DNA of 64,000 nucleotides, from assembly GCF_013004105.1 (NCBI RefSeq), contig NZ_CP053085.1, positions 2,604,001 through 2,668,000 of the forward strand. The letters are read 5' to 3'. The stretch comes from Gemmatimonas groenlandica (lineage in GTDB: Bacteria > Gemmatimonadota > Gemmatimonadetes > Gemmatimonadales > Gemmatimonadaceae). This document shows, in pieces, positions 1 through 64,000 of this stretch. The notes beneath the pieces were generated by a model. The model saw only the letters and a list, made by a program, of their open reading frames with translations, made no database searches and had not been told where the DNA came from. Position 1 is the stretch's first letter. Each line of letters starts with the position of its first letter. The position numbers and the translations under genes were made by a program.

Positions 1-1980
1 CAGCTGGAAGTTGAGATCCGTGCGCAGATCGGTCAGCGCGCGATCGAGCTCATCATGCAGCTGCTTGTCCTTCTCGAGTGCATCGAGTGTTTCCTGCAGA
101 CGCGCGAGATCGCGCCGGCCCTGCTCGGCGCTGTCGAGTGCCGCCCGCGCCCGCTCCGCTTCACCCGCTGCGCTGACGGCATCGAGCTCAGCACGGCGGG
201 CCTCGGCGGCGGCGCGCTCATGCGCGTCACGTACGCGCTGATACGACGTGTCATCCATGCCGAGCGCGGTGCGCTGCCGTTCGAGCTCGACGACCTTCGT
301 GCGCGCCGCATCGCGCAACACCGATACGCGCCCGCGCTCGGTGCGCGTGACATCCTCGCGCTCCACGAGCCCGCCCACCCGCGCCGCCTTCGTTTCAAGC
401 TCCTGCAATCGCACCACGTCCTCGCGGAGCGCGCGATGCCGATGCGCATCGTAGCCCAGCGGCAACGCCGCCAGCTGCTCCGTGGCCTGTGCGAGTCGCG
501 CGGCGAGATCGGTTCGCGAGTCGGCCACCTGCGTCGCCTCGACCAGCGCGTTCTGGATCCGCAGCAGCCTCCGCTCGGCGGCGGAGAGCTCCGTCTGCAT
601 GGTGCGACGCTGCTCGTCCAACGCCTCGATGGCGGCCGGCACCGCGGCGAGCTGCTCGACGCGCTGGCGGTAGTAGTTGCCATCAATACGCACGGTCTCG
701 ATCTGCTCGTTGAGCAGGTCGAGCACGCCCCGATACGACGCGCCGAGCGGCCGCCCGCAGGTCGGGCACGGTGACTCCTCGCCAAGTCCTTCGAGCGTAT
801 CACGCTGCTCGGTCAACTCCGAGTACTGGCGTCGGAGGGCTTCGAGACGCGTCTCGGCTTCCTGTCCGTCCCTCGTCCAGGCTTTGCTCTCCGCGTCGAA
901 CGTTCGCTCGACCTCGGTCAGTGTGCCACGAAGCGTCGTGATCTGCAGTTGCGTATCACGCTCCAGCGTCGGCGCCGATTCCAGTCGGGCGGCGCGCTCA
1001 GCGAGCTTGGCATCTTCCTCGGCCACCGTGCGCACGCGTTCCATGAGCGCCTGCCGACGCGCATCGGCCGCCGCGAGCTGCTCCAACGCTTCCAGTTCGG
1101 ACCGCAATGAGAGCAGCGGCAGAATGGCATGCCGCAACGGCGCGAGTTCGCGGTGCGCGAGCGCCACGGCATCGAGCTCGCGATCGAGCCGATCGACTTC
1201 GCGGGCGAAACCCATCGCCTCGCTCTCGGCCACGCGTAGCTCGGCCAGCAGCTGCTGCATCTGATCTCGCTGCGCCTGGGCATCGAGCCACTGCGGCGCG
1301 ACGGCGCTCAGCCGCTCGGACGTGCCGACGCGCGCGACTTCGGCTTCCGCTGCGCGCGTGCGCGCGACGGCGAGTCGCGCTTCCGCGTCGGCCACGCCGC
1401 GCCAGATGGCATCGGCGTCGGGCATGCCCTGTTTCAGTCCATTGATCTCGGCCATCAGCGCGCGACGACGCTCGCGCGCAATCTCCTGTGCTCCGCTGAT
1501 GCGGTCGTAACCCAGCACACGCGAGAGAAAGCGGGCCCGCTCCGCCGCACCGAGCGAGGCCATGACATCGAGCTCTTTCTGTCCGGTGAAGTACGTGTGA
1601 AAGAACTCGGAGCGCGTCATGCCGAGCCGCCGCTGCAGCAACTCCGTGGCGCCGGTGATCGTGTTGGCGATCGGCACATCGCCGCCGTCGAGAAAGACCT
1701 CGGCGTTCGTGAGGCCGCGCATCACCCGATAGCGGTGGCCGGCGAGCTCGAACTCCAGCTCCACCTTCACTGAGGCGCGCGGCGCCGCGCGCGAGAAGCG
1801 GATGGAATCGCGTGTGCCGCGCGCCGCCGGTGTGCCGTACAACGACCACGCGATCGCTTCCAGCAGCGTGGACTTGCCGGAGCCGTTGGGGCCGATGATG
1901 CCCGTCAGGCCGCGTTCGAATTCGATGCGGGTGTCGGCGTGCTGGCGGAAGTTCTGCAAACGGAGTGAGATCAGTCGCAT
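1..1980 (-). CDS. sbcC: SbcC/Rad50-like DNA repair ATPase (C-terminus beyond window)
   Basis: SMC-like ATPase that works with SbcD (Mre11) to open, trim and tether DNA ends and hairpins. Seen: start MRLISLRLQNF, a P-loop GPNGSGKST at residues 30-38, long Glu/Arg/Ala-rich coiled-coil stretches, and a zinc hook CPTC at residues 405-408 (codons 768-757). About 660 residues are present; the second coiled-coil half and the Walker B/signature region lie beyond base 1. The start codon lies 3 bp after the sbcD stop, so the two genes are almost certainly co-translated. It is the last visible gene of a five-gene minus-strand cluster with nurA and herA. Open reading on the opposite strand here is codon-bias shadow. 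Confidence 0.93.
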   Translation of the reverse strand, partial: MRLISLRLQNFRQHADTRIEFERGLTGIIGPNGSGKSTLLEAIAWSLYGTPAARGTRDSIRFSRAAPRASVKVELEFELAGHRYRVMRGLTNAEVFLDGGDVPIANTITGATELLQRRLGMTRSEFFHTYFTGQKELDVMASLGAAERARFLSRVLGYDRISGAQEIARERRRALMAEINGLKQGMPDADAIWRGVADAEARLAVARTRAAEAEVARVGTSERLSAVAPQWLDAQAQRDQMQQLLAELRVAESEAMGFAREVDRLDRELDAVALAHRELAPLRHAILPLLSLRSELEALEQLAAADARRQALMERVRTVAEEDAKLAERAARLESAPTLERDTQLQITTLRGTLTEVERTFDAESKAWTRDGQEAETRLEALRRQYSELTEQRDTLEGLGEESPCPTCGRPLGASYRGVLDLLNEQIETVRIDGNYYRQRVEQLAAVPAAIEALDEQRRTMQTELSAAERRLLRIQNALVEATQVADSRTDLAARLAQATEQLAALPLGYDAHRHRALREDVVRLQELETKAARVGGLVEREDVTRTERGRVSVLRDAARTKVVELERQRTALGMDDTSYQRVRDAHERAAAEARRAELDAVSAAGEAERARAALDSAEQGRRDLARLQETLDALEKDKQLHDELDRALTDLRTDLNFQL

Positions 1981-1983
1981 CCG

Positions 1984-3180
1984 TCAGCCCTCCAGCACAG
2001 GAAGGGCGGCCATGGCCGCGTCTTCGGCCTGCTGCAGATACCGCAGGCCGAGGGAGACCAAGGCCTCGCGATCGACGCCGGGCGGCAACGGCCGCTCGTT
2101 GAGGCGCTCCGCGACCAGCTCCGGCAGCGTAGCCCGACGACCCGGTGCGCCTTCGCCCTTGCCGCGACGAGCCAACACTTCCGGCCGTCGCGCGTCGAGA
2201 TGAAAGTGCGTCGCACGCCGTCGGTACTCACGCAGCGCGTCGTGACTGAGTTCGCGCACGATGTGGCGCGCAATGTTGCGCACCGTCACCCGCACGACGC
2301 GATCGTCGATGCCGCCGATCGCACTGTCCACACGCGCGCGCAGCGCGCTGTCGACTTCGGCCGCGCCCATGCCACTCGCATCGATCGGCTCGAGATCGAG
2401 TAGCGGGCGCGATGGCGCCACCGGATGAAAGCGATGCGCGCCCGACACCAGATCGTGTTCGATGAACCCCTTGCCCGGGATGCGCTGCTCGCGTTCCTCG
2501 CGCAACTCGCCCCAGGGGTTCGAACTCGTGTAGTCGAGTGATCCGCTGTAGTAGGCGCGCGTGGCCACCTCGCGATAGACGTGATAGTGCCCGAGCGCGA
2601 CGTAACTCCACTGCTCGGCGTGCAGCTCTGCCGGATCGATCTCGATGGCCGCGCGATCGGCCGGGGCCGCGTGCGCGGGCAGCATACCGGCGATCTCACC
2701 GTGCAGCAGCAGCACCGTGTGATCGAAGCCTTCGGGGGGCACGAACGGCGGTCGGTCGATGCCGGGAACATCGGGCACCGCCAGTACCGCGAGTGAACGC
2801 CCGGCGAAGGTGAACAACTCGGCCTTGGCATCGGCGACATACACACCGATTTCGCGGAACAGCCGCAGGATGCATCCCGTTTCCGACGTGCGCGGCGCAT
2901 CGTGATTGCCCGCCACCATCACGACCGGGGTGTCGGGGAGTCGATCGCGCAGGGCGGAGAATGTGCGGAAGGCGTGCAGAATGGCGGGGTTCGACGGGCG
3001 CACGGTGTGGAATACATCGCCGCCGACCACGATCAGGTCGGGCGCACATTCGATGATCTGGGCCACGGCACGCGACACCGTCGCGGCGACATCCGCCTCG
3101 CGCTGGTTGATTCCGGTCGGCGTGAGCCGCTGATACTGGCGGAATCCGAGATGGAGATCGCTGAGGTGGACCAGGCGCAT
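1984..3180 (-). CDS. sbcD: SbcD/Mre11-type metallophosphoesterase exonuclease
   Basis: Mn-dependent nuclease subunit of the SbcCD (Mre11-Rad50) complex, 398 residues. All phosphoesterase motifs are readable: HLSDLHLGF near the N-terminus, GGDVFH, VAGNHDAP, LLLHGE and GHYHVY. The C-terminal half resembles the capping/DNA-binding part of the family. An upstream ATG at 3213 would add 11 residues, but the phosphoesterase fold normally begins right at MRLVHLSDLHLG, so 3180 was chosen. It lies 57 bp after the secreted-protein gene and 3 bp before sbcC. Confidence 0.95.
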   Translation of the reverse strand: MRLVHLSDLHLGFRQYQRLTPTGINQREADVAATVSRAVAQIIECAPDLIVVGGDVFHTVRPSNPAILHAFRTFSALRDRLPDTPVVMVAGNHDAPRTSETGCILRLFREIGVYVADAKAELFTFAGRSLAVLAVPDVPGIDRPPFVPPEGFDHTVLLLHGEIAGMLPAHAAPADRAAIEIDPAELHAEQWSYVALGHYHVYREVATRAYYSGSLDYTSSNPWGELREEREQRIPGKGFIEHDLVSGAHRFHPVAPSRPLLDLEPIDASGMGAAEVDSALRARVDSAIGGIDDRVVRVTVRNIARHIVRELSHDALREYRRRATHFHLDARRPEVLARRGKGEGAPGRRATLPELVAERLNERPLPPGVDREALVSLGLRYLQQAEDAAMAALPVLEG

Positions 3181-3237
3181 GCTGCAACCTACAGAACGAC
3201 CCCGTCCGCTCAAAGCGTGGGGGCTGCCCGGCGCCGG

Positions 3238-4230
3238 TCAGCGAATACGAATGCGCTGGACGATGCGCAGATCGAGCAACATCGGCTGGGCGGCTTCGGC
3301 CGGGCCGGGTGTGACTTCGGACTGCACGTCGATGACGGTTCGGGCGTCGACGATCCACGCGCGCAGGCGGTCGAGGACCATCGTGCCGCGCACGGTCCCG
3401 GCGGTGACCACCCGCGTGCCGGCCGGCAGTTCACGGGCAGCGCCGTCCCGACGGAGTTCACCCTCCATCGAGATCCATGCACTCCGCCCGCCCTGCGTAA
3501 GGGAATCGAGGCGGAAGCGCGTGCGCACCACGCCGTCGGCGCGATAGCCACTGACGGGGAGCGAAGGCAGCACGATATCGCGCACCCAGCGCTCGCCGAC
3601 CTGCACGGCGTGCTCAGGCAGCAGAGCGGGCATCGAGGCCAGCGTGGCGCCGAGTTCCATAGCGCCCGGTGGGGGATCGCTCACCCGCATCGCCCCGTCG
3701 GGAGTGACGCGCACGCGCACCTGCCGCCCATCGGCGGGAAGTGGCAGCATCTCGGGACGTGCCTGTTCGGCGGCGGTCCCGGCCCACATGGCCATCGAAT
3801 CGGTCGTCGCCAGCAGGGTCGTGGACGTCAGATCACTCGCCTCGACCAAGGAGTGGGCGTACATGACCAGCTTGGTCACACGAAGCGACGCACGTGCACG
3901 GCGCGGCCCGTAATCCGGTGACTTCGACGCGGGCGGCAGCGTGCCGCCGGCGCGACGTCCGTCGATACCGGTCCCTGACCCCACGGGCGGAACCGAGGAT
4001 TGCGTACGGCGTCCGCTCATCTCGATGGTCTGCTCCATCTGCAGACGCAGCAGATCACCCACCCGCGGACGCACGATGAGTGTCACCCCGTCGGGACCCG
4101 GCCGCAGTGATTGCGCGGACAGCTGCGGCGTGGCCACGAATAGACCCGCGAGCATGAGCGTGCAGGAACCGGTCCGCACGCAGCACGCCCGGGTGAGCAG
4201 CCACTCACGGATTCCACTCGGCGATGTCAT
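3238..4230 (-). CDS. Secreted protein of unknown function inside the repair cluster
   Basis: Protein of 330 residues that I cannot assign to a family. A hydrophobic segment at about residues 23-40 (SCTLMLAGLFVAT then SAQS) looks like a cleavable Sec signal, so the mature part should be exported. The rest is predicted beta-rich with many Val/Arg/Thr, no transmembrane helix, no cysteine cluster and no enzyme motif. The ATG at 4230 overlaps the herA TGA by 4 bp (ATGA), which supports this start and translational coupling to a cytosolic DNA-processing gene. An exported product in this position is odd. It may be only positional, or the hydrophobic stretch may not be a signal. Confidence 0.8.
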   Translation of the reverse strand: MTSPSGIREWLLTRACCVRTGSCTLMLAGLFVATPQLSAQSLRPGPDGVTLIVRPRVGDLLRLQMEQTIEMSGRRTQSSVPPVGSGTGIDGRRAGGTLPPASKSPDYGPRRARASLRVTKLVMYAHSLVEASDLTSTTLLATTDSMAMWAGTAAEQARPEMLPLPADGRQVRVRVTPDGAMRVSDPPPGAMELGATLASMPALLPEHAVQVGERWVRDIVLPSLPVSGYRADGVVRTRFRLDSLTQGGRSAWISMEGELRRDGAARELPAGTRVVTAGTVRGTMVLDRLRAWIVDARTVIDVQSEVTPGPAEAAQPMLLDLRIVQRIRIR

Positions 4231-6251
4231 CCGCCGTATTCGTCGGGCGAGAAGGAGCGGAGCGCGCGGGGACGCGGTGTCACGGCTTCGACTTCACTGG
4301 CGGTCGGTCGCGCGCGACGCGCCAGTTCACGGGTGAAGGCGCGCTTCACGTCGTCAGGGCGCGTGCGCACGACCGCATTGCGCGCCGCCAGCACGACATG
4401 TTCGTCGTACAGCAGAATGGTTTGCTGCACGAAGCCAAGATCGATGGTGTCGTCGAGACGGCGCAGCTCGCGCGTGACGGCTTGCGCCAACGAGGGTTCG
4501 GGTGCCTGCGGAAACCGCTCCACACCCTCCCGTCCGGACATCACCGAGGGGCGCGGAAAACGCACGAACACCGGCTGTGTGAAATGCGGATGACGCACCA
4601 TGAGCTGTCCCTTGTCGAGGGTGGCCATACGCGCTTTGATCGCCGGACTCAGCACCTGATACCCCGGTGAGGCCAACTCGTCGCCATCCATGCGCCCATA
4701 GAGCGCCGTGCCTGCATTCCCCGTCACGCGACGATGCACCTGCGAGCGAAACTGCTGTGCGCCGAACAGCACGAGACCGAGATACCGACCACGTTCGGCG
4801 ATATCGAGCAGCATTTTGCGGACATAGGTATCGGGACCATCATGAGGCGCATACTTGTTCAGCTCATCGACGAAGACGATGACATGATCGACGCCAAGCT
4901 CCCGCCGCTCGAGTTGTTCACGCAGTCGGGACACCACACGGGCGAAGACGAGGTCCTGCGCGTCTTCCTCCACATTGGCGACATCGACCACGTACACCGC
5001 GCGATCCACAAAGCTCCCGAACGGCAGATCGGACACAGCGCCGTCATCGGTGACCAACCCCGCGCAGCGCGTGGACAGATTGGACAGCCGGTTCCGGACT
5101 TTCCGTACGGTCGCCGCGTGGTGTGTGCGCCACGTGTCGCCGTTCGAATCCTCGAGCTTGCGGAGCACATCACGGAACCATGCGTCCAGGTCGGCGAACG
5201 ACTGCACGCGGTGCGTTCGCGAAAAACCCGGCTCCTCGAAGTCCTTGCCGACGACGCGCTCGCGAATGAAGTCGATGAGCGCATCGGCCTTCGCGTCGAT
5301 GTCGTCCTTGTTCAGCAACACTTCCGCGAACTGCAGCACTTCGCCGAGTCCCCATGTGAGCGGCGACACACTGTCGGCGAGGGCAGGATGCGTGCGCAGT
5401 GTGTTCAGGGCGAAGCCGCGGGCCGTGAACGGCGCGAAGTAGCGCACGTCCTGAAACGGCGTCGGGGGTACACCGAGCATCTCGTACATCTCGAGATCGG
5501 CCGGCTCGAGCTTTCCTGGCTGGTCGAGGAAACAGAGGTCGGGACCCTTCACGTTGAAGCACACCGCCGCCACGGTACCGCGATGCGCCGGGAAATGCGC
5601 GAAGATCGACTGCAACAGCCACTCGATCGCACTGGTCTTCGTCGCGAGACCGGACACGCCGGAGATGTTCAGGTGCGCCGCTTCCGGCCCCACGAGAAAG
5701 TCGGCGTCGAGAAAGATCGGCGACCGCATGCCGCCGGCCCGGTACACGCCGACCGGAATGCCCGTCGACGATTCACCGGTGATGTAGCCGTCCATGCGCA
5801 GGGCTACGGCGACGTCGGCATCATCAGCGAGGTACACCGCGCCGAGCGGCACCGGTTGCAACGGTTCCTCGGGGATGTGTCGCAACACCGACGCCGTGTA
5901 CAGCCGGATCTCGGTGCGATCGGTGTGCGACAGCGGTCCGTCGTGGGGCCGCCCATCGTGCCCGAGCACATCGTGCAGCGGGGACTGGAGGTCGCTGTAG
6001 CTGAAGCCTTCCACCACGACACCGTACACGCGCGGAATCACGTTCTCCACCGGTGTATTGCCTTCAACGCGCACAATCGTACCGATGCCGATCGGGGCGT
6101 CGATGGCCGTCCAGAAATGGAACTCGTGCGGCGTATTGGGTTTCTTCTCCGTCGCCACGACACGACCGAGCGGAAGCGATACAACAGCGGGGACTACGGA
6201 AGGCGAGGTCACAGCGTCACGGCGAAGAAGGTCAGTGGCCCACGAGCGCAT
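4227..6251 (-). CDS. herA: HerA-like hexameric DNA translocase/ATPase
   Basis: FtsK/HerA-superfamily ATPase expected to pump DNA to the NurA nuclease during end resection, 674 residues from the ATG at 6251. Seen: an N-terminal HAS-barrel-like part (PLGRVVATEKK onward), a P-loop-like segment GVSGLATKTS at residues 198-207 with Lys205, and a Walker B strand FVDELNKYAP with Asp462-Glu463. The P-loop has Thr where the family usually has Gly before the Lys. The ATG at 6251 overlaps the nurA end by 20 bp; a GTG at 6212 would start 20 bp after the nurA stop and is an alternative. The downstream secreted-protein ATG overlaps this stop. Confidence 0.88.
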   Translation of the reverse strand: MRSWATDLLRRDAVTSPSVVPAVVSLPLGRVVATEKKPNTPHEFHFWTAIDAPIGIGTIVRVEGNTPVENVIPRVYGVVVEGFSYSDLQSPLHDVLGHDGRPHDGPLSHTDRTEIRLYTASVLRHIPEEPLQPVPLGAVYLADDADVAVALRMDGYITGESSTGIPVGVYRAGGMRSPIFLDADFLVGPEAAHLNISGVSGLATKTSAIEWLLQSIFAHFPAHRGTVAAVCFNVKGPDLCFLDQPGKLEPADLEMYEMLGVPPTPFQDVRYFAPFTARGFALNTLRTHPALADSVSPLTWGLGEVLQFAEVLLNKDDIDAKADALIDFIRERVVGKDFEEPGFSRTHRVQSFADLDAWFRDVLRKLEDSNGDTWRTHHAATVRKVRNRLSNLSTRCAGLVTDDGAVSDLPFGSFVDRAVYVVDVANVEEDAQDLVFARVVSRLREQLERRELGVDHVIVFVDELNKYAPHDGPDTYVRKMLLDIAERGRYLGLVLFGAQQFRSQVHRRVTGNAGTALYGRMDGDELASPGYQVLSPAIKARMATLDKGQLMVRHPHFTQPVFVRFPRPSVMSGREGVERFPQAPEPSLAQAVTRELRRLDDTIDLGFVQQTILLYDEHVVLAARNAVVRTRPDDVKRAFTRELARRARPTASEVEAVTPRPRALRSFSPDEYGG

Positions 6252-7296
6252 CGAGATACATCTCACAGGCGTGAATGCCGTAGGTGAGGGTATCCCATCG
6301 TGGATCGGGAAGCGAGAGCGGGGCCCGCTCGGCGAGGATGCCGGCGGAGATCCGGTCGCAGTGCGCCGTGAGCCGCGCCCGCGCCTCGTCGGTGATCTGC
6401 TCGGGGTCGAGCATATCGGCGGGCGGGGACACTTCCACGCGTACCAGTCCATGCAACGGATCACCACCGGCGGCCGTGCGCAGTCGCAGATACCAACTCG
6501 CCACCGCGCGGCGCGGACGATGCCCGACGAGGAAGGCCGGCGAACGCGCCGCTTCTTCGAGCGCGAGCACCGACGCGACCTGTTCCGCGGTACCGTACAG
6601 CGTCGTATGCGACTTCACGACGCCGAATGCCGTTGCCCGTTCGTCCACCGCCAGATTGCCGGAAATGCCGCCGTCGATCCAGAGCCATCGCGATTCACTG
6701 CGACACCATTCCGCGGCGAGTCGCCGTTCGAGCCCTTCCCGCTCCAGCGCCACCAGATCGAGGGCGCGGGCGCGGAGTGCAAAGGGATGCACCGGGATCG
6801 CGTCGTCGGTCATGTCCGCGGTGATATCCACCACGGGGACCCCACTTTCCCGCAGTTGGTTCCACGCGGTCTCGCCGAGCCTGCCGCGCGACACGAACAG
6901 GGCGCGACGCACGCTGGGTTCGCGCCACGTCTCCAGTCGGCGCGCTACGCGCTCGCGGACCGCCGCCGCGACCGAGGCATAGATCAACGGCGATCCGGCG
7001 ACGTAGCCCACCACACGGCTTCGCTGTACCCCGTCGAGAAAACCGGCGACCAACGGCGCGGCCGGCACCGCGACCAGCCGCGCCCCGGGCCCCTCCAGCG
7101 GCACACAGGGCGCCACGGAGGGGGGATCACTGCGCAGGGCGATACGTTCGAGCGGCGGACCACTTCCGGCCGACAGCAGCGCCCCGTCGCCGAACAGCGC
7201 GCGGAGGGAGCGGAGGGCGCCGCGGAGCGAGGCATCAGCCGGTGGGCGTTCGTCAGTCACGAGGGGCACGCTAGCGGGACGGGCGCCCGCAGACAA
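6232..7296 (-). CDS. nurA: NurA-domain nuclease
   Basis: Predicted 5'-3' nuclease partner of HerA, 354 residues. NurA proteins are recognised by metal-binding aspartates on short strands. Here FLDGVQRSR (Asp88) and WLWIDGGISGN (Asp208), with GVVKSH (Lys228) just after, fit that pattern, and the position immediately upstream of herA with a 20-bp overlap strongly supports it. The N-terminal 45 residues are Ala/Pro-rich, so a start a little further in (GTG at codon 13) is possible. This is the first gene of the minus-strand cluster; the cluster promoter should lie in 7297-7363, shared with the divergent lipoprotein gene. Confidence 0.82.
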   Translation of the reverse strand: MSAGARPASVPLVTDERPPADASLRGALRSLRALFGDGALLSAGSGPPLERIALRSDPPSVAPCVPLEGPGARLVAVPAAPLVAGFLDGVQRSRVVGYVAGSPLIYASVAAAVRERVARRLETWREPSVRRALFVSRGRLGETAWNQLRESGVPVVDITADMTDDAIPVHPFALRARALDLVALEREGLERRLAAEWCRSESRWLWIDGGISGNLAVDERATAFGVVKSHTTLYGTAEQVASVLALEEAARSPAFLVGHRPRRAVASWYLRLRTAAGGDPLHGLVRVEVSPPADMLDPEQITDEARARLTAHCDRISAGILAERAPLSLPDPRWDTLTYGIHACEMYLDALVGH

Positions 7297-7363
7297 TCAG
7301 CCCGGCGCGTCCGCGACGGCCCCGGTGGTGGACTTCGGCGCCCCGGTCCACGAAACTCAGAGG

Positions 7364-8347
7364 GTGAGACTCTCCCGACCTTCTGCCATCGTCACCCCGC
7401 GACTCCGCGGCGTGGCCCTTCGTGCGCTGCCCCTCGCGCTCGCGCTGCTGTCCGCCGCCTGCGACACCACGGAGCGAGTCAAGAATGCGCTCAAGGCCGA
7501 CCAAGGCGATCCGGTCTGGCAGGGCGACAGCACACTCCTCGCTCCGCATCCTGAAGTGCTGTTCCGCGTGACGCGTGACAGCACCGGTCCGCGCATCGTG
7601 CCGCTGGCCACGATGGGACCGCAGGGATTCCGCCTGCTCACCATGAGCGATCGCGGCTGGCGCTCGTTCGATATCGATTATCTCAACGCGGGCAAGTCAC
7701 TCACGCCGTATCGCGGTGGTCGGCCGCTGGCGCCGGTCAGCTCCACCCGCGGCATGTGGGAGGGGGCGCCGCTCGACACGATCCGCGGCTGCTCGCTCAT
7801 TCTCCCTGGCGCGCTGGCATCGATCCCCGATGGCGTCGAGTTCTTCACCAGTGGGAAGCGACCGCCCCTGAAAGCGGTCACGTCGTTGTCGGCGGGAGAA
7901 CTGCAGACGGCGATCGACGCCATTCCCACCCTGATCGCGCCGGCGGCTGGCATTTCGATGTCGATGCTGCCGCGCTACAAGCGCGAGGTGTTCGTCGCCG
8001 AAACCGGCAATGGCCCGCGTCCCACGATCGTCGTGGTGTACGACGACCCCGAAGTCGTGGCCGACAGCGTTCGCCAGATGGGCGCGCGCCCTCGCCACCT
8101 GGTGGTCGTGCTAGACAAGGGCGTGTACGGCTACAAGCCGACGTTTACCTACACGACCCTCGGCAACAAGCTGTCACCGCCGCGCTATCGCTATCTCGAC
8201 CACATCGACGTGGACGATGACGGTAAGTCGGAGCTCTTCTTCGGTCTCAAGATCAAGGGTGCGCCGCTCTATACCATCGTGCTCCGGTACGAAGCGGAGG
8301 CGTGGCGTGAGCTACTGCGCAACGAGCGGCAGCGCTGCCACGCCTGA
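7364..8347 (+). CDS. Lipoprotein of unknown function
   Basis: Exported lipoprotein of about 327 residues. The GTG start at 7364 gives an Arg-rich n-region, a Leu/Ala h-region and the lipobox LLSAAC (Cys33). A GTG at 7325 would add 13 residues and make the signal unusually long. The mature protein carries no motif I recognise. Its C-terminus has an acidic DVDDDGKSELFF segment resembling FG-GAP/dockerin-type calcium loops, so a Ca-binding loop is possible. It is divergent from nurA, with the two starts 67 bp apart, and ends in a bidirectional hairpin shared with the convergent Lrp-like gene. Confidence 0.75.
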   Translation: MRLSRPSAIVTPRLRGVALRALPLALALLSAACDTTERVKNALKADQGDPVWQGDSTLLAPHPEVLFRVTRDSTGPRIVPLATMGPQGFRLLTMSDRGWRSFDIDYLNAGKSLTPYRGGRPLAPVSSTRGMWEGAPLDTIRGCSLILPGALASIPDGVEFFTSGKRPPLKAVTSLSAGELQTAIDAIPTLIAPAAGISMSMLPRYKREVFVAETGNGPRPTIVVVYDDPEVVADSVRQMGARPRHLVVVLDKGVYGYKPTFTYTTLGNKLSPPRYRYLDHIDVDDDGKSELFFGLKIKGAPLYTIVLRYEAEAWRELLRNERQRCHA

Positions 8348-8376
8348 CATCGGAGTCGCCTACTCGACTCCGATGT
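8347..8376. terminator. Bidirectional hairpin terminator
   Basis: A perfect 12-bp stem (8347-8358 with 8365-8376) and a 6-nt loop lie at the junction of two convergent genes. The stem overlaps the last codons of the Lrp-like gene, so it can act on both transcripts. No strong T run follows. Confidence 0.7.
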
Positions 8377-8638
8377 CCCACGCCTGCTCGAGATCGTTGC
8401 GGCTGTAGGCGCGAAAGGCCGTGAGCGTCTGCGTCCGGATGATCCCGGGCACTTTGGCAAACTCCTCGGTCACCACGGTCGCGATGCGTTCGAGATCGGG
8501 TACGCGCACGATCGCCACGAGGTCCCATGCGCCTGACACCGAGTAGACCTCGCTCACGCCTTCGATGCCCGCCAGCGCCGTCGCACACGCGGGGATGGTT
8601 TTCGGATCAGCCTGCACCAGCACGATGGTCGTGATCAT
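8360..8638 (-). CDS. Stand-alone Lrp/AsnC ligand-binding (RAM) domain protein
   Basis: A 92-residue protein covering only the alpha/beta effector-binding domain of Lrp/AsnC regulators, without the N-terminal helix-turn-helix. The pattern is visible: a first strand ITTIVLVQADP, then VSEVYSVSGAWDLVAIVRV typical of the RAM ligand pocket, and the closing strand TQTLTAF. Such proteins form rings and bind amino acids but not DNA on their own; some partner with full-length Lrp. It sits 49 bp downstream of the aminotransferase stop on the same strand, so an amino-acid-responsive role is a reasonable inference. Confidence 0.88.
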   Translation of the reverse strand: MITTIVLVQADPKTIPACATALAGIEGVSEVYSVSGAWDLVAIVRVPDLERIATVVTEEFAKVPGIIRTQTLTAFRAYSRNDLEQAWDIGVE

Positions 8639-8686
8639 GATCGCCTCGAAAAGCGTGAAGTAGTCGGCGCGCGCGAACGCGCTGCC

Positions 8687-9880
8687 TCAGGTGCCAGTGA
8701 GGCAGCGGGCGATGCGCGTCACGCCTTCGACGGCCACTGACTCCGTCGTGGCGTAGCTCGCGCGGATCCAGTCGGGCGTGAGAAACGCGCTGCCCGGTAC
8801 GACCGCCACTTGGTGTTCCTCGAGCACGGCCGCCGCGAATGCCGCACCGGCATCGGCGGCACCGCGGAACCCGGCAACGTTGATGTACACGTAGAACGCG
8901 CCGGCCGGATGCACGTACCGGATCGTCGGAAACTTTGCCAGCGCCGCCACCACCGCATCACGGCGCTGACGGAACTCCTTGACCATGTAGTTCACGGCAG
9001 CATTCGCCTCCGACTGCCGCTCGAGGGCCGCGAGCGCGGCATGTTGCGACACGGCCGCCGCGTTCGACGTCGTGTGCGACTGAAACGCCGTCATCGCCTT
9101 CGAGACCGCTACCGGCGCGATCGTCCAGCCGATCCGCCATCCCGTCATCGCGTAGGCTTTCGCGACGCCGTTGATCACGATCAGGTTGTCGCGCGTCTTC
9201 GCGACTTCGAGCGCCGACTGTGCACCGCCCTCGTACGCAATGCGCAGATAGATCTCGTCGGCGAGCACCCACCATCCCTTCTCGGCCGCAAGGTCGAGAA
9301 TCGCCGTGAGCTCGTCGCGCGTGTACACCGCACCGGTGGGGTTGCTCGGCGAATTGAGCATGAGCCCCTTCGTTCGCGGCGTCGCGGCGGCGGCTAGCTG
9401 GGCGGACGTCACCTTGAGGTCGTTGGCTTCGTCGCCGTATACCGGAACCGATACCGCGCGCGCCAACTCGACCATTTCGAAGTAGCTCGTCCACGCTGGC
9501 GTGGGAATCAGCACCTCATCACCGGGGCCAAAGCAGCAAACGCACGCGTTGTAGAGCGACTGCTTGGACCCGTTGGACACTACGATTTCCGCCGCCGTGA
9601 TCTGCGCGCCATGCGCGAGTAGACGGTTGGCGTCGGCAGCGATCGCTTCACGAAGCGGCAGAATGCCTTCGGTGGCGGTGTAGCGGGTCGCCCCCGCTTC
9701 GACGGCCGCCTCGGCCGCCTCACGGATAAAGGCCGGGGTATCGAAGTCCGGCTCGCCGGCGCCAAGGTCGATGATCGCGTGACCGGCAGCCTTGAGCGCT
9801 CTTGCCTTGGCGGCCACCGCCAGCGTCGCAGATTCCTTGAGTCGGGCGATGTTGGCGGACGGCTGGAAGACCAGAGACAT
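8687..9880 (-). CDS. Class I PLP-dependent aminotransferase (aspartate aminotransferase type)
   Basis: Transfers an amino group between an amino acid and a 2-oxo acid using PLP. 397 residues from the ATG at 9880 (MSLVFQPSANI). Seen: GAGEPDFDTP near the N-terminus (substrate loop), SNGSKQSLYNA, NSPSNPTGAVYTRDEL, the ADEIY strand, and the PLP lysine in GVAKAYAMTGWRIGW (about Lys241). This matches the subfamily I-gamma aspartate/aromatic aminotransferases; specificity cannot be read. An in-frame start at 9982 would add 34 non-conserved residues and was rejected. A hairpin (stem 9923-9929 with 9942-9948) lies in its leader. Confidence 0.93.
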   Translation of the reverse strand: MSLVFQPSANIARLKESATLAVAAKARALKAAGHAIIDLGAGEPDFDTPAFIREAAEAAVEAGATRYTATEGILPLREAIAADANRLLAHGAQITAAEIVVSNGSKQSLYNACVCCFGPGDEVLIPTPAWTSYFEMVELARAVSVPVYGDEANDLKVTSAQLAAAATPRTKGLMLNSPSNPTGAVYTRDELTAILDLAAEKGWWVLADEIYLRIAYEGGAQSALEVAKTRDNLIVINGVAKAYAMTGWRIGWTIAPVAVSKAMTAFQSHTTSNAAAVSQHAALAALERQSEANAAVNYMVKEFRQRRDAVVAALAKFPTIRYVHPAGAFYVYINVAGFRGAADAGAAFAAAVLEEHQVAVVPGSAFLTPDWIRASYATTESVAVEGVTRIARCLTGT

Positions 9881-10001
9881 GATCGAGGCGCGGAACGGAG
9901 GTGGATGCCCAGGGCAAACTTGCCGGCCCCCCTGCAGTTCAGGGCCGGAATTGGCTATTTTCAGATGCTGGACATGAAGCAATTAAGCGCGACCGTCAGA
10001 G

Positions 10002-10037
10002 GTGCGCTACGCGGGTGCGGTGTGCTACGCAGGTGTG
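10002..10037. repeat. Tandem pair of 18-bp direct repeats
   Basis: Two abutting 18-bp units, 10002-10019 and 10020-10037, agree at 15 of 18 positions. They lie in the intergenic stretch between the aminotransferase and the pseudo-helicase, about 57 bp before the chosen start of the latter. Spacing near two helical turns is compatible with a repressor or activator site, but chance duplication is possible. Confidence 0.5.
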
Positions 10038-10093
10038 CGCCATAGGGGCGCGACAATCACTGGCCGTTGGGCGGCCAGGCTGACCGACAATCG

Positions 10094-11986
10094 ATGGGGT
10101 GGGGCGTGGGCGAGCAAGAACGGGAAGAGACGTCGCCAGGGGCGACGCGGAGCCAGCACGTTGTGCTGCAGGGACCCGCAGATCTGCGGATGATGACTGC
10201 CGCTATGCGTCCGGGGATCGAACGCAGCCGACGCATGCAGGGCGTGGCCGCACCGGCCTGCCTGGTGATCACCCCTACCGTCGAGCAGGCGCTGAGCGCC
10301 GCCGAGCAGGCACGCTCGCTGCTGGCTGACGAGAATCTACGGGTTGTGCCCGTGACGTCCGCCACCCGTGCCCGTCGCGTGTTGGCCGCCGGTCCCGTCG
10401 CGGTAGTCACCGGCACGGCCGCCGACCTGCTCGCGCTTCGCAAGGAAGCCGCCATCGACCTGCAGCAACTGCAGGTACTCGTGGTGTTCAGTCTCGACGA
10501 GATCCTCGCCGACAAGATGGGCGACACGTTGCAGGCGCTGCTTGGCGATTCGCCCGACGAGATGATGCGCGTCGGCACCATCGACAGCGAGTCGGACGAG
10601 ATCGACGCCTTCCTCGAAGCACAGATGCGCCGGGCGCGTCGTCTCACGCCGATGTTGGCCGGTGACACGCCGCTGGCGATGACGCCGAGCTTCGTAATCA
10701 CGTCGGCCTCGGGGCGTGCCGATGCGTTGCGCGCGATTCTCGATGAAGTCGATCCGCCCTCGGTCGTAGTGGTCGCCACGACGGAAGCCGGACAGCGCGA
10801 GGCGCATGCAGCCATCACGCGCATCGGCATGGTGGTCGATGGGCTCAACGTGCAGGTCGTGCGCCAGGCCACGTCGCAGCACGTCGCACTGGTCGTGCTC
10901 TGGGAGTCGCCGGTGTCGTACGACGCGCTGGTCGACGCGCTCGCCGCGCGACCGGTCGATGCGGTGGCCCTGCTGATGGCCGACGAACTCGCGGCCTTCC
11001 GTCGCATGACGGCCGGTCTGGCCGAAGCCTGGACGCCGGCCGCCCGCAAGGCGAACGCGGAAAGCCGCGTGCAGGCGTTGCGCGCGGCACTGCGCACGAC
11101 GCTCTCGAATTCCGGCGGTACGTCGGCCAGCGAAATGGCGTTGCTTGCGCCGTTGCTGGAAACGCATGACTCGCTCGAGATCGCCGCCGCGGCCCTGCGG
11201 TTGTACGAAGGGGCCCGTCGCGACCTGGTCACGGCGCGCACCAAGGCCACGATCGCCGGACCGGTGCGTACTCCGCTGGCCGCCGGTCACAAGCCGGACG
11301 CGCCGGCCGCTGACGGCAAGCAGCGCGTGTTCCTCGCCGCCGGCAAGCGCGATGGCGTGCGCGTTGGAGACATCGTCGGCGCCGTTGCGAACGAAGCGGG
11401 CATCCCGGGCGACCGAATCGGTCAGGTCGAACTGTTCGAATCGCACGCGATCGTCGAACTCAATGCCGACGATGCCGCCAAGGTCGTCCAGGCGCTGGGT
11501 TCCGTCTCGCTCCGCGGCCGTCGTCTCAGCGCACGCATCGACGAGCGCAGTGGTGAAGCGCCGCGCGGTGGCGATCGCGGTGGCGATCGTGGCCCGCGTA
11601 GTAGTCCTCGCAGCGAGCGCACGTTCGGCCCGCCGCGTCGCGACGCCGGTGATCGTCCGCCTCGCGGCAACGATCGTGGCAATGATCGGGGGGAGCGGCC
11701 TGCCCGTCCGTCCTTTGGCGGCGACCGGCCGGCCCGCCCGTCGTTCGGTGGTGACCGTGGTCCGCGTCCGGAAGGCCGCGGCGGCCCGCCGCGTGGTGGC
11801 AATGACCGTCCACCGCGTGCCGACGAAGAGCGTCGCGCCTTCGGCGACCGTCCCGTGCGTGAGCGCGCGGAAGGTCGGGAGGAGTGGTCGGAGCGTGGGG
11901 CGCGCATGCAGAATGCGAGTCGGAAGCCGCGTCCGAACACCGACGCGAATCCTGAAGGGAAACCCGACGGGAGCGTCGAGAGCTGA
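10094..11986 (+). CDS. Degenerate DEAD-box helicase-like protein with DbpA RNA-binding domain and RG-rich tail
   Basis: About 630 residues from the ATG at 10094 (TTG at 10067 is an alternative). Order: a helicase-like core, residues 1-400; a DbpA/CsdA-type RNA-binding domain at about 408-483 (start [13 protein letters not shown], strand [11 protein letters not shown]); and an RG/RGG-like tail from 484 with repeated [11 protein letters not shown] units. The core keeps the spacing of a DEAD-box protein but not its catalysis: the region of motif I reads [10 protein letters not shown] with no GKT, motif Ia is PTVEQ (residues 61-65) instead of PTREL, motif II is SLDEI (133-137) instead of DEAD, and no SAT or HRxGR motif is visible. 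I infer an RNA-binding scaffold for ribosome assembly or RNA decay, not an ATPase. It is followed 2 bp later by tdk. Confidence 0.8.
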
Positions 11987-11988
11987 TC

Positions 11989-12600
11989 ATGAGCGGCAGC
12001 TTTCAGGTCTCTGGCGGGTGGATGGAGGTCGTCGCTGGCTCGATGTTCAGCGGCAAGACCGAGGAGCTGTTGCGGCGCGTGCGGCGGGCGACGATCGCCC
12101 GCAAGCGCGTGCAGGTGTTCAAGTCGCACCTCGACGACCGGTACGCCGGCCTGTGGAATGTCTCCAGCCACGACCGGCGGACCTTCGAGGCGATTCCCGT
12201 CGACTCGTCGTCGCAGATTCTGCTGCGTCTCGACCCGATGGCACAGGTGATCGCCATCGACGAGGCGCAGTTCCTCGATGCCGGGATCGTGCAGGTGGCG
12301 TCGAGTCTGGCCGACCGTGGCCGGCGGGTCATTCTCGCCGGCATCGACAGCGACTTCCGCGGTGAGCCGTTCGGGCCGATGCCGCAGCTCATGGCGGTCG
12401 CGGAAATGGTCGACAAGCTGCACGCGATCTGCGTGCTGTGCGGATCGCCGGCCAGTCGCAATCAACGACTCATCGGCGGCAAGCCCGCGCCGTATGACTC
12501 ACCCACGATCATGGTGGGCGCGGCCGATTCGTACGAAGCGCGCTGCCGCGCCTGTCACATCGTGCCACGTCCGAACGAAGGACAGCAGCAGCTGCTGTAG
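11989..12600 (+). CDS. tdk: Thymidine kinase (type II)
   Basis: Salvage enzyme phosphorylating thymidine to dTMP. 203 residues, normal family length. Seen: P-loop GSMFSGKT at residues 17-24, Walker B/catalytic IDEAQF, the lasso-type FRGEPFGPM segment, and two zinc pairs, CVLCG and CRACH. The ATG begins 2 bp after the stop of the pseudo-helicase gene, so the two are likely co-transcribed. It converges on the histidine kinase gene with no intergenic base: the two stop codons abut at 12600/12601. Confidence 0.96.
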
Positions 12601-15600
12601 TCAGTTGGCCGCGCGCGCGCGGGCCAGGGACATCGCGTCGGCGAGCTGACCGCTGGTGAATGGCTTGCTCACGAAGGGCACACGTCGCGCGTCGATCGCC
12701 GCTCGCGCTCCCGGATTGATGCTGTAGCCGCTGACCGCCACCATCGGCAGGAGCGGATACCGGACGGCCACGGTCTCGATCAGCTCGATACCGTTCATGC
12801 CCGGCATCGTCAAATCGGTGACCATCACCGAGACGTCGGCGGCGTGCGAGGCCAGGACTTCGAGCGCATGCTGCGCAGACGGTGCCACCACGACCGCGTG
12901 CCCCAGTTTTTCCAGCATTCGCCGACCGAGGTCGAGCAGCATCGGATCGTCGTCCACGAGCAGGATGCTGCGCGCGGCGGGGACCGCGATCGGTATCGTC
13001 TCCGACGTGTCGCGAGGCAGTACGCGGGGCGACGACAACGGCGTGACGCGCGGCTCGGGTACCGATGCCGCCGGAAAGTACAAGCGGAGCGTTGTCCCCT
13101 CGCCGGCCGCCGACTCGCATTCGATGAAGCCGCGACTCTGGTGCACGAGGCCGTGCACAGAGGCCAGTCCCATTCCCTTGTTCGCGCCGAATTCCTGGGT
13201 CGAGAAGAACGGCTCGAAGAGCCGGGCCTTCAATTCGTCACGCATGCCGGTGCCCGTATCGGAGACCGAGAGCAGCGCGAACGGGCGCGGGTCGTCGCCG
13301 GCCGCGGCCTGCGGATGCCGCATCAGTACGATCGCCGTCGCCAGTGACAGCGTTCCGCTCTCCGCCTTGGCGATCATCGACGCGCGTGCATTGTCCACCA
13401 GCGTACGTAGCGCGTCGAGGAGTCGCGTGCGGTCGACGACCGCAGTGACCGGCGCGTCGCCGACGTCGAGCCGCACGTGAATCGATAGTGGGACTTCTTC
13501 GCGAATGACCGGGAGCTGATCGCGGAGCAGCTGATTGAGCTCCACCGACTCCGCCCGCAGCATCTGGCGACGTCCAACCGCGAGCAGTCGACGCGTAAGC
13601 TCTTCGGCGCGCTCCGTGGCGCGCTCGATCGCGTCGAGATCCTCGGCGTAGGGCGACGTCGGTCCAAACCCCTCTCGCAGGAACCCGGTCGAACCGCGAA
13701 TCACCGTGAGCAAATTGTTGAAGTCGTGGGCGATACCACCCGCCAGCTGGCCAACGGCTTCGAGCTTCTGCGCCTGACGCAGGCGATCTTCGGAGCTTCT
13801 GGCGTTGGTGACGTCAGTAAAGACGGCCACGGAGGCATAAGGGCGTTGCTCGCCCGAGCGGACGAGCGGATCGGCCGTGACGTTCAGCCAACCAAACGTA
13901 CCATCGCCCCGCTGCACGCCCATCAGTGACCGCGCCTGGCTCTGGCCGGTCTGTAGGGCGACGATGGCGGGATGTGTCTCGGGAGGCCACGGCGTACCGT
14001 CTTCACGCAACGCGCTCCACTCGCGATCCACCAGCTTGAGTCCCAGCAGTTGTGCGCCCGTCAATCCCAGAATGCGCTCGGCACTGGGGTTGTAGGCGCG
14101 AATCGCGCCCGTTTCGTCGTGTACCACGACACCTTCCTGCATGCCGGCAATAACAGCGCGGAAGCGCGCTTCCGACTCGCGCAGCTGTCGTTCGACGCGC
14201 ACACGATCGGTGATGTCCTGAATGATGATGTGCAACACGCGACGCCCCGCGATCGCGACCACGCCGATGAACGCCTCGACCTGACGCAGCTCACGATTGG
14301 CGACGCGATGCTCACGCTGCACGCGCAGCCCGGTTCCCGTAGCGATGGTCGAGGTGGTGTCGCGCCAGTGCTCGAGGGCGACCGCTTCGAGGTCCGTCAC
14401 GTACATCGCCCGCATCGTGTCACGCGGCCAGCCATAGAACGTTACGGCGGCCGGATTCACGTCGACGATGCGGGCCGTCTCGATGTCGGCGAGCAGCTGT
14501 ACCGCACCATTGTTCTCGAAAAGCTCGCGATGTCTCGCTTCGCTCTCCTCGAGCGCGAGGCGCTCGAGTTGCCGCGGCGTAATGTCACGCGAGGCGATCG
14601 CGACGGTGTCCTCGAGCACGGGTACGAGCTGACGTTGCAGCCAGCGGAGCGGCTGCTCGGCCGTTGGTGCGTGCTGCGTCGTTTCCAACGGCGCGCCGGT
14701 GATGAGGACCGAGCAGCACTGTTCCCACAGATTCCAGTCACGGCTGTTCGGGAACATCTCCATCAGCGAATGACCGAGGAGCTCTTCACGCGAACGCTTC
14801 ACCATGCTGGCGGCCCGGGCGTTCACATCGAGAATCTCGAAGCGATCGATCGTGCCGTCGCCGGTGCGGTGGGCGCGAGCAATGACGAAGGCGTCGAGTC
14901 CTGCCTCGATAACGCCGCGAAGTCGACTCTCCGATTCGCGCAACGCCTGTGATGCCTCCGCTTCCTCGGTGACGTTGCGCGCGAGCCCCAGCAGATGGGT
15001 CGCAGTGCCGTCGGCATCGCGGATCGCACTCAGGCGCGTTTCGAGCACGAGACGGCGTCCATCGAGCGTCACCACCTCGCGGTAGGAGATTGGCCCCCCG
15101 ATGGCGAGCACTTCCTCGCAGCGCGAACGCATGAGCGCCGCTTCCGCCGGCGGGAAGACCTCCTCCGGGATGCGCCCGACCAGCTGCTCAGCGTCGAGCC
15201 CAGCGGCCGCGAGATAGGTCTCGTTCACAGACTCGCAGCGGTACACCCCGGGCGCTTCGATGCGGAGGACGAACGCCATCTCGTGCATGTGCTCCGTGAG
15301 CATCCGGAGTCGCGATTCCCGGCGACCCGCCTCGCGCGCCGCAAGCGCCCGCGCCGTCACATCGCGAAGCTGCACCGTCAGGAAGGGCGTCCCGTCAGCG
15401 TCCGTTCCGGAGATCCGGAGTGCCTCCCAGACGCGTTCGCGCGCATCGTTTCCGACCGAGAACTCGAACGGTGACGCCACGGCGTCTACGCGGGATTCCG
15501 CGAGCCACGCCGAGAACGCGCCGTCGCCCACGTGCTTGGCGCACTGCTCCAGCCGCTGTCCCGTGAGCGCGTCGGGCGGGAAGCCGATCAAGCTGCCCGC

Positions 15601-15741
15601 GGCCGCGTTCGCGCCGAGAATTCGCCCCTGCTCGTCCGTCACGAACAGGACATCACGCAGGACCATCGCGGCCGACCGGAGCAACGCGGGGGAATCGGGA
15701 GGGCTTGGGGGCACGAGGCGAACGCGGACTATTTGAGCCAT
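12601..15741 (-). CDS. Multi-PAS hybrid sensor histidine kinase with C-terminal receiver
   Basis: About 1046 residues from the ATG at 15741; a start at 15840 would add 33 Pro-rich residues. No transmembrane segment is seen, so a cytosolic sensor is likely. Roughly five PAS/PAC modules cover residues 1-650 (for example VTDEQGRILGANAAAG, DETGAIRAYNPSAERILG). Then a HisKA-like helix with the phospho-histidine in GGIAHDFNNLL (His672), an HATPase domain with GTGMRDELKARLFEPFF and GMGLASVHGLV, and a receiver domain with ILLVDDDP, the acceptor Asp976 in VTDLTMPGMNG, and SKPF. The layout matches blue-light or redox-type hybrid kinases but no cofactor cysteine is obvious. It is divergent from the AraC-type regulator. 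Confidence 0.93.
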   Translation of the reverse strand: MAQIVRVRLVPPSPPDSPALLRSAAMVLRDVLFVTDEQGRILGANAAAGSLIGFPPDALTGQRLEQCAKHVGDGAFSAWLAESRVDAVASPFEFSVGNDARERVWEALRISGTDADGTPFLTVQLRDVTARALAAREAGRRESRLRMLTEHMHEMAFVLRIEAPGVYRCESVNETYLAAAGLDAEQLVGRIPEEVFPPAEAALMRSRCEEVLAIGGPISYREVVTLDGRRLVLETRLSAIRDADGTATHLLGLARNVTEEAEASQALRESESRLRGVIEAGLDAFVIARAHRTGDGTIDRFEILDVNARAASMVKRSREELLGHSLMEMFPNSRDWNLWEQCCSVLITGAPLETTQHAPTAEQPLRWLQRQLVPVLEDTVAIASRDITPRQLERLALEESEARHRELFENNGAVQLLADIETARIVDVNPAAVTFYGWPRDTMRAMYVTDLEAVALEHWRDTTSTIATGTGLRVQREHRVANRELRQVEAFIGVVAIAGRRVLHIIIQDITDRVRVERQLRESEARFRAVIAGMQEGVVVHDETGAIRAYNPSAERILGLTGAQLLGLKLVDREWSALREDGTPWPPETHPAIVALQTGQSQARSLMGVQRGDGTFGWLNVTADPLVRSGEQRPYASVAVFTDVTNARSSEDRLRQAQKLEAVGQLAGGIAHDFNNLLTVIRGSTGFLREGFGPTSPYAEDLDAIERATERAEELTRRLLAVGRRQMLRAESVELNQLLRDQLPVIREEVPLSIHVRLDVGDAPVTAVVDRTRLLDALRTLVDNARASMIAKAESGTLSLATAIVLMRHPQAAAGDDPRPFALLSVSDTGTGMRDELKARLFEPFFSTQEFGANKGMGLASVHGLVHQSRGFIECESAAGEGTTLRLYFPAASVPEPRVTPLSSPRVLPRDTSETIPIAVPAARSILLVDDDPMLLDLGRRMLEKLGHAVVVAPSAQHALEVLASHAADVSVMVTDLTMPGMNGIELIETVAVRYPLLPMVAVSGYSINPGARAAIDARRVPFVSKPFTSGQLADAMSLARARAAN

Positions 15742-15908
15742 CTCGGGCGGCGGCGCCGGTGGCGAAGACGGGAAATGTGTAAGGGAGAAGGGGCGTCCGT
15801 TAGTGGACAACGGGGCAATCGTGTGACGGATAGTGACCATTGACCAGCCCGCCGCGTCTTTGGGCTGATGTCAGTGTCAAGTCCCCTTTTCCCCGAACGG
15901 ATCGTCGC

Positions 15909-16724
15909 ATGGGTGTAATCGCGACGCTCCTCGCACACGAGCCCCGACTCGCACGGCTGCGTACCGCCGCGCGGGACCGTTATCGCTTCGTGCCTTGCGA
16001 GGACTGGACGTCTCTGACCCGCGCTTGCGAGCGCGGGCCAATCAACGTGGTGGTCTTCGATTTGTATGTCGACGGCCGCGCGGATTTCGAGCGGGTGCGC
16101 CAGCTGCGCGTTCGTGTACCGCGAGCGGCCCTGGTGGCCTACGTGGACATGACGCGTGAGCGAGCCAAGGACATGTTCGACGCCGGTCGTTGCGGTATCG
16201 ATGTGCTCGTGGTCGCCGAGGAAACAGATACGCCGCAGATGCTCGCGGCGCTTCTGGATCAGGCCGAAGCGCGCAGTGTCTCGAGTCTGCTCAAGCCACA
16301 TCTCGCCGGACTGCGCAGCGTGGTACGCGACGCGGTGATGCTGTCGGTGACCCGGGCGCACGAGCGCCTGACGCCGGACAGCCTCGCGCGCCTCATCGCG
16401 GTGTCGCGGCGATTGCTCTCGAAGCGTCTGGAAGGGGCGGAGCTGCCGCCACCCCACCAGCTGCTCACGTGGGGCCGGCTGATCGTGGCCGCCAGCATGT
16501 TGGAAGACGGGTCGCGCAGCGCCGACGGCGTAGCCAGTGCCCTCGACTTCCCGTCGGGCAGCGCATTCCGCAACACCTGCCAGCGCTATCTCGGCTGCAC
16601 ACCGCACCAGATCCGATTGCGCGGCGGTGCGAGCTGGGTGATTCAGGAGTTGCTCGTGAACCGTGAGAAGCGGCGCGAAATCTCGGAATCGGAAGACGAC
16701 ATGCACGACAGCGCGGCGGCGTAG
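15909..16724 (+). CDS. Receiver-like / AraC-type HTH transcriptional regulator
   Basis: About 271 residues from the ATG at 15909 (15840 is an earlier in-frame option). Residues 1-120 resemble a response-regulator receiver: Asp51 in VVVFDLYVDG is placed like the phospho-acceptor, but the acidic pair near the N-terminus (here LLAHEP) and the conserved late Lys are not evident, so phosphorylation is doubtful. The C-terminal third reads like an AraC-family double HTH: RLIVAASMLED, then SADGVASALDF, SGSAFRNTCQRYLGCTPHQIR. It is divergent from the hybrid kinase, which is the natural candidate partner. A strong hairpin follows the stop. Confidence 0.8.
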   Translation: MGVIATLLAHEPRLARLRTAARDRYRFVPCEDWTSLTRACERGPINVVVFDLYVDGRADFERVRQLRVRVPRAALVAYVDMTRERAKDMFDAGRCGIDVLVVAEETDTPQMLAALLDQAEARSVSSLLKPHLAGLRSVVRDAVMLSVTRAHERLTPDSLARLIAVSRRLLSKRLEGAELPPPHQLLTWGRLIVAASMLEDGSRSADGVASALDFPSGSAFRNTCQRYLGCTPHQIRLRGGASWVIQELLVNREKRREISESEDDMHDSAAA

Positions 16725-16747
16725 CTCCGCTCGCAGCGACCGACGAA

Positions 16748-16780
16748 CCAAAGGGCTCCGGCAATGCCGGAGCCCTTTGG
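16748..16780 (+). terminator. Hairpin terminator after the AraC-type regulator
   Basis: A perfect 14-bp GC-rich stem (16748-16761 with 16767-16780) and a 5-nt loop, located 23 bp after the regulator stop and 20 bp before the coaE start. No long T run follows. Confidence 0.8.
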
Positions 16781-16800
16781 CGTTGGTGGTAAGTTTCCGC

Positions 16801-17430
16801 ATGCTTCACCTCGCGCTCACCGGAAATATTGCCAGCGGCAAGAGTACCGTCGCGTCGCTGCTGGCGGCGCACGGGGCAACCATCATCGACGCCGATCTGC
16901 TGGCCCGGGACGCCGTGCGTCCGGGCACCGCGGCTCTCGACGCCATCGTCGAACGCTTCGGACCGTCGGCCGTGCAACCGGATGGCACCCTCGATCGGCC
17001 GGCGCTGCGCCGCCGCGTGTTCCGGGACCCGGTCGCGCGCGATGCGCTCAACGCCATCGTGCATCCCGCAGTAGGCCGACTGCGCGACGAGCAGGTGGCG
17101 GCGGCCAGGCGACGCGGCGACGCGGTGGTGATTTCCGACATCCCCCTGCTCTTCGAAGTCGGCCTCGAGCACGCGTTCGATGGTGTCATTCTGGTCGACG
17201 CTCCCGAGTCGGAGCGCTTGGCGCGGCTCCAGCGCGACCGCGGGCTGTTGCACGAGGAGGCCCAGGCGATGATCGACGCGCAGTGGTCGTCCTCGCGCAA
17301 ACGGTCGGGCGCGACGTGGATCATCGACAACGACGGTCCGCGAGAGCAGCTTCCCACCCTTGTCGCCGAGCTCTGGCAGACGATTCAGGCGCTTCCCCTC
17401 CGCGGCTCCTCTGCGGATACTTCACTCTGA
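16801..17430 (+). CDS. coaE: Dephospho-CoA kinase
   Basis: Last step of CoA synthesis: phosphorylates dephospho-CoA at the 3' hydroxyl. 209 residues. Seen: MLHLALTGNIASGKST with P-loop residues 8-16, IIDADLLARDAV (substrate-binding Asp pair), the conserved NAIVHPAV, DIPLLFEVGL, and the lid region ERLARLQRDRG. The start was set by the invariant short lead before the P-loop; an in-frame extension to 16663 runs through the upstream terminator and was rejected. gcvH follows after 28 bp. Confidence 0.96.
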   Translation: MLHLALTGNIASGKSTVASLLAAHGATIIDADLLARDAVRPGTAALDAIVERFGPSAVQPDGTLDRPALRRRVFRDPVARDALNAIVHPAVGRLRDEQVAAARRRGDAVVISDIPLLFEVGLEHAFDGVILVDAPESERLARLQRDRGLLHEEAQAMIDAQWSSSRKRSGATWIIDNDGPREQLPTLVAELWQTIQALPLRGSSADTSL

Positions 17431-17458
17431 CCGTTCTTTTTCCCCATCTGGAGTCCTC

Positions 17459-17845
17459 GTGTCGAACATCCCCGCCGATCTGCGCTACACCAAGGAACAC
17501 GAATACATTCGCACCACGGCCGATGCCGCGATCGTCGCGATCGGGATCACGGATTTCGCGCAGGGTGAATTGGGCGACATCGTGTATGTCGAGCTGCCCA
17601 AGGTCGGCGCGACGTACGGATCGCACGATGTCTTCGGCACCGTGGAAGCGGTGAAGGCCGTGTCCGAGCTGTACATGCCGGTGGCCGGCGAAGTGGTCGA
17701 GATCAACGGGCGCCTCGACGGCGAGCCGGCGCTGATCAACACCGACCCCTACGGCGACGGCTGGATGATCAAGGTGCGCGTCGCGGCCGGCGGTGACGCT
17801 GGTCTGCTTTCGGCTACCGAGTACAAGGGCGTGGTGGGCGAGTAA
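17459..17845 (+). CDS. gcvH: Glycine cleavage system H protein
   Basis: Lipoyl carrier that shuttles the aminomethyl group between the P, T and L proteins. 128 residues from a GTG start preceded by a GGAG Shine-Dalgarno about 6 nt upstream. The lipoyl-lysine lies in FGTVEAVKAVSELYMP (Lys66), and the family start YTKEHEY is intact. gcvP lies about 0.7 kb downstream on the opposite strand; no gcvT is in the window. Modification would be by LipB/LipA or the ligase-like gene at 21549. Confidence 0.96.
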   Translation: MSNIPADLRYTKEHEYIRTTADAAIVAIGITDFAQGELGDIVYVELPKVGATYGSHDVFGTVEAVKAVSELYMPVAGEVVEINGRLDGEPALINTDPYGDGWMIKVRVAAGGDAGLLSATEYKGVVGE

Positions 17846-17872
17846 GGCTTTTCGGACGGTTCGTGATACGCG

Positions 17873-17899
17873 GGGCCCCGGGCTGTGTGCTCGGGGCCC
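17873..17899 (+). terminator. Hairpin terminator after gcvH
   Basis: An 8-bp all-GC stem (17873-17880 with 17892-17899), an 11-nt loop, followed by TTTGCTTG. Placed 27 bp after the gcvH stop. Confidence 0.65.
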
Positions 17900-17955
17900 T
17901 TTGCTTGTGCTTGCGGCGGGGTGGGTGTGTTCGACCGCCCCGGTCGGACCGTGGG

Positions 17956-18420
17956 ATCCCCTTCGCGGCCTTGCTGTGGCGGCGAACGTCGGCACGCCGC
18001 GCGCGGTCGGCGCGCCCGCCACAGAGGGCCGCTCAGTGGACCCACGCCCCTCGCGGGGCTTGAGGGAAGCAGCGCGGCACCAGCGCCCTTCACGGAGGCT
18101 GAGCAATTCCACGGGACCGGCAACATCCACGCCCCAGACCGCGATGAGCCCCCAATCGCCCGTGGTGCGCGGGTGCCACTCCCCATCCGCCGCGCGACGT
18201 CGTCACACCAGGGGATGGGAGATCCCGTCGCGAGCTTTTCGGTCGTCACACCGTACCGTGCGCGGCGCACGGAGCCGTTCCGTGCCGTGCCCTGCCCCGT
18301 CGCCACGCCGAGGCGAGCGGCTGCCGGGCCGGGCGTCCCGTGAGCGGCCCTCTGTGGCGGGCGCACGAACGCTGCGCGGCGTACCAGCGTTCGCCGCCAC
18401 AGCAAGGCCGCGAAGGGGAT
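17956..18420. repeat. 85-bp inverted repeat pair in a 0.7 kb non-coding stretch
   Basis: Two 85-bp arms, 17956-18040 and 18336-18420, are inverted copies matching at 74 of 85 positions without gaps; the outer 30 bp and 20 bp near the inner end are identical, with the changes clustered in the middle. They are separated by 295 bp. The whole stretch 17846-18560 between the gcvH and gcvP stops shows no convincing gene: open frames in it lack ribosome sites and exist because of high GC. The arms look like two copies of a dispersed intergenic repeat in opposite orientation. A short tandem of CCCACAG units lies at about 18475-18495. Confidence 0.8.
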
Positions 18421-18503
18421 GACCCGCGCCCGGAGCCGCGGCTCGCCGCACACCAGCTCCAGCCCAGCAAAGCCCACAGCCCACAGCCCACAGCCGACAG
18501 CCA

Positions 18504-18539
18504 AGAACGGCGTGACCACCGAAGCAGTCACGCCGTTCT
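18504..18539 (-). terminator. Hairpin terminator after gcvP
   Basis: A perfect 13-bp stem (18504-18516 with 18527-18539) and a 10-nt loop, 21 bp past the gcvP stop on the minus strand. Confidence 0.75.
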
Positions 18540-18560
18540 CACCTACTCATCACTCAAAAC

Positions 18561-21452
<2,892 letters not shown>

Positions 21453-21548
21453 GACCATCCTCAAACGGGCCAAGCCCGCGTAAGCGTCGTGAAATCGTTG
21501 GGGGCCACAAAGGCGCGTTTCGCCCGTGACATCATAAATTTAACCGAC

Positions 21549-22424
21549 GTGAGCATTTCCCGAGTCGTTCCCTCGATCGCCACCGAGACAGCGCAGTCCG
21601 GACTGGCCGCCGCCAGCGCGTCGCCAGACGTGATGCCACGGCAATGGGGCTTTCTGCGCTCTCCCGCCTCGGACGGCGTCACGAACATGGCCATCGACTC
21701 GGCGCTACTGGACCTCGCCAGCGAGTCGGCATGTGCGGTATGGCGCTGCTACGCGTGGGAAAAGCCGACTGTTTCGTTCGGCAGGAATGAGCGCACCCAG
21801 GGCACATTTTCGGCGCAGCGCCTGCGCGACGTCGGACTCTGCGCCGTCCGTCGCCCGACCGGTGGTCGCGCGCTCCTGCACGCTCGCGAAGTGACGTACA
21901 GTGTGGCCATGCCGCTCGACGAACAGCAGTCGTGGCGAGTGGCGTACGCCGCGGTGAACCAGGTCCTCCTTCGCGCCCTCCAGTCACTCGGCGTGCCAGC
22001 ACAATTGGTCGCCGACCAGGACGCGGCGGCGGTCGCGCCGGATGGGCCGGTCTGCTTCGACCGACCGGCCGCCGGAGAGATCACGGTGCACGGCCGGAAG
22101 CTCGTGGGCAGTGCGGTCTGGCGACAAGGCGGCGCGTATCTGCAGCACGGCAGCATTCTGCTGGCGGACGATCAGGCCCAGCTGGCCGACGCGGCGGACG
22201 TGCCGCTGCCACCGCCGCCACCGGCGGCGTCGCTGGACGCCTGTGCGCCGGCGCAGGCGCGGTGGGACCTCGTCGTAGACGCCCTTGCCGCGTCGCTCGC
22301 GGCGGGGGCGGCACCACTTCTGTGCACGCGGGTCGTCCCGTTCGTGCCGCCTCCTGACTTTCCGCAACGGGTGGCGTCCCATCGCGCCATCCTTGGCAAT
22401 GACGACTGGCTCTGGCGCCGATAG
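21549..22424 (+). CDS. Lipoate/octanoate--protein ligase family protein
   Basis: BPL/LplA-type catalytic domain, 291 residues from a GTG at 21549 (ATG at 21633 is an alternative). Seen: the family core RRPTGGRALLHA, the lysine motif VHGRKLVGSAVWR (Lys184), and QHGSILL. It could be a lipoate ligase (LplA), an octanoyltransferase of the LipM type or an amidotransferase of the LipL type; the sequence alone does not separate them. A poly-Pro run lies at about residues 218-225. It is divergent from gcvP, so lipoylating GcvH or E2 is the likely job. The window also has a separate LipB. Confidence 0.88.
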   Translation: MSISRVVPSIATETAQSGLAAASASPDVMPRQWGFLRSPASDGVTNMAIDSALLDLASESACAVWRCYAWEKPTVSFGRNERTQGTFSAQRLRDVGLCAVRRPTGGRALLHAREVTYSVAMPLDEQQSWRVAYAAVNQVLLRALQSLGVPAQLVADQDAAAVAPDGPVCFDRPAAGEITVHGRKLVGSAVWRQGGAYLQHGSILLADDQAQLADAADVPLPPPPPAASLDACAPAQARWDLVVDALAASLAAGAAPLLCTRVVPFVPPPDFPQRVASHRAILGNDDWLWRR

Positions 22425-22500
22425 TGAGCGTCGGGCATCGTACCCTGATGTGATCGCCACACGGATCGCCCGACCTGTCCTTCACGGAACACCGACTCAC

Positions 22501-24171
22501 ATGCGCCTCTCGAAAACCCGTTGGCTGGCTGGTCTGCTCTCGTTTTCGCTGGTGGCCTGTCCCGGCGAAGGCCCGCCTCCCAAGGCCGACGGCGATACCG
22601 GCGGCACCTTGATCGTGACGGTGCCGGCTGAACCGTCCACGCTCTTCCCGCCGTTGATGTCGGGAACGCAAGGCGCGGCGATCGTCGGGGTGATCTTCGA
22701 TCGACTCGCGGAAATCGGTGACGGACTGGAAACGTACGGCGACCAAGGATTTCAGAAGCGCCTGGCGAGTTCGTGGACGTGGTCGACCGACTCGCTCTCG
22801 ATCGCGTTCACGCTCGATTCGCTGGCGCGGTGGCACGACGGGCAGCCGGTCACCGCCGACGACGTGCGCTACACGTTTCGCGTGTACACCAGCGACTCGC
22901 TCGTGCTCGAACAGAAGTCGTTGCTGGATAACATCGATTCGGTGTCGGTGCGCGACCCACGCACCGCCGTCTTCTGGTTCAAGCGACGTATGCCGCGGCA
23001 GTTCTACGACGCGACGTACCACATGTATGTGTTGCCAGCGCACCTGCTCGACACCATCCCCATGGCCAAGCTCGAGAGCGCGCCGTTCGGCCGTAATCCG
23101 GTTGGCACGGGACGCTTCCGCTTCGCGCGTTGGGAGCCCGGGCAGCGCATCGAGATCATCGCTGACACGGCCAACAGACGCGGCCGGGCTAAGCTGGACC
23201 GCGTAATCTGGAGCATCGCGCCCGACTTCGGGGCGTCGACCGTCAAGCTGTTCGCCGGGGAAGCCGATTTCCTCGAGCAACTCCGCCCCGAGAATCTGGC
23301 GCAGGTCGCGCGCACCCCATCGTTGCGCCTGATCGACAACCGCACGCTGAGCTACGGCTATCTGGGTTTCAATCTCCGAGACAGCAAGGACCAGGCGCGC
23401 CCAAACCCCCTGTTCGGCGATCTGCGCGTGCGGCGCGCCTTGCACATGGCTGTCGACCGCGAGCGACTCGTCCGCAACGTGTTCGATTCGCTGGGGATGG
23501 TCGCGCTTGCACCGGCTCCGCGCGCGCTGATCCCCGATACGGCCGCCTTCAAACAGCTACCCTACGACGTCGCCGCGGCGCGCGCGTTGCTCGACTCGGC
23601 GGGGTGGCGCGACAGCGACAACGACGGCGTGCGCGATCGCAATGGCGTGCCGCTCGCCTTCGGCATTCTCATCCCCAGCAGTAGTACGTCACGGCAACGG
23701 TATGCGGTGCTGCTGCAGGAGCAGTACCGGGCGATCGGCGTGAAGGCGACGCCGCAGGTACTCGAGAACAACGCGTGGAGCGACGCCGTCGACAGCCACG
23801 CCTTCGACGCCTATCTCGGCGGGTGGCAGCCAAGCCCCGGGCTGGTTGGATTGACACAAACGTGGGCGTCGCGCGGTAGCTCCAACGCCGGCCGTTATGA
23901 CAGTCCCGTGTTCGACGCCCTGCTCGACAGCGCGCTCACGACCTTCGATCCGACGGCGAGCCGCCGGTATTGGGCGCGGGCCTTCCAGCAGATCGACGAT
24001 GACGTGCCGGCGGTCTGGTTGTACGAACAGCGCTCGCCGGTCGCGATCCATCGTCGATTCATCACGAAGCCGTTGCGCGCCGATGGATGGTTCGTCGGTC
24101 TCGCCGACTGGCGCGTCGATCCGGCGCAGCGCATCGATCGCGATCGCATCGGGTTGGGGACGCCTCCCTGA
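22501..24171 (+). CDS. Oligopeptide ABC transporter substrate-binding lipoprotein
   Basis: Extracytoplasmic peptide-binding protein of the SBP_bac_5 family, 556 residues, tethered by lipid. Signal: MRLSKTRWLAGLLSFSLVAC with lipobox Cys20. Family features include GGTLIVTVPAEPSTLFPP, the WHDGQPVTADDVRYTF segment and FNPVGTGRF-like FGRNPVGTGRFRF. First gene of a six-gene plus-strand run (binding protein, two permeases, two ATPases, POT symporter). Confidence 0.93.
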   Translation: MRLSKTRWLAGLLSFSLVACPGEGPPPKADGDTGGTLIVTVPAEPSTLFPPLMSGTQGAAIVGVIFDRLAEIGDGLETYGDQGFQKRLASSWTWSTDSLSIAFTLDSLARWHDGQPVTADDVRYTFRVYTSDSLVLEQKSLLDNIDSVSVRDPRTAVFWFKRRMPRQFYDATYHMYVLPAHLLDTIPMAKLESAPFGRNPVGTGRFRFARWEPGQRIEIIADTANRRGRAKLDRVIWSIAPDFGASTVKLFAGEADFLEQLRPENLAQVARTPSLRLIDNRTLSYGYLGFNLRDSKDQARPNPLFGDLRVRRALHMAVDRERLVRNVFDSLGMVALAPAPRALIPDTAAFKQLPYDVAAARALLDSAGWRDSDNDGVRDRNGVPLAFGILIPSSSTSRQRYAVLLQEQYRAIGVKATPQVLENNAWSDAVDSHAFDAYLGGWQPSPGLVGLTQTWASRGSSNAGRYDSPVFDALLDSALTTFDPTASRRYWARAFQQIDDDVPAVWLYEQRSPVAIHRRFITKPLRADGWFVGLADWRVDPAQRIDRDRIGLGTPP

Positions 24172-24188
24172 CCACGATCGCCCGACGC

Positions 24189-25136
24189 GTGGTCCTGCGC
24201 CTGTTGCAGAGCGTGGCCGTCGTCTTCACGGCGGCCACGCTGGCCTTCGTGCTGCTCCATCTCGCGCCTGGCGATGCCGCCACCGCACTCGGCGAAGGCG
24301 TTTCGCCCGAGGTGCGTGCGGCGCTCCGCGCCCAATGGGGGCTCGACGAGTCACTGGCCACGCAGTACGGCCGATGGCTCTCGTCATTCTTGCGCGGTGA
24401 TCTCGGATTTTCACGAGATCAGCATCGACCGGTTGCCGCCGTGCTGGGCGATGCGCTGCCGCGATCGCTCTTCCTCATGGGATGCGCCCTGAGCGTGAGT
24501 CTGATCGGCGGCATGCTGATCGGTGCCTGGCAGGGGGCGCGGGCAGGCTCTCGGCGCGATCGCACCACGTCGACCGCCTTGCTGGTCCTCTATTCTCTGC
24601 CCGAGTTCTGGCTGGCGCTCGTGCTGCTCGTCGTGTTCTCGTATCACCTCGGCTGGCTTCCCGCCACGGGGATCACCAGCGAGACATACGATTACATGAG
24701 TCCGTTCGACAAGCTTTGCGATCGGTTGAGCCATCTGGTGTTGCCGTTGGTCTCACTCTCCCTGGTTGGCGTGTCGGTCTTCGCGCGCTATCAACGCGAC
24801 GCGATGCAGGAGAGCATGACACAGGCCTTCGTGCGCACGGCGCGGGCGAAAGGACTTACTGAAGCAGGCGTCCGTCGGCAGGCGTGGCGCAACGCGCTCT
24901 TGCCCGTCATCACCGTCACCGGCCTGATGCTGCCAGCGCTGATTACCGGCGCCGTGTTTGTCGAGCGCGTGTTCTCCTGGCCAGGCATGGGCTTCGCCAT
25001 GATCCGCGCGATCGAAGCGCGCGACTATCAGGTCGTGTCGGCCGGCGTGATTCTGGGTAGCGCCGTCACGACATTCGGCGCGGCGCTGGCCGACATCGCA
25101 CGGGATATCGCCGACCCACGGTTGCGCAGCCAGTGA
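24189..25136 (+). CDS. Peptide ABC transporter permease (DppB/OppB type)
   Basis: Inner-membrane permease of the BPD_transp_1 family, about 315 residues. Visible: first membrane helix QSVAVVFTAATLAFVLLHLAPGD, several later helices, and the EAA loop RTARAKGLTEAGVRRQAWRNALLPV that contacts the ATPase. The start is uncertain: GTG at 24189 lies 17 bp after the binding-protein stop; the conserved N-terminus could begin at a CTG at 24168 overlapping that stop; an ATG at 24087 would overlap upstream coding by 85 bp. Its stop overlaps the next GTG. Confidence 0.92.
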   Translation: MVLRLLQSVAVVFTAATLAFVLLHLAPGDAATALGEGVSPEVRAALRAQWGLDESLATQYGRWLSSFLRGDLGFSRDQHRPVAAVLGDALPRSLFLMGCALSVSLIGGMLIGAWQGARAGSRRDRTTSTALLVLYSLPEFWLALVLLVVFSYHLGWLPATGITSETYDYMSPFDKLCDRLSHLVLPLVSLSLVGVSVFARYQRDAMQESMTQAFVRTARAKGLTEAGVRRQAWRNALLPVITVTGLMLPALITGAVFVERVFSWPGMGFAMIRAIEARDYQVVSAGVILGSAVTTFGAALADIARDIADPRLRSQ

Positions 25137-26023
25137 AGCGTCGACTTTCACCAGCCGTCGTGCTGATCGTTCTGCTGGTGCTGGTCGTGGCGGCCGGTCC
25201 GCTGTTGTCGCCGTACGCTCCGAACGCCCAGCTCGATATCATCGCCTTGCGCAGCCAGGCCCCGTCGGTGGCACATCCCTTCGGCACCGATGCGGTGAGT
25301 CGCGATGTGCTCAGTCGCGTGCTCGACGGGGGCCGGGTCTCGCTCGCGCTCGCCGTTCTCTCGGTGTTGTTGTCACTCGTCGTCGGAACGTTGTATGGCG
25401 CCGTGTCCACCTTGGCCGGTGGCGTCATCGACACCACGATGCGACGTCTGTTGGATGTGGCGTTGTCCATTCCGCGCCTTCTGGTGCTGCTGGCCGTCGG
25501 CGCGCTCTGGGGCGCGCTCTCGTTTCCGGCGCTCGTGCTGCTGATCGGCCTCACCGGATGGTTCGACACCGCGCGCCTCGTCACCGATGAGTTGCGCGCG
25601 CTGGACGGACGCGAGTTCGCTGTCGCCGCGCGCGCGGTCGGGGTTCGCGGCCCCCGTCTCCTTTGGCGGCACCTGTTGCCCCATCTGCTGCCGACGCTCG
25701 TGATCAATGCCAGTTTCGGTGTGGCGGGGACGATCGCGCTGGAAGCGGGTCTCAGCTATCTCGGCCTCGGCATTCAGGCGCCGCAAGCCAGCTGGGGAAC
25801 GATTCTTCGCGATGGTGCCGGGGTCGTAGAGAGCGAATGGTGGCTGACCCTGTTCCCCGGACTGGCCACCGTCTTCGCTGTTCTCGCCTGCAATGCGCTT
25901 GGCGACGCCTTGCGCGAGCGGTTCGCACCGAATCACGTTCCGAGTCTCGACGCCGCGCCTGCCCGCTTGGCCGGCGTTGCGTCGCCGCCCGCCTTCTCCT
26001 CTTCTCGCACCGTGCGCCCGTGA
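25133..26023 (+). CDS. Peptide ABC transporter permease (DppC/OppC type)
   Basis: Second permease, 296 residues, GTG start in a 4-bp GTGA overlap with the first permease. Seen: an N-terminal helix SPAVVLIVLLVLVVAAGPL, the HPFGTDAVSRDVLSRVLDGGR segment typical of DppC, and an EAA loop VAARAVGVRGPRLLWRHLLPH. The last 25 residues (Ala/Ser/Pro-rich) extend beyond the usual end of the family. Confidence 0.94.
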   Translation: MKRRLSPAVVLIVLLVLVVAAGPLLSPYAPNAQLDIIALRSQAPSVAHPFGTDAVSRDVLSRVLDGGRVSLALAVLSVLLSLVVGTLYGAVSTLAGGVIDTTMRRLLDVALSIPRLLVLLAVGALWGALSFPALVLLIGLTGWFDTARLVTDELRALDGREFAVAARAVGVRGPRLLWRHLLPHLLPTLVINASFGVAGTIALEAGLSYLGLGIQAPQASWGTILRDGAGVVESEWWLTLFPGLATVFAVLACNALGDALRERFAPNHVPSLDAAPARLAGVASPPAFSSSRTVRP

Positions 26024-27066
26024 CGATTTCTGCCACACGCGACTCGACCACCGCGCCCGATCGTCCGCTGCTCGATGTCCATGCGCTGCAGATCGCCTTT
26101 CCGGCGGGCAACAGCGTAGCGCGCGCCGTGGACGGCGTTTCGTTCACGGTCGCCCGCGGCGAAACGGTCTGCCTGGTCGGTGAATCCGGATGTGGGAAGT
26201 CGCTGACGGCGCTGTCGCTGCTCCGCCTGGTGCCTCCGCCGGGCCGCATCGAGTCGGGAAGCCGGATCATGTTCGACGGCGGTGACATGCTGACGCTCGA
26301 CGACGAGCGGCTGCGGGCGATTCGTGGTCAGCACATGGCCATGATTTTTCAGGAGCCGATGACGGCGCTCAATCCCGTGCTCACTGTCGGCGATCAGATC
26401 GCCGAAGTGCTGCGCGTGCACACGAGACTTTCCCGGCAGGAGACGTGGTCGCGCACGGTGGACATGCTCGCGCAGGTTGGCATCGCCGATGCGGCCGCAC
26501 GGGCCAAGCAGTATCCGCACGAACTCTCCGGCGGCATGCGACAGCGTGTGATGATCGCGATGGCGCTCATCATGTCGCCGAAGCTCGTCATCGCCGACGA
26601 ACCGACGACGGCCCTCGACGTCACCATTCAGGCGCAGATTCTCGAACTGCTGCGCGATCTGCGCGCACGGACGGGCATGGCCCTGCTGCTGATCACACAT
26701 GATTTGGGCGTCGTCGCCGAAATGGCGTCGCGCGTGATCGTGATGTATGCCGGCCGTGTCGTCGAAGAGGCGAACGTGGAAGATCTGTTTTCGGCGCCCA
26801 GCCATCCGTACACCGAGGGACTGCTGGCGGCGATTCCGAAGCTGGGGCAGGAAGAAGAACGCCTGCAGACGATTGCCGGATCGGTGCCGCCGCCGACCGC
26901 GCTGCCCAGCGGCTGCACGTTTCGCGACCGGTGCCCGTACGCGTTCGAGCGCTGCGCGACGGAGGAGCCGGCCCTGTTGCAGGTGGGATCGGCCCATCGG
27001 GCGCGCTGCCATCTGATCGAAGAGCCCGCACGACGCGCCACACGTCACGAGGTCGTACGCACATGA
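26020..27066 (+). CDS. Peptide ABC transporter ATP-binding protein (DppD/OppD type)
   Basis: Cytosolic ATPase, 348 residues, GTG start overlapping the upstream stop (GTGA). Walker [10 protein letters not shown]-loop [12 protein letters not shown], signature [15 protein letters not shown], Walker [13 protein letters not shown] and H-loop ITHDLG are intact. The C-terminal oligopeptide-transporter extension carries the [14 protein letters not shown] cysteine pattern. Confidence 0.96.
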
Positions 27067-28064
27067 GCACCACGCCGAGCACCACGCCGCTGCTCGAGGT
27101 GCGCAACCTCACCAAGCATTTCCCCATTCGCACAGGCCTGCTACAGCGCGTGACCGGCGCCGTGAAAGCGGTGGACGGCGTCTCGTTCGACGTACACGCC
27201 GGCGAGACGCTCGCGCTCGTGGGTGAGTCGGGATGCGGCAAGACGACCACCGGCCGCTCGATCCTGCGCCTCGTGGAGCCGACGTCGGGTGAAGTGCGTT
27301 TCGATGGGACCGATGTGCTGGCCCTGCGCGGCGAAACGCTGCGCCGTATGCGACGACGTATGCAGATCATTTTTCAGGATCCCTACGGCTCGCTCAATCC
27401 GCGCATGACCGTGGGCGCCGCAATCAAGGAAGGCTTGATCGTCCACGGGCTGGCCGAAGGCAGTGCGGCCGACCGTCGCGTCGCCACGTTGCTCGATGAA
27501 GTTGGCCTGCGCCCGGAGTATGCTGCGCGCTATCCGCACGAATTCTCCGGCGGTCAGCGACAGCGCATCGGCATCGCACGCGCGCTGGCCGTAGAGCCAT
27601 CGTTCATCGTATGCGACGAGCCCGTCTCCGCGCTCGACGTGAGCGTGCAGGCACAAGTGGTGAATCTGCTGCGCGACCTGCAGCGCGAGCGCGGCCTCTC
27701 CTACCTCTTCATCGCGCACGATCTCGCGGTCGTCGCGCACATGGCGGATCGCGTCGCCGTGATGTATCTCGGCCGCATCGTAGAGTTGGCGCCGCGTCGC
27801 ACGATCTTCAGCACGCCGCTGATGCCATACACGCAGGCGCTGCTGTCGGCCGTGCCGGTGCCCGACCCGCTGGCCAAGCGCCAGCGCATTCTCTTGCCCG
27901 GGGATCCGCCGTCGCCGGCGAATCCGCCCAGCGGCTGTGTGTTTCATCCGCGCTGTCCGAATCCGCTCAAAGATGCGGAGTGCACGCGCGTGGTCCCTCC
28001 GCTCGAAGAGAAGTCTCCCGGACATTTCGTGGCCTGCATCAAGCAGCCGCTTCTTCACCTTTGA
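27063..28064 (+). CDS. Peptide ABC transporter ATP-binding protein (DppF/OppF type)
   Basis: Second ATPase, 333 residues, with an ATGA overlap. Walker [11 protein letters not shown]-loop [14 protein letters not shown], signature [15 protein letters not shown], Walker [13 protein letters not shown] and H-loop IAHDLA are intact. The C-terminal cysteine motif is [16 protein letters not shown]. It completes a full Opp/Dpp set with the two permeases and the binding lipoprotein. Confidence 0.96.
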
Positions 28065-28075
28065 TCCCACGCGTC

Positions 28076-29611
28076 GTGACCTCACCATCGCACCCTTCGC
28101 AGGACCGCGCGTTCTTCGGTCATCCTCGCGGACTCGGCCTGCTCTTCATGACCGAGATGTGGGAGCGCTTCTCCTTCTACGGACTGCGCCCGCTGTTGGT
28201 GTTGTTCATGGCGGCGGCACTCGCCGACGGCGGCTTCGGATTCGATCGTCCCGCGGCATCGGCGATCGTGGGCATCTATGCGGCGTCGGTGTATCTCGCA
28301 TCATTGCCGGGTGGCTGGATCGCCGACCGTTGGCTTGGTCTCCGCCGCTCGATCCTGATCGGGGCCATGCTGATCACGTCGGGACACTTGTCTATCGGTA
28401 TCTCGGGAATGGCCGGCGCGGGCGTGGGCAAGATCTTCTTCTTCCTCGGCCTCGTGCTGATCGTGCTGGGCACCGGACTGCTCAAGCCGAACATCTCGGC
28501 GCTCGTCGGCGATCTGTATCCCGAAGGCGGCGCGCGCCGCGATGCCGGCTTCTCGATCTTCTACATGGGTATCAACACCGGTGCGTTCATCGGGCAGCTG
28601 GTCACGGGATACCTGGGCGAGCGGGTGAGCTGGCATTGGGGATTTGGTGCGGCTGGTTTCGGCATGCTCTGCGGCCTGCTGATGTTCTGGCTCAAGGCGA
28701 AAGACATGCTCGGCAGCCTCGGGCAGGACATCGTGCGTGATCCCGATCCCGCAGTACAGGCGAAACGCGAGGGCACCGTTCGCATGTATACGATCGCCGG
28801 TCTTGCCGTCCTCGCGCTGGTGTTCGTGCTCGCCAGCACGGGTGTCATCACGCTCGATCCGCAGGCGATCGGTGGCGCGATGACATTCGTCCTCGTCGGC
28901 ATCGCGGTCGCGTTCTTCGGATTCCTGTTTGCGTTCGGCGGACTGACGCGCGATGAAAAATTGCGCTCCGGTGTGATCTTCGTCCTCTTCGCGTTCGCCG
29001 CGATCTTCTGGGCGGCCTTCGAGCAGGCGCCGACGTCATTGCAGCTGTTCGCCAACGACTTCACCGACCGCAATCTCTTCGGCTTCGAAATTCCCGCCAC
29101 GTGGTTCCAGTCGGTGAATTCGGCGTTCATCATCCTCTTCTCGCCGCTCTTCGCAGCGCTCTGGATCATGCTCGCGAAGCGCAACATCGATCTCTCGAGT
29201 CCGGCAAAGTTCGCGCTCGGCCTCGCGCTCGCCGGTGTCGGATTTCTCGTCATGATATTCGCCGCCAATCGCGTCGTCGCCAGCGGTGGCACGGTGCTCG
29301 TGTCTCCGTGGTGGCTCATCATCAGCTACATGTTCCAGACCCTGGGCGAACTCTTCGTGAGCCCGGTCGGTCTGTCATCGATGACGAAACTGGCCCCGCG
29401 TCGCTACGTCGGACAGATGATGGGCATCTGGTTCCTGGCCACTTCGGTCGGCAACCTCGTCGCCGGTCTCGTGGGCGGACACGTCGATCCCACGAAGCTC
29501 GACCAGACGCCGCTCGTGTTCACCGGCACCGCCATCGCGCTCTTCGGCGCGACCGTGATTCTGGCGTTGATGATCGTGCCGATTCGCCGCATGATGGCCA
29601 CGGCGAAGTAG
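28076..29611 (+). CDS. POT/PTR family proton:oligopeptide symporter
   Basis: Inner-membrane di/tripeptide:H+ symporter, 511 residues from a GTG 11 bp after the DppF-like stop. The PTR2 signature region is clear: FMTEMWERFSFYGLRPLLV (the ExxERFxxY motif), ADRWLGLRRSI, LGTGLLKPNISALVGDLY, and FSIFYMGINTGAFIG. About 14 hydrophobic helices. Its location directly behind the ABC peptide importer implies one operon with two energetically different peptide uptake routes. Confidence 0.94.
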   Translation: MTSPSHPSQDRAFFGHPRGLGLLFMTEMWERFSFYGLRPLLVLFMAAALADGGFGFDRPAASAIVGIYAASVYLASLPGGWIADRWLGLRRSILIGAMLITSGHLSIGISGMAGAGVGKIFFFLGLVLIVLGTGLLKPNISALVGDLYPEGGARRDAGFSIFYMGINTGAFIGQLVTGYLGERVSWHWGFGAAGFGMLCGLLMFWLKAKDMLGSLGQDIVRDPDPAVQAKREGTVRMYTIAGLAVLALVFVLASTGVITLDPQAIGGAMTFVLVGIAVAFFGFLFAFGGLTRDEKLRSGVIFVLFAFAAIFWAAFEQAPTSLQLFANDFTDRNLFGFEIPATWFQSVNSAFIILFSPLFAALWIMLAKRNIDLSSPAKFALGLALAGVGFLVMIFAANRVVASGGTVLVSPWWLIISYMFQTLGELFVSPVGLSSMTKLAPRRYVGQMMGIWFLATSVGNLVAGLVGGHVDPTKLDQTPLVFTGTAIALFGATVILALMIVPIRRMMATAK

Positions 29612-29625
29612 CAACCAGCGGCCGG

Positions 29626-31395
29626 CTACGGCCAGGTGAAGAGGCTGGACGGTGCGGTGCGCTCGCGTCCAGCCTGCACGTCACGCGGCTCGTTCCAGAA
29701 CACACGCGAACGGTCGACGCTCGAGAAGCGCACTTCGAATCGACGCTGCGGATCGGCACTGATCGGCAGCGCGAGGTCCACGCGCCATAAGCGACGCGAA
29801 CGCGGCGGCACCGCGGCCAGCACCGACACACCGACCGCCCCGCGCCACGGTGTCGAGAGCGAGTACGGCACCGACTGCTCGGCCCAGAGTCGACCAGCCT
29901 CGGCAAATCCGGCAAAGCCGATGTCGGCCACATTCAGTCGGGTGGGCACCACGAGCCGCTGCTCCGCGCGAAGCACTAGACGCCGCGCGCCGGCCTGACT
30001 CGACGCGCGGTGGCCCATGATGCCGCCTTCGCGATCGGCGAGCGACAGCTGGAAGGGCACCCGCATGTCGCGCCCGGCGCTCCACTCCGACTCCACGACG
30101 GTGGTCTGCCGCACGGCCGGCCGGAAGTACCAGGCGAGCCTTCCGCTGGTGACAAAGTTGTCCCACACCTTCGCGTCGCGATCGTACCGCGCTTCGGTGA
30201 CCGCCTGCAGTCCGACAAAGCTGCGCGTACCGCCATATCCGCCATACAGGTTGGCCGCCACGAAATGATCGCGGTCGCGGGCCTGCCGCACGACGATCGA
30301 TCGACCGGCGACGAGTCCGAGCTGCATGCCGACACGAACGTCCTGCGCGCCGGTCAGTGCGTCGAAGCCTTGCACCTGCACAAATCGAATCGCACGCACG
30401 CCGAGCAGCGCGTTGGCGCGCACGACCCGCTGCGGTCGGAAGGTCGGCACCGCGGCGTCGGTCGTGTCCGCGATGACGCCCTCGCGCGTGAGGAGCAACG
30501 ATTGCTCGTCGGTGCGCTGCACTTCGCGCGTAATCGATGCCCCGAGCAGTTTGAGCCGACCGACCGAACCCAGACGCGAAACCGCGCCGATGTTCGCGAA
30601 TTCGCGACGCACCGTCAGTGCATTGCGCGGCAGCGCACCGCGCCGGAACTCCATAGGCTCGCGCGTGCCTCCGAGACTGCCGATCCACGCGTACCGCTGC
30701 AGGTCGGTGTAGTACGGCCGGACCAGCTCGAGCCGCATGTCCTGCCCAAATCGATTCCGCTGCGCGGAGAGCCGGAATTCGTTTCGCCCACGGCCGAAGG
30801 CGTAGTTGGCGAGGTCGATTCCCAACAGATCGTTGTAGGCGCGGCCATCGCGCCAATTGATCGCCGCCAGCGTGGCCGATCCGCCAAGGTTCGAGTCACC
30901 GAAGCGCATGCCGCGCACCATCGGCGACTTCGACTGCAACGTCGGCTCGAACACCAGGCTGAAGTCGTCGCGCGTCTCGACCTCGAGCCGCACACCGCCG
31001 GCCTCGTCGTCGAACACCCGGATACGAGCGTCGACCAGGAAAGGCTGCGCACGCAGTATGCGCTCCGATTCGGCCCGGCGGATCTGATTACACGCCTCGC
31101 CGACCTTCATCAGGAGGAAGCGCCTCACCACGTCGTCGCGCGTGTTCGCGTGCGTCCGCCGGACCGTACGGCGCACCCACTCGAGACGTGTCGGAAGACG
31201 TTCCGTGAACGGGGGCTGCGTGATGACAATGATGTCGCTGATCGGCTGCCCGGCGCATCCTGTCACCGGCAAGCGGCCGCGACTCGAGACCGGCGGCTGC
31301 TTCTGACCGTTGGCGCGCACCTCTTGCCCAGCCGCGGTACGCCACGGCAGACACATGGACCACAGGACCCCGACCAACACACGGCGGTGGATCAC
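29626..31395 (-). CDS. Outer-membrane POTRA/beta-barrel protein (BamA/TamA-like)
   Basis: 589 residues with a signal peptide (LVGVLWSMCLPWRTAAGQ). Residues 90-150 look like a POTRA domain (RRFLLMKVGEACNQIRRAES, then ILRAQPFLVDARIRVF). The remainder is alternating polar/aromatic strands as in Omp85-type barrels. No C-terminal aromatic-residue insertion signal of the usual form is seen: it ends SSLFTWP. A GTG start overlaps the stop of the coiled-coil gene by 4 bp, so the pair is coupled. Role inferred only as membrane-protein or lipid handling; other barrel families are possible. Confidence 0.75.
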   Translation of the reverse strand: MIHRRVLVGVLWSMCLPWRTAAGQEVRANGQKQPPVSSRGRLPVTGCAGQPISDIIVITQPPFTERLPTRLEWVRRTVRRTHANTRDDVVRRFLLMKVGEACNQIRRAESERILRAQPFLVDARIRVFDDEAGGVRLEVETRDDFSLVFEPTLQSKSPMVRGMRFGDSNLGGSATLAAINWRDGRAYNDLLGIDLANYAFGRGRNEFRLSAQRNRFGQDMRLELVRPYYTDLQRYAWIGSLGGTREPMEFRRGALPRNALTVRREFANIGAVSRLGSVGRLKLLGASITREVQRTDEQSLLLTREGVIADTTDAAVPTFRPQRVVRANALLGVRAIRFVQVQGFDALTGAQDVRVGMQLGLVAGRSIVVRQARDRDHFVAANLYGGYGGTRSFVGLQAVTEARYDRDAKVWDNFVTSGRLAWYFRPAVRQTTVVESEWSAGRDMRVPFQLSLADREGGIMGHRASSQAGARRLVLRAEQRLVVPTRLNVADIGFAGFAEAGRLWAEQSVPYSLSTPWRGAVGVSVLAAVPPRSRRLWRVDLALPISADPQRRFEVRFSSVDRSRVFWNEPRDVQAGRERTAPSSLFTWP

Positions 31396-32036
31396 TTGCC
31401 CATTCGACGCTTGAGGGCCGCCAATCGCTGCTCGGCGTCTGCCTCGCGCTCGGCGCGCGTGCGGCGCGTCGGTGCGTTCGTCGGATCCGCGTCCGTGGCT
31501 GACATTGAGTCGGAGATGGGATCCAACATCGGGTCGTCGAGCTCGCTGTCGATGTCGGCCGCGCCGCCGTGTTCGAACGACGTCCCGGCTGACATGTCGT
31601 CTGGCGCCATCGGTTCCCTCGCCGCGGTCGTGTTCGACCGCGCGCCGGGAGCGACACCGGACAGAATCATGCGCAGTTCCCCCGCCATCTCTTCGTAGTC
31701 GCGCTCGGCAAGAGAGAGCTCATGTTGTTGCACCATCTGTTTGGTCTCGAGCATTGCGACGCGTTCCTGGTGCTGCACGGCGAAGCGTTCGGCGATCGCG
31801 ACCGTCTCCTCATCGTGGATCTGCGCGGCCAATCCCTGCCGACGGCGCACCGTCTCGAGTTCCGCACGCTCCGAGGCCAGACGCGCGTTCGTCGAAGCAA
31901 GTGACGCGCGCAGGTCGTTGAGCCCCAGCTTCGCGTGCACGAGGGCGTCGCGCATGGCCTGCGTTGCCGTGCGGCGTTCATCTGGATCAAGGCGCGTGGA
32001 AAATCCGCGCAAGGCGTCTCGAAGCGGTTCGAACAT
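31392..32036 (-). CDS. Coiled-coil protein of unknown function
   Basis: 214 residues, no signal peptide. Residues 1-125 are strongly helical with heptad-like spacing (RDALVHAKLGLNDLRASLAS onward) and resemble PspA/IM30-like coiled coils in general composition. Residues 130-185 are acidic and low complexity (DDPMLDPISDSM). The end is basic (RAEREADAEQRLAALKRRMGK). No motif fixes a function. It overlaps the start of the barrel-protein gene. Confidence 0.75.
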   Translation of the reverse strand: MFEPLRDALRGFSTRLDPDERRTATQAMRDALVHAKLGLNDLRASLASTNARLASERAELETVRRRQGLAAQIHDEETVAIAERFAVQHQERVAMLETKQMVQQHELSLAERDYEEMAGELRMILSGVAPGARSNTTAAREPMAPDDMSAGTSFEHGGAADIDSELDDPMLDPISDSMSATDADPTNAPTRRTRAEREADAEQRLAALKRRMGK

Positions 32037-32090
32037 GGGCGGGAAGGAGATCGGGGAAACTACCCGTCGTGCGTCCGAAGGAGAATCGGG

Positions 32091-32822
32091 CTAGCTGGAA
32101 GCCCGCCACCGCGTGTCGTCGCGCACCTGGCGCATCAGACGTTCGGGCGTGTGCACGTTGGGGAACAGCAAGCGGTCGCTCACGCGGTTGAGAGCCACCC
32201 GCAACCGCGGAAAGCGATCGGCCGCGGCAGCGAAGAGTGGGGTCAGACCATGCTCACCCGCCAGCCGATGGTCGGCGGCCAGTCGAAAGCCCCGCTGTCC
32301 CATCGTTTCAAAATACTCCAGATCCGGTCCGCCTCGGCGCCAGCGCCGCTGTTCGATGTGATCGGGAAAGAGTCCGCTGAGCCACAACGCATAATTGCCC
32401 AGATGCGCTCTGGCCAGAAAGCTCCTCGACGCGTCCCCGCTCTCCAGATCGTTGCCGAGTGAGGCGAGGGTGTCGTAGGTCGCGTCGTCGTGCTCGGCGA
32501 TCTGCCTCGCCCGCTGCCGCAGTCCGAAGTGAAGCAGGATCGAGGCCACGTAGTCGGCGATAGGGCGATCATCTTCGCCGGCGGTTCGAAGGGCGTGCCG
32601 GACCAGCACATAGGTGAACAGCGGCCAGGATGCGTGGGCGCCTTGCCGTGCGCTCAGGAGCCCCTCGAGTAGCCGCGGATCATCCAGCAGTGCATCGAGT
32701 CCCTCATCGGCCAACCTGGCCTCGGCGTCGTCCTGCGCACGGCCGGAACCGCGCGAAACGAGCCGAACCACCAGTTGAGCGTCTTCGCGCCCCAGCCGAG
32801 CGCGTGTGTTCGCGAGAATCAT
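32091..32822 (-). CDS. Protein of unknown function
   Basis: 243 residues, largely alpha-helical, Arg/Leu/Ala-rich, cytosolic by appearance. No metal-binding, nucleotide-binding or membrane motif is visible. It lies 54 bp upstream of the coiled-coil gene on the same strand and diverges from the glycosyltransferase. The promoter region of both is the 141 bp between their starts, which contains TTATTATC at about 32897. Confidence 0.65.
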   Translation of the reverse strand: MILANTRARLGREDAQLVVRLVSRGSGRAQDDAEARLADEGLDALLDDPRLLEGLLSARQGAHASWPLFTYVLVRHALRTAGEDDRPIADYVASILLHFGLRQRARQIAEHDDATYDTLASLGNDLESGDASRSFLARAHLGNYALWLSGLFPDHIEQRRWRRGGPDLEYFETMGQRGFRLAADHRLAGEHGLTPLFAAAADRFPRLRVALNRVSDRLLFPNVHTPERLMRQVRDDTRWRASS

Positions 32823-32963
32823 GGCGTGTCCTCCCAGATTTCACGTACCCCGATCTCCCCTCGCCGGAAACGCTCCGCCGGAGGCCTCTCTCTGTTATTA
32901 TCGGACGCACCCCAGTACGCCAGCGTTTTTTGGGCTGGCTCGCGCGTCCCGTTACCGGCTCCT

Positions 32964-34898
32964 GTGCTCTACCTCGCCATTCCCGCACACAATGAGGTCG
33001 CCACCATCGGCGTCCTGCTTTGGCGGATCCGCACCGTCCTCGCTGAATTTCCTCGCGAGTACGAAGTCGTCGTGTACGATGACGCGAGCTCCGACGAAAC
33101 GGCGGAGGTGGCGGAGCAGTACGCGCACGCGATGCCGGTCACCGTGATCCGCGGCACGGCGCACGTCGGCTACGCCGGCGCCCTCGATGCGCTGATCCGG
33201 CACGTATCCGCGCAGACGCGCTATCCGCGTCGCGACGCGATGCTGTTGGTGCAGGGTGATTTCACCGATCCGCCGGGTATCGTGCCCGAGTTCGCCCGTC
33301 GTTTCGAGGGCGGTGCCGACCTCGTGGTTGGGGAGCGGATGGTGGTCGCCGACGCGCCGGTGCCGGTCCGCCGCTTGTTCAAAGCGGCGCATTGGGCCAT
33401 GCGTCCGTTCGTGCGGGTCGACGGGGTGAATGACCTCACCGCCTCGATGCGCCTGATCCGGATTTCCGCGCTGCGTGATCTCGTGCGTCAGGCCGGCGCC
33501 GAGCCGATTTGTGTCGGTGATTCGTGGACGGCAAACGCCGATCTGCTGCTCAAGCTCGTCCCGCTGGCCCGTCGGGTGGAATCCGTACCGATGGAGCCGA
33601 CCTACGGCGTGCGCATGCGTGATACACGCCGCGTGGCCGTGCGCGATGCCCTCGCCGCCCTCAAATGGGCCTGGGGAGCGCGCGGCCGACGTGCCGTGGC
33701 TGGATCGGCCGCGGAAACGTCGGGCGACACGGAACGCCGTCCGGCCCGCGGAGGCGCACCCGCCGGCAAGCGACGCGAAGAGACCGAACTCTCGGTCGAA
33801 AAGCTGCGTGAGCGTGTACGTGACCGGCCGCGTATCGAGGACGAGGAGTCGTTCAACGGCCGGCGCGAAGGTCGGCGTCGCGAGCGTGAACGGGCGAAGG
33901 GCGAGCGTCCTGCCGAGGAACAGGGAGACGCGCCGTCCGCTGTTGTCGCGGAGCGCGTCGTGGAGCGCGTCGTGGAGCGCGCGCCGTCCGCTGTTGTCGC
34001 GGAGCGCGTCGTGGAGCGCGCGCCGGAGCGGCCGGTGACCGAATCGCGGCCGCCGCGCGCCGAGCGCCCGGAGCGCCCCAAGCGCCCGCGTGGCGAGACG
34101 GCCGACGGCGAGGCCAAGCCAGCGCGCCCCGAGCGTCTGCCGCGAGGCGAGCGTCCGGCAAAAAGCGACGCCCCGCGACCGCCACGGCGCGGGCGTGAGG
34201 AATCGCGCTCGCCGTATAGCGATCCATCAATCGAGCTCGAGGATCCGTTCGCGGCTCCCTCGGCGAAGCGCGATGGACCCGATCGCGCGCTCGAGCGTGC
34301 CCTTGGACCCGTCGATGCGAGCGAGCCGACCACCGGCTCGCGGACGTCCGACAGCGAGACGCCGTACGCTGAACGCAGCGCCATGCCGCCTGCCGTCGAT
34401 CGTCGCGATGATGATGGCGACGACGGCCGCGAGGTCGATGGTGACTTGGGCGAGCGCACCGAAGGTGCGGAGAGTGCCGAGGGTGAAGACGGCGCCGCGC
34501 CGCGCAAGAAGCGCCGGCGTAACCGCCGGTCGCGTCGCGGACGCGCCAAGACGGACGGCACGGCCAATGATGACACCTCCGAGGAAGGCGAGGCCGACGC
34601 CGACTCCTCAAGCGAGTCCGGCGCCATCGACGCGGACCTTCCCGTGGCGGGAGCTCCGCCCCGTTCCCGCAGTCGTGCCCCGAAAGCTGACGCGGACGAG
34701 GGTGAGAGCGACGAGGAGGCCAGCGGTGCGCTGGCCGAGGTCGACGGCGACGAATCGGACCTCGATAGCGCGGCACGCGCGCGGCGGCGTGGACGCCGCG
34801 GACGGCGCGGCGGGGCGCGACGGTCACGCGGGCGTCGCGACAAGGACGGCGGAGAGGGTGGCGGCGCTGATGCCGGCGGCGCTGACGCGGAAGGCTGA
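32964..34898 (+). CDS. GT2 glycosyltransferase with a long charged disordered tail
   Basis: About 644 residues. Residues 1-250 are a family 2 glycosyltransferase of the polyprenyl-phosphate sugar transferase kind: YLAIPAHNEVATIGVL, VVYDDASSDET, LLVQGDFTDPPG and a GDSWTANADLLLKL segment. The following 390 residues are disordered: alternating Arg/Glu tracts, then acidic blocks (DDDGDDG, EEGEADADSSSE) and basic RGR blocks (RRRNRRSRRGR, RRRGRRGRRGGARR). The tail contains two identical 39-bp units. The GTG at 32964 was chosen because the conserved fold starts at once; an in-frame extension to 32775 has no support. No membrane anchor is seen. Confidence 0.85.
   Translation: MLYLAIPAHNEVATIGVLLWRIRTVLAEFPREYEVVVYDDASSDETAEVAEQYAHAMPVTVIRGTAHVGYAGALDALIRHVSAQTRYPRRDAMLLVQGDFTDPPGIVPEFARRFEGGADLVVGERMVVADAPVPVRRLFKAAHWAMRPFVRVDGVNDLTASMRLIRISALRDLVRQAGAEPICVGDSWTANADLLLKLVPLARRVESVPMEPTYGVRMRDTRRVAVRDALAALKWAWGARGRRAVAGSAAETSGDTERRPARGGAPAGKRREETELSVEKLRERVRDRPRIEDEESFNGRREGRRRERERAKGERPAEEQGDAPSAVVAERVVERVVERAPSAVVAERVVERAPERPVTESRPPRAERPERPKRPRGETADGEAKPARPERLPRGERPAKSDAPRPPRRGREESRSPYSDPSIELEDPFAAPSAKRDGPDRALERALGPVDASEPTTGSRTSDSETPYAERSAMPPAVDRRDDDGDDGREVDGDLGERTEGAESAEGEDGAAPRKKRRRNRRSRRGRAKTDGTANDDTSEEGEADADSSSESGAIDADLPVAGAPPRSRSRAPKADADEGESDEEASGALAEVDGDESDLDSAARARRRGRRGRRGGARRSRGRRDKDGGEGGGADAGGADAEG
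33930..34019 (+). repeat. Duplicated 39-bp unit in the glycosyltransferase tail
   Basis: Two identical 39-bp copies, 33930-33968 and 33981-34019, separated by a 12-bp piece that repeats the end of the unit. They encode APSAVVAERVVER twice, in frame, and suggest recent slippage or unequal crossover in the disordered tail. Confidence 0.85.
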
Positions 34899-34956
34899 GC
34901 AACACGCACAGCGCAAGCGCCGAGCTCAGAGCTCAGACAGTCAGGCTCAGGGATCA

Positions 34957-35112
34957 GACTTTTTATAGCGGTCGGACTTCAGCAACAGCAGTCCACAGTA
35001 TCGAGGCGTTTGGTTCAGTGTTGAGTGGGCGCGATACATCCGACCGCGCACTCCATCAAACGCCTCGCGACTGTGGACTGTCGTTGCTCGACTCCGAACA
35101 CTATAAAAAGTC
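34957..35112. repeat. 156-bp imperfect palindrome (MITE-like or structured RNA)
   Basis: Two 64-nt arms, 34957-35020 and 35049-35112, pair at 52 of 64 positions with no gap, enclosing a 28-nt loop. The outermost 12 bp (GACTTTTTATAG and its complement) match perfectly and are AT-rich against a very GC-rich background. Weak symmetry continues about 20 bp outward on each side, into CTCAG-rich sequence. The element fills most of the 272-bp gap between the GT2 gene and the small membrane protein gene and contains no ORF worth calling. It could be a miniature inverted-repeat element or a transcribed hairpin. Confidence 0.8.
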
Positions 35113-35170
35113 TCAAGCCAGAACTCAGAAAACTGAGCACTGATCCGCCCAATCCGTCGGGTCCGCCCGC

Positions 35171-35386
35171 CTATCCCCGGATCGCGCGTTCGATCCGCTC
35201 CGCCGTGGCCGGGCTCACTACCCGGATCACGAAGTAGATCACGGCGCCGATCAGGACGACGCGGATCGCGAAGCCCAGCAGCATGAACAAGAGCCCAACC
35301 AGCGGCCCCAGCAGCCCGAAGACCAACTTCAGGGCGACCAGGCCAAGCATGGCGATCAGGCCGACGGTAAACAGGGTACGGAGCAT
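35171..35386 (-). CDS. Small membrane protein
   Basis: 71 residues with two hydrophobic helices (LFTVGLIAMLGLVALKLVFG and LGFAIRVVLIGAVIYFVIRVV) and a short basic tail TAERIERAIRG. No family assigned. Codon choice and a clean start divergent from lipA support a real gene. The long palindrome sits directly behind its stop. Confidence 0.65.
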   Translation of the reverse strand: MLRTLFTVGLIAMLGLVALKLVFGLLGPLVGLLFMLLGFAIRVVLIGAVIYFVIRVVSPATAERIERAIRG

Positions 35387-35567
35387 GGTCTGCCTCAGGT
35401 CAAAGTGGGGTTTCTTCCACGTACGCTAGCCGTCCCGCAAAGTTTCCGCACTCCGGCATTCCGTCTATTTTGCGTTTGATGGTTACTGACGTGTTTCCCG
35501 AGACCGTGCACCGGGCTACCTTCACCACATCACGTCCCGGACCACCCCGGGCCTTTCCCAGCAGAAT

Positions 35568-36476
35568 ATGGCCGAGCAGTTGGTTCAGATTATGGGACGC
35601 CACCGCCGCGAAGCGCTCCCCGAGCGTAAGCCATCGTGGCTCAAGGTGAAGGCCCCTGGAGGCGCAAACTATGTGCGTCTCAAGCAGATGATGCAGGAAC
35701 TCGACCTGCATACCGTCTGCCAGGAGGCCCACTGCCCCAACATCGGCGAATGCTGGGAACACGGCACCGCCACCTTCATGATTCTCGGTGACGTCTGCAC
35801 GCGCAACTGCGCCTATTGCGCCGTCTCCCACGGACGTCCGCCCAAGTACGACATCGAGGAACCGTCGCGAGTCGGTCAGGCGATCGCCGAGCTGAATCTG
35901 CGGCATGCGGTCATTACCTCGGTCGATCGTGACGATCTCCCCGACTTCGGCGCGTTTATCTTCGCCGAAACGATTCGTCAGATCCATCAGCGCCTGCCCG
36001 GCTGCTCGATTGAAGTGCTCGTGCCCGATTTTCAGGGCAACGAAGACTCAATCCGCACCGTGCTCGAGGCGCGACCCGACATCTACAACCACAATACGGA
36101 AACGGTGCCGCGCCTCTACAAGAAGGCGCGCCCCGGCGGTCGCTACGAGCGGCTGCTGGAAATTTTCCGGATCGCCAAGCGTATCGCCCCCGATATCCCC
36201 ACCAAGACCGGCATCATTCTGGGTCTCGGCGAGACCAACGAAGAAGTCGTCGAGGTCATGAAGGAGCTCCGTTCCGTCGACGTCGACATTCTCACGCTCG
36301 GCCAGTACCTCCGCCCCTCCGACGGACACATCGCGCTCGATCGCTATGTCACGCCCGAGGAGTTCCGCGAGCTGTACCTGGTCGGTATGCAACTCGGCTT
36401 CAAGCATGTCGAAAGTGGCCCGCTCGTGCGCTCCAGTTACCACGCGTGGGAGCAGGTGCAGGCCGCCGGCGTCTGA
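35568..36476 (+). CDS. lipA: Lipoyl synthase
   Basis: Radical SAM enzyme inserting two sulfurs into the octanoyl chain on E2 and GcvH. 302 residues. Both iron-sulfur sites are intact: auxiliary cluster CQEAHCPNIGEC (Cys51, 56, 62) and radical SAM CTRNCAYC (Cys77, 81, 84). The closing RSSYHAWEQ segment typical of LipA is present. It lies 47 bp ahead of pdhA, probably in the same transcript. The 181 bp upstream, shared with the divergent small membrane protein, should hold its promoter. Confidence 0.97.
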   Translation: MAEQLVQIMGRHRREALPERKPSWLKVKAPGGANYVRLKQMMQELDLHTVCQEAHCPNIGECWEHGTATFMILGDVCTRNCAYCAVSHGRPPKYDIEEPSRVGQAIAELNLRHAVITSVDRDDLPDFGAFIFAETIRQIHQRLPGCSIEVLVPDFQGNEDSIRTVLEARPDIYNHNTETVPRLYKKARPGGRYERLLEIFRIAKRIAPDIPTKTGIILGLGETNEEVVEVMKELRSVDVDILTLGQYLRPSDGHIALDRYVTPEEFRELYLVGMQLGFKHVESGPLVRSSYHAWEQVQAAGV

Positions 36477-36523
36477 CCGGACGCGCATCGCTCGACCTCG
36501 TATTTCACACCTGAACACTCCCC

Positions 36524-37573
36524 ATGTCGACCGCGAAAACCCGCAAGAAGGGCGAGACTGTGCGCGCCGATGCCAAGGCTGATGCCAAAGCATCGGAGGT
36601 CACGTCGGCCGCCACGAATCGTGAGCTGCTCTATTCGATGCTGTTGCAGCGTCGTTTCGAGGAGCGCGTCGCCGAGATGTATGCCATCGGACGTATCGGC
36701 GGCTTCTGTCATTTGTACATCGGACAGGAAGCCATTTCGACCGGCGTGATCTCGTTGCTTCGCGCCGACGATTACATCATCACGACGTACCGTGATCATG
36801 GTCAGGCACTGGCCCGCGGCATGACGCCACGCGCCGCGATGGCGGAGTTGTTCGGACGGCAGGACGGCTGCGCGAAGGGTAAGGGCGGCTCCATGCACAT
36901 GTTCGACAAGCAGCTCGGATTCCTCGGTGGACATGGCATCGTCGGCGGTCACATTCCGATCGCCGCCGGTGTCGGCTTCGCCATCAAGTACCGCGGCGGC
37001 GATCAGGTGATTGTCTGTTTCATGGGCGAGGCGGCCGTGAACAACGGCGCGTTCCACGAAGCGCTCAACATGGCGGCGCTGTGGAAGCTGCCGTGCCTGT
37101 TCATCATCGAGAACAACCGCTACGGCATGGGCACCGCCGTCGAGCGCGCCTCGGCCATTCACGACATCTACAAGCGCGGCGCGTCGTACGACATGCCGCG
37201 CGATGTGGTCGATGGCCAGGACGTGCACGCCGTGCGCAAAGCGACCGAAGAAGCGATCGAGCGCGCGCGCACCGACGGTACGCCGACGCTGCTCGAAATC
37301 CGTACGTACCGCTTCATGGGCCACTCGATGTCCGACGCGGTGAGCGGCACGTATCGCACGAAGGAAGAGCTGGAGCAGTACCTCAAGCGCGACCCCATCG
37401 CGCTGCACCGTCAGCGCATGGAAGAGGCAGGAGAGATTTCGCCCGCCGACGTGGCCGCGATGGACGAAGAGATCAAGAAGATCGTGCAGGACAGCATCGA
37501 CTTTGCTGAGCAGAGCCCGGAGTTGCCGCTCGAGGCGCTCATGGAAGACATCCTCGTCGAAACCACGAGCTGA
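36524..37573 (+). CDS. pdhA: Pyruvate dehydrogenase E1 component, alpha subunit
   Basis: TPP-dependent decarboxylase subunit, 349 residues. Family marks: FCHLYIGQEAISTGV, TTYRDHGQALARG, KGKGGSMHMF, and the TPP segment CFMGEAAVNNGAFHEALNMA ending in ENNRYGMGT. In many E1 alphas the metal-binding segment begins GDG; here it is GEA, with Glu in place of Asp. The YRFMGHSMSD phosphorylation-loop region is present. First of the pdhA-pdhB-pdhC set. A branched-chain E1 assignment cannot be wholly excluded. Confidence 0.93.
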   Translation: MSTAKTRKKGETVRADAKADAKASEVTSAATNRELLYSMLLQRRFEERVAEMYAIGRIGGFCHLYIGQEAISTGVISLLRADDYIITTYRDHGQALARGMTPRAAMAELFGRQDGCAKGKGGSMHMFDKQLGFLGGHGIVGGHIPIAAGVGFAIKYRGGDQVIVCFMGEAAVNNGAFHEALNMAALWKLPCLFIIENNRYGMGTAVERASAIHDIYKRGASYDMPRDVVDGQDVHAVRKATEEAIERARTDGTPTLLEIRTYRFMGHSMSDAVSGTYRTKEELEQYLKRDPIALHRQRMEEAGEISPADVAAMDEEIKKIVQDSIDFAEQSPELPLEALMEDILVETTS

Positions 37574-37586
37574 GAGCCCAACGACC

Positions 37587-38567
37587 ATGGCCGTGATCAC
37601 GTACCGCGATGCGCTCAACATGGCGCTCCGCGAAGAAATGCACCGCGACGACCGCGTATTCCTCATGGGTGAGGAAGTCGCCGTCTATCAGGGCGCGTAC
37701 AAAGTTTCGAAAGGACTGCTGCAGGAATTCGGTGAGATGCGCGTGGTCGACACGCCGATCACCGAACTCGGCTTCGCCGGCGTCGGCGTCGGCGCCGCGA
37801 TGGCCGGATTGCGTCCGATCATCGAGTTCATGACGTGGAACTTCGCGCTGCTGGCGATCGACCAGGTCGTCAACGCCGCAGCGAAAATGTTGTACATGTC
37901 AGGCGGTCAGTTCCCGATGCCGATGGTATTCCGTGGCCCGAACGGCGCCGCGCTGCAACTCGGCGCGCAGCACTCGCAGGCGTGGGAATCGTGGCTGGCG
38001 CACATCCCGGGCCTCAAGGTCGTGGCGCCGGCCACGCCGTACGATGCGAAGGGACTGCTCAAGGCGGCCATCCGCGATGACAATCCGGTGTGCTTCCTCG
38101 AAGGCGAAATGCTCTACAACACGAAGGGCGAAGTGCCCGACGATGATTACATCGTGCCGATCGGCAAGGCGGAGCTCAAGCGTGAAGGCGAGCATGTGAC
38201 GCTGGTGTCACATGGCAAGATGGTGCTGGTGGCCCTGCAGGCCGCTGATCAGATGGCGAAGGAAGGCATTACCTGCGACGTCGTCGATCTGCGCACGATC
38301 CGCCCGATGGACGTCGACGCGATCACCGCGTCGGTGAAGAAGACCAGCCGGTGCGTCGTGGTGGAAGAAGGATGGGAAGTGTGCGGCGTGGGCGCGCAGG
38401 TGGTGGACTACGTCCAGCGCCATTGCTTCGACTACCTCGATGCACCGGTGCTCCGCGTGCATCAGGCCGATGCGCCGATGCCCTACACCAAGAGTCTCGA
38501 AAAGGCCGCCAAGCCCGACTTGCCGAAGACGATCGCGGCAATCCGACAGGTTCTCTACCTCGACTGA
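37587..38567 (+). CDS. pdhB: Pyruvate dehydrogenase E1 component, beta subunit
   Basis: Partner of PdhA, 326 residues. Seen: MGEEVAVYQGAYKVSKGL, DTPITELGFAGVGVGAAM, FMTWNFALLAIDQ, the GGQFPMPMVFRGPNG loop and AQHSQAWESW, VVAPATPYDAKGL, and the C-terminal DLRTIRPMD with EEGWEVCGVGAQV. ATG at 37587, 13 bp after the pdhA stop. Confidence 0.95.
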   Translation: MAVITYRDALNMALREEMHRDDRVFLMGEEVAVYQGAYKVSKGLLQEFGEMRVVDTPITELGFAGVGVGAAMAGLRPIIEFMTWNFALLAIDQVVNAAAKMLYMSGGQFPMPMVFRGPNGAALQLGAQHSQAWESWLAHIPGLKVVAPATPYDAKGLLKAAIRDDNPVCFLEGEMLYNTKGEVPDDDYIVPIGKAELKREGEHVTLVSHGKMVLVALQAADQMAKEGITCDVVDLRTIRPMDVDAITASVKKTSRCVVVEEGWEVCGVGAQVVDYVQRHCFDYLDAPVLRVHQADAPMPYTKSLEKAAKPDLPKTIAAIRQVLYLD

Positions 38568-38577
38568 CCGAGCGATC

Positions 38578-39895
38578 ATGGCAACGAAAGTGATGATGGA
38601 GGCGCTTTCTCCCACGATGGAGGAAGGACGCCTCGTGAAGTGGGTGAGGAACGTCGGTGATGCCGTGAAGACCGGTGACACCATCGGTGAAGTCGAAACC
38701 GACAAGGCGATCATGGAACTCGTCGCCCGCGGTGACGGCGTGTTGCGCGCGCAGTTGATCACCGAGGGCACCACGGCTGCCGTCGGCGCGGTAATCGGGG
38801 TGATCGCCGCCGCCGACGAAGACATCGCGGCGCTCACCGGCGGATCCGCGCCGGCGCCCGCCGCGGCTTCACCCGCGCCTGCTGCCCCTGCTGCTGAACC
38901 GGCTGCTGCCCTTGCTGCTGCGCCGGCCGCCGCACCGGCTGTCGAGCCGGCCGCCGACGTCGCGGCGCCATCGGGCCCCGTGCGTTCGTCTCCGCTCGCG
39001 CGGCGCATGGCCGCCGAGAAAAGGCGTGAACATCGGCGCCATCCATGGCAGCGGACCGGGCGGCCGCGTAATCCGTCGCGACATCGAAGGCGCAGCCGCC
39101 GCGGCACCAGTCGCGGCCGCCGCGCCGGCGCCGGCGCCGTCCGCAGCACCGGCGGCCAACGCGTCGTCCAAGGGGGCGCCGACTGCCGTCGCCACCGCCA
39201 TGCAGATCGACGGCGAATTCAAGGACGTGGCCCTCACGCAGATGCGCAAGACGATTGCACGTCGCCTGAGCGAGTCCATCGGCCCGATACCGACGTTCTA
39301 TCTCACGTCGGAAATCGACATGACGAAGGTGGGACAGTTGCGCGAGCAGATGGTAGCGAACGGCGATCAGTACAAGGTGTCCGTCAACGACATCATCATC
39401 AAAGCCGTCGCCATCGCGCTCACCCGTCACCCTGAGTGCAATGCACACTGGATGACGGATCACATCCGCTATTTCAGCGCGGCGCACGTCGGCATGGCGG
39501 TGGCCACCGACGACGGTCTGATCGTGCCGGTGATTCGCGACGCGCAGCTCAAGGGGCTCGGCCAGATCGGTAAGGAGGCGCGCGAGCTCGCCAAGAAGGC
39601 ACGTGAACGGAAACTGCAACCGGCCGAGTTCACGGGCGGCACGTTCTCCGTGTCCAACCTCGGCATGTTCGGGATCGATCAGTTCACGGCGATCATCAAT
39701 CCGCCCGAGGCGGCGATTCTGGCCGTCGGCGCGACGGAGACGAAGCCGGTGTGGGAGAACGGCCAGTTCGTGCCGCGGCAGCGCATGCGCGTCACGATGA
39801 GCTGCGATCACCGCGTGATCGATGGCGCGGTCGGCGCCAAATTCCTGCAGACGCTGCGCAGTCTGCTCGAAGCGCCCATGATGATGCTCTTCTAG
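38578..39895 (+). pseudogene. pdhC: Pyruvate dehydrogenase E2 (dihydrolipoyl acetyltransferase), frameshifted
   Basis: Acetyl-transferring core of the complex. Frame 1 from 38578 encodes the lipoyl domain (MEALSPTMEEGRLVKW, lipoyl-lysine in EVETDKAIMEL), an Ala/Pro linker, and the beginning of the E1/E3-binding domain (SPLARRMAAEK). At the A run 39019-39022 the reading must skip one base to continue as GVNIGAIHGSGPGGRV and the whole catalytic domain, which keeps MSCDHRVIDGA at its end. With one A fewer the protein would be a normal E2 of about 438 residues. The damage may be a real indel, a sequencing error or slippage; all other domains look under selection. Confidence 0.88.
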
Positions 39896-39960
39896 TTCAC
39901 GACTCCAACGTTCCAGATCCCGGATCGTTACGACACCGCCGCTAGTATCACCGCCAGTAC

Positions 39961-39999
39961 CCGAACGCACCAATCGCCACGCGCAGTTGGTGCGTTCGG
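39961..39999 (+). terminator. Hairpin terminator after the pdh genes
   Basis: A perfect 13-bp stem (39961-39973 with 39987-39999) and a 13-nt loop, 65 bp after the E2 stop and 41 bp before the next start. It probably ends the lipA-pdhABC transcript. Confidence 0.75.
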
Positions 40000-40040
40000 C
40001 GTTGTCGATCGTCCTTGACGCAGCCCTCAACGCCCGGTCA

Positions 40041-43000
40041 ATGCGACGATTCTCTACGCGCTTAGCGCTGTTCTGTGTCCTGTCAGTGCTCTCGGCTTGC
40101 TCCGGCGGCGATTCGCCGGCCGGACCGACGACGCTGCCTCCGCCCCCCACACCGGCCCCGATTCCGCCGGGCGTGCTGAGCATCGCGGTAGCGGGGCTAC
40201 CCACCGGCACCAACGCGGATATCACCGTTGCCGGCGCCGCCTTCGCGCGCGCCGCCAGCGGTACCGTGAGCTGGGTCGATGTGCCCGCCGGCCAGCATAC
40301 GATTTCCGTCCGTCCCGTGCGGACCGCCGACGGCACCTACGCCGCGACGCCGTCCTCGTTCAGCGTCACCGTGGTCAGCGGATCCACACCGACGACCGCG
40401 ACAATCACATACGCGCCGCTGCCCAGCGCACTCGACCTGGCGATCGCCGGCGTGCCGGGTGGCATCGATGCCCCGGTCACTGTGTCGGCGCCCGGCGGAG
40501 GCGATATCGCCGCGCCGGCCTCACGCCTGCTGACCAACGCCAACACCGGCCGCTGGAAAGTCTCCGCCGGCACGCTGCTCTCCGGCGGATTCCGCTATGC
40601 GCCGTCGCCCGCGGCCATCGATACGCTCGTGCTGTACGGCGACACGGCGCGCGTGACAGTGCGCTATAACGTGTCCAGTGGTGCGCTGGCGGTTGCGCTC
40701 ACCGGACTCCCCACCGGCCTGGCCGGCGCGGTGCAGGTAACCGGTCCGGAGGGCTTCAATCGTGCCCTCACTGGCACGGTCACCCTCACCGAGCTCACTC
40801 CCGGGGCCTATCAGGTGATCGCCTCGACCGTCACCGCGGGCGGCATCAGCTATCGGCCCGCGGCCGATACCGTGAATGTCACCGTCAGCGCCTCGCTGAC
40901 CGCAGCGCCGGCGACGGTCGCCTATGCCGCCCAGGTTGGTCGCGTGGTCGTCACGACCAGCGGACTCCCGAGCGAAGCAACGCCGGCGATGACCCTGACC
41001 GGCGGCAACGTCGCGCGGGCCCTCAGTGGCCCCGCCACGCTCGATTCGCTCCCCGTGGGCAGCTACGCCCTGTCGGCCGGCCTGCTCACCGTCGCCGGGG
41101 TGCGCTACATGCCAGCCACGGCCACTCAGAGTCTGGCAGTCACAACCGGAAACACGACCACCGTCAACGTGGCGTTCAGCGTCGTGCCGACGGTCGTCGA
41201 GGTACCCGTGTCCGGTTTGCCGAACGGCACCGGCGCGAACATTTCGCTCACCGCCCCGAACGGCGACGCGTCGCCAGTGACGGCGACCACCCGCGTCAGC
41301 CCTGCGGCGGCAGGACGTTGGCGCCTCACGGCCGGCAGTGTCACCAGCGGCGGCGCGAGCTATCTGCCCACGCCGACGTCGCGCGACACCACGGTCACGC
41401 CCGGTGACACGCTTCGGTTGCCGGTGCAGTACACGATCACCACCGGGTCGATCGCGATAGTCGTGGGCGGCCTCCCCGGTGGCGCCGCCGGCAGCGTGAC
41501 CGTCACCGGACCGGGCGGCTACACGCAGAACGTGACCAGCACCAGCACGCTCACCCTGCTCGCGCCGGGCAGCTACACCGTGTCCGCCGCCAGCGTCGCG
41601 CCGGCCGGCACCACCTACCTGCCGACGCCCACCTCGCAATCGGTCACCGTGGTGGCCTCCCTGGTGGCCTCGCCCGCCACCGTGTCGTATGCGCTGGCCA
41701 CCGGCGCCGTGGCTATTTCCACCAGCGGCATGCCGGGCGGTGTCACGCCCACATTCTCGCTTACCGGTACGGGTGCTCCGCGTTCGGCCAGCGGCGCCGG
41801 CACGGTGTCCTCGCTGGAAGTCGGGAGCTGGACCATCAGCGCCAACACGATCGTGAGTGGCGCCACCACCTACACGCCAGCGCCGTCGTCGCAGAGTGTG
41901 TCGATCACGCCGAACGGCACCGCGACGGCCAGCTTCGCGTATACGACGACGGTGGCCACGAACTACGCGATCACCAACGTCTACCTCACGCAGGCCATTC
42001 AGAAACTCGACAACTCGGTCACGCTGGTGGCGGGTCGCGACGCACTGCTCCGCGTATTCGTCCAGGCCAATGCCGCCAACACCGCGCGCCCCGATGTGCG
42101 CGTGCGCATCTACGACGGCGCCTCGTTGCTGCAGACCACCACGATTTCGGCTCCTGAGACGAGCGTCCGCACCGCGATGGCCGAGGGCACGTTGACCTCG
42201 ACGTGGAACCTGCTGGTGGCCGGTGCCAACATCCGCACCAGCACGCGTGTGCTGGTCGATCTCGATCCGACACTCGCAGTCACCGACGCGGACCGCAGCG
42301 ACAACACGTGGCCGACCAACGGCACGCCGCAGAGTATCAGCGTGAACACCGTGCCGACGTTCAACGTGCGGTTCGTGCCGATCGTCGTCGGCGCGCTCAC
42401 CGGCAATGTGACGGCGGGCAACAAAGCCTCATTCCTGTCATCGGTGCAGCGCATGTTCCCGTTGAGCGCGGTGTCGTCGGATGTGCGCGCGCCGTTCACC
42501 TCGAGCGCCACCGCGATCCAGAGCAACGACGGCAACGGCCAGTGGCTCACCGTGCTGAGCGAGATCAACGCGTTGCGCACCACCGATGGCGCGCCGAGCA
42601 CGATGCACTACTACGGCGTGCTGAAGGTCTCGTACACCAGCGGCATCGCCGGGTATGGCTACGTGCCCGGGCGCGCCGCCATCGGCTGGGATTATCTGCC
42701 CAGCGGCGATCTGGTGGCCGCCCATGAGTGGGGCCATAACTTTTCGCGGCAGCACGCGCCCTGTGGAACGTCGGGCGATGCGAGCTATCCGTATGCAGGC
42801 GGTGTGATCAACTTCTGGGGCTGGAACAGCTTGTCGAACACGCTGGTGTCGCCCACCTGGACCGACGTCATGGGCTACTGCGGCAACCAGTGGATCAGCG
42901 ACTACAACTGGGCGGCCGTGATGCAGTATCGCAGTGCCTCCGGCGGCGTGTCGTCAGCCGACGCGTCGGGGGAGGGCTTGCTGGTGTGGGGCCGGGTCGT

Positions 43001-43532
43001 GAACGGACAGATTCAGCTCGAGCCGGCATTCCGCGTCACTGCCCCGGTCAGCGCAAGCGCCCCGTCCGCGTCGCACCGGCTCGAGCTGCTCGATGCCGAC
43101 GGTACCACGCTGCTGGATACGCCCATCGAGGCGCAGCGGGTCGATCATGCGACGGCATCCGACGAACGCCAGTTCGCGGTCATCGTGCCGTGGAGCACGA
43201 CGCTCGAGGCGCGACTCGCCTCCATCCGGGTACGCGACGTGCGCTCCCCGTTGTCGGCCGTGGCCCGCAAGAGCGCGCGGATGACGGCCCCGGCCGCGGC
43301 TGGTACAGGTGGTACGCCGATCGCGCCGCAACTGCAGGCGCAGGTCGAACGCACCACGGACGGACGGGCGCGTGTCACGTGGAACAGCTCGGCCTATCCC
43401 ATGGCCATGGTGCGTGACGCGTCGACGGGCGCGTTGATGGGCTTCGTGCGGCGCTCCGGCGACGCGGTCGTGACCGGTGGTCGGGCGGTAGACGTGATCT
43501 TCTCGGACGGAGTGCGCACGGTTCGCCGGTAG
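40041..43532 (+). CDS. Large lipoprotein with seven repeats and a metzincin-type protease domain
   Basis: 1163 residues from the ATG at 40041. Lipobox LSVLSAC (Cys20), then a Pro-rich linker. Residues 45-640 hold seven beta-rich repeats of about 85 residues, each starting like LAVALTGLPTG or IAIVVGGLPGG. A CARDB-like segment follows (NVYLTQAIQKLDNSVTLVAG). The catalytic part has HEWGHNFSRQH (His895, His899, His905; HExxHxxxxxH) and a Met-turn VMGYC (Met944), together the marks of a metzincin zinc protease. It lies between pdhC and lpdA, where an E3 gene would be expected. Substrate unknown. An upstream in-frame start at 39987 falls inside the terminator and was rejected. Confidence 0.88.
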   Translation: MRRFSTRLALFCVLSVLSACSGGDSPAGPTTLPPPPTPAPIPPGVLSIAVAGLPTGTNADITVAGAAFARAASGTVSWVDVPAGQHTISVRPVRTADGTYAATPSSFSVTVVSGSTPTTATITYAPLPSALDLAIAGVPGGIDAPVTVSAPGGGDIAAPASRLLTNANTGRWKVSAGTLLSGGFRYAPSPAAIDTLVLYGDTARVTVRYNVSSGALAVALTGLPTGLAGAVQVTGPEGFNRALTGTVTLTELTPGAYQVIASTVTAGGISYRPAADTVNVTVSASLTAAPATVAYAAQVGRVVVTTSGLPSEATPAMTLTGGNVARALSGPATLDSLPVGSYALSAGLLTVAGVRYMPATATQSLAVTTGNTTTVNVAFSVVPTVVEVPVSGLPNGTGANISLTAPNGDASPVTATTRVSPAAAGRWRLTAGSVTSGGASYLPTPTSRDTTVTPGDTLRLPVQYTITTGSIAIVVGGLPGGAAGSVTVTGPGGYTQNVTSTSTLTLLAPGSYTVSAASVAPAGTTYLPTPTSQSVTVVASLVASPATVSYALATGAVAISTSGMPGGVTPTFSLTGTGAPRSASGAGTVSSLEVGSWTISANTIVSGATTYTPAPSSQSVSITPNGTATASFAYTTTVATNYAITNVYLTQAIQKLDNSVTLVAGRDALLRVFVQANAANTARPDVRVRIYDGASLLQTTTISAPETSVRTAMAEGTLTSTWNLLVAGANIRTSTRVLVDLDPTLAVTDADRSDNTWPTNGTPQSISVNTVPTFNVRFVPIVVGALTGNVTAGNKASFLSSVQRMFPLSAVSSDVRAPFTSSATAIQSNDGNGQWLTVLSEINALRTTDGAPSTMHYYGVLKVSYTSGIAGYGYVPGRAAIGWDYLPSGDLVAAHEWGHNFSRQHAPCGTSGDASYPYAGGVINFWGWNSLSNTLVSPTWTDVMGYCGNQWISDYNWAAVMQYRSASGGVSSADASGEGLLVWGRVVNGQIQLEPAFRVTAPVSASAPSASHRLELLDADGTTLLDTPIEAQRVDHATASDERQFAVIVPWSTTLEARLASIRVRDVRSPLSAVARKSARMTAPAAAGTGGTPIAPQLQAQVERTTDGRARVTWNSSAYPMAMVRDASTGALMGFVRRSGDAVVTGGRAVDVIFSDGVRTVRR

Positions 43533-43591
43533 CGTGTGTTTTCCGCTACTTTTCGGGTGCTCTCCCTAGAACACGTCTATCCCCGACTATC

Positions 43592-44995
43592 ATGGCTTTG
43601 TTCGACGTCATTATTCTTGGCGGCGGTCCCGCCGGCTACGTCTGCGCCATCCGCTGCGCCCAGCTGGGCATGCAGGTGGCCGTTATCGAACGCGAAGCGC
43701 TCGGCGGCACCTGCGTGCTGTGGGGCTGCATCCCGGCCAAGTCGCTGCTCGAAAGCGCCGGCCTCGCGGTCAAGCTCGGCAAGGCCGCCGAACACGGCAT
43801 CACCATCGACGGCATCACGCTCGACTTCGGCCCGGCGATGAAGCGCTCACGCAGCATCAGCGCTCAGAACTCCAAGGGTGTCGAGTTTCTGTTCAAGAAG
43901 TACAAGGTGCAGTGGATCCGCGGTGAAGGCGTGATCGAGAAGGGCAAGAAGGTGAGCGTCACGCTTGCCGACGGAAAGAAGGAGACGCACGAGGCCAAGA
44001 AGGCCGTGGTGATCGCCACCGGATCGCGCGTGAAGGGGCTGCCGCAGGCTGGCCTCGAGCTCGACAAGAACGTCGTGCTCTCCAGCGACGACGTGCTCGT
44101 CGCCGAGAAGGCGCCGGCGTCGATGGTGGTGGTGGGCGCCGGTGCGGTCGGCGTGGAGTTCGCCGACGTATTTGCCGCCTTCGGCACGAAGGTCACGATG
44201 GTCGAAGTCGCTCCCACGATTCTCCCCATCGAAGACGCCGATTGCAGCGCGGAACTCGCGAAGGCGTTCAAGAAGCGCAAGATCGACGTCCTCACCGGCG
44301 CCAAGATCACGAGCACCAAGGTCACGAAGACGGGGGCCACGCTGGTCGTCGAAGCCGGCGGCACCACGCACACGCTGGAAGTCGAGAAGGTGCTGGTGGC
44401 GGCCGGGCGCGCGCCGAACGTCGAGAAGATCGGCCTCGAGGCGGTGGGCATCGCCAAGTCGGAACGCGGCTTCGTGAAAATCAACCCGAAGTTCGAGACC
44501 AACGTGTCGGGCTACTACGCCATCGGCGATGTGGCCGGCAATCAGATGCTGGCCCATAAGGGCTCACGCGAAGGGCACGTGCTGGCCGATCTGCTGGGCG
44601 GCGAGCATCCGCATCTCGTGAACTACAACAACATCCCGAGCTGCACGTACTGCCATCCGGAAGTCGCCAGCATCGGCCTCACCGAGCAGGCGTGCAAGGA
44701 TCAGAAGCTCGATTACAAAGTGGGCAAGTTCCCGTTCTCGGCGAACGGCCGCGCACGCACCAGCGGAGAGACTGACGGCTTCGTGAAGATCATCCGTGAC
44801 GCGAAGTACGGTGAGATCCTGGGCGCACACATCGTGGGCGCGCACGCCACCGAGATCATTCACGAGCTCGTGGTCGCCCGCGAAAACGAGTTCACCGTCG
44901 AAGAGATCGACCTCGCGGTCCACGCCCACCCTACGCTCAGCGAAGCGATCGGCGAAGCGGTGCTGGATTCGTTGGGGAAGATGCTGCACGCGTAA
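43592..44995 (+). CDS. lpdA: Dihydrolipoyl dehydrogenase (E3)
   Basis: FAD/NAD flavoprotein reoxidising the lipoyl arm of E2 and GcvH, 467 residues. Seen: FAD fold DVIILGGGPAGY, redox-active disulfide GGTCVLWGCIPAKS (Cys41, Cys46), NAD fold VVVGAGAVGVEFADVFAAFG, and the C-terminal HAHPTLSEAI catalytic pair. It serves both the pyruvate dehydrogenase and the glycine cleavage system encoded in this window. ATG at 43592. Confidence 0.97.
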   Translation: MALFDVIILGGGPAGYVCAIRCAQLGMQVAVIEREALGGTCVLWGCIPAKSLLESAGLAVKLGKAAEHGITIDGITLDFGPAMKRSRSISAQNSKGVEFLFKKYKVQWIRGEGVIEKGKKVSVTLADGKKETHEAKKAVVIATGSRVKGLPQAGLELDKNVVLSSDDVLVAEKAPASMVVVGAGAVGVEFADVFAAFGTKVTMVEVAPTILPIEDADCSAELAKAFKKRKIDVLTGAKITSTKVTKTGATLVVEAGGTTHTLEVEKVLVAAGRAPNVEKIGLEAVGIAKSERGFVKINPKFETNVSGYYAIGDVAGNQMLAHKGSREGHVLADLLGGEHPHLVNYNNIPSCTYCHPEVASIGLTEQACKDQKLDYKVGKFPFSANGRARTSGETDGFVKIIRDAKYGEILGAHIVGAHATEIIHELVVARENEFTVEEIDLAVHAHPTLSEAIGEAVLDSLGKMLHA

Positions 44996-45005
44996 GTAAC
45001 TGCGA

Positions 45006-45067
45006 AGTAAGGGGTATGGGGTACGGCGTATGGGGTACTTCCTACTCCGTCCTCCCTACCCCTTACT
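45006..45067. repeat. Imperfect inverted repeat between lpdA and lipB
   Basis: Arms 45006-45030 and 45043-45067 match at 21 of 25 positions (the outer 11 bp are perfect) around a 12-nt loop. The left arm also contains a direct repeat of GTATGGGGTAC (45014-45024 and 45028-45038). The structure ends 6 bp before the lipB start codon, so it may terminate lpdA transcription or mask the lipB ribosome site. Confidence 0.7.
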
Positions 45068-45073
45068 GCTTCC

Positions 45074-45775
45074 ATGTCTCTGTACGTCCTGGATCTCGGC
45101 CTCACCCCCTACGACGTCGCGTGGTCGCTGCAGAAGCGCGCGGCGTTGGCGCGCAGCGCGGGCACGCTCGATCAGGATCTGCTCATTCTGGTGCAGCATC
45201 CACCGGTGGTAACGCTGGGGCGGAGTACGAAGCCCGGCAATCTGTTGGTGACACCCGAGTATCTGGCCTCGCGCGGCGTGGAACTGCGCGATGTCGAGCG
45301 CGGTGGCGACGTGACCATCCACGAGCCGGGGCAACTGGTGGCCTACCCTATCATTGATCTCAAGCGCCACAAACAGGACCTGCATTGGTATCTGCGGCAG
45401 GTCGAAGAATCGATCATACTGGCACTGCGCACGTTTGGCCTCGAGACGAGTCGCGTGGCGGGCCTCACGGGCGTCTGGAGGGAGGACGCCGGCGAGCGGC
45501 GCAAGCTGGCCAGCATCGGCGTCCACGCGCGCGATTGGGTCACGTGGCACGGCGTGGCGCTCAACGTAGAGAACGATCTGTCGACCTTCGACCACGTGGT
45601 GCCCTGCGGCATCGATCAGGTGCAAATGAGCACTGTCGCGCGCGAGAGCGCGGTCGCCGGGTTGCGGACACCGTCGTTGGGCGAGGTATCACACGCGGTC
45701 GCGGGGGGAGTGGCGTCGGTGTTCGGACTCACGCCCGAGCGGGTGACGCTGGAATCGTTGAACGCGATGTTCTAA
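45074..45775 (+). CDS. lipB: Octanoyl-[acyl-carrier-protein]:protein N-octanoyltransferase
   Basis: Moves octanoate from ACP to lipoyl domains, the step before LipA. 233 residues. The catalytic Cys lies in VPCGIDQV (Cys178) and the Lys in RKLASIGV (Lys144). The family signature reads RGGDVTIHEPGQLVAYP, with Ile and Glu where most members have an aromatic residue and Gly (TYHGPGQ). With LipA and the ligase-like gene it gives a full lipoyl assembly set. Confidence 0.94.
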   Translation: MSLYVLDLGLTPYDVAWSLQKRAALARSAGTLDQDLLILVQHPPVVTLGRSTKPGNLLVTPEYLASRGVELRDVERGGDVTIHEPGQLVAYPIIDLKRHKQDLHWYLRQVEESIILALRTFGLETSRVAGLTGVWREDAGERRKLASIGVHARDWVTWHGVALNVENDLSTFDHVVPCGIDQVQMSTVARESAVAGLRTPSLGEVSHAVAGGVASVFGLTPERVTLESLNAMF

Positions 45776-45808
45776 CCGCGCCGTGTCCGAACGTTGCGAA
45801 ACGCACGA

Positions 45809-45841
45809 AAGCGGGCCGCTCTCCAGGAGAGCGGCCCGCTT
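45809..45841. terminator. Bidirectional hairpin terminator
   Basis: A perfect 14-bp stem (45809-45822 with 45828-45841) between the convergent lipB and lipoprotein genes, flanked by AA and TT so it suits both directions. Confidence 0.85.
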
Positions 45842-45871
45842 GTCATAGCCGACGCGACCGAATCGAGCGAC

Positions 45872-46327
45872 TTACTTGTTGCCGCCCGACTGCGCCTTGC
45901 TGATCGAGTCGAGGCGTTCACGCCCGCGGATGGCGTTCGGAATGCCCGCTTTGCCGGCGAACTCCTCGTAGAAGCTCCATCCGCCGCCCTGGAACTTGCC
46001 GTCCTTCAGGACAACGGGCGTTTCTGTGGCCTTCGCGATGGCGTCTTCGAGAGTGCCTGGCTCCTCACGGTACCAGATCACGTCGACCTTTCCGCCGCCG
46101 GCGATGTAGGTCTGGCGACGGAATCCGCTGATCAGGCGCACTGAATCGGCCGGCAGCGGCGCCTTGAGTGGACCTGCGCCCAGCTCCGCGATGACCTGCT
46201 CGACCGTGCCCTCTTTAGGGATCTTCTTGATCTTGGCGGCACCGAGGTCGGAGCTACATGCGGCCAGTGACGCGAGAACGAAAGTGACAAGCGCGAGTCG
46301 CGCTGATTTGACAAAACGAGTGTGCAT
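45872..46327 (-). CDS. Small lipoprotein of unknown function
   Basis: 151 residues from the ATG at 46327; an upstream in-frame start would add 17 residues. Lipobox LASLAAC (Cys24). The mature part carries IPKEGTVEQVIAELGAG and VDVIWYREEPGTLED, giving an overall feel of small envelope lipoproteins such as the BamE/OmlA group, but I cannot confirm a family. Its upstream region holds the terminator of the large Ig-like gene. Confidence 0.75.
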   Translation of the reverse strand: MHTRFVKSARLALVTFVLASLAACSSDLGAAKIKKIPKEGTVEQVIAELGAGPLKAPLPADSVRLISGFRRQTYIAGGGKVDVIWYREEPGTLEDAIAKATETPVVLKDGKFQGGGWSFYEEFAGKAGIPNAIRGRERLDSISKAQSGGNK

Positions 46328-46380
46328 AGCCTGACGAAAGGGTGAAGCGGAGAATACGTCGAAGTCGTGCAAACGCAAAT

Positions 46381-46408
46381 GGGGGGGAGGCCCGAAGGCC
46401 TCCCCCCC
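46381..46408 (-). terminator. Strong GC-rich terminator of the Ig-like lipoprotein gene
   Basis: A perfect 12-bp stem (46381-46392 with 46397-46408) capped by a CGAA tetraloop, 29 bp past the stop of the gene at 46438. A short T-rich stretch (ATTTGCGTTTG) follows on the minus strand. Confidence 0.85.
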
Positions 46409-46437
46409 ACCTTCATGCGATCATGCGATCGAGCGAA

Positions 46438-49400
46438 TTACGGCGTGACCGTGGACGGCGTCACACCAGCGTTCGTCGACAGCGCACGGCCCTTGAGGAC
46501 CGTCGGAGCGGCGAACGTTCCACCCGTGCCGACCGCGATGAAGCGGCGACCGGAGACCGAGCTCAGGGCAGCAGGCGTGTTCAGGCTGCTGGCACCGTTG
46601 ACCGGCTGCGTGAGACGGTACGTCCACACGCGGGTCGCGCCGTTGTCGGCGATGTACACCGGGCCCGCGCCAACCGGCGAGACGCTCGGTGAGGACTTGC
46701 CATCGACGCTTCCGATGTACTGCCAGTTACCGGCCAGCAACTCGTAGAAGTCGACGCGATCGAACGGCGAGTTGATCTGGTTCGTGGTCGCCGTGACAAT
46801 CGCCTTGACGCCCGTCGCCGGAGCGTTCCACTGCACGATACCCTGGCCAAGCGTCCAGCTGATCAGGTTCGGGTTGGCGGTCGCCCACGTCTGCGTGTCG
46901 TTGCCGACGTTCGCCGAGAGGAGTGCGACGCCCGAGCCGACGCCGACGTAGTAGCCAGTGCTCAGGCCACCAGCGTTGACAACGCGGGCCGTAACGGTGT
47001 CGGGGCGATTATCCGTCGCCGAGGCAATGTTACCAGCTGCGTTCGTCTGCTCGATGTTCGTGTAGTAGTTGATGCCCGTCGTGAACGGCGTGCCGATCGT
47101 GACGTTGCCATTGATGCCGATGGCATCGTTGAAGCGGGCATTGTACAGCGTGGCCGGGAAGAGCAGGTTCGCGTCGGTCGTACCGTCGGTCAGACCGGAG
47201 TACGAGGCGCGGAAGTTGGTGAAGTGACCTTCGACCAGTTCCGTGAAGTTCGGCGTGAACGCGTTCGGGCCAGTGGCCGTGACCGTACCCGGGACGCCAA
47301 GTCCCGTGATGGTCGGGTTCGTCGCGCTGTGCAGCACGCGGCGGATGCCCGTGAAGCTGGTGTTACCAGCGCGGTCGATGACCGACGCGCGGTAGGTGTA
47401 GTAGCCTTCGGTCGCGATGTTCGCACCCAGCACGCGAGCGATCGGACGGTAACCGTCGATCATCGCGGTGCCGATCGCCGCAGCGGCCGGCGTGCAGTTC
47501 GGGGCGGTGATGAACGCCGATCCGATGCCACCATTCGCGGCCGTGAAGGCCGTACCAACGACGCAGGAACCCGTGAGGGCCGCCTGGTTCGCACGCGCCA
47601 GATAGTGCTCAGCCGTGTTCAGGCCCGAGCGCTCGTCAAGCGCTTCCGCGCCGAAGATCGTGTCCGTCGCCAACGGAACCGCGAGGAACGAGGTGCCCGT
47701 GAACACCGAGTTCGCGAGGACCGTGTACGTCGTCGTGTCGAGAGCCGAACCCGGGCCCTGACCCGGCGTCGCCGGCGTGGCAGAAGCGCCAGAACCAGCA
47801 GCAGCGGCCGAGTAGCGGATGGCCGGGGCAACGTTGTCGATGGCGAACTGCGCCGTCGTCGTCGTGCCCGTGTTGCCGAGCTGGTCGTTACCCGTGGCCG
47901 TGACCGTGTACACGAGGTTCGTGAAGTTGGTCGCGCATTCCGGGATACCAGCAGCCGTCGTCGGGCTCAGGGCAACGCCCGTCACGCCACAACCGCTGTA
48001 GGTCCACACGTTCGCCAGCGTACCCGTGCTCGTGCCGACGCCGTTGTCCGTGGTGGTCGTGTTGGCCGAGAAGCTGAACGGCGAGGCAATCACGCCCGAG
48101 AACCACGCGCCGCTCGCGACGCCAGCGATGGCGACGGTCGGGTTGGCGTAGTCAAGACGGATGGCGATCGGAGCCGGCACCGTGATCGACGTGCGGTAGC
48201 CCGTCGTGGCCGAAACCGTCGGCGCCGCGTTGTTGCTGTTGTCCTGAGCAGCGGCGACGCGCGGGAAATCGCTCGCGTTCGTCTGCGGGTGTTCCCAGCC
48301 AGTGCCGTTGATCGAGTACAGCGTGCTGCTCTTGCCGTAGGTCGTGGCAGCCGTGGCCGAGTACGGCACGGTCGCACCGAAGTTCGACATGTTCACCGAG
48401 GCCGACTGCACCGTACGGCCGGCGGTGTAGAACACCGGGACGTAGCGGATCGAGCCAGCGCCCGAGGCGTTCGGACCACCGTAGTAGTTGTACGCCACGC
48501 CCGACACCGTGCGCGTCGCCGCGGCGGTCGGGTTCGTGAACTGGACAGCCCAGCCGTCCACGTTCGTGAAGTTCAGGATGCTGTTGTTGTTCGTCGCCGA
48601 GAAGTTCTCAGCGCCAGCAGCCGTGCGGACCGACGCCTTGATGACGTGCAGGCCGTTCGTGTACTTGATCGTCGACGTGCCCGTGGCGAAGTCGGCTGTG
48701 AAGTCAGCGGTGTTGATCGAGAGCTGCACCGTGCCTTCGTTCGCCGCGTTGCCCGTGTACGTCTGCTCAGCGGCCGGCGCACCACAGTTGTTGCCCGTCG
48801 CGTCACACACGTAGACACGAACCGCGCTCACCGCCTGGCCGTTCGGCTGGAGGTTGAGCGAGACCTGGATCTGGTCGCGCGTGTTGTTGATGTCAACCGG
48901 CTGGTTGACCTGGGTGTTCGCCGAGAAGGTGATACCCGTGTTGGCCGGGCCACCCGCCGAAGCGACCGGACCCTGCGTCACGTTGGCGATCGTCACGTTC
49001 GCCGGAGCGGCAACCGTCACGGCAACCGACGACGACAGCGAGGACGCGGCGAAGTTCGTGTTGGCAGCCGAGGCAGCCGTCACGGTGATGATGGCCGTAC
49101 CCGGCGCGTTCGCCGTGACAACACCAGCAGCAGAGACCGACGCAACCGTCGCCGACGACGACGTGTACGTGATCGTAGCGGCCGGCGCGCCCGAGGGCTG
49201 CGTCGCGTTGGCGCCGATCTGCGCCGTGTTGCCGATCGCGAGCGCCAGTGCAGCCGGCGTCACGTTCAGCGTAGCAATGCCGGTCGGAAGTGCCGTCACC
49301 GTGATGGCAACCGCCTGGCTGATCGACGTGCCGCCCGACAGGGCAGTCACCGTGATCGTGGCAACACCCGTACCAACCGCCGTCACAACACCAGCCGTCG

Positions 49401-49905
49401 AAACCGACGCGATCGTCGCGGACGACGAAGCGTAGGTGTACGTGGCGGTGCGGCCGGCCGGCTGAACGCTCGGCGACAGCGTGAGCGTCTGGTTCACCTG
49501 GAGCGACGCCGCAGACGGCGTCACCGTGAGGCCCGTGATCGCCGGAGCGACCGTGACGGACGCCGCGGCCGACTGGCCCGTGGACGCCGTGGCCGTGACC
49601 GTCGCGTTACCGGCGGCAACCGCCGTCACGCGGCAGGACGAGCCAGAAACGGCCGCCGTAGCAACCGTCGCCGAGCTCGTCGTGCAGCTGGCGAGCGTCG
49701 GGCCACCCGTGGTCGGGCCGCCCGAGATCTGCACGGCAAAGTTCACCGCTTCGCCAACGTTCATGCTGGCAGAAGGCGGCGTGATGGAGAGCGTGACAGG
49801 CGGGTTCGGTGTAACAGGCACCGTAACGTCATCGCCGCAAGCACCCAGCGCCAAGGCGCCAAGGCTCAGGGCAACAATCGCCTTGTTCCGAGAAAAGAGT
49901 TGCAT
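46438..49905 (-). CDS. Large surface lipoprotein with bacterial Ig-like (Big2) domains
   Basis: 1155 residues. Lipobox LALGAC (Cys23). Residues 30-300 contain three Big2-type domains, recognised by repeats such as SSSATIASVSTAGVVTAVGTG and SSSATVASVSAAGVVTANAPG. The remaining 850 residues are Thr/Ala/Asn-rich, beta-strand-like, with paired cysteines (CDATGNNC), and no enzyme motif. Probably an adhesin-like or matrix protein at the cell surface. A good AGAGGGGG ribosome site lies 4 nt before the ATG. Codon use is very regular, which produces long mirror-image open frames on the plus strand; those are not genes. Confidence 0.88.
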   Translation of the reverse strand: MQLFSRNKAIVALSLGALALGACGDDVTVPVTPNPPVTLSITPPSASMNVGEAVNFAVQISGGPTTGGPTLASCTTSSATVATAAVSGSSCRVTAVAAGNATVTATASTGQSAAASVTVAPAITGLTVTPSAASLQVNQTLTLSPSVQPAGRTATYTYASSSATIASVSTAGVVTAVGTGVATITVTALSGGTSISQAVAITVTALPTGIATLNVTPAALALAIGNTAQIGANATQPSGAPAATITYTSSSATVASVSAAGVVTANAPGTAIITVTAASAANTNFAASSLSSSVAVTVAAPANVTIANVTQGPVASAGGPANTGITFSANTQVNQPVDINNTRDQIQVSLNLQPNGQAVSAVRVYVCDATGNNCGAPAAEQTYTGNAANEGTVQLSINTADFTADFATGTSTIKYTNGLHVIKASVRTAAGAENFSATNNNSILNFTNVDGWAVQFTNPTAAATRTVSGVAYNYYGGPNASGAGSIRYVPVFYTAGRTVQSASVNMSNFGATVPYSATAATTYGKSSTLYSINGTGWEHPQTNASDFPRVAAAQDNSNNAAPTVSATTGYRTSITVPAPIAIRLDYANPTVAIAGVASGAWFSGVIASPFSFSANTTTTDNGVGTSTGTLANVWTYSGCGVTGVALSPTTAAGIPECATNFTNLVYTVTATGNDQLGNTGTTTTAQFAIDNVAPAIRYSAAAAGSGASATPATPGQGPGSALDTTTYTVLANSVFTGTSFLAVPLATDTIFGAEALDERSGLNTAEHYLARANQAALTGSCVVGTAFTAANGGIGSAFITAPNCTPAAAAIGTAMIDGYRPIARVLGANIATEGYYTYRASVIDRAGNTSFTGIRRVLHSATNPTITGLGVPGTVTATGPNAFTPNFTELVEGHFTNFRASYSGLTDGTTDANLLFPATLYNARFNDAIGINGNVTIGTPFTTGINYYTNIEQTNAAGNIASATDNRPDTVTARVVNAGGLSTGYYVGVGSGVALLSANVGNDTQTWATANPNLISWTLGQGIVQWNAPATGVKAIVTATTNQINSPFDRVDFYELLAGNWQYIGSVDGKSSPSVSPVGAGPVYIADNGATRVWTYRLTQPVNGASSLNTPAALSSVSGRRFIAVGTGGTFAAPTVLKGRALSTNAGVTPSTVTP

Positions 49906-50517
49906 TCATCCCCCTCTTTCGAGGTCGTGGAGGTAGCTGCCGTCGATGAGGGTGGGTTGCCTCATCCACAACGTCTTGCGATGGCAAGCGCTCGCCGCTT
50001 TGGCATGCGCTTCATCATGCGCTTCTCGCAGAGGAGCAGGACTTGGCTCGGGGAGCGGCCGAATCAACTTCCTGTCGTGCGAAAACCATGATGCCCGAAG
50101 AACCGAACTGCTGACCTGCGGGCCCTGCATCACGCGTCGCCAACCCAAGCGTCGGTTCCTCGTGACTCCTGCACGTGCGATCGCTCACACGTTTTCATAC
50201 ACACATAACCTGACGCACTTCGGCAGGAAAATGCGCGCTGTCCTCCCGAAGGCTGACACGCACACTTCTCCCGCCATCATCAAGTGCCAAAGCTAGGGGT
50301 GATCTGCCACACTAGTCAAGAAGGAGAATCACCCGGCTTTTCGCGACCGCTGTCACAATCCTGTGACCTAAGACCGAAAAGCGCCAGTTATCCACACTAC
50401 CGGACTCGTCACGCCACCCCTCTCCTTCCGAATTCTGTGATACCAGGAATTGGACGGCCCCGACGGCACAAACGTCACATCCTCGGCAGCCACAGCCACT
50501 TGCGTCTATACTACGGC
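49906..50517. promoter_or_regulatory. Intergenic region between divergent genes; DnaA-box-like site
   Basis: 612 bp between the Ig-like lipoprotein and the uvrD-like gene, lower in GC than its neighbours. Seen: a short hairpin 49945-49951 with 49960-49966 in the lipoprotein leader; a 6-bp palindrome with 4-bp gap at 50352-50367; a perfect DnaA box TTATCCACA at 50388-50396 with a one-mismatch copy at 49962-49970; and TATACT at 50507-50512, suitable as a -10 element with the helicase ATG only 6 bp further. No gene is supported in it. Confidence 0.5.
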
Positions 50518-52617
50518 ATGGCCGAGCCCCCCCGGATCCACGTCCCCGCTACCCGGGTGGTCCTCCCGCCCGCGCTCTCAGCGGAAGGTCCCGCCCTCAA
50601 TGCGGCCCAGGCCGCCGCCGCCAGCCACGGCGACACCCCCCTCCTCATCGTCGCCGGGGCCGGCTCCGGGAAAACCCGCACCCTGATTCACCGGGTCGCC
50701 CACCTTATAGGTCGAGGGGTACCCGCCGGCCGCATTCTGCTGCTCACCTTCACCCGGCGCGCCTCGCAGGAAATGCTGGGGCGCTGTGAGCGATTGGTCG
50801 GCTCGGCGTCGCACCAGGTGCACGGCGGCACCTTTCACGGCGTCGCCCATCGCCTCCTGCGCCGCTTCGGGCCATCCGCCGGCCTCCCGGCCGACTTCAC
50901 GATCCTCGATCAGGCCGACGCCTCGGATCTGATGGGAATCTCGCGGGCCGCCCTTGGCTACGCCGATCTCAAGAACGCGCCGCGCTCCGCGCCGCGCTTC
51001 CCGCGCGCCGAAACGCTGCAGTCGATCTACTCGCGACACGTCAATACCGAGCGCCCCATCGTCGATCTGCTCGGCGAACAGTGGCCGCACTTCCTCGCCT
51101 GGACCGGCGATATCGAGCGGCTGTTCGGCGACTACGTGAAGCGCAAAGCCGAGCGCAATCTGCTCGACTACGACGACCTCCTGCTCTCCTGGGCGCTGCT
51201 ACTCGAGCAGGCACCGCCCATCGCCGAGCAGATTCGCGCGCTCTACGATCACGTGCTGGTCGATGAGTATCAGGACACGAATCCGCTGCAGTCGCGCATC
51301 CTCCGCGCGCTCTGCACCAACGGCAAGATCACTGTCGTCGGTGACGACGCGCAGAGTATCTATGCGTTCCGCGGCGCCACGATCCGCAACATCCTCGACT
51401 TTCCGCACCAGTTCCCAGGCACGCACATCGTCACGCTCGAGCGCAACTATCGCTCGACGAGTCCGATTCTCGATACCACGAACGCCCTCATCTCACGCAG
51501 CCGTGAGCGCTACTCGAAGCATCTCTGGACCGAGCGCACCGGCGGCGAGCCGCCCTGGCTGGTCACGGTGAAGGATGAACACGCGCAAACCGCGTTCGTG
51601 GTCGACCGGCTGCTCGAGCTGCACGAAGAAGGAATCCCCCTGCGCGAAATGGCGGTCCTCTTTCGCGCGGGCTATCTGTCGGCGGATCTCGAAATCGAGC
51701 TCGCCAACCGGCGAATACCGTACGAGAAGTGGGGCGGCCTCAAGTTCCTCGAAGCCGCGCACATCAAGGACATCCTTGCGTTCCTGCGCGTGCTGGAGAA
51801 TCCGCTCGACGAAGTGAGTTGGTATCGTCTGCTCCGCCTGCTTCCCGGCGTGGGCGATGCCACGGCGCGCGCGGCGATCGACCTGCTGGCGCAGCACGGC
51901 TGGGAACCCATGGCGCTCGGTGCGACCAAGGCCCCGTCGCGCGCGCGGCCGGCGCTGCAGGCATTGGCCGCGCTCCTCGATGGTATGCGTCGCGTGGAAC
52001 GCAGCAACACTCCGCATTCCCCGGCCGAAACCATCCGGCTGTGCCGTCATCTGTACGATCCGATCCTGCAGGGCACCTACGACGATGCCCCGCCGCGCAT
52101 GGCCGATCTCGACCAGCTCGAAGTCATCGCGGCCGGCTACCCCGATCGCAGCACGTTCCTCTCGGCCTTGGCGCTCGAGCCACCGTCGAACACCCAGGAT
52201 CTTGCCGTAGGCAGCACCGATGAAGACGACGCCCTGATTCTGTCCACGGCGCACTCGGCCAAGGGCAAGGAGTGGGATGCCGTGTTCGTGATTCACGCGT
52301 CCGACGGCGTGTTCCCGATGGCGCGGTCGGCCAATGACGATGCGCAGATCGACGAAGAGCGTCGCCTGCTGTACGTGGCGATGACGCGCGCGCGGGATCA
52401 ACTCTTCGTGACGTACCCGTTGCACAGTTATGCCACGCGCACCGGCGCCGATTTCGCCTACAGTCAGCTGTCCCGTTTTCTCGACCCCGGGGTACGCTCC
52501 TCGATGCAACGGGTGACCGTTGGAGAGGAGATGCCCCCCGCCCTACCCGCCCTGCGCGGCGACGCGCCACCGCTCGATTTGCGCGCCCTGCTGCGTGGTC
52601 GCTTCCCCAGCGAGTAA
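50518..52617 (+). CDS. UvrD/Rep-family ATP-dependent DNA helicase
   Basis: Superfamily 1A 3'-5' helicase, 699 residues. Motifs: LNAAQAAAA (Q motif), AGAGSGKT (46-53), LLTFTRRASQEM (Ia), HVLVDEYQDTNPLQ (II), VVGDDAQSIYAFRGA (III), LERNYRST (IV), LSTAHSAKGKEWD (V) and LLYVAMTRARD (VI). The C-terminal part beyond motif VI is short, so it is closer to a Rep/PcrA core than to full UvrD. No Shine-Dalgarno precedes the ATG, which may be leaderless. The M16 protease gene follows after 32 bp. Confidence 0.94.
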   Translation: MAEPPRIHVPATRVVLPPALSAEGPALNAAQAAAASHGDTPLLIVAGAGSGKTRTLIHRVAHLIGRGVPAGRILLLTFTRRASQEMLGRCERLVGSASHQVHGGTFHGVAHRLLRRFGPSAGLPADFTILDQADASDLMGISRAALGYADLKNAPRSAPRFPRAETLQSIYSRHVNTERPIVDLLGEQWPHFLAWTGDIERLFGDYVKRKAERNLLDYDDLLLSWALLLEQAPPIAEQIRALYDHVLVDEYQDTNPLQSRILRALCTNGKITVVGDDAQSIYAFRGATIRNILDFPHQFPGTHIVTLERNYRSTSPILDTTNALISRSRERYSKHLWTERTGGEPPWLVTVKDEHAQTAFVVDRLLELHEEGIPLREMAVLFRAGYLSADLEIELANRRIPYEKWGGLKFLEAAHIKDILAFLRVLENPLDEVSWYRLLRLLPGVGDATARAAIDLLAQHGWEPMALGATKAPSRARPALQALAALLDGMRRVERSNTPHSPAETIRLCRHLYDPILQGTYDDAPPRMADLDQLEVIAAGYPDRSTFLSALALEPPSNTQDLAVGSTDEDDALILSTAHSAKGKEWDAVFVIHASDGVFPMARSANDDAQIDEERRLLYVAMTRARDQLFVTYPLHSYATRTGADFAYSQLSRFLDPGVRSSMQRVTVGEEMPPALPALRGDAPPLDLRALLRGRFPSE

Positions 52618-52649
52618 GTTCCAGCGCACTTCACCTTGACGAGGATCCA

Positions 52650-55511
52650 TTGAGTTTCTTCCGCAATCTCTCGGTCGCCGCGCTCGTCGCCATCACGACC
52701 GCCACGACCGCCGGTGCCCAGAGCACCGCGACCAAACCGGCGACCAAGCCGGCAGCAAAAGCTCCGGTCGACTCGTTTGCCTTGTCGTCGGCGTTGCCGG
52801 TCGATGCGTCCGTCAAAATCGGCACGCTGCCCAATGGCATCCGCTATTACATCCGACGCAACGCCAAGCCGGAACAGCGCGCGGAATTGCGTCTGGTGGT
52901 GAATGCCGGATCCATTCTGGAAGACGAAGACCAGCGGGGCCTGGCGCACTTCATCGAGCACATGGCCTTCAACGGCACGAAGTCTTTCGCGAAGAACGAC
53001 ATCGTGAAATACCTCGAGTCGATCGGCGTGCGCTTCGGCGCCGACCTGAATGCCTTCACGAGCTTCGACGAAACGGTGTACATCCTGCCCGTACCCACGG
53101 ACAGCGCCGGCATTCTCGAAAAGAGCTTCCGCTTCCTGGGTGACGTCGCGACCGGCATTCTGTTCGACTCTACGGAAGTCGTGGCCGAACGCGGCGTCGT
53201 GTTGTCGGAGTGGCGCAATGGCCTCGGTGCCGGTGAGCGGCTGCGCGACAAGCAGTTTCCGGTGATCTTCCGCGGCTCGCGCTACGCCGAACGACTGCCC
53301 ATCGGCAAGCCCGACATTCTCGAGAAGGCGAACCCGGCACCGCTCAAGCGCTTCTGGCGCGACTGGTACCGTCCCGACCTCATGGCGGTCGTGGCGGTCG
53401 GTGATGCCGACCCGAAGAAACTCGAAGCATTGATTCGCTCCACGTTCGGCGGCATTGCCCCGCGGAAGGGGGCCCGCGCGCGCACGATCGCGGCCGTGCC
53501 TACGCACGACTCAACGCTGATCTCGATTGCCACCGACAAGGAACTCAGCGGCTCGTCGGTCGGCGTGCTGTGGAAGAGCAAGGGGCGCACGACCCGCACC
53601 GTGGGCGACCTTCGACAGGATCTCCTGGAGCGTCTGTACAATCAGATGTTGAATCAGCGGTTCAGTGAGCTCGCACTCAAGCCCGAGACGCCATTCGTTG
53701 GCGCGGGCGCTGGCGGCGGCAGCTTCGTGCGCAGCAGCGAGTACTACTCGCTCGACGCACGGGCGAAGGAAGGGCAGCTCATGGAGTCGTTGCAGGCGCT
53801 GCTGACCGAAGCGGAGCGCGTGCGTCGTCATGGATTCCTGGCCGCCGAGCTCGATCGCGCCAAGACGAATACGCTGCGTGGCTACGAGCGCGCCTATCAG
53901 GAACGCGACAAGACACCATCGGGCGCATTCGTCGACGAGTATATCAACAATTTCCTGCAGGGCGAAGCGATTCCCGGCATCGCCTTCGAGTACGCCGCGA
54001 TGCAGAAACTGCTGCCCACGGTCACCGTCGCGGAAGTGAACGCGCTTGGTGCCGGACGGGTTGGTGAAGCGAATCGCGTGGTCACCGTGAGCCTGCCCGA
54101 GAAAGACGGTCTCAAGGTGCCCTCCGACGCCGACATCCGCGCGGTGTTCGGCAAGGTGAATGCGGCCACGATTGCGCCGTGGGTGGAAACGGTCACGGCC
54201 GGCGCGCTGGTGGCCAGGGCGCCCGCCGTTGGACGGGTGGTGAGCGAGAAGAGAACCGAAGCGCTCAATCTCACGGAATGGACGTTGTCGAACGGCATCA
54301 AGGTGTTCGTGAAGCCCACCGACTTCACGGCCGATCAGATCGTGATGACGGGGTGGAGCCCGGGTGGTGCCAGTCTCGTGGCCGACAAGGACGTGTTCAA
54401 GACGTCGTTGGCGACTACGGTGATCGAGCGCGGTGGCGTCGGCGACTACTCGATCATCGATTTGAACAAGAAGCTCACCGGCAAGGTCGCGTCGGCATCG
54501 GCCGTGATTTCGGATCTCAGCGAAGGGGTGAGCGGGCGCGCCTCACCGAAGGATCTCGAAACGATGATGCAGCTCACCTGGCTGCGACTCACCTCGCCGC
54601 GCGCGGATACGTCGGCGTTCAAGGCGCTGCTGCAGCAGTTCGATCAGGTGCTCAAGAACAAGGATGCGAATCCGGCCGCGGTGTTCAGCGACACGGTGCA
54701 GATGACGCTGGCCGGCGGACATCCCCGTGTACGCCCGCTCTCGGCTGAGATGCTCAAGGAGCTCAACCTCGACGAGATGATGGCGATTTACCGCGATCGC
54801 TTTGCCGATCTGGGGGACTTCACGTTCCTCTTCGTCGGCAACGTGGATCTGGCGGTGTTGAAGCCCTTGGTCGAACAGTGGCTCGCGCCGCTGCCGGCCG
54901 CGGGTCGCAAGGAGACGTTCAAGGATGTCGGCCCCAAGCTGTTCAGCGGACAGATCGACAAGACGGTGCGCAAAGGCATCGCGCCACAGAGCCAGACGGC
55001 CATCCTGATGGCCGGCGCGGCCCCGTGGAGCCGCGAAGACTCGTATCTGCTGTCGTCGGTCGGCGAAGTGCTCGAGATGCGCCTGTTGGACCGTTTGCGC
55101 GAATCACTGGGCGGCACCTATTCGGTGTCGGTCAGTGCGCAGTTCTCGCGCAACCCGCGACAGGAATGGCAGCTCGTGATCGGGTACGGTTCGGCACCGG
55201 ACAAAGCGGAATCGATGTTCGCCGCCGTGAAGCAGGAGCTCGATTCGCTGCGTCGTGTGCCGCCGAGTGCGGCGGAAGTGGAACGGGTGCGCGAGCAGCA
55301 GCGTCGTGAGCTCGAGCTGGCGCGCAAGCAGAATGGCTACTGGCTCAGCACCATCCGCGCGCGACTCGAGAACGGTGACGATCTTGGCACCATCGGCAAC
55401 GAAGATCCGATGATCGCCAGCCTGACCGCCGAGAAGCTGGCCGCCGCGGCCAAGAAGTATCTCACGGAAGCGAACCGTGCGCGGTTCGTGCTGCTCCCCG
55501 AGAGCAAGTAA
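52650..55511 (+). CDS. M16 family zinc metalloprotease (pitrilysin/insulinase type)
   Basis: 953 residues with a signal peptide (SVAALVAITTATTAGAQS), so periplasmic. TTG start at 52650 with GAGGA 4 nt upstream. The N-terminal half holds the inverted zinc motif HFIEH (His100, Glu103, His104) and the third ligand Glu180 exactly 76 residues after His104. The C-terminal half is the inactive M16 partner fold. Single-chain two-half proteases of this kind degrade peptides. The Gln/Lys-rich linker after the signal contains ATKPATKPAAK. Confidence 0.95.
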   Translation: MSFFRNLSVAALVAITTATTAGAQSTATKPATKPAAKAPVDSFALSSALPVDASVKIGTLPNGIRYYIRRNAKPEQRAELRLVVNAGSILEDEDQRGLAHFIEHMAFNGTKSFAKNDIVKYLESIGVRFGADLNAFTSFDETVYILPVPTDSAGILEKSFRFLGDVATGILFDSTEVVAERGVVLSEWRNGLGAGERLRDKQFPVIFRGSRYAERLPIGKPDILEKANPAPLKRFWRDWYRPDLMAVVAVGDADPKKLEALIRSTFGGIAPRKGARARTIAAVPTHDSTLISIATDKELSGSSVGVLWKSKGRTTRTVGDLRQDLLERLYNQMLNQRFSELALKPETPFVGAGAGGGSFVRSSEYYSLDARAKEGQLMESLQALLTEAERVRRHGFLAAELDRAKTNTLRGYERAYQERDKTPSGAFVDEYINNFLQGEAIPGIAFEYAAMQKLLPTVTVAEVNALGAGRVGEANRVVTVSLPEKDGLKVPSDADIRAVFGKVNAATIAPWVETVTAGALVARAPAVGRVVSEKRTEALNLTEWTLSNGIKVFVKPTDFTADQIVMTGWSPGGASLVADKDVFKTSLATTVIERGGVGDYSIIDLNKKLTGKVASASAVISDLSEGVSGRASPKDLETMMQLTWLRLTSPRADTSAFKALLQQFDQVLKNKDANPAAVFSDTVQMTLAGGHPRVRPLSAEMLKELNLDEMMAIYRDRFADLGDFTFLFVGNVDLAVLKPLVEQWLAPLPAAGRKETFKDVGPKLFSGQIDKTVRKGIAPQSQTAILMAGAAPWSREDSYLLSSVGEVLEMRLLDRLRESLGGTYSVSVSAQFSRNPRQEWQLVIGYGSAPDKAESMFAAVKQELDSLRRVPPSAAEVERVREQQRRELELARKQNGYWLSTIRARLENGDDLGTIGNEDPMIASLTAEKLAAAAKKYLTEANRARFVLLPESK

Positions 55512-55523
55512 CGAGAACTCGCC

Positions 55524-56600
55524 TCAGCGATCGTTGCGACTCACGGAATCCTTGTGGGTCGCAATGATGCGCTGAATCGCCCGCTTCAAGTCTCGCCCCT
55601 CGGCGACATACACCGAGTCGAACCGATCGAGGCGCTCGGCGTACACGCGGCGCGAGAGGAGCACCGCGTTGTTGAGCTTCACCTTCTGCGACCAACCGTC
55701 GGGATAGGTGCGAAGCTGCGGCCCGATGCTGTCCACGAGACGGGTGCGCGCGCGCGCGTACACGAGGTCGCGGGCGGCGATCCGCTGCGTGCTCGCTGAA
55801 TCGGGCAGCGAGGCGAAGACCTGCTCGATCTCGTTCGAGGTACGCTCCCAAAACGCGCCCAGCAACAGATCGTCGTGCCACTCGTCTTCCGCGCGACGCA
55901 GTGACGCCGAATCGCCGCGCGCCCGGAAAAAGTGCTCGACGCCGCGGCCGCCCACAAACGTGGCAAAGGACTCGTTGAACGACACGGCTCCCTTGGCGAA
56001 GAACGTGTTGTGGAGCAATTCATGAATGATCGTATTGACGAGCGTCACCGAATCGGCTTTCACGGTGGTGCTCACGAGCGGATCATTGAACCAGCCAAGG
56101 GTGCTGAAGGCCGATGACGGTCCGACCGTCACGTCGAAGCCCTCGGCGCGCAGCGATTCGGCGGTGCGAAGCGCGCCCGGAAAATCGAAGAAGCCCTTGT
56201 ACGGAAAGCGTCCGACGACTGGGAACCACCAGGTCTTTCGCTCGAGCCGGTCGCGGTAGGCCGCGGAAACGACCAGCACCAGCGTGTCGCGGTCAAGCCG
56301 CGAATAGGCGGTGAAGCTCTTGCCGGCCTTTAAATCGAGCGAGTCGATGGCGAAGCGACGCGCCTCCTCCACCAGACTGAGCTTCGCGCGCAGCACGGGA
56401 TCGGTGGCGGAATCGGCCACCAGGCGCGCGATGGGCTGGCGCCTCGACAAGATCCGCGCTTCCTCATAGGCCGCGCGGGAGATGTAGCACCCGGTGGGGG
56501 TAATACCGAGAACGACGGCCAGCAGCACGGCGGTCGCACCGGAGATGCGGCGCAGTGATCGCCACGAGATCCGGCCGTGCGGCTTCCGTCGCTGCGGCAT
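55524..56600 (-). CDS. Predicted aminopeptidase lipoprotein
   Basis: 358 residues from the ATG at 56600. N-terminal hydrophobic segment followed by TPTGC (Cys38), giving a lipobox-like site. HELLH at residues 193-197 is a zincin motif, followed by NESFATFVGG, as in the family of putative aminopeptidases known from Proteobacteria (Pfam Aminopep). The family is named from prediction; activity is inferred. It converges on the M16 gene with 12 bp between the stops and diverges from dnaE; a longer in-frame start would run into dnaE and was rejected. Confidence 0.85.
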   Translation of the reverse strand: MPQRRKPHGRISWRSLRRISGATAVLLAVVLGITPTGCYISRAAYEEARILSRRQPIARLVADSATDPVLRAKLSLVEEARRFAIDSLDLKAGKSFTAYSRLDRDTLVLVVSAAYRDRLERKTWWFPVVGRFPYKGFFDFPGALRTAESLRAEGFDVTVGPSSAFSTLGWFNDPLVSTTVKADSVTLVNTIIHELLHNTFFAKGAVSFNESFATFVGGRGVEHFFRARGDSASLRRAEDEWHDDLLLGAFWERTSNEIEQVFASLPDSASTQRIAARDLVYARARTRLVDSIGPQLRTYPDGWSQKVKLNNAVLLSRRVYAERLDRFDSVYVAEGRDLKRAIQRIIATHKDSVSRNDR

Positions 56601-56660
56601 CCGACTGCGGTTGTCAATCCCGTGTTGCTCGTCGCCCTGCTCGGCTATCATTCTCGGTCC

Positions 56661-59600
56661 ATGTCGTTCGTTCATCTGCACTGCCACTCCGAGTATTCGC
56701 TCCTCGACGGCGCGAATCGTATCGATGATCTGATCAAACGCGCACAGCATTACGAAATGCCTGCGCTGGCGATCACCGATCACGGTAACATGCATGCTGC
56801 CTGGGATTTCCAGGAGAAAGCGCGCAAGGCGGGCGTGAAGCCCATCATGGGGATGGAAGCGTATGTGGCGCCGGGTGACCGCCGCACACGCGGACGCCCG
56901 GGGCCGGGTCAGAAGCCGTACTATCACCTGGTCCTGCTAGCCCGTGATCTCGTTGGCTACAAGAATCTGGTCAAGCTGTCGTCGTTGGGGTACACCGAAG
57001 GCTTCTACACGAAGCCGCGAATCGACCGCGAATTGCTGGCCCAGTACTCCGAGGGGCTGATTGTCTCCTCAGCGTGTCTGGCCGGTGAAGTGGCCGGTCA
57101 CCTCATGGACGACCGCATGGAGGCGGCGCGTGAAGCCGCCGCGTGGTATGCCGAGCTGTTCAAGGACCGCTACTACCTCGAAGTCCAGGCGCACACCAGC
57201 GAAGGACAGGCCAAGCTCAACGCCAAGATCCTGTCGCTGGGTGACGAGCTGGGGCTTCCCGTCATTGCCACGAACGACGCGCACTTCCTGAAGCACGAGG
57301 ATCACGACGCGCACGACGTGCTGTTGTGCATCGGCCTTGGCAAGGATCGCAACGACCGCGATCGCATGAAGTACGACGACGGGTTGTACTTCAAGCCGCC
57401 CAACGAGATCCGCCCGTTCTTCCCGGGCCGCGAAGATGTGCTCACGAATACGCTGGCCATCGCGGATTCGGTAGACGTGCAGTTCGCGAAGAAGTACTAC
57501 GTGCCGTCGTTCCCGCTGCCTCCCGGCGTCGAGACCGAGAACGAGTACCTCGTGCGCCTCTCCACCGATGGCGCGAAGGAACGGTACGGCGATCCGCTGC
57601 CGGCCAACGTGCAGGAGCGCCTCGACTACGAACTCGGCGTCATCACGAAGACGGGCTACGCCGGCTACTTCCTGATCACCGCCGACTTCATCAAGGCGGC
57701 GCGTGACCGCGGCATCCCGGTGGGACCGGGACGAGGCTCGGCGGCCGGATCGCTCGTGGCCTATTCGACACGCATTACCGACGTCTGTCCGCTCGAATTC
57801 GACCTGCTCTTCGAACGCTTCCTGAATCCCGAACGCGTCTCGATGCCCGACGTGGACGTCGACTTCTGTTTCGAGCGACGCGGCGAAGTGATCGAGTACG
57901 TGCGGCAGAAGTACGGCAAGGATTCGGTCGGGCAGATCGTCACGTTCGGGACGATGAAGTCGCGCGCCGCCGTGAAAGACGTAGGGCGCACCCTCGGCTT
58001 CACGCCCGGCGAAACGGACGCGCTGGCGAAGCTGATTCCGAACGCGCCGAACTTTTCGCTGACCGTGAAGGAAGCGATCGAGCAGGTGCCGGAGGTGAAG
58101 GCGTTCTACCAGAACGAACCACGCTACAAGCAGCTGCTCGACTTTGCGATTTCGCTGGAAGGCCTCTCGCGACACACCGGCGTGCATGCGGCCGGCGTGG
58201 TGATCGCGCCGGGCCCACTCGATGAATTCGTGCCGATCTGCACGCAGGCATCGAAGGGTTCCGGCGCCGGCGACGACGAGCGGGTGATCGTGACGCAGTA
58301 CGACATGAACGCGCTGGAAAAGGCGGGCATGCTCAAGATGGACTTCCTCGGGCTTACCACGCTGACGGTGATCAGCGATACACTGGCCAGCATCAAGCAG
58401 CGCAGTGGCGTGAGTGTCGTGCTTGAAGAGCGTGGCTTCACCGACGAGAAAACGTATCAGTTGCTGCGCGCCGGTCGCACCGGCGGCGTGTTTCAGTTCG
58501 AATCGCCGCTCGCCACCGACGTGCTCAAGCGCATGCGCTGCGACCGCTTCGACGACTTGGTGGCGTCGAACGCCCTGCTGCGCCCGGGTCCGCTCGATGC
58601 CGGCATGCACAACGTGTACATCCGGCGAAAGCGCGGCGAAGAGCCCACGGTGTACGCGCTGCCCGAGCTGGAACCGATTCTCTCGAACACCTACGGCGTC
58701 ATCACCTATCAGGAGCAGGTGATGCGTCTGGCGCAGGTGCTCGCGGGCATCTCGCTGGCCGAAGCGGACGTGCTGCGAAAGGCCGTAGGTAAGAAGGACT
58801 CCGAGCTGATCAAGAAGGAGCTCGGCAAGTTCGTCACGAAGGCCGTCGCGAAGGGCTACGACCCGAAGATCATCGACGAGCTCTCAGGCCAGATCGAAAC
58901 GTTCGGCCGCTACGGCTTCAACAAGTCGCACTCGGTGGCGTACTCGGTGGTCGCGTACCACACGGCCTTCCTGAAGGCGCATCACCCGGCCGAGTTCATG
59001 GCCGCGTTGTTGTCGTCGAACATCGGGAAGACCGAAGAAGTCATCAAGTACATCGCCGAAGCGCGCGAAATGCAGATCGAGGTGCTCGCGCCCGACGTCA
59101 ACGAGTCGGGCTGGCGCTTCACGGTGGTGGGGGACAAGCGAGTGCGCTTCGGTCTCGGCGCCATCCGGAACGTGGGCCGCGGCGCGATCGACTCGCTGAT
59201 CGCGGCGAGAAATGAAGGTCCGTTCACGTCACTGTACGATCTCTGCTCGCGGGTTGATCTTCGCGTCTGCAACAAGCGGGTGTTCGAAGCGCTGATCGCG
59301 GCGGGCGCATGCGATGGATTGGGCGGACACCGGGCGCAGCTGTTGGCGGCACTCGACCACGCCATCAACGAGGCGTCGCTTCGGCAGGAAGAGGCCGCCA
59401 AGGGACAGGTCTCTCTCTTCGGCGATCTGCTGGGTGGTGACACTGAAGAGACGTCGGGATCGAGCAATGGCGGCGCACCGCCACCGCTCCCGTCGGTCCC
59501 GGTGTGGAGCGAAAGCGAGCGGCTCACGCGCGAGAAAGAGCTGCTGGGATTCTACATTTCCGGTCATCCGCTCGAGCCGTACCGAACAGAGTGCGAACTC

Positions 59601-60164
59601 TTCGCCAGCAGCACGGTGGCGCAGTTGGGCAACTGGACGGGTGACGCGGTCACGATCGGTGTGGTGATCACGGCGATCAAGAAGCAGATTTCCAAACGGT
59701 CGGGCGCGGAGTTCGCCCGGTTGACAGTAGAGGATTTTTCCGGATCTTCCGAAGTGCTGGTCTTCCCGGAGGCGTGGGCGGTGATCGCCGAACGTGTCCG
59801 GCCCGATGTACCGCTGCTGCTCAAGGGTGGTTATTCGCGGAAGGATCAGGGCGTCGAGAATGCCACGTTCATCGTCGACACGGTCACGCGCTTCGCTGAA
59901 GTGCGGGCCAACGGTGAGCTGGCCGTTGCAATCGACCTGAGTCGGGAGCTGGATCTGGCTCCCGGTGTGATGGACGACGTGCGGGCGAGTGTCGAGGCAC
60001 ACGAAGGCTCGGCTCCGCTCGAACTGCGGTGGGACGATGGAACCGGACGAACCATTCGCTTCCGGTCGAAATCGCTTACCGTGGCGGCGTCGCCCGCCAT
60101 CTTATCCGATCTTCGCGCGCTGCTCGGCGCTGATCGTGTGCGCCTCGTGCGTGCCGGCAGCTAA
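56661..60164 (+). CDS. dnaE: DNA polymerase III alpha subunit
   Basis: Replicative polymerase, 1167 residues, the usual DnaE1 size with no intein. PHP domain HLHCHSEYSLLDGA and ITDHGNMHAAW; polymerase catalytic aspartates in MPDVDVDFCFERRGEV; GRGSAAGSLVAY; helix-hairpin-helix and OB-fold toward the C-terminus (GYSRKDQGVENATFI). The start MSFVHLHCHSEY at 56661 is invariant in the family; an upstream in-frame ATG at 56577 overlaps the divergent aminopeptidase gene and was rejected. accA follows 30 bp later. Confidence 0.97.
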   Translation: MSFVHLHCHSEYSLLDGANRIDDLIKRAQHYEMPALAITDHGNMHAAWDFQEKARKAGVKPIMGMEAYVAPGDRRTRGRPGPGQKPYYHLVLLARDLVGYKNLVKLSSLGYTEGFYTKPRIDRELLAQYSEGLIVSSACLAGEVAGHLMDDRMEAAREAAAWYAELFKDRYYLEVQAHTSEGQAKLNAKILSLGDELGLPVIATNDAHFLKHEDHDAHDVLLCIGLGKDRNDRDRMKYDDGLYFKPPNEIRPFFPGREDVLTNTLAIADSVDVQFAKKYYVPSFPLPPGVETENEYLVRLSTDGAKERYGDPLPANVQERLDYELGVITKTGYAGYFLITADFIKAARDRGIPVGPGRGSAAGSLVAYSTRITDVCPLEFDLLFERFLNPERVSMPDVDVDFCFERRGEVIEYVRQKYGKDSVGQIVTFGTMKSRAAVKDVGRTLGFTPGETDALAKLIPNAPNFSLTVKEAIEQVPEVKAFYQNEPRYKQLLDFAISLEGLSRHTGVHAAGVVIAPGPLDEFVPICTQASKGSGAGDDERVIVTQYDMNALEKAGMLKMDFLGLTTLTVISDTLASIKQRSGVSVVLEERGFTDEKTYQLLRAGRTGGVFQFESPLATDVLKRMRCDRFDDLVASNALLRPGPLDAGMHNVYIRRKRGEEPTVYALPELEPILSNTYGVITYQEQVMRLAQVLAGISLAEADVLRKAVGKKDSELIKKELGKFVTKAVAKGYDPKIIDELSGQIETFGRYGFNKSHSVAYSVVAYHTAFLKAHHPAEFMAALLSSNIGKTEEVIKYIAEAREMQIEVLAPDVNESGWRFTVVGDKRVRFGLGAIRNVGRGAIDSLIAARNEGPFTSLYDLCSRVDLRVCNKRVFEALIAAGACDGLGGHRAQLLAALDHAINEASLRQEEAAKGQVSLFGDLLGGDTEETSGSSNGGAPPPLPSVPVWSESERLTREKELLGFYISGHPLEPYRTECELFASSTVAQLGNWTGDAVTIGVVITAIKKQISKRSGAEFARLTVEDFSGSSEVLVFPEAWAVIAERVRPDVPLLLKGGYSRKDQGVENATFIVDTVTRFAEVRANGELAVAIDLSRELDLAPGVMDDVRASVEAHEGSAPLELRWDDGTGRTIRFRSKSLTVAASPAILSDLRALLGADRVRLVRAGS

Positions 60165-60194
60165 CGAGCGCGGCGTCCCTTTTCCAGGATTGTC

Positions 60195-61163
60195 ATGGCT
60201 GCTGCCCCGGTTCTCGAGTTCGAGCGTCCTCTGGCGGAGCTCGAAAAGCAGATCGAGGAGCTGAAGCGACTCGCGTCCGACAGTTCGCTCAACGTCACGC
60301 AGGAGCTGGAGCCGCTGCAGAAGAAGCTCAGCGAGCTGCGCGTCGAGATTTATCAGAAGCTGACGCCGTTGCAGCGCGTGCAGGTGGCTCGTATCTCGCG
60401 CCGTCCCTTCACGTCGGACTACATCAAGCTCGCCTTCACCGACTTCCTCGAGCTCCACGGCGATCGGCTTTTCCGCGAAGACGCGGCGATCCTCGCGGGC
60501 TGGGCGCGTCTCGAGGGCGAGACCGTGATGCTGATCGGGCATGAGCGCGGCCGCGACACGAAGGAGAATCTGCGTCGTAACTTCGGCATGCCACATCCGG
60601 AAGGCTATCGCAAGGCGCTGCGGCTCATGAAGCTCGCCGAGAAATTCCAGGTGCCGGTACTCACCTTCATCGATACGCCGGGCGCCTGGCCTGGCCTTGG
60701 TGCTGAGGAGCGAGGGCAGAGCGAAGCGATTGCCCGCAACCTGCTCGAGATGAGCAACCTGCAGGTCCCCATCATCGCCACCGTGATCGGCGAAGGCGGC
60801 TCGGGCGGTGCGCTGGCACTCGGCGTGGCCGATCGCGTGCTGATGCTCGAGAATTCCGTGTACTCCACGATTTCCGTGGAAGGGTGCGCGGCCATTCTCT
60901 GGAAGGACGGCAAGAGCCCGGAAATGCGGGAGAAAGCGGCCACGGCGCTGCGAGTCACCGCCCCCGACCTCATCGAACTGCGGGTGATCGACGAGATCGT
61001 CCCCGAGCCGGTGGGCGGCGCCCATTCGGACCACGCCACGACCGCCAACAACCTTCGCGACAGCCTCGTGCGGAACCTCGAAGAGCTGCGCCGGCTGAAG
61101 CCGGACAAGCTCGTGCGTCGCCGACGTGAGAAGTTCCTGCGCATGGGGCAGTTCACCGAGTAG
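60195..61163 (+). CDS. accA: Acetyl-CoA carboxylase carboxyltransferase subunit alpha
   Basis: Carboxyltransferase half of acetyl-CoA carboxylase, first step of fatty acid synthesis. 322 residues. Seen: FERPLAELEKQIEELKRLA, the HGDRLFREDAAILAGWARLEG segment, GHERGRDTKENLRRNFGMPHPEGYRKALR, FIDTPGAWPG and GEGGSGGALALGVADRV. AGGA lies 6 nt before the ATG. No accD is in the window. Confidence 0.97.
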   Translation: MAAAPVLEFERPLAELEKQIEELKRLASDSSLNVTQELEPLQKKLSELRVEIYQKLTPLQRVQVARISRRPFTSDYIKLAFTDFLELHGDRLFREDAAILAGWARLEGETVMLIGHERGRDTKENLRRNFGMPHPEGYRKALRLMKLAEKFQVPVLTFIDTPGAWPGLGAEERGQSEAIARNLLEMSNLQVPIIATVIGEGGSGGALALGVADRVLMLENSVYSTISVEGCAAILWKDGKSPEMREKAATALRVTAPDLIELRVIDEIVPEPVGGAHSDHATTANNLRDSLVRNLEELRRLKPDKLVRRRREKFLRMGQFTE

Positions 61164-61173
61164 CTTTCACGCC

Positions 61174-62481
61174 GTGGCGCATCTGATCGAAGTCGCGTTC
61201 CGCGGCAACCGGAAGGAATTCTTCAGCTGGACAGGCGAGACGGCACCCCCACTCAAGGCGGGGGTGATCGTCGAGGCTGACCGTGGTGAGGATTTTGGTC
61301 GTGTACACTCCACCGGTGAGCTGGCCGAGGTCCGCTGCAACGGTTGTGCGCACGGCTGCGGCACCACTCCGCCGCCACGGGCCGCGCTCCGGCTCGCCAC
61401 GAAAGCGGACGAGCAACTCGACCGTGAACTGACCGCCGAGAACGAGGACGCGCGTCGCAAGTCGATGGAGCGCGTGAAGGCGAACCACCTCGTGATGAAG
61501 CTCACCGACGCCGAGTGGCAGTGGGATCGGCGCAAGCTCACGATCTTCTTTACGGCCGAGCGTCGCGTCGACTTTCGTGGCCTCGTGCGCGATCTCGCCG
61601 CGCTGTTCCGCACGCGCATCGAACTGAAGCAGATCGGCGTGCGCGATGAGGCTAAGCGCCTCTCCGGTGTCGGACGATGTGGTCGCGAGTACTGCTCAGC
61701 GTCGTGGCTGCCCGACCTGCGCCCCGTGAACCTTGGCGTGGCGAAAGATCAGAAGCTCTCGCTCAACCCGCAGCAGATCTCCGGTGCCTGCGGGCGACTG
61801 ATGTGCTGCCTGCGCTACGAGCACGAGTTCTACGTGCTGAGCCGCCGCAAATTCCCGAAGGAAGGGAAGATCCTCACGACGTCGCTGGGTGAGGAAAAGG
61901 TGATCGCGTGCGACATCTTCAACGAGCGCATCACGCTGCGTACAGCCGAAGGCGACAGTCGGGTGATTGCCTTGGCCGATCTGCGGAGCGAGTTGGAAGG
62001 GCTCGATCAGCCGACCGATCATGCGCATGATGACGTGCCGTCGCATACGGCCGAGTATCCAGTCGATGCGGCGTTGCATGCGATGCTCGACACGGTCGAG
62101 ACGGAGATTGCGCCGCTCGCTGCATCGATCGCGGTGATCACGCCGGAGCGCGTGTTCGTGCCCGAGCCCGTGGTCGTGCAGGTGGTCGTGCCCGTAGCCG
62201 AGTTCGTAGCCGAATTCGAAGTCGACGTCGAGGTGATCACGCCGGTGTCGGACGAGCCAGCGATCGCTGCGTCAACCGACACGTCGGACACGTCGGACAC
62301 GTCCGACGCCGAAAGCGCCGACGCCGCGGGCGACGCGACCCGTCGCAAGCGGCGGCGTGGTCGTCGTGGTGGCCGTCGACTCAGAGCCGCGGAACAGCGC
62401 CGCCAGTCCGAGGCGGACGGATCACCCATGCCGCCCGATGGCGGTGACGACGCCGACGATGGCGATGACAACGAGGAGTAA
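61174..62481 (+). CDS. ricT: PSP1-domain protein of the RicT (YaaT) family
   Basis: About 435 residues from a GTG at 61174, 10 bp after the accA stop. The PSP1 core, residues 70-260, has the cysteine-rich pattern of RicT: CNGCAHGCG, CGREYCSASW and CGRLMCCLRYE. In Firmicutes RicT joins RicA and RicF in an Fe-S complex tuning RNase Y. The 180-residue C-terminal extension is unusual: acidic/hydrophobic, a TSDTSDTSD repeat (three 9-bp units near 62280), then a basic RRKRRRGRRGGRR block and an acidic DDGDDNEE end. metG starts 8 bp after. Confidence 0.9.
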   Translation: MAHLIEVAFRGNRKEFFSWTGETAPPLKAGVIVEADRGEDFGRVHSTGELAEVRCNGCAHGCGTTPPPRAALRLATKADEQLDRELTAENEDARRKSMERVKANHLVMKLTDAEWQWDRRKLTIFFTAERRVDFRGLVRDLAALFRTRIELKQIGVRDEAKRLSGVGRCGREYCSASWLPDLRPVNLGVAKDQKLSLNPQQISGACGRLMCCLRYEHEFYVLSRRKFPKEGKILTTSLGEEKVIACDIFNERITLRTAEGDSRVIALADLRSELEGLDQPTDHAHDDVPSHTAEYPVDAALHAMLDTVETEIAPLAASIAVITPERVFVPEPVVVQVVVPVAEFVAEFEVDVEVITPVSDEPAIAASTDTSDTSDTSDAESADAAGDATRRKRRRGRRGGRRLRAAEQRRQSEADGSPMPPDGGDDADDGDDNEE

Positions 62482-62488
62482 GCCGGAC

Positions 62489-64000
62489 GTGCCGCGATTC
62501 TATCTGACCACCGCCATCGATTACGCGAATGGCGATCCGCACCTTGGCCACGCTCTGGAGAAGATCGGCGCCGATGTCATCGCGCGCTATCGTCGCCAGT
62601 GCGGTGACGACGTGCATCTGTTGATCGGCATGGATGAGCACGGGCAGAAGGTGCAGCAGACCGCGGCGAAGGATGGCGTCGCGCCGCAAGCCTTTACCGA
62701 TGAAATCGCGGCGCGCTTTCAGGCGATCTGGTCCAAGCTTGGCATTTCGTACGATCAGTTCATCCGCACCACGGAGTCCCATCACAAGACCGGTGTGCAG
62801 GCGCTCATCCGCATGATCGCCGAACGCAATCCGGATGACTTCTACGAGCGCTCGTACACCGGCATGTACTGCGTCGGGTGTGAAGCGTTCAAGCAGGACG
62901 CGGATATCGTCGAAGGAAAGTGCGTCCTGCATCCCACGCGAACGCTCGAGGAAGTGGAAGAACGCAACTGGTTCTTCCGCCTCTCGAAGTATCAGGGCTT
63001 CCTGCAGAACCTACTGGCGACGAATCCGTCGTTCATCGAGCCCGAGAGCCGTCGTAACGAGATCCTCGGATTGCTGGCGCAGGGCCTCGACGACATCTCG
63101 GCCTCACGTGCCCGCCTCGACTGGGCCGTGCCGTTCCCGCTCGTGCTCTCGAACGGTGAAACACAGGGCACGTATGTGTGGTTCGACGCCTTGCCGAACT
63201 ACCTCACGGGCACCGGCTTCCCGGATGCCGGCTACGAAGCGCGCTGGCCCGCCGACCTGCACATCATCGGCAAGGACATCACGCGCTTTCACGTCGTGAT
63301 CTGGCCGGCCATGCTCGAGGCGGCGGGACTGCCGTTACCGAAGCAGGTGTGGGCGCACGGGTTCGTACAGTTGGGCGGCGAACGCTTCTCCAAGAGTGCG
63401 GGCGTGAAGCTCGATCTCGGCGAAGCGATCGACCGCTACGGGGCCGATGCGTTCCGCTATGTGCTGCTGCGCGAAGTGCCCTTCGACAGCGACGGCAACT
63501 TCTCCTGGGAGCGCTTCGAAGAGCGCTACACGAGCGATCTCGCCAATGCGTTCGGCAATCTGGCCAGCCGCGCCATCGCGATGGTCGAGAAGTACTTCGA
63601 CGGCGTCGTACCCGCTGCGGCGCGCCCCGACGCGGAGCTGGACGACGACGCCGACGTCGCCGCCTACCACGCCGGAATGAACGGCTCGCGCGGCTGGCTG
63701 CTGCACGAGGGACTGGCGGCCGTCTCGCGGATGACGGCGCGCGCGAATGAGTACACCGCCGCGACCACGCCTTGGGCCGTTGCCAAAGAGGCGGCGCGTA
63801 CGGCGGAACTCGAGCAGATCCTCGCCTCGCTCATTCGTCGAATTGCACGGCAGACCGTGCTGCTCGCGCCGTTCATGCCCACGAAAGTCGAAGCCGTGTG
63901 GACGCAGCTCGGGGCTCCGGGGACGGTCGCCGCTCAGCGGATTGACGCGCTGGCCGAGCTCGAACCGGCCGGCTGGCGGGTGCAAAAGGGAGAAGGCGTC
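62489..64000 (+). CDS. metG: Methionyl-tRNA synthetase (C-terminus beyond window)
   Basis: Class I aminoacyl-tRNA synthetase charging tRNA-Met. 504 residues are present. Seen: LTTAIDYANGDPHLGHALEK with the HIGH-type HLGH (His18), zinc-knuckle CVGC and a single later Cys, and a KMSKS-type loop RFSKSAGVKLDL. The GTG at 62489 has GAGGAG about 10 nt upstream; an ATG at 62465 would overlap ricT by 17 bp and is also plausible. Together with ricT, accA and dnaE this is a housekeeping plus-strand run. Confidence 0.94.
   Translation, partial: MPRFYLTTAIDYANGDPHLGHALEKIGADVIARYRRQCGDDVHLLIGMDEHGQKVQQTAAKDGVAPQAFTDEIAARFQAIWSKLGISYDQFIRTTESHHKTGVQALIRMIAERNPDDFYERSYTGMYCVGCEAFKQDADIVEGKCVLHPTRTLEEVEERNWFFRLSKYQGFLQNLLATNPSFIEPESRRNEILGLLAQGLDDISASRARLDWAVPFPLVLSNGETQGTYVWFDALPNYLTGTGFPDAGYEARWPADLHIIGKDITRFHVVIWPAMLEAAGLPLPKQVWAHGFVQLGGERFSKSAGVKLDLGEAIDRYGADAFRYVLLREVPFDSDGNFSWERFEERYTSDLANAFGNLASRAIAMVEKYFDGVVPAAARPDAELDDDADVAAYHAGMNGSRGWLLHEGLAAVSRMTARANEYTAATTPWAVAKEAARTAELEQILASLIRRIARQTVLLAPFMPTKVEAVWTQLGAPGTVAAQRIDALAELEPAGWRVQKGEGV

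Follow-up and report, generated by a model that had tools for sequence, protein, structure and literature searches.

In the 64,000-nucleotide stretch of the Gemmatimonas groenlandica genome analyzed here (the window), which was taken from a genome assembled as one 5.18-Mb contig, positions 1 to 7296 carry five tightly packed genes, all on the minus strand, in the order nurA, herA, a gene for a secreted protein, sbcD, and sbcC (Table 1). Their positions are those reported in the first-pass annotation. Three of its junctions are also exact: herA and the secreted-protein gene overlap by 4 bp (ATGA), 57 bp separate the latter from sbcD, and 3 bp lie between sbcD and sbcC, which continues leftward from 1980 beyond the window and whose whole product comprises 825 aa (L107:7503-9980). 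The 20-bp overlap of nurA and herA is exact if herA starts at ATG 6251; a start at GTG 6212 is equally possible and leaves a 19-bp gap. The nurA start is placed at TTG 7296, with GTG 7269 and GTG 7260 as alternatives. The five genes may be transcribed together, and a promoter and terminator scan of the cluster returned nothing above chance.

Table 1. Genes of the row at the left edge of the window
Gene	Position	Strand	Product and remarks
nurA	6232..7296	-	NurA nuclease of bacterial type with RNase H-like fold; length up to 354 aa
herA	4227..6251	-	Predicted HerA/FtsK-type hexameric DNA translocase (sequence and fold)
DUF6263-family secreted protein gene	3238..4230	-	Optional cluster member; putative secretion
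sbcD/mre11	1984..3180	-	Predicted Mre11-type nuclease, 398 aa
sbcC/rad50	1..1980	-	Rad50-type SMC-like ATPase; truncated by window edge

SbcD matches Pfam Metallophos (E=5.7e-11) and the sbcd model TIGR00619 (E=3.3e-20, slightly under its cut-off), and displays the Mre11 motifs DLHLG, GGDVFH, GNHD, and GHYHV. SbcC matches the Rad50 model NF003034 (E=2.9e-50) and the SbcC model TIGR00618 (E=7e-29), with a P-loop GPNGSGKS and a zinc hook CPTC at 768-757. Metallophosphoesterase motifs, Walker A, zinc hook, and adjacency of the two genes, the marks of an SbcCD/Mre11-Rad50 pair, are all found here, and the earlier assignments of both proteins stand, as do the motifs cited for them and the NurA aspartates described below. 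Among solved structures, the best match of SbcD is Mre11 (3auz, E=1.4e-13), Mre11 chains rank at the top, and among models sbcd nearly ties with those of archaeal Mre11; SbcC finds Rad50 first (5f3w and 3aux, about 6e-31), and SbcC models score it lower than do Rad50 models and the Rad50 chains of archaea or Thermotoga, a likeness to Mre11 and Rad50 that is one of profile similarity and not of phylogeny. The gene between herA and sbcD encodes a protein with a signal-peptide-like N-terminal stretch, read by eye, and matches DUF6263 weakly when searched alone (E=0.0086), with 30 of 36 family members matching (best, 2.3e-10). It was found in 49 of the 80 GTDB loci listed and is absent or unrecognized in many genomes; it is still there in genomes missing nurA-herA.

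The profile search suggested by the first-pass annotation for HerA gave no match in Pfam and, for the protein alone, a marginal one in NCBIfam (E=0.0032). Its identification as HerA is instead carried by the Deinococcus radiodurans protein, which is found by single-sequence phmmer (E=1.2e-43), by a profile of near relatives (5e-61), and by a profile including distant members of the class (E=1.1e-159), the last over profile positions 5-563, nearly the whole protein. The structural model (pLDDT 75) matches 7wrw_A in Foldseek with E=9.8e-28 over 610 columns, a match by which HAS barrel and RecA-like domain are both recognized. The window HerA thus belongs to the D. radiodurans HerA family. Its Walker A motif (GVSGLATKT, 5660-5634; Walker B VFVDELN, 4877-4857) departs from the usual GxxGxGKT in having Thr at the position of the last Gly; since the core GxSGxATKT is invariant in 22 relatives and, by alignment, is also present in D. 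radiodurans HerA, we regard the odd P-loop as a family mark and not as decay. Among the GTDB loci listed, those with a 95-98% identical HerA carry the names Gemmatimonadetes or Gemmatimonas.

For NurA, the corresponding search with the Pfam model (PF09376) gave no match, nor did Pfam as a whole, NCBIfam, PHROGs, or PADLOC. These failures would speak for a wrong assignment, a possibility overturned by profile search, structure, and bridging relatives. A family profile built from 73 NurA sequences recovers D. radiodurans NurA 7f6d first in the PDB (E=6.9e-6) and Thermotoga maritima TM1739 at E=0.012, with one unrelated chain in between (0.006). The AlphaFold model (pLDDT 90.5) finds 7f6d_G (E=2.1e-12) and 1zup (E=7.9e-10) in Foldseek. 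In structural alignment it reaches Z 19.8 with 1zup (rmsd 4.0, 260 residues) and Z 19.6 with 7f6d (rmsd 3.9, 275 residues); archaeal NurA follows at Z 14.5 and below (2ygk, 14.5), and no other RNase H-like fold exceeds 9.6. Each of the ten best structure entries is a NurA or a NurA-type nuclease that partners a HerA-like pump. As a bridge, the nurA product of G015 matches the window protein (E=1.3e-20) and, weakly and below the cut-off, PF09376 (E=5.1e-4), and in family f5 the NurA genes that exceed the PF09376 cut-off sit immediately upstream of herA. The window protein is therefore a bacterial-type NurA. Its acidic residues lie in FLDG (7041-7030), at a Glu at about 6729-6727, and in IDGG (within 6681-6667), and the Asp of FLDG, the helix Glu, and the Asp of DGG are invariant across the 73 sequences; we take them to be equivalent to the catalytic residues of archaeal NurA. 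In a NurA homologue of G015 (L199), FLGG replaces FLDG, changing the first catalytic-type Asp to Gly, so that this copy is perhaps inactive.

The gene order is conserved far beyond chance. In a GTDB scan that listed 80 loci, the named ones being Gemmatimonadota, all four genes are present in 60, none of them with mixed strands, and many of the others are cut by contig ends. Where there was enough room, nurA is present in 74 of 77 loci listed and sbcD in 61 of 61. Both pairs are tight inside, with a nurA-herA gap of at most 100 nt in 67 of 76 and an sbcD-sbcC gap of at most 7 nt in all 63 loci listed, and the distance from herA to sbcD varies (median, 835 nt). We also sampled 150 genomes, in which the order Gemmatimonadales is represented by families f1-f3 (n=90), 53 of these genomes belonging to the window's own family. 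Across the 90 genomes, SbcD is found in 90, HerA in 81, and NurA in 75, strictly nested and with NurA never occurring without HerA. The distant families f5 and f7 of the class harbor the same four genes in the same order (L095, L097, L098), with HerA about 30% identical; in f4 (L084 and L085; G006 and G142) the cluster is more spread and nurA and herA lie kilobases apart. In some f5/f6 genomes a NurA homologue is located several kilobases from herA (L091, L093, L094, L096), in one case (L094) abutting an SbcC-like gene. The flank at window 7325-12600 shows one order across the genus, namely a 340-aa protein, an aminotransferase, a DbpA-like protein, and a thymidine kinase; with such conserved housekeeping neighbors the site is unlike a mobile defense island. 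Beyond it, a 1079-aa ORF (12601-15840) reads by eye as a sensor histidine kinase with multiple PAS domains and, at its C-terminus, a receiver domain.

The first-pass annotation held that absence of the order in close relatives would speak against its reading. Such absence is indeed seen in four of the six sampled congeners (G019, G055, G068, G078), but it extends only to the nurA-herA pair, sbcD-sbcC are kept at the same site, and the group as a whole retains the arrangement. There, thymidine kinase (in G068 outside the stretch examined), the DbpA-like gene, the aminotransferase, and the 340-residue gene are followed directly by DUF6263, sbcD, and sbcC. A genome of another genus of the family (G144) also lacks exactly nurA-herA at the syntenic site. 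NurA and HerA are both present in 47 and both absent in six genomes of the window's family; because exactly these two genes are missing together, they behave as a unit there. In total, nine of the order's sampled genomes retain SbcDC but have no NurA-HerA. Since sbcD-sbcC persist where exactly the pair is missing, SbcDC is independent of it, NurA-HerA being an add-on, and the repeated absence marks the pair as dispensable. Relatives outside the genus carry the pair at this site, so that loss is the simpler reading; parsimony on the SbcD tree requires the state of HerA to change eight times and that of NurA 14 times, counts that do not by themselves give the direction. In six f2 genomes herA is kept and nurA is not recognizable, and in L078, L080, and L081 (G012, G030, G103) the slot of nurA, flanked by the aminotransferase gene and herA, is occupied by a protein of roughly 170-190 aa. 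Relocation of NurA was rejected, as a profile search of the 15 genomes without nurA found none; in a control the profile recovered 13 of 16, missing G019 and two distant genomes only. The same search for HerA, run without a control of its own, was empty in nine genomes.

A recC-recB-recD cluster is located elsewhere in the window's genome, at about 4.367-4.374 Mb (G000:C1:4366533-4374144, L214), with scores of 545 bits for RecC (TIGR01450), 690 bits for RecB (TIGR00609), and 464 bits for RecD (TIGR01447); of the three, RecD alone passes its curated cut-off, and the stretch examined truncates the RecC frame. The congener G019 carries recB-recD too (L215). RecJ is also encoded in the window's genome. 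As the genome encodes RecBCD, NurA-HerA and SbcDC are not the sole resection enzymes here. Bacterial NurA-HerA has been described as limited to a few bacteria lacking RecBCD, e.g., Deinococcus-Thermus (PMC9960219), and the co-occurrence observed here departs from that view. All six NurA-HerA-negative genomes of the window's family have a RecB-type match (partial in G028). The idea that the pair is lost only where RecBCD substitutes was not supported, with p 0.25-1 for relatedness-independent pairs on the SbcD tree, and G013, G038, and G043 also show no RecB-level match.

Because HerA-NurA stand beside SbcD/SbcC in a conserved row, their probable task is the trimming of broken DNA ends for repair. 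Judging from sequence and by analogy, we consider it likely that the row is an operon for processing DNA ends, inherited vertically, in which a HerA pump with its NurA nuclease, together with SbcDC, works beside RecBCD and RecJ and does not replace them. SbcDC complexes are established as openers of blocked or hairpin ends. In this species, SbcC-SbcD (Rad50-Mre11) would recognize ends that are blocked, folded into hairpins, or bound by protein and open them, making them accessible, after which HerA, a putative hexameric duplex-DNA pump, would drive the duplex into a dimer of its partner nuclease NurA, where the strands would part and be cut. The two pairs would thereby act in succession, with SbcDC handing the end over to NurA-HerA, and the presumed outcome is a 3' single-stranded tail for RecA. 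The model for the second step is the D. radiodurans complex, in which six HerA feed duplex to a dimer of NurA that parts and cuts the strands (PMC9960219). Against end processing, nurA and herA mutants of D. radiodurans and Thermus show modest or contradictory repair phenotypes (PMC9960219, PMC5448004), and the role of bacterial NurA-HerA is described as uncertain (PMC9960219). The repeated absence of the pair, which extends to four of the six congeners sampled, and the presence of RecBCD and RecJ weigh on the same side.

A closer coupling, in which the four proteins form one physical machine, as the first-pass annotation took the gene order to imply, and HerA-NurA reaches broken ends through direct recruitment by SbcDC, is a tentative possibility that we rate somewhat below even chances. 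The tight order across Gemmatimonadales and into distant families argues for it, as does the presence of SbcD in every NurA-HerA genome of the order, and archaeal Mre11 is reported to bind HerA (PMC2288612). It fits less well with the nine genomes that keep SbcDC alone, with the variable secreted-protein gene that in many genomes separates one pair from the other, and with the separation of nurA and herA in f4. In its order-wide form, with NurA, HerA, SbcD, and SbcC as one end-resection machine throughout Gemmatimonadales that runs parallel to RecBCD where both are present, the proposal is rather doubtful; if true, Gemmatimonas species naturally without nurA-herA would show what that machine adds.

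That nurA-herA and sbcD-sbcC are separate units that merely stayed adjacent, as neighbors without a shared function, is unlikely. The tightness inside each pair, the variable gap between herA and sbcD, and the absence of nurA-herA where sbcD-sbcC stays are consistent with it, but inertia alone is unlikely to explain why the arrangement has persisted through the order and recurs in distant families, or why archaea and Oceanithermus share the layout (PMC5448004).

A 2026 Thermococcus study argues that HerA-NurA of that organism may not perform end resection, and it proposes an antiviral function (PMC12977600). Anti-phage or anti-plasmid defense, with the HerA pump and NurA nuclease destroying foreign duplex DNA, would agree with that proposal, with the patchy absence of the pair, with the HerA folds of defense systems and TdpAB (8wfd, Z 13.7) among the structural matches, and with a weak hit (27 bits) of HerA to mad8, a MADS protein, but is improbable given the fixed chromosomal site amid conserved housekeeping genes, the retention across the order, the failure of NurA to match defense or phage models, and nearest relatives that are the Deinococcus pair and not defense HerAs.

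Read as an end-processing operon, the row can be set beside several known systems. HerA-Sir2 and HerA-DUF4297 act in defense; they and TdpAB likewise join a HerA-type pump to a nuclease or effector, whereas here the partner is NurA, the site is fixed, and the fold matches are more distant. The herA-nurA-mre11-rad50 operon of archaea is classical, and it was to this that the first-pass annotation likened the cluster. In the form in which that operon is cited (Constantinesco 2004, cited in PMC5448004), the same four kinds of genes are clustered, so that the layout agrees; the label does not extend to NurA and HerA themselves, which are of bacterial, Deinococcus type, their nearest solved relatives being Deinococcus and Thermotoga proteins (for NurA, Z 14.5 with archaeal 2ygk versus 19.8). 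The closest counterpart in protein type is NurA-HerA of D. radiodurans (7f6d, 7wrw, 7wrx; PMC9960219), with a HerA of the same family over the whole protein, the unusual Walker A GxSGxATKTS, and a NurA of the bacterial-type fold. Unlike that pair, whose phylum, Deinococcus-Thermus, is described as lacking RecBCD (PMC9960219), the Gemmatimonas pair adjoins sbcD-sbcC in a genome with RecBCD. NurA-HerA is common in a whole order, next to SbcDC and, in this species, together with RecBCD, and its clean absence in congeners offers a natural comparison of what it adds to Mre11-Rad50 and RecBCD. A search of a partial literature collection found no paper on a NurA-HerA-SbcDC cluster in Gemmatimonadetes or Gemmatimonas. 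SbcD and SbcC beside herA in a bacterium have already been published for Oceanithermus profundus, where both genes lie downstream of hepA (herA) (PMC5448004). In that member of the Thermales the arrangement was read as local recruitment, whereas in Gemmatimonadota it is kept across an order; to the published case we add this order-wide conservation, the coexistence with RecBCD, and congeners lacking exactly nurA-herA.

What the first reader, a model, noticed from the sequence alone, without database searches (positions are those of the whole stretch)
34957..35112. Long AT-tipped palindrome: candidate MITE or structured RNA
64-nt arms pair at 52 of 64 with a perfect 12-bp tip ending in a T5/A5 block, which is unusual in such GC-rich sequence. 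Weak symmetry extends outward. Several paired changes in the arms suggest the fold is kept. It could be a miniature transposable element, a convergent terminator or a regulatory RNA at the 3' end of the small membrane protein gene.
Basis: partly seen in the sequence, partly recalled or inferred. Interest (0 to 1): 0.62.

Follow-up and report, generated by a model that had tools for sequence, protein, structure and literature searches.

The report
Satellite hairpin of a ribosomal-intron-protein element
The long palindrome is one of many gene-less copies of a hairpin repeat whose full-length form carries the gene for the little-understood '23S rRNA intervening-sequence protein', which suggests that this protein comes with, and may spread, its own family of small DNA repeats.

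Summary
The palindrome is real: 52 of 64 arm positions pair, against at most 38 elsewhere in the window. It is not unique. The same arms occur at 11 sites in this 5.18 Mb Gemmatimonas-like genome and in close relatives. [quoted passage not shown] It has one stop in this genome and is intact at the same site in four relatives, dN/dS 0.08-0.15. The pattern is general: in the genus 33 of 38 testable IVP genes lie inside long inverted repeats, against 0 of 600 random positions, with arms on a 7-nt period. All four such IVP families in this genome have gene-less satellites, 60 sites in all. No Y1 transposase or reverse transcriptase was found in it. The finding is best read as a non-autonomous satellite of an IVP hairpin element, arranged like REP/RAYT. 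That IVP spreads the satellites is inferred, not shown. The T5/A5 tip is a private variant; no intrinsic terminator was found.

The parts
   Evidence: the repeat finder; 52 of 64 pairs; homologous arm at 11 own-genome sites
35021..35048 (.). loop (28 nt); copies elsewhere have loops of about 0 to 117 nt, or about 440 nt when the IVP gene is inside
35049..35122 (-). right arm of the palindrome
34957..34968 (+). outer end of the stem, T5 block; a private variant of the family consensus GACTGGGTATAG
35101..35112 (-). matching outer end, A5 block, shared with the orthologous sites of relatives
34924..34946 (+). left outer flank made of degenerate TCAG-type 7-nt units; boundary not sharp
   Evidence: sequence; period-7 signal in arms of IVP elements
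35123..35145 (-). right outer flank of degenerate CTGA-type units; boundary not sharp
   Evidence: sequence
32775..34898 (+). upstream gene whose stop codon lies 48 nt before the left arm (looks like a glycosyltransferase with an R/E-rich tail; name recalled, not tested; start uncertain)
35171..35386 (-). 71-aa small membrane protein gene, convergent with the upstream gene
35568..36476 (+). lipoyl-synthase-like gene used as anchor to find the orthologous site (name recalled)

Best explanation
[quoted passage not shown] Shown: it is one of 11 dispersed sites with these arms in this genome; one site carries the IVP gene between the same arms; the core of the present copy is closer to copies at another site than to copies at its own orthologous site, so sequence has been copied between sites; other IVP families in the same genome have their own satellites. 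Inferred: the IVP pentamer recognises the arm, as RNA or single-stranded DNA and perhaps through the 7-nt phasing, and with host enzymes lets the hairpin be copied into gaps behind genes, in trans for copies without the gene, much as RAYT serves REP/REPIN repeats. Once in place, the hairpin becomes the 3' end of one or both neighbouring transcripts, where it may block read-through, protect mRNA ends or be cut by RNase III as rRNA IVS hairpins are. Likelihoods: satellite of an IVP family 0.88; past movement or copying between sites 0.75; IVP as the factor acting in trans 0.45; present effect on transcript ends 0.4.
For: Same arms at 11 own sites. Site E2 (C1:2497243-2497563) has PF05635 between those arms with one in-frame TAG; intact genes at the orthologous site in G020, G024, G042 and G045, dN/dS 0.08-0.15 among these four. 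The protein matches PF05635 at 81 bits and PDB 2gsc. In the genus 33 of 38 testable IVP loci lie inside an inverted repeat of 36 bits or more, against 0 of 600 random positions. Arm periodicity at lags 7 and 14, z about 12-16. Three further IVP families in the same genome have gene-less satellites: 29, 13 and 8 sites. The present copy is 81-90% identical to copies at the 5,141 kb site in own and relatives, but 73-75% to four of five relatives' copies at its own site (81% over 111 columns for the shortened G015 copy). No PF01797 and no PF00078 in the own genome. On one Azospirillum plasmid an IVP with 7-nt-phased arms sits inside a real 23S rRNA gene.
Against: No insertion of the gene-bearing form at a new place was seen: all 42 arm-similar pairs of IVP loci share flanks, that is, they are orthologous. 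No clean target-site duplication was found; the one precise empty site (E5 in G044) could be a deletion, since G020, G042, G015 and G024 have E5. Copying between sites could be ordinary gene conversion. Five of 38 IVP loci have no inverted repeat of 36 bits. The IVP gene of this very family is broken in this genome. Three relatives with many satellites (G014, G015, G017) gave no IVP at this site, but their assemblies are 70-82% complete. Covariation inside the family is weak.
Confidence: 0.6

Rival explanations
1. The palindromes are older repeats, spread by something else, and IVP genes are guests that settle in hairpin loops, as IVSs settle in 23S rRNA hairpins.
For: IVSs replace rRNA hairpin loops (PMC4990558 introduction). 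Gene-bearing loci are single and vertically inherited. In L280 the IVP sits within a 23S rRNA gene.
Against: Four unrelated arm families in one genome each have one IVP gene inside, and 33 of 38 IVP genes of the genus lie in inverted repeats, with arms mostly 70-200 nt upstream and 30-150 nt downstream of the matched part. Guests in random hairpins would not be expected to carry 7-nt-phased arms into rRNA.
Confidence: 0.2
2. A classical MITE: a deletion derivative of a DNA transposon that cuts and pastes with a transposase in trans.
For: Inverted repeats, small size, several copies, gene-bearing relative.
Against: The only gene found between these arms is an IVP; no target-site duplication was shown; arms have no sharp ends and grade into 7-nt units. 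A transposon now lost cannot be excluded.
Confidence: 0.08
3. REP/BIME-type repeat moved by a RAYT (Y1 tyrosine transposase).
For: Intergenic palindromes behind genes, with one single-copy gene flanked by the same repeat.
Against: PF01797 has 0 matches in the own genome and is in 8 of 30 genomes of the genus. The stem is 60-75 bp, not the 20-40 bp of REPs (size from the abstract of PMC3733652, listing).
Confidence: 0.03
4. A conserved bidirectional terminator or 3'-UTR structure kept by selection, not a repeat with a spread of its own.
For: It lies between convergent stop codons, and relatives without it have other hairpins at this place, for example a strong one in G011/L074 and a short one of TCAG/CTGA words in G045/L068.
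Against: It is multi-copy; no terminator match in 34800-35300. A terminator role could still be a by-product.
Confidence: 0.09

Closest known systems
23S rRNA intervening sequences (IVS) with S23p/IVP gene (Coxiella, Leptospira)
   Same: Stem of complementary ends around a PF05635 gene; heptameric repeats upstream of the gene are reported for the Coxiella IVS (PMC4990558, passages)
   Different: Here the elements lie between protein genes, not in rRNA genes; gene-less copies form dispersed families, 9-30 sites per family in one genome counting the gene-bearing one
REP/REPIN with RAYT
   Same: One vertically kept gene flanked by the repeat, plus many gene-less dispersed palindromes in intergenic space (REP side recalled and from listings)
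   Different: The gene is IVP, not a Y1 transposase; no Y1 match in this genome; stems longer, 7-nt phased
Heptameric intergenic repeats: TAACTGA of Beggiatoaceae (PMC4679880), GGGAATC of Xanthomonas and GGGGA(C/T)T of Nostoc (PMC4692102)
   Same: 7-nt units in intergenic DNA, in Xanthomonas often as inverted pairs (70 cases in Xcc; passages)
   Different: S23 and 'four helix' have 0 occurrences in the main text of both papers; here the arms flank IVP genes or match arms that do
MITEs, e.g. QMITE2 of Coxiella (PMC5896051)
   Same: Small palindromic repeats near 3' ends of genes (abstract passage)
   Different: No transposase parent or target-site duplication shown here
Avd of diversity-generating retroelements
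   Same: Fold relative of PF05635 according to PMC10053308 (passage)
   Different: No PF00078 reverse transcriptase in this genome

Membership tests
23S rRNA IVS | complementary ends that form a long stem | tested here: met
23S rRNA IVS | inserted in an rRNA gene | tested here: not met
   lies between two protein-coding genes; Rfam gathering search of the window found nothing
23S rRNA IVS | may encode IVP/S23p between the arms | tested here: met
   not in this copy; in family member E2 (broken) and in L218, L221, L223, L226
23S rRNA IVS | excised from the transcript by RNase III | not testable with these tools
   needs RNA
REP/RAYT | Y1 (RAYT) transposase gene flanked by the repeat | tested here: not met
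   0 PF01797 matches in own genome
REP/RAYT | dispersed intergenic palindromes plus one single-copy linked gene | tested here: met
   the linked gene is IVP
MITE | parent transposon with transposase and the same ends | tested here: not met
   none seen in own genome: between matched arms lies only the IVP gene or a short loop
MITE | target-site duplication | tested here: inconclusive
   arms grade into 7-nt units; the single empty site E5/G044 shows none
intrinsic terminator | GC-rich hairpin followed by a U run | tested here: not met
   0 matches in 34800-35300 on either strand
DGR/Avd retroelement | reverse transcriptase gene | tested here: not met
   0 PF00078 in own genome, 3 of 30 in genus

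The most novel reading that the evidence does not exclude
IVP proteins are the trans-acting propagation factors of a widespread class of hairpin mobile elements that need neither a known transposase nor a reverse transcriptase. 23S rRNA intervening sequences, intergenic 'four helix bundle protein' genes, 7-nt intergenic repeat arrays and long palindromes such as this one are all forms of that one class, with gene-less satellites depending on IVP as REPs depend on RAYT.
Probability: 0.3. Interest if true: 0.88.

Novelty: new variant of a known kind. Interest (0 to 1): 0.62.

Why it matters
IVP/S23 proteins and rRNA intervening sequences have been known for decades, with no known role for the protein and with their mobility only guessed (PMC4990558 introduction and discussion). 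Finding that intergenic IVP genes sit in 7-nt-phased inverted repeats and have families of gene-less satellites in the same genome gives the protein a likely nucleic-acid partner. It also turns the question of how these elements spread into a direct test: does IVP bind these arms, and are satellites gained or lost with it?

Tried and rejected
Rfam: no match in the window or in seven sampled own-genome loci. AT-tip as a functional mark: rejected, because it is private to this copy. RAYT and reverse transcriptase as movers: none in the own genome. IVP on phages: no match in 50,697 records by tblastn. IVP genes on plasmids: 12 of 72,556 records matched. Of the 12, 8 have an inverted repeat of 42.8 bits or more (7 cyanobacterial, two of them near-identical copies in one strain, and 1 Azospirillum), above all 110 control positions (maximum 41.9); of the other four, one scored 28.3 and three 15.7-19.3. 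A notebook entry of mine says 9 of 12; 8 is right. A mobile gene-bearing unit: not supported within the genus, since 42 of 42 arm-similar pairs share flanks. A second long palindrome in the window (17956-18420) was checked as a possible relative; it is single-copy and unrelated. Papers: ten searches listed no paper that joins intergenic IVP genes with inverted-repeat satellites; the library holds open-licence papers only, and most listings were truncated. Rows left out before counts: the five weakest hits (E above 1), two hits and one were not clustered; one search left out 3 of 41 IVP loci with a short flank; 41 of the 110 PF05635 matches were examined.

Full report
OBSERVATION. The palindrome at 34957-35112 is as described: 52 of 64 arm positions are Watson-Crick pairs, 57 with G-U; the next best 64-nt inverted repeat in the window (spacer 0-60) has 38, and five shuffled windows peak at 35-37. 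The fold of 34940-35130 is -95.3 kcal/mol on one strand (z -10.1) and -103.5 on the other (z -11.4), with 0 of 200 shuffles as good. Repeat search extends the arms to 34947-35020 and 35049-35122. It lies between the stop codon of a + strand gene (34898) and that of a 71-aa membrane protein gene on the - strand (35171).

IT IS A REPEAT. The window is C1:2604001-2668000 of a 5,179,092-bp one-contig genome. Close relatives are Gemmatimonas and Gemmatimonadaceae MAGs; the species name (I recall G. groenlandica by size) was not tested. The element matches 28 stretches in this genome at E up to 10, which cluster into 11 sites (the five weakest hits, E above 1, were left out). In a search of 41 genomes (own, 24 of the same genus, 16 of the order) 7 have a match; besides the own genome these are G014, G015, G017, G020 and G024, and G007 with one 30-nt match only. 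A later search of ten chosen relatives also shows arm matches in G042, G044 and G045, while the matches of G011 (2) and G010 (3) lay outside the arm columns. By a simple ORF picker, the 11 own sites lie just behind stop codons: 7 between convergent genes, 4 between tandem genes, none between divergent genes.

ANATOMY OF THE FAMILY. Thirty-four gene-less copies were aligned. The stem base consensus is GACTGGGTATAG...CTATACCCAGTC; the T5/A5 version is specific to this copy (left TTTTT in 1 of 34). At the orthologous site the five relatives have left GGG against right AAAAA, so only the own left arm has come to match its right arm. In register, 86% of cells pair over 30 columns, against 26-34% when slid by 1-3; 16 cells are double changes, but RNAalifold finds just 1 compensated pair in 19. 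Pairing is kept, largely by sequence identity. Loops vary from about 0 to 117 nt in gene-less copies.

THE GENE-BEARING COPY. At C1:2497.0-2497.7 kb the same arms (145 nt, 82% complementary, 444 nt apart) enclose a reading frame of family PF05635, 23S rRNA-intervening-sequence protein (IVP), with one in-frame TAG. At the orthologous site G020, G024, G042 and G045 have an intact gene between the same arms. dN/dS is 0.08-0.15 among these four and 0.11-0.31 in the four pairs with the own, broken copy. The intact protein matches PF05635 with 81.4 bits (cut-off 33.8) and PDB 2gsc, XCC0516, E 6e-7, a homopentamer of four-helix bundles according to PMC4990558 (introduction).

GENERALITY. PF05635 occurs in 28 of 30 genomes of the genus, 110 matches by the per-genome table, and in 0 of 14 control genomes. 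I examined 41 of the 110. Of 38 with at least 300 nt on both sides, 33 have an inverted repeat of 36 bits or more across the gene (31 have 46 or more); 600 random positions in DNA of the same genus gave none (maximum 29.2). In 120 mismatched flank pairs most scores were below 25, but one reached 58.1. The arms differ wholly between families but share a period: autocorrelation at lag 7 is 0.38 on both sides against 0.27 in 400 control pieces (z about 15), at lag 14 z 12-16, at lag 16 z 8-12. On plasmids, 8 of 12 records with an IVP-like reading frame have such repeats above all 110 controls, 7 of them cyanobacterial; of the other four, one scores 28.3 and three show none. The eighth, on an Azospirillum plasmid, lies inside a 23S rRNA gene (Rfam LSU match) with 7-nt-phased arms.

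SATELLITES OF OTHER IVP FAMILIES. Searching the own genome with the three other IVP elements that have arms gave 30, 14 and 9 sites, each including the gene-bearing one (clustered); with the present family, 64 sites, of which 60 lack the gene. Ten sampled satellite loci were folded: several are near-perfect hairpins of about 130 nt, others are single arms or tandem 16-nt arrays. A fifth IVP gene in the genome (1978 kb) has no clear arms.

MOVEMENT. The core of the present copy is 81-90% identical to copies at the 5,141-kb site (own, G014, G015, G024, G017) but 73-75% to copies at its own site in G014, G042, G024 and G017 (81% over only 111 columns with the shortened G015 copy). Sequence has thus passed between sites, by new insertion or by conversion. 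Among close relatives G045 and G011 have no element of this family at this site; G045 has a short hairpin of TCAG/CTGA words there, G011 and more distant species have other strong hairpins. E5 is absent from G044, with stop codon next to stop codon, while G020, G042, G015 and G024 have it. Against mobility of the gene-bearing form: all 42 pairs of IVP loci with similar arms also share flanks. The arrangement, one vertically inherited gene with many dispersed gene-less repeats, is that of RAYT and REP; but the own genome has no Y1 transposase (PF01797; 8 of 30 genomes of the genus have one) and no PF00078 reverse transcriptase (3 of 30).

READING. I take the finding to be a satellite of an IVP hairpin element (0.88). 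I think it most likely that IVP acts on the arm in trans (0.45, inferred) and that the hairpin, sitting behind genes, shapes transcript ends (0.4, inferred; no terminator match). Shown, inferred and refuting results are given in the fields.

LITERATURE. PMC4990558 (abstract, introduction, discussion, passages) describes the Coxiella IVS with S23p, RNase III excision and heptameric repeats, and says function and origin remain unclear. PMC4692102 and PMC4679880 (passages) describe 7-nt intergenic repeats and do not contain the term S23. PMC3936711 (passages) reports 18 IVP genes in cas loci. PMC11270868 (passages) finds IVP in rRNA insertions of CPR bacteria. PMC10053308 (passages) notes Avd homology. 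PMC5896051 (abstract start and passages) describes Coxiella MITEs. PMC3116915, PMC2817692 and PMC3733652 (REPIN, RAYT, REP) were seen as search listings only. None of what I saw joins intergenic IVP genes with satellite repeats; the searches are named in Tried and rejected.

Noticed in passing
window 17956-18420: A second, longer inverted repeat: 95-nt arms, 85% complementary, 275 nt apart, very stable fold; single copy in the genome.
   Followed up: partly
L036:2940-3192: This copy of the family encloses a typical GC-rich terminator hairpin (GGGCCCTGTCGA..TCGACAGGGCCC, then a T run) in its loop.
   Followed up: no
L038:6960-7138: Everted copy: right arm followed by left arm, with outer ends in the middle; the same arrangement is seen in relatives (L272, L247, L251, L253).
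   Followed up: no
L283, L308: On Anabaena and Pseudanabaena plasmids an IVP gene with repeats lies between cas6 and cas4; PMC3936711 counts IVP as cas-associated, but insertion of an element between genes would explain it too.
   Followed up: partly
L279: Nostoc plasmid: IVP gene between the two ribonucleotide reductase subunit genes, on the other strand, flanked by inverted GTAGGGA heptad arrays.
   Followed up: partly
window 33920-34040: The upstream gene has internal near-identical repeats (AERVVERVVERAPSAVVAERVVERAP) in its charged tail.
   Followed up: no
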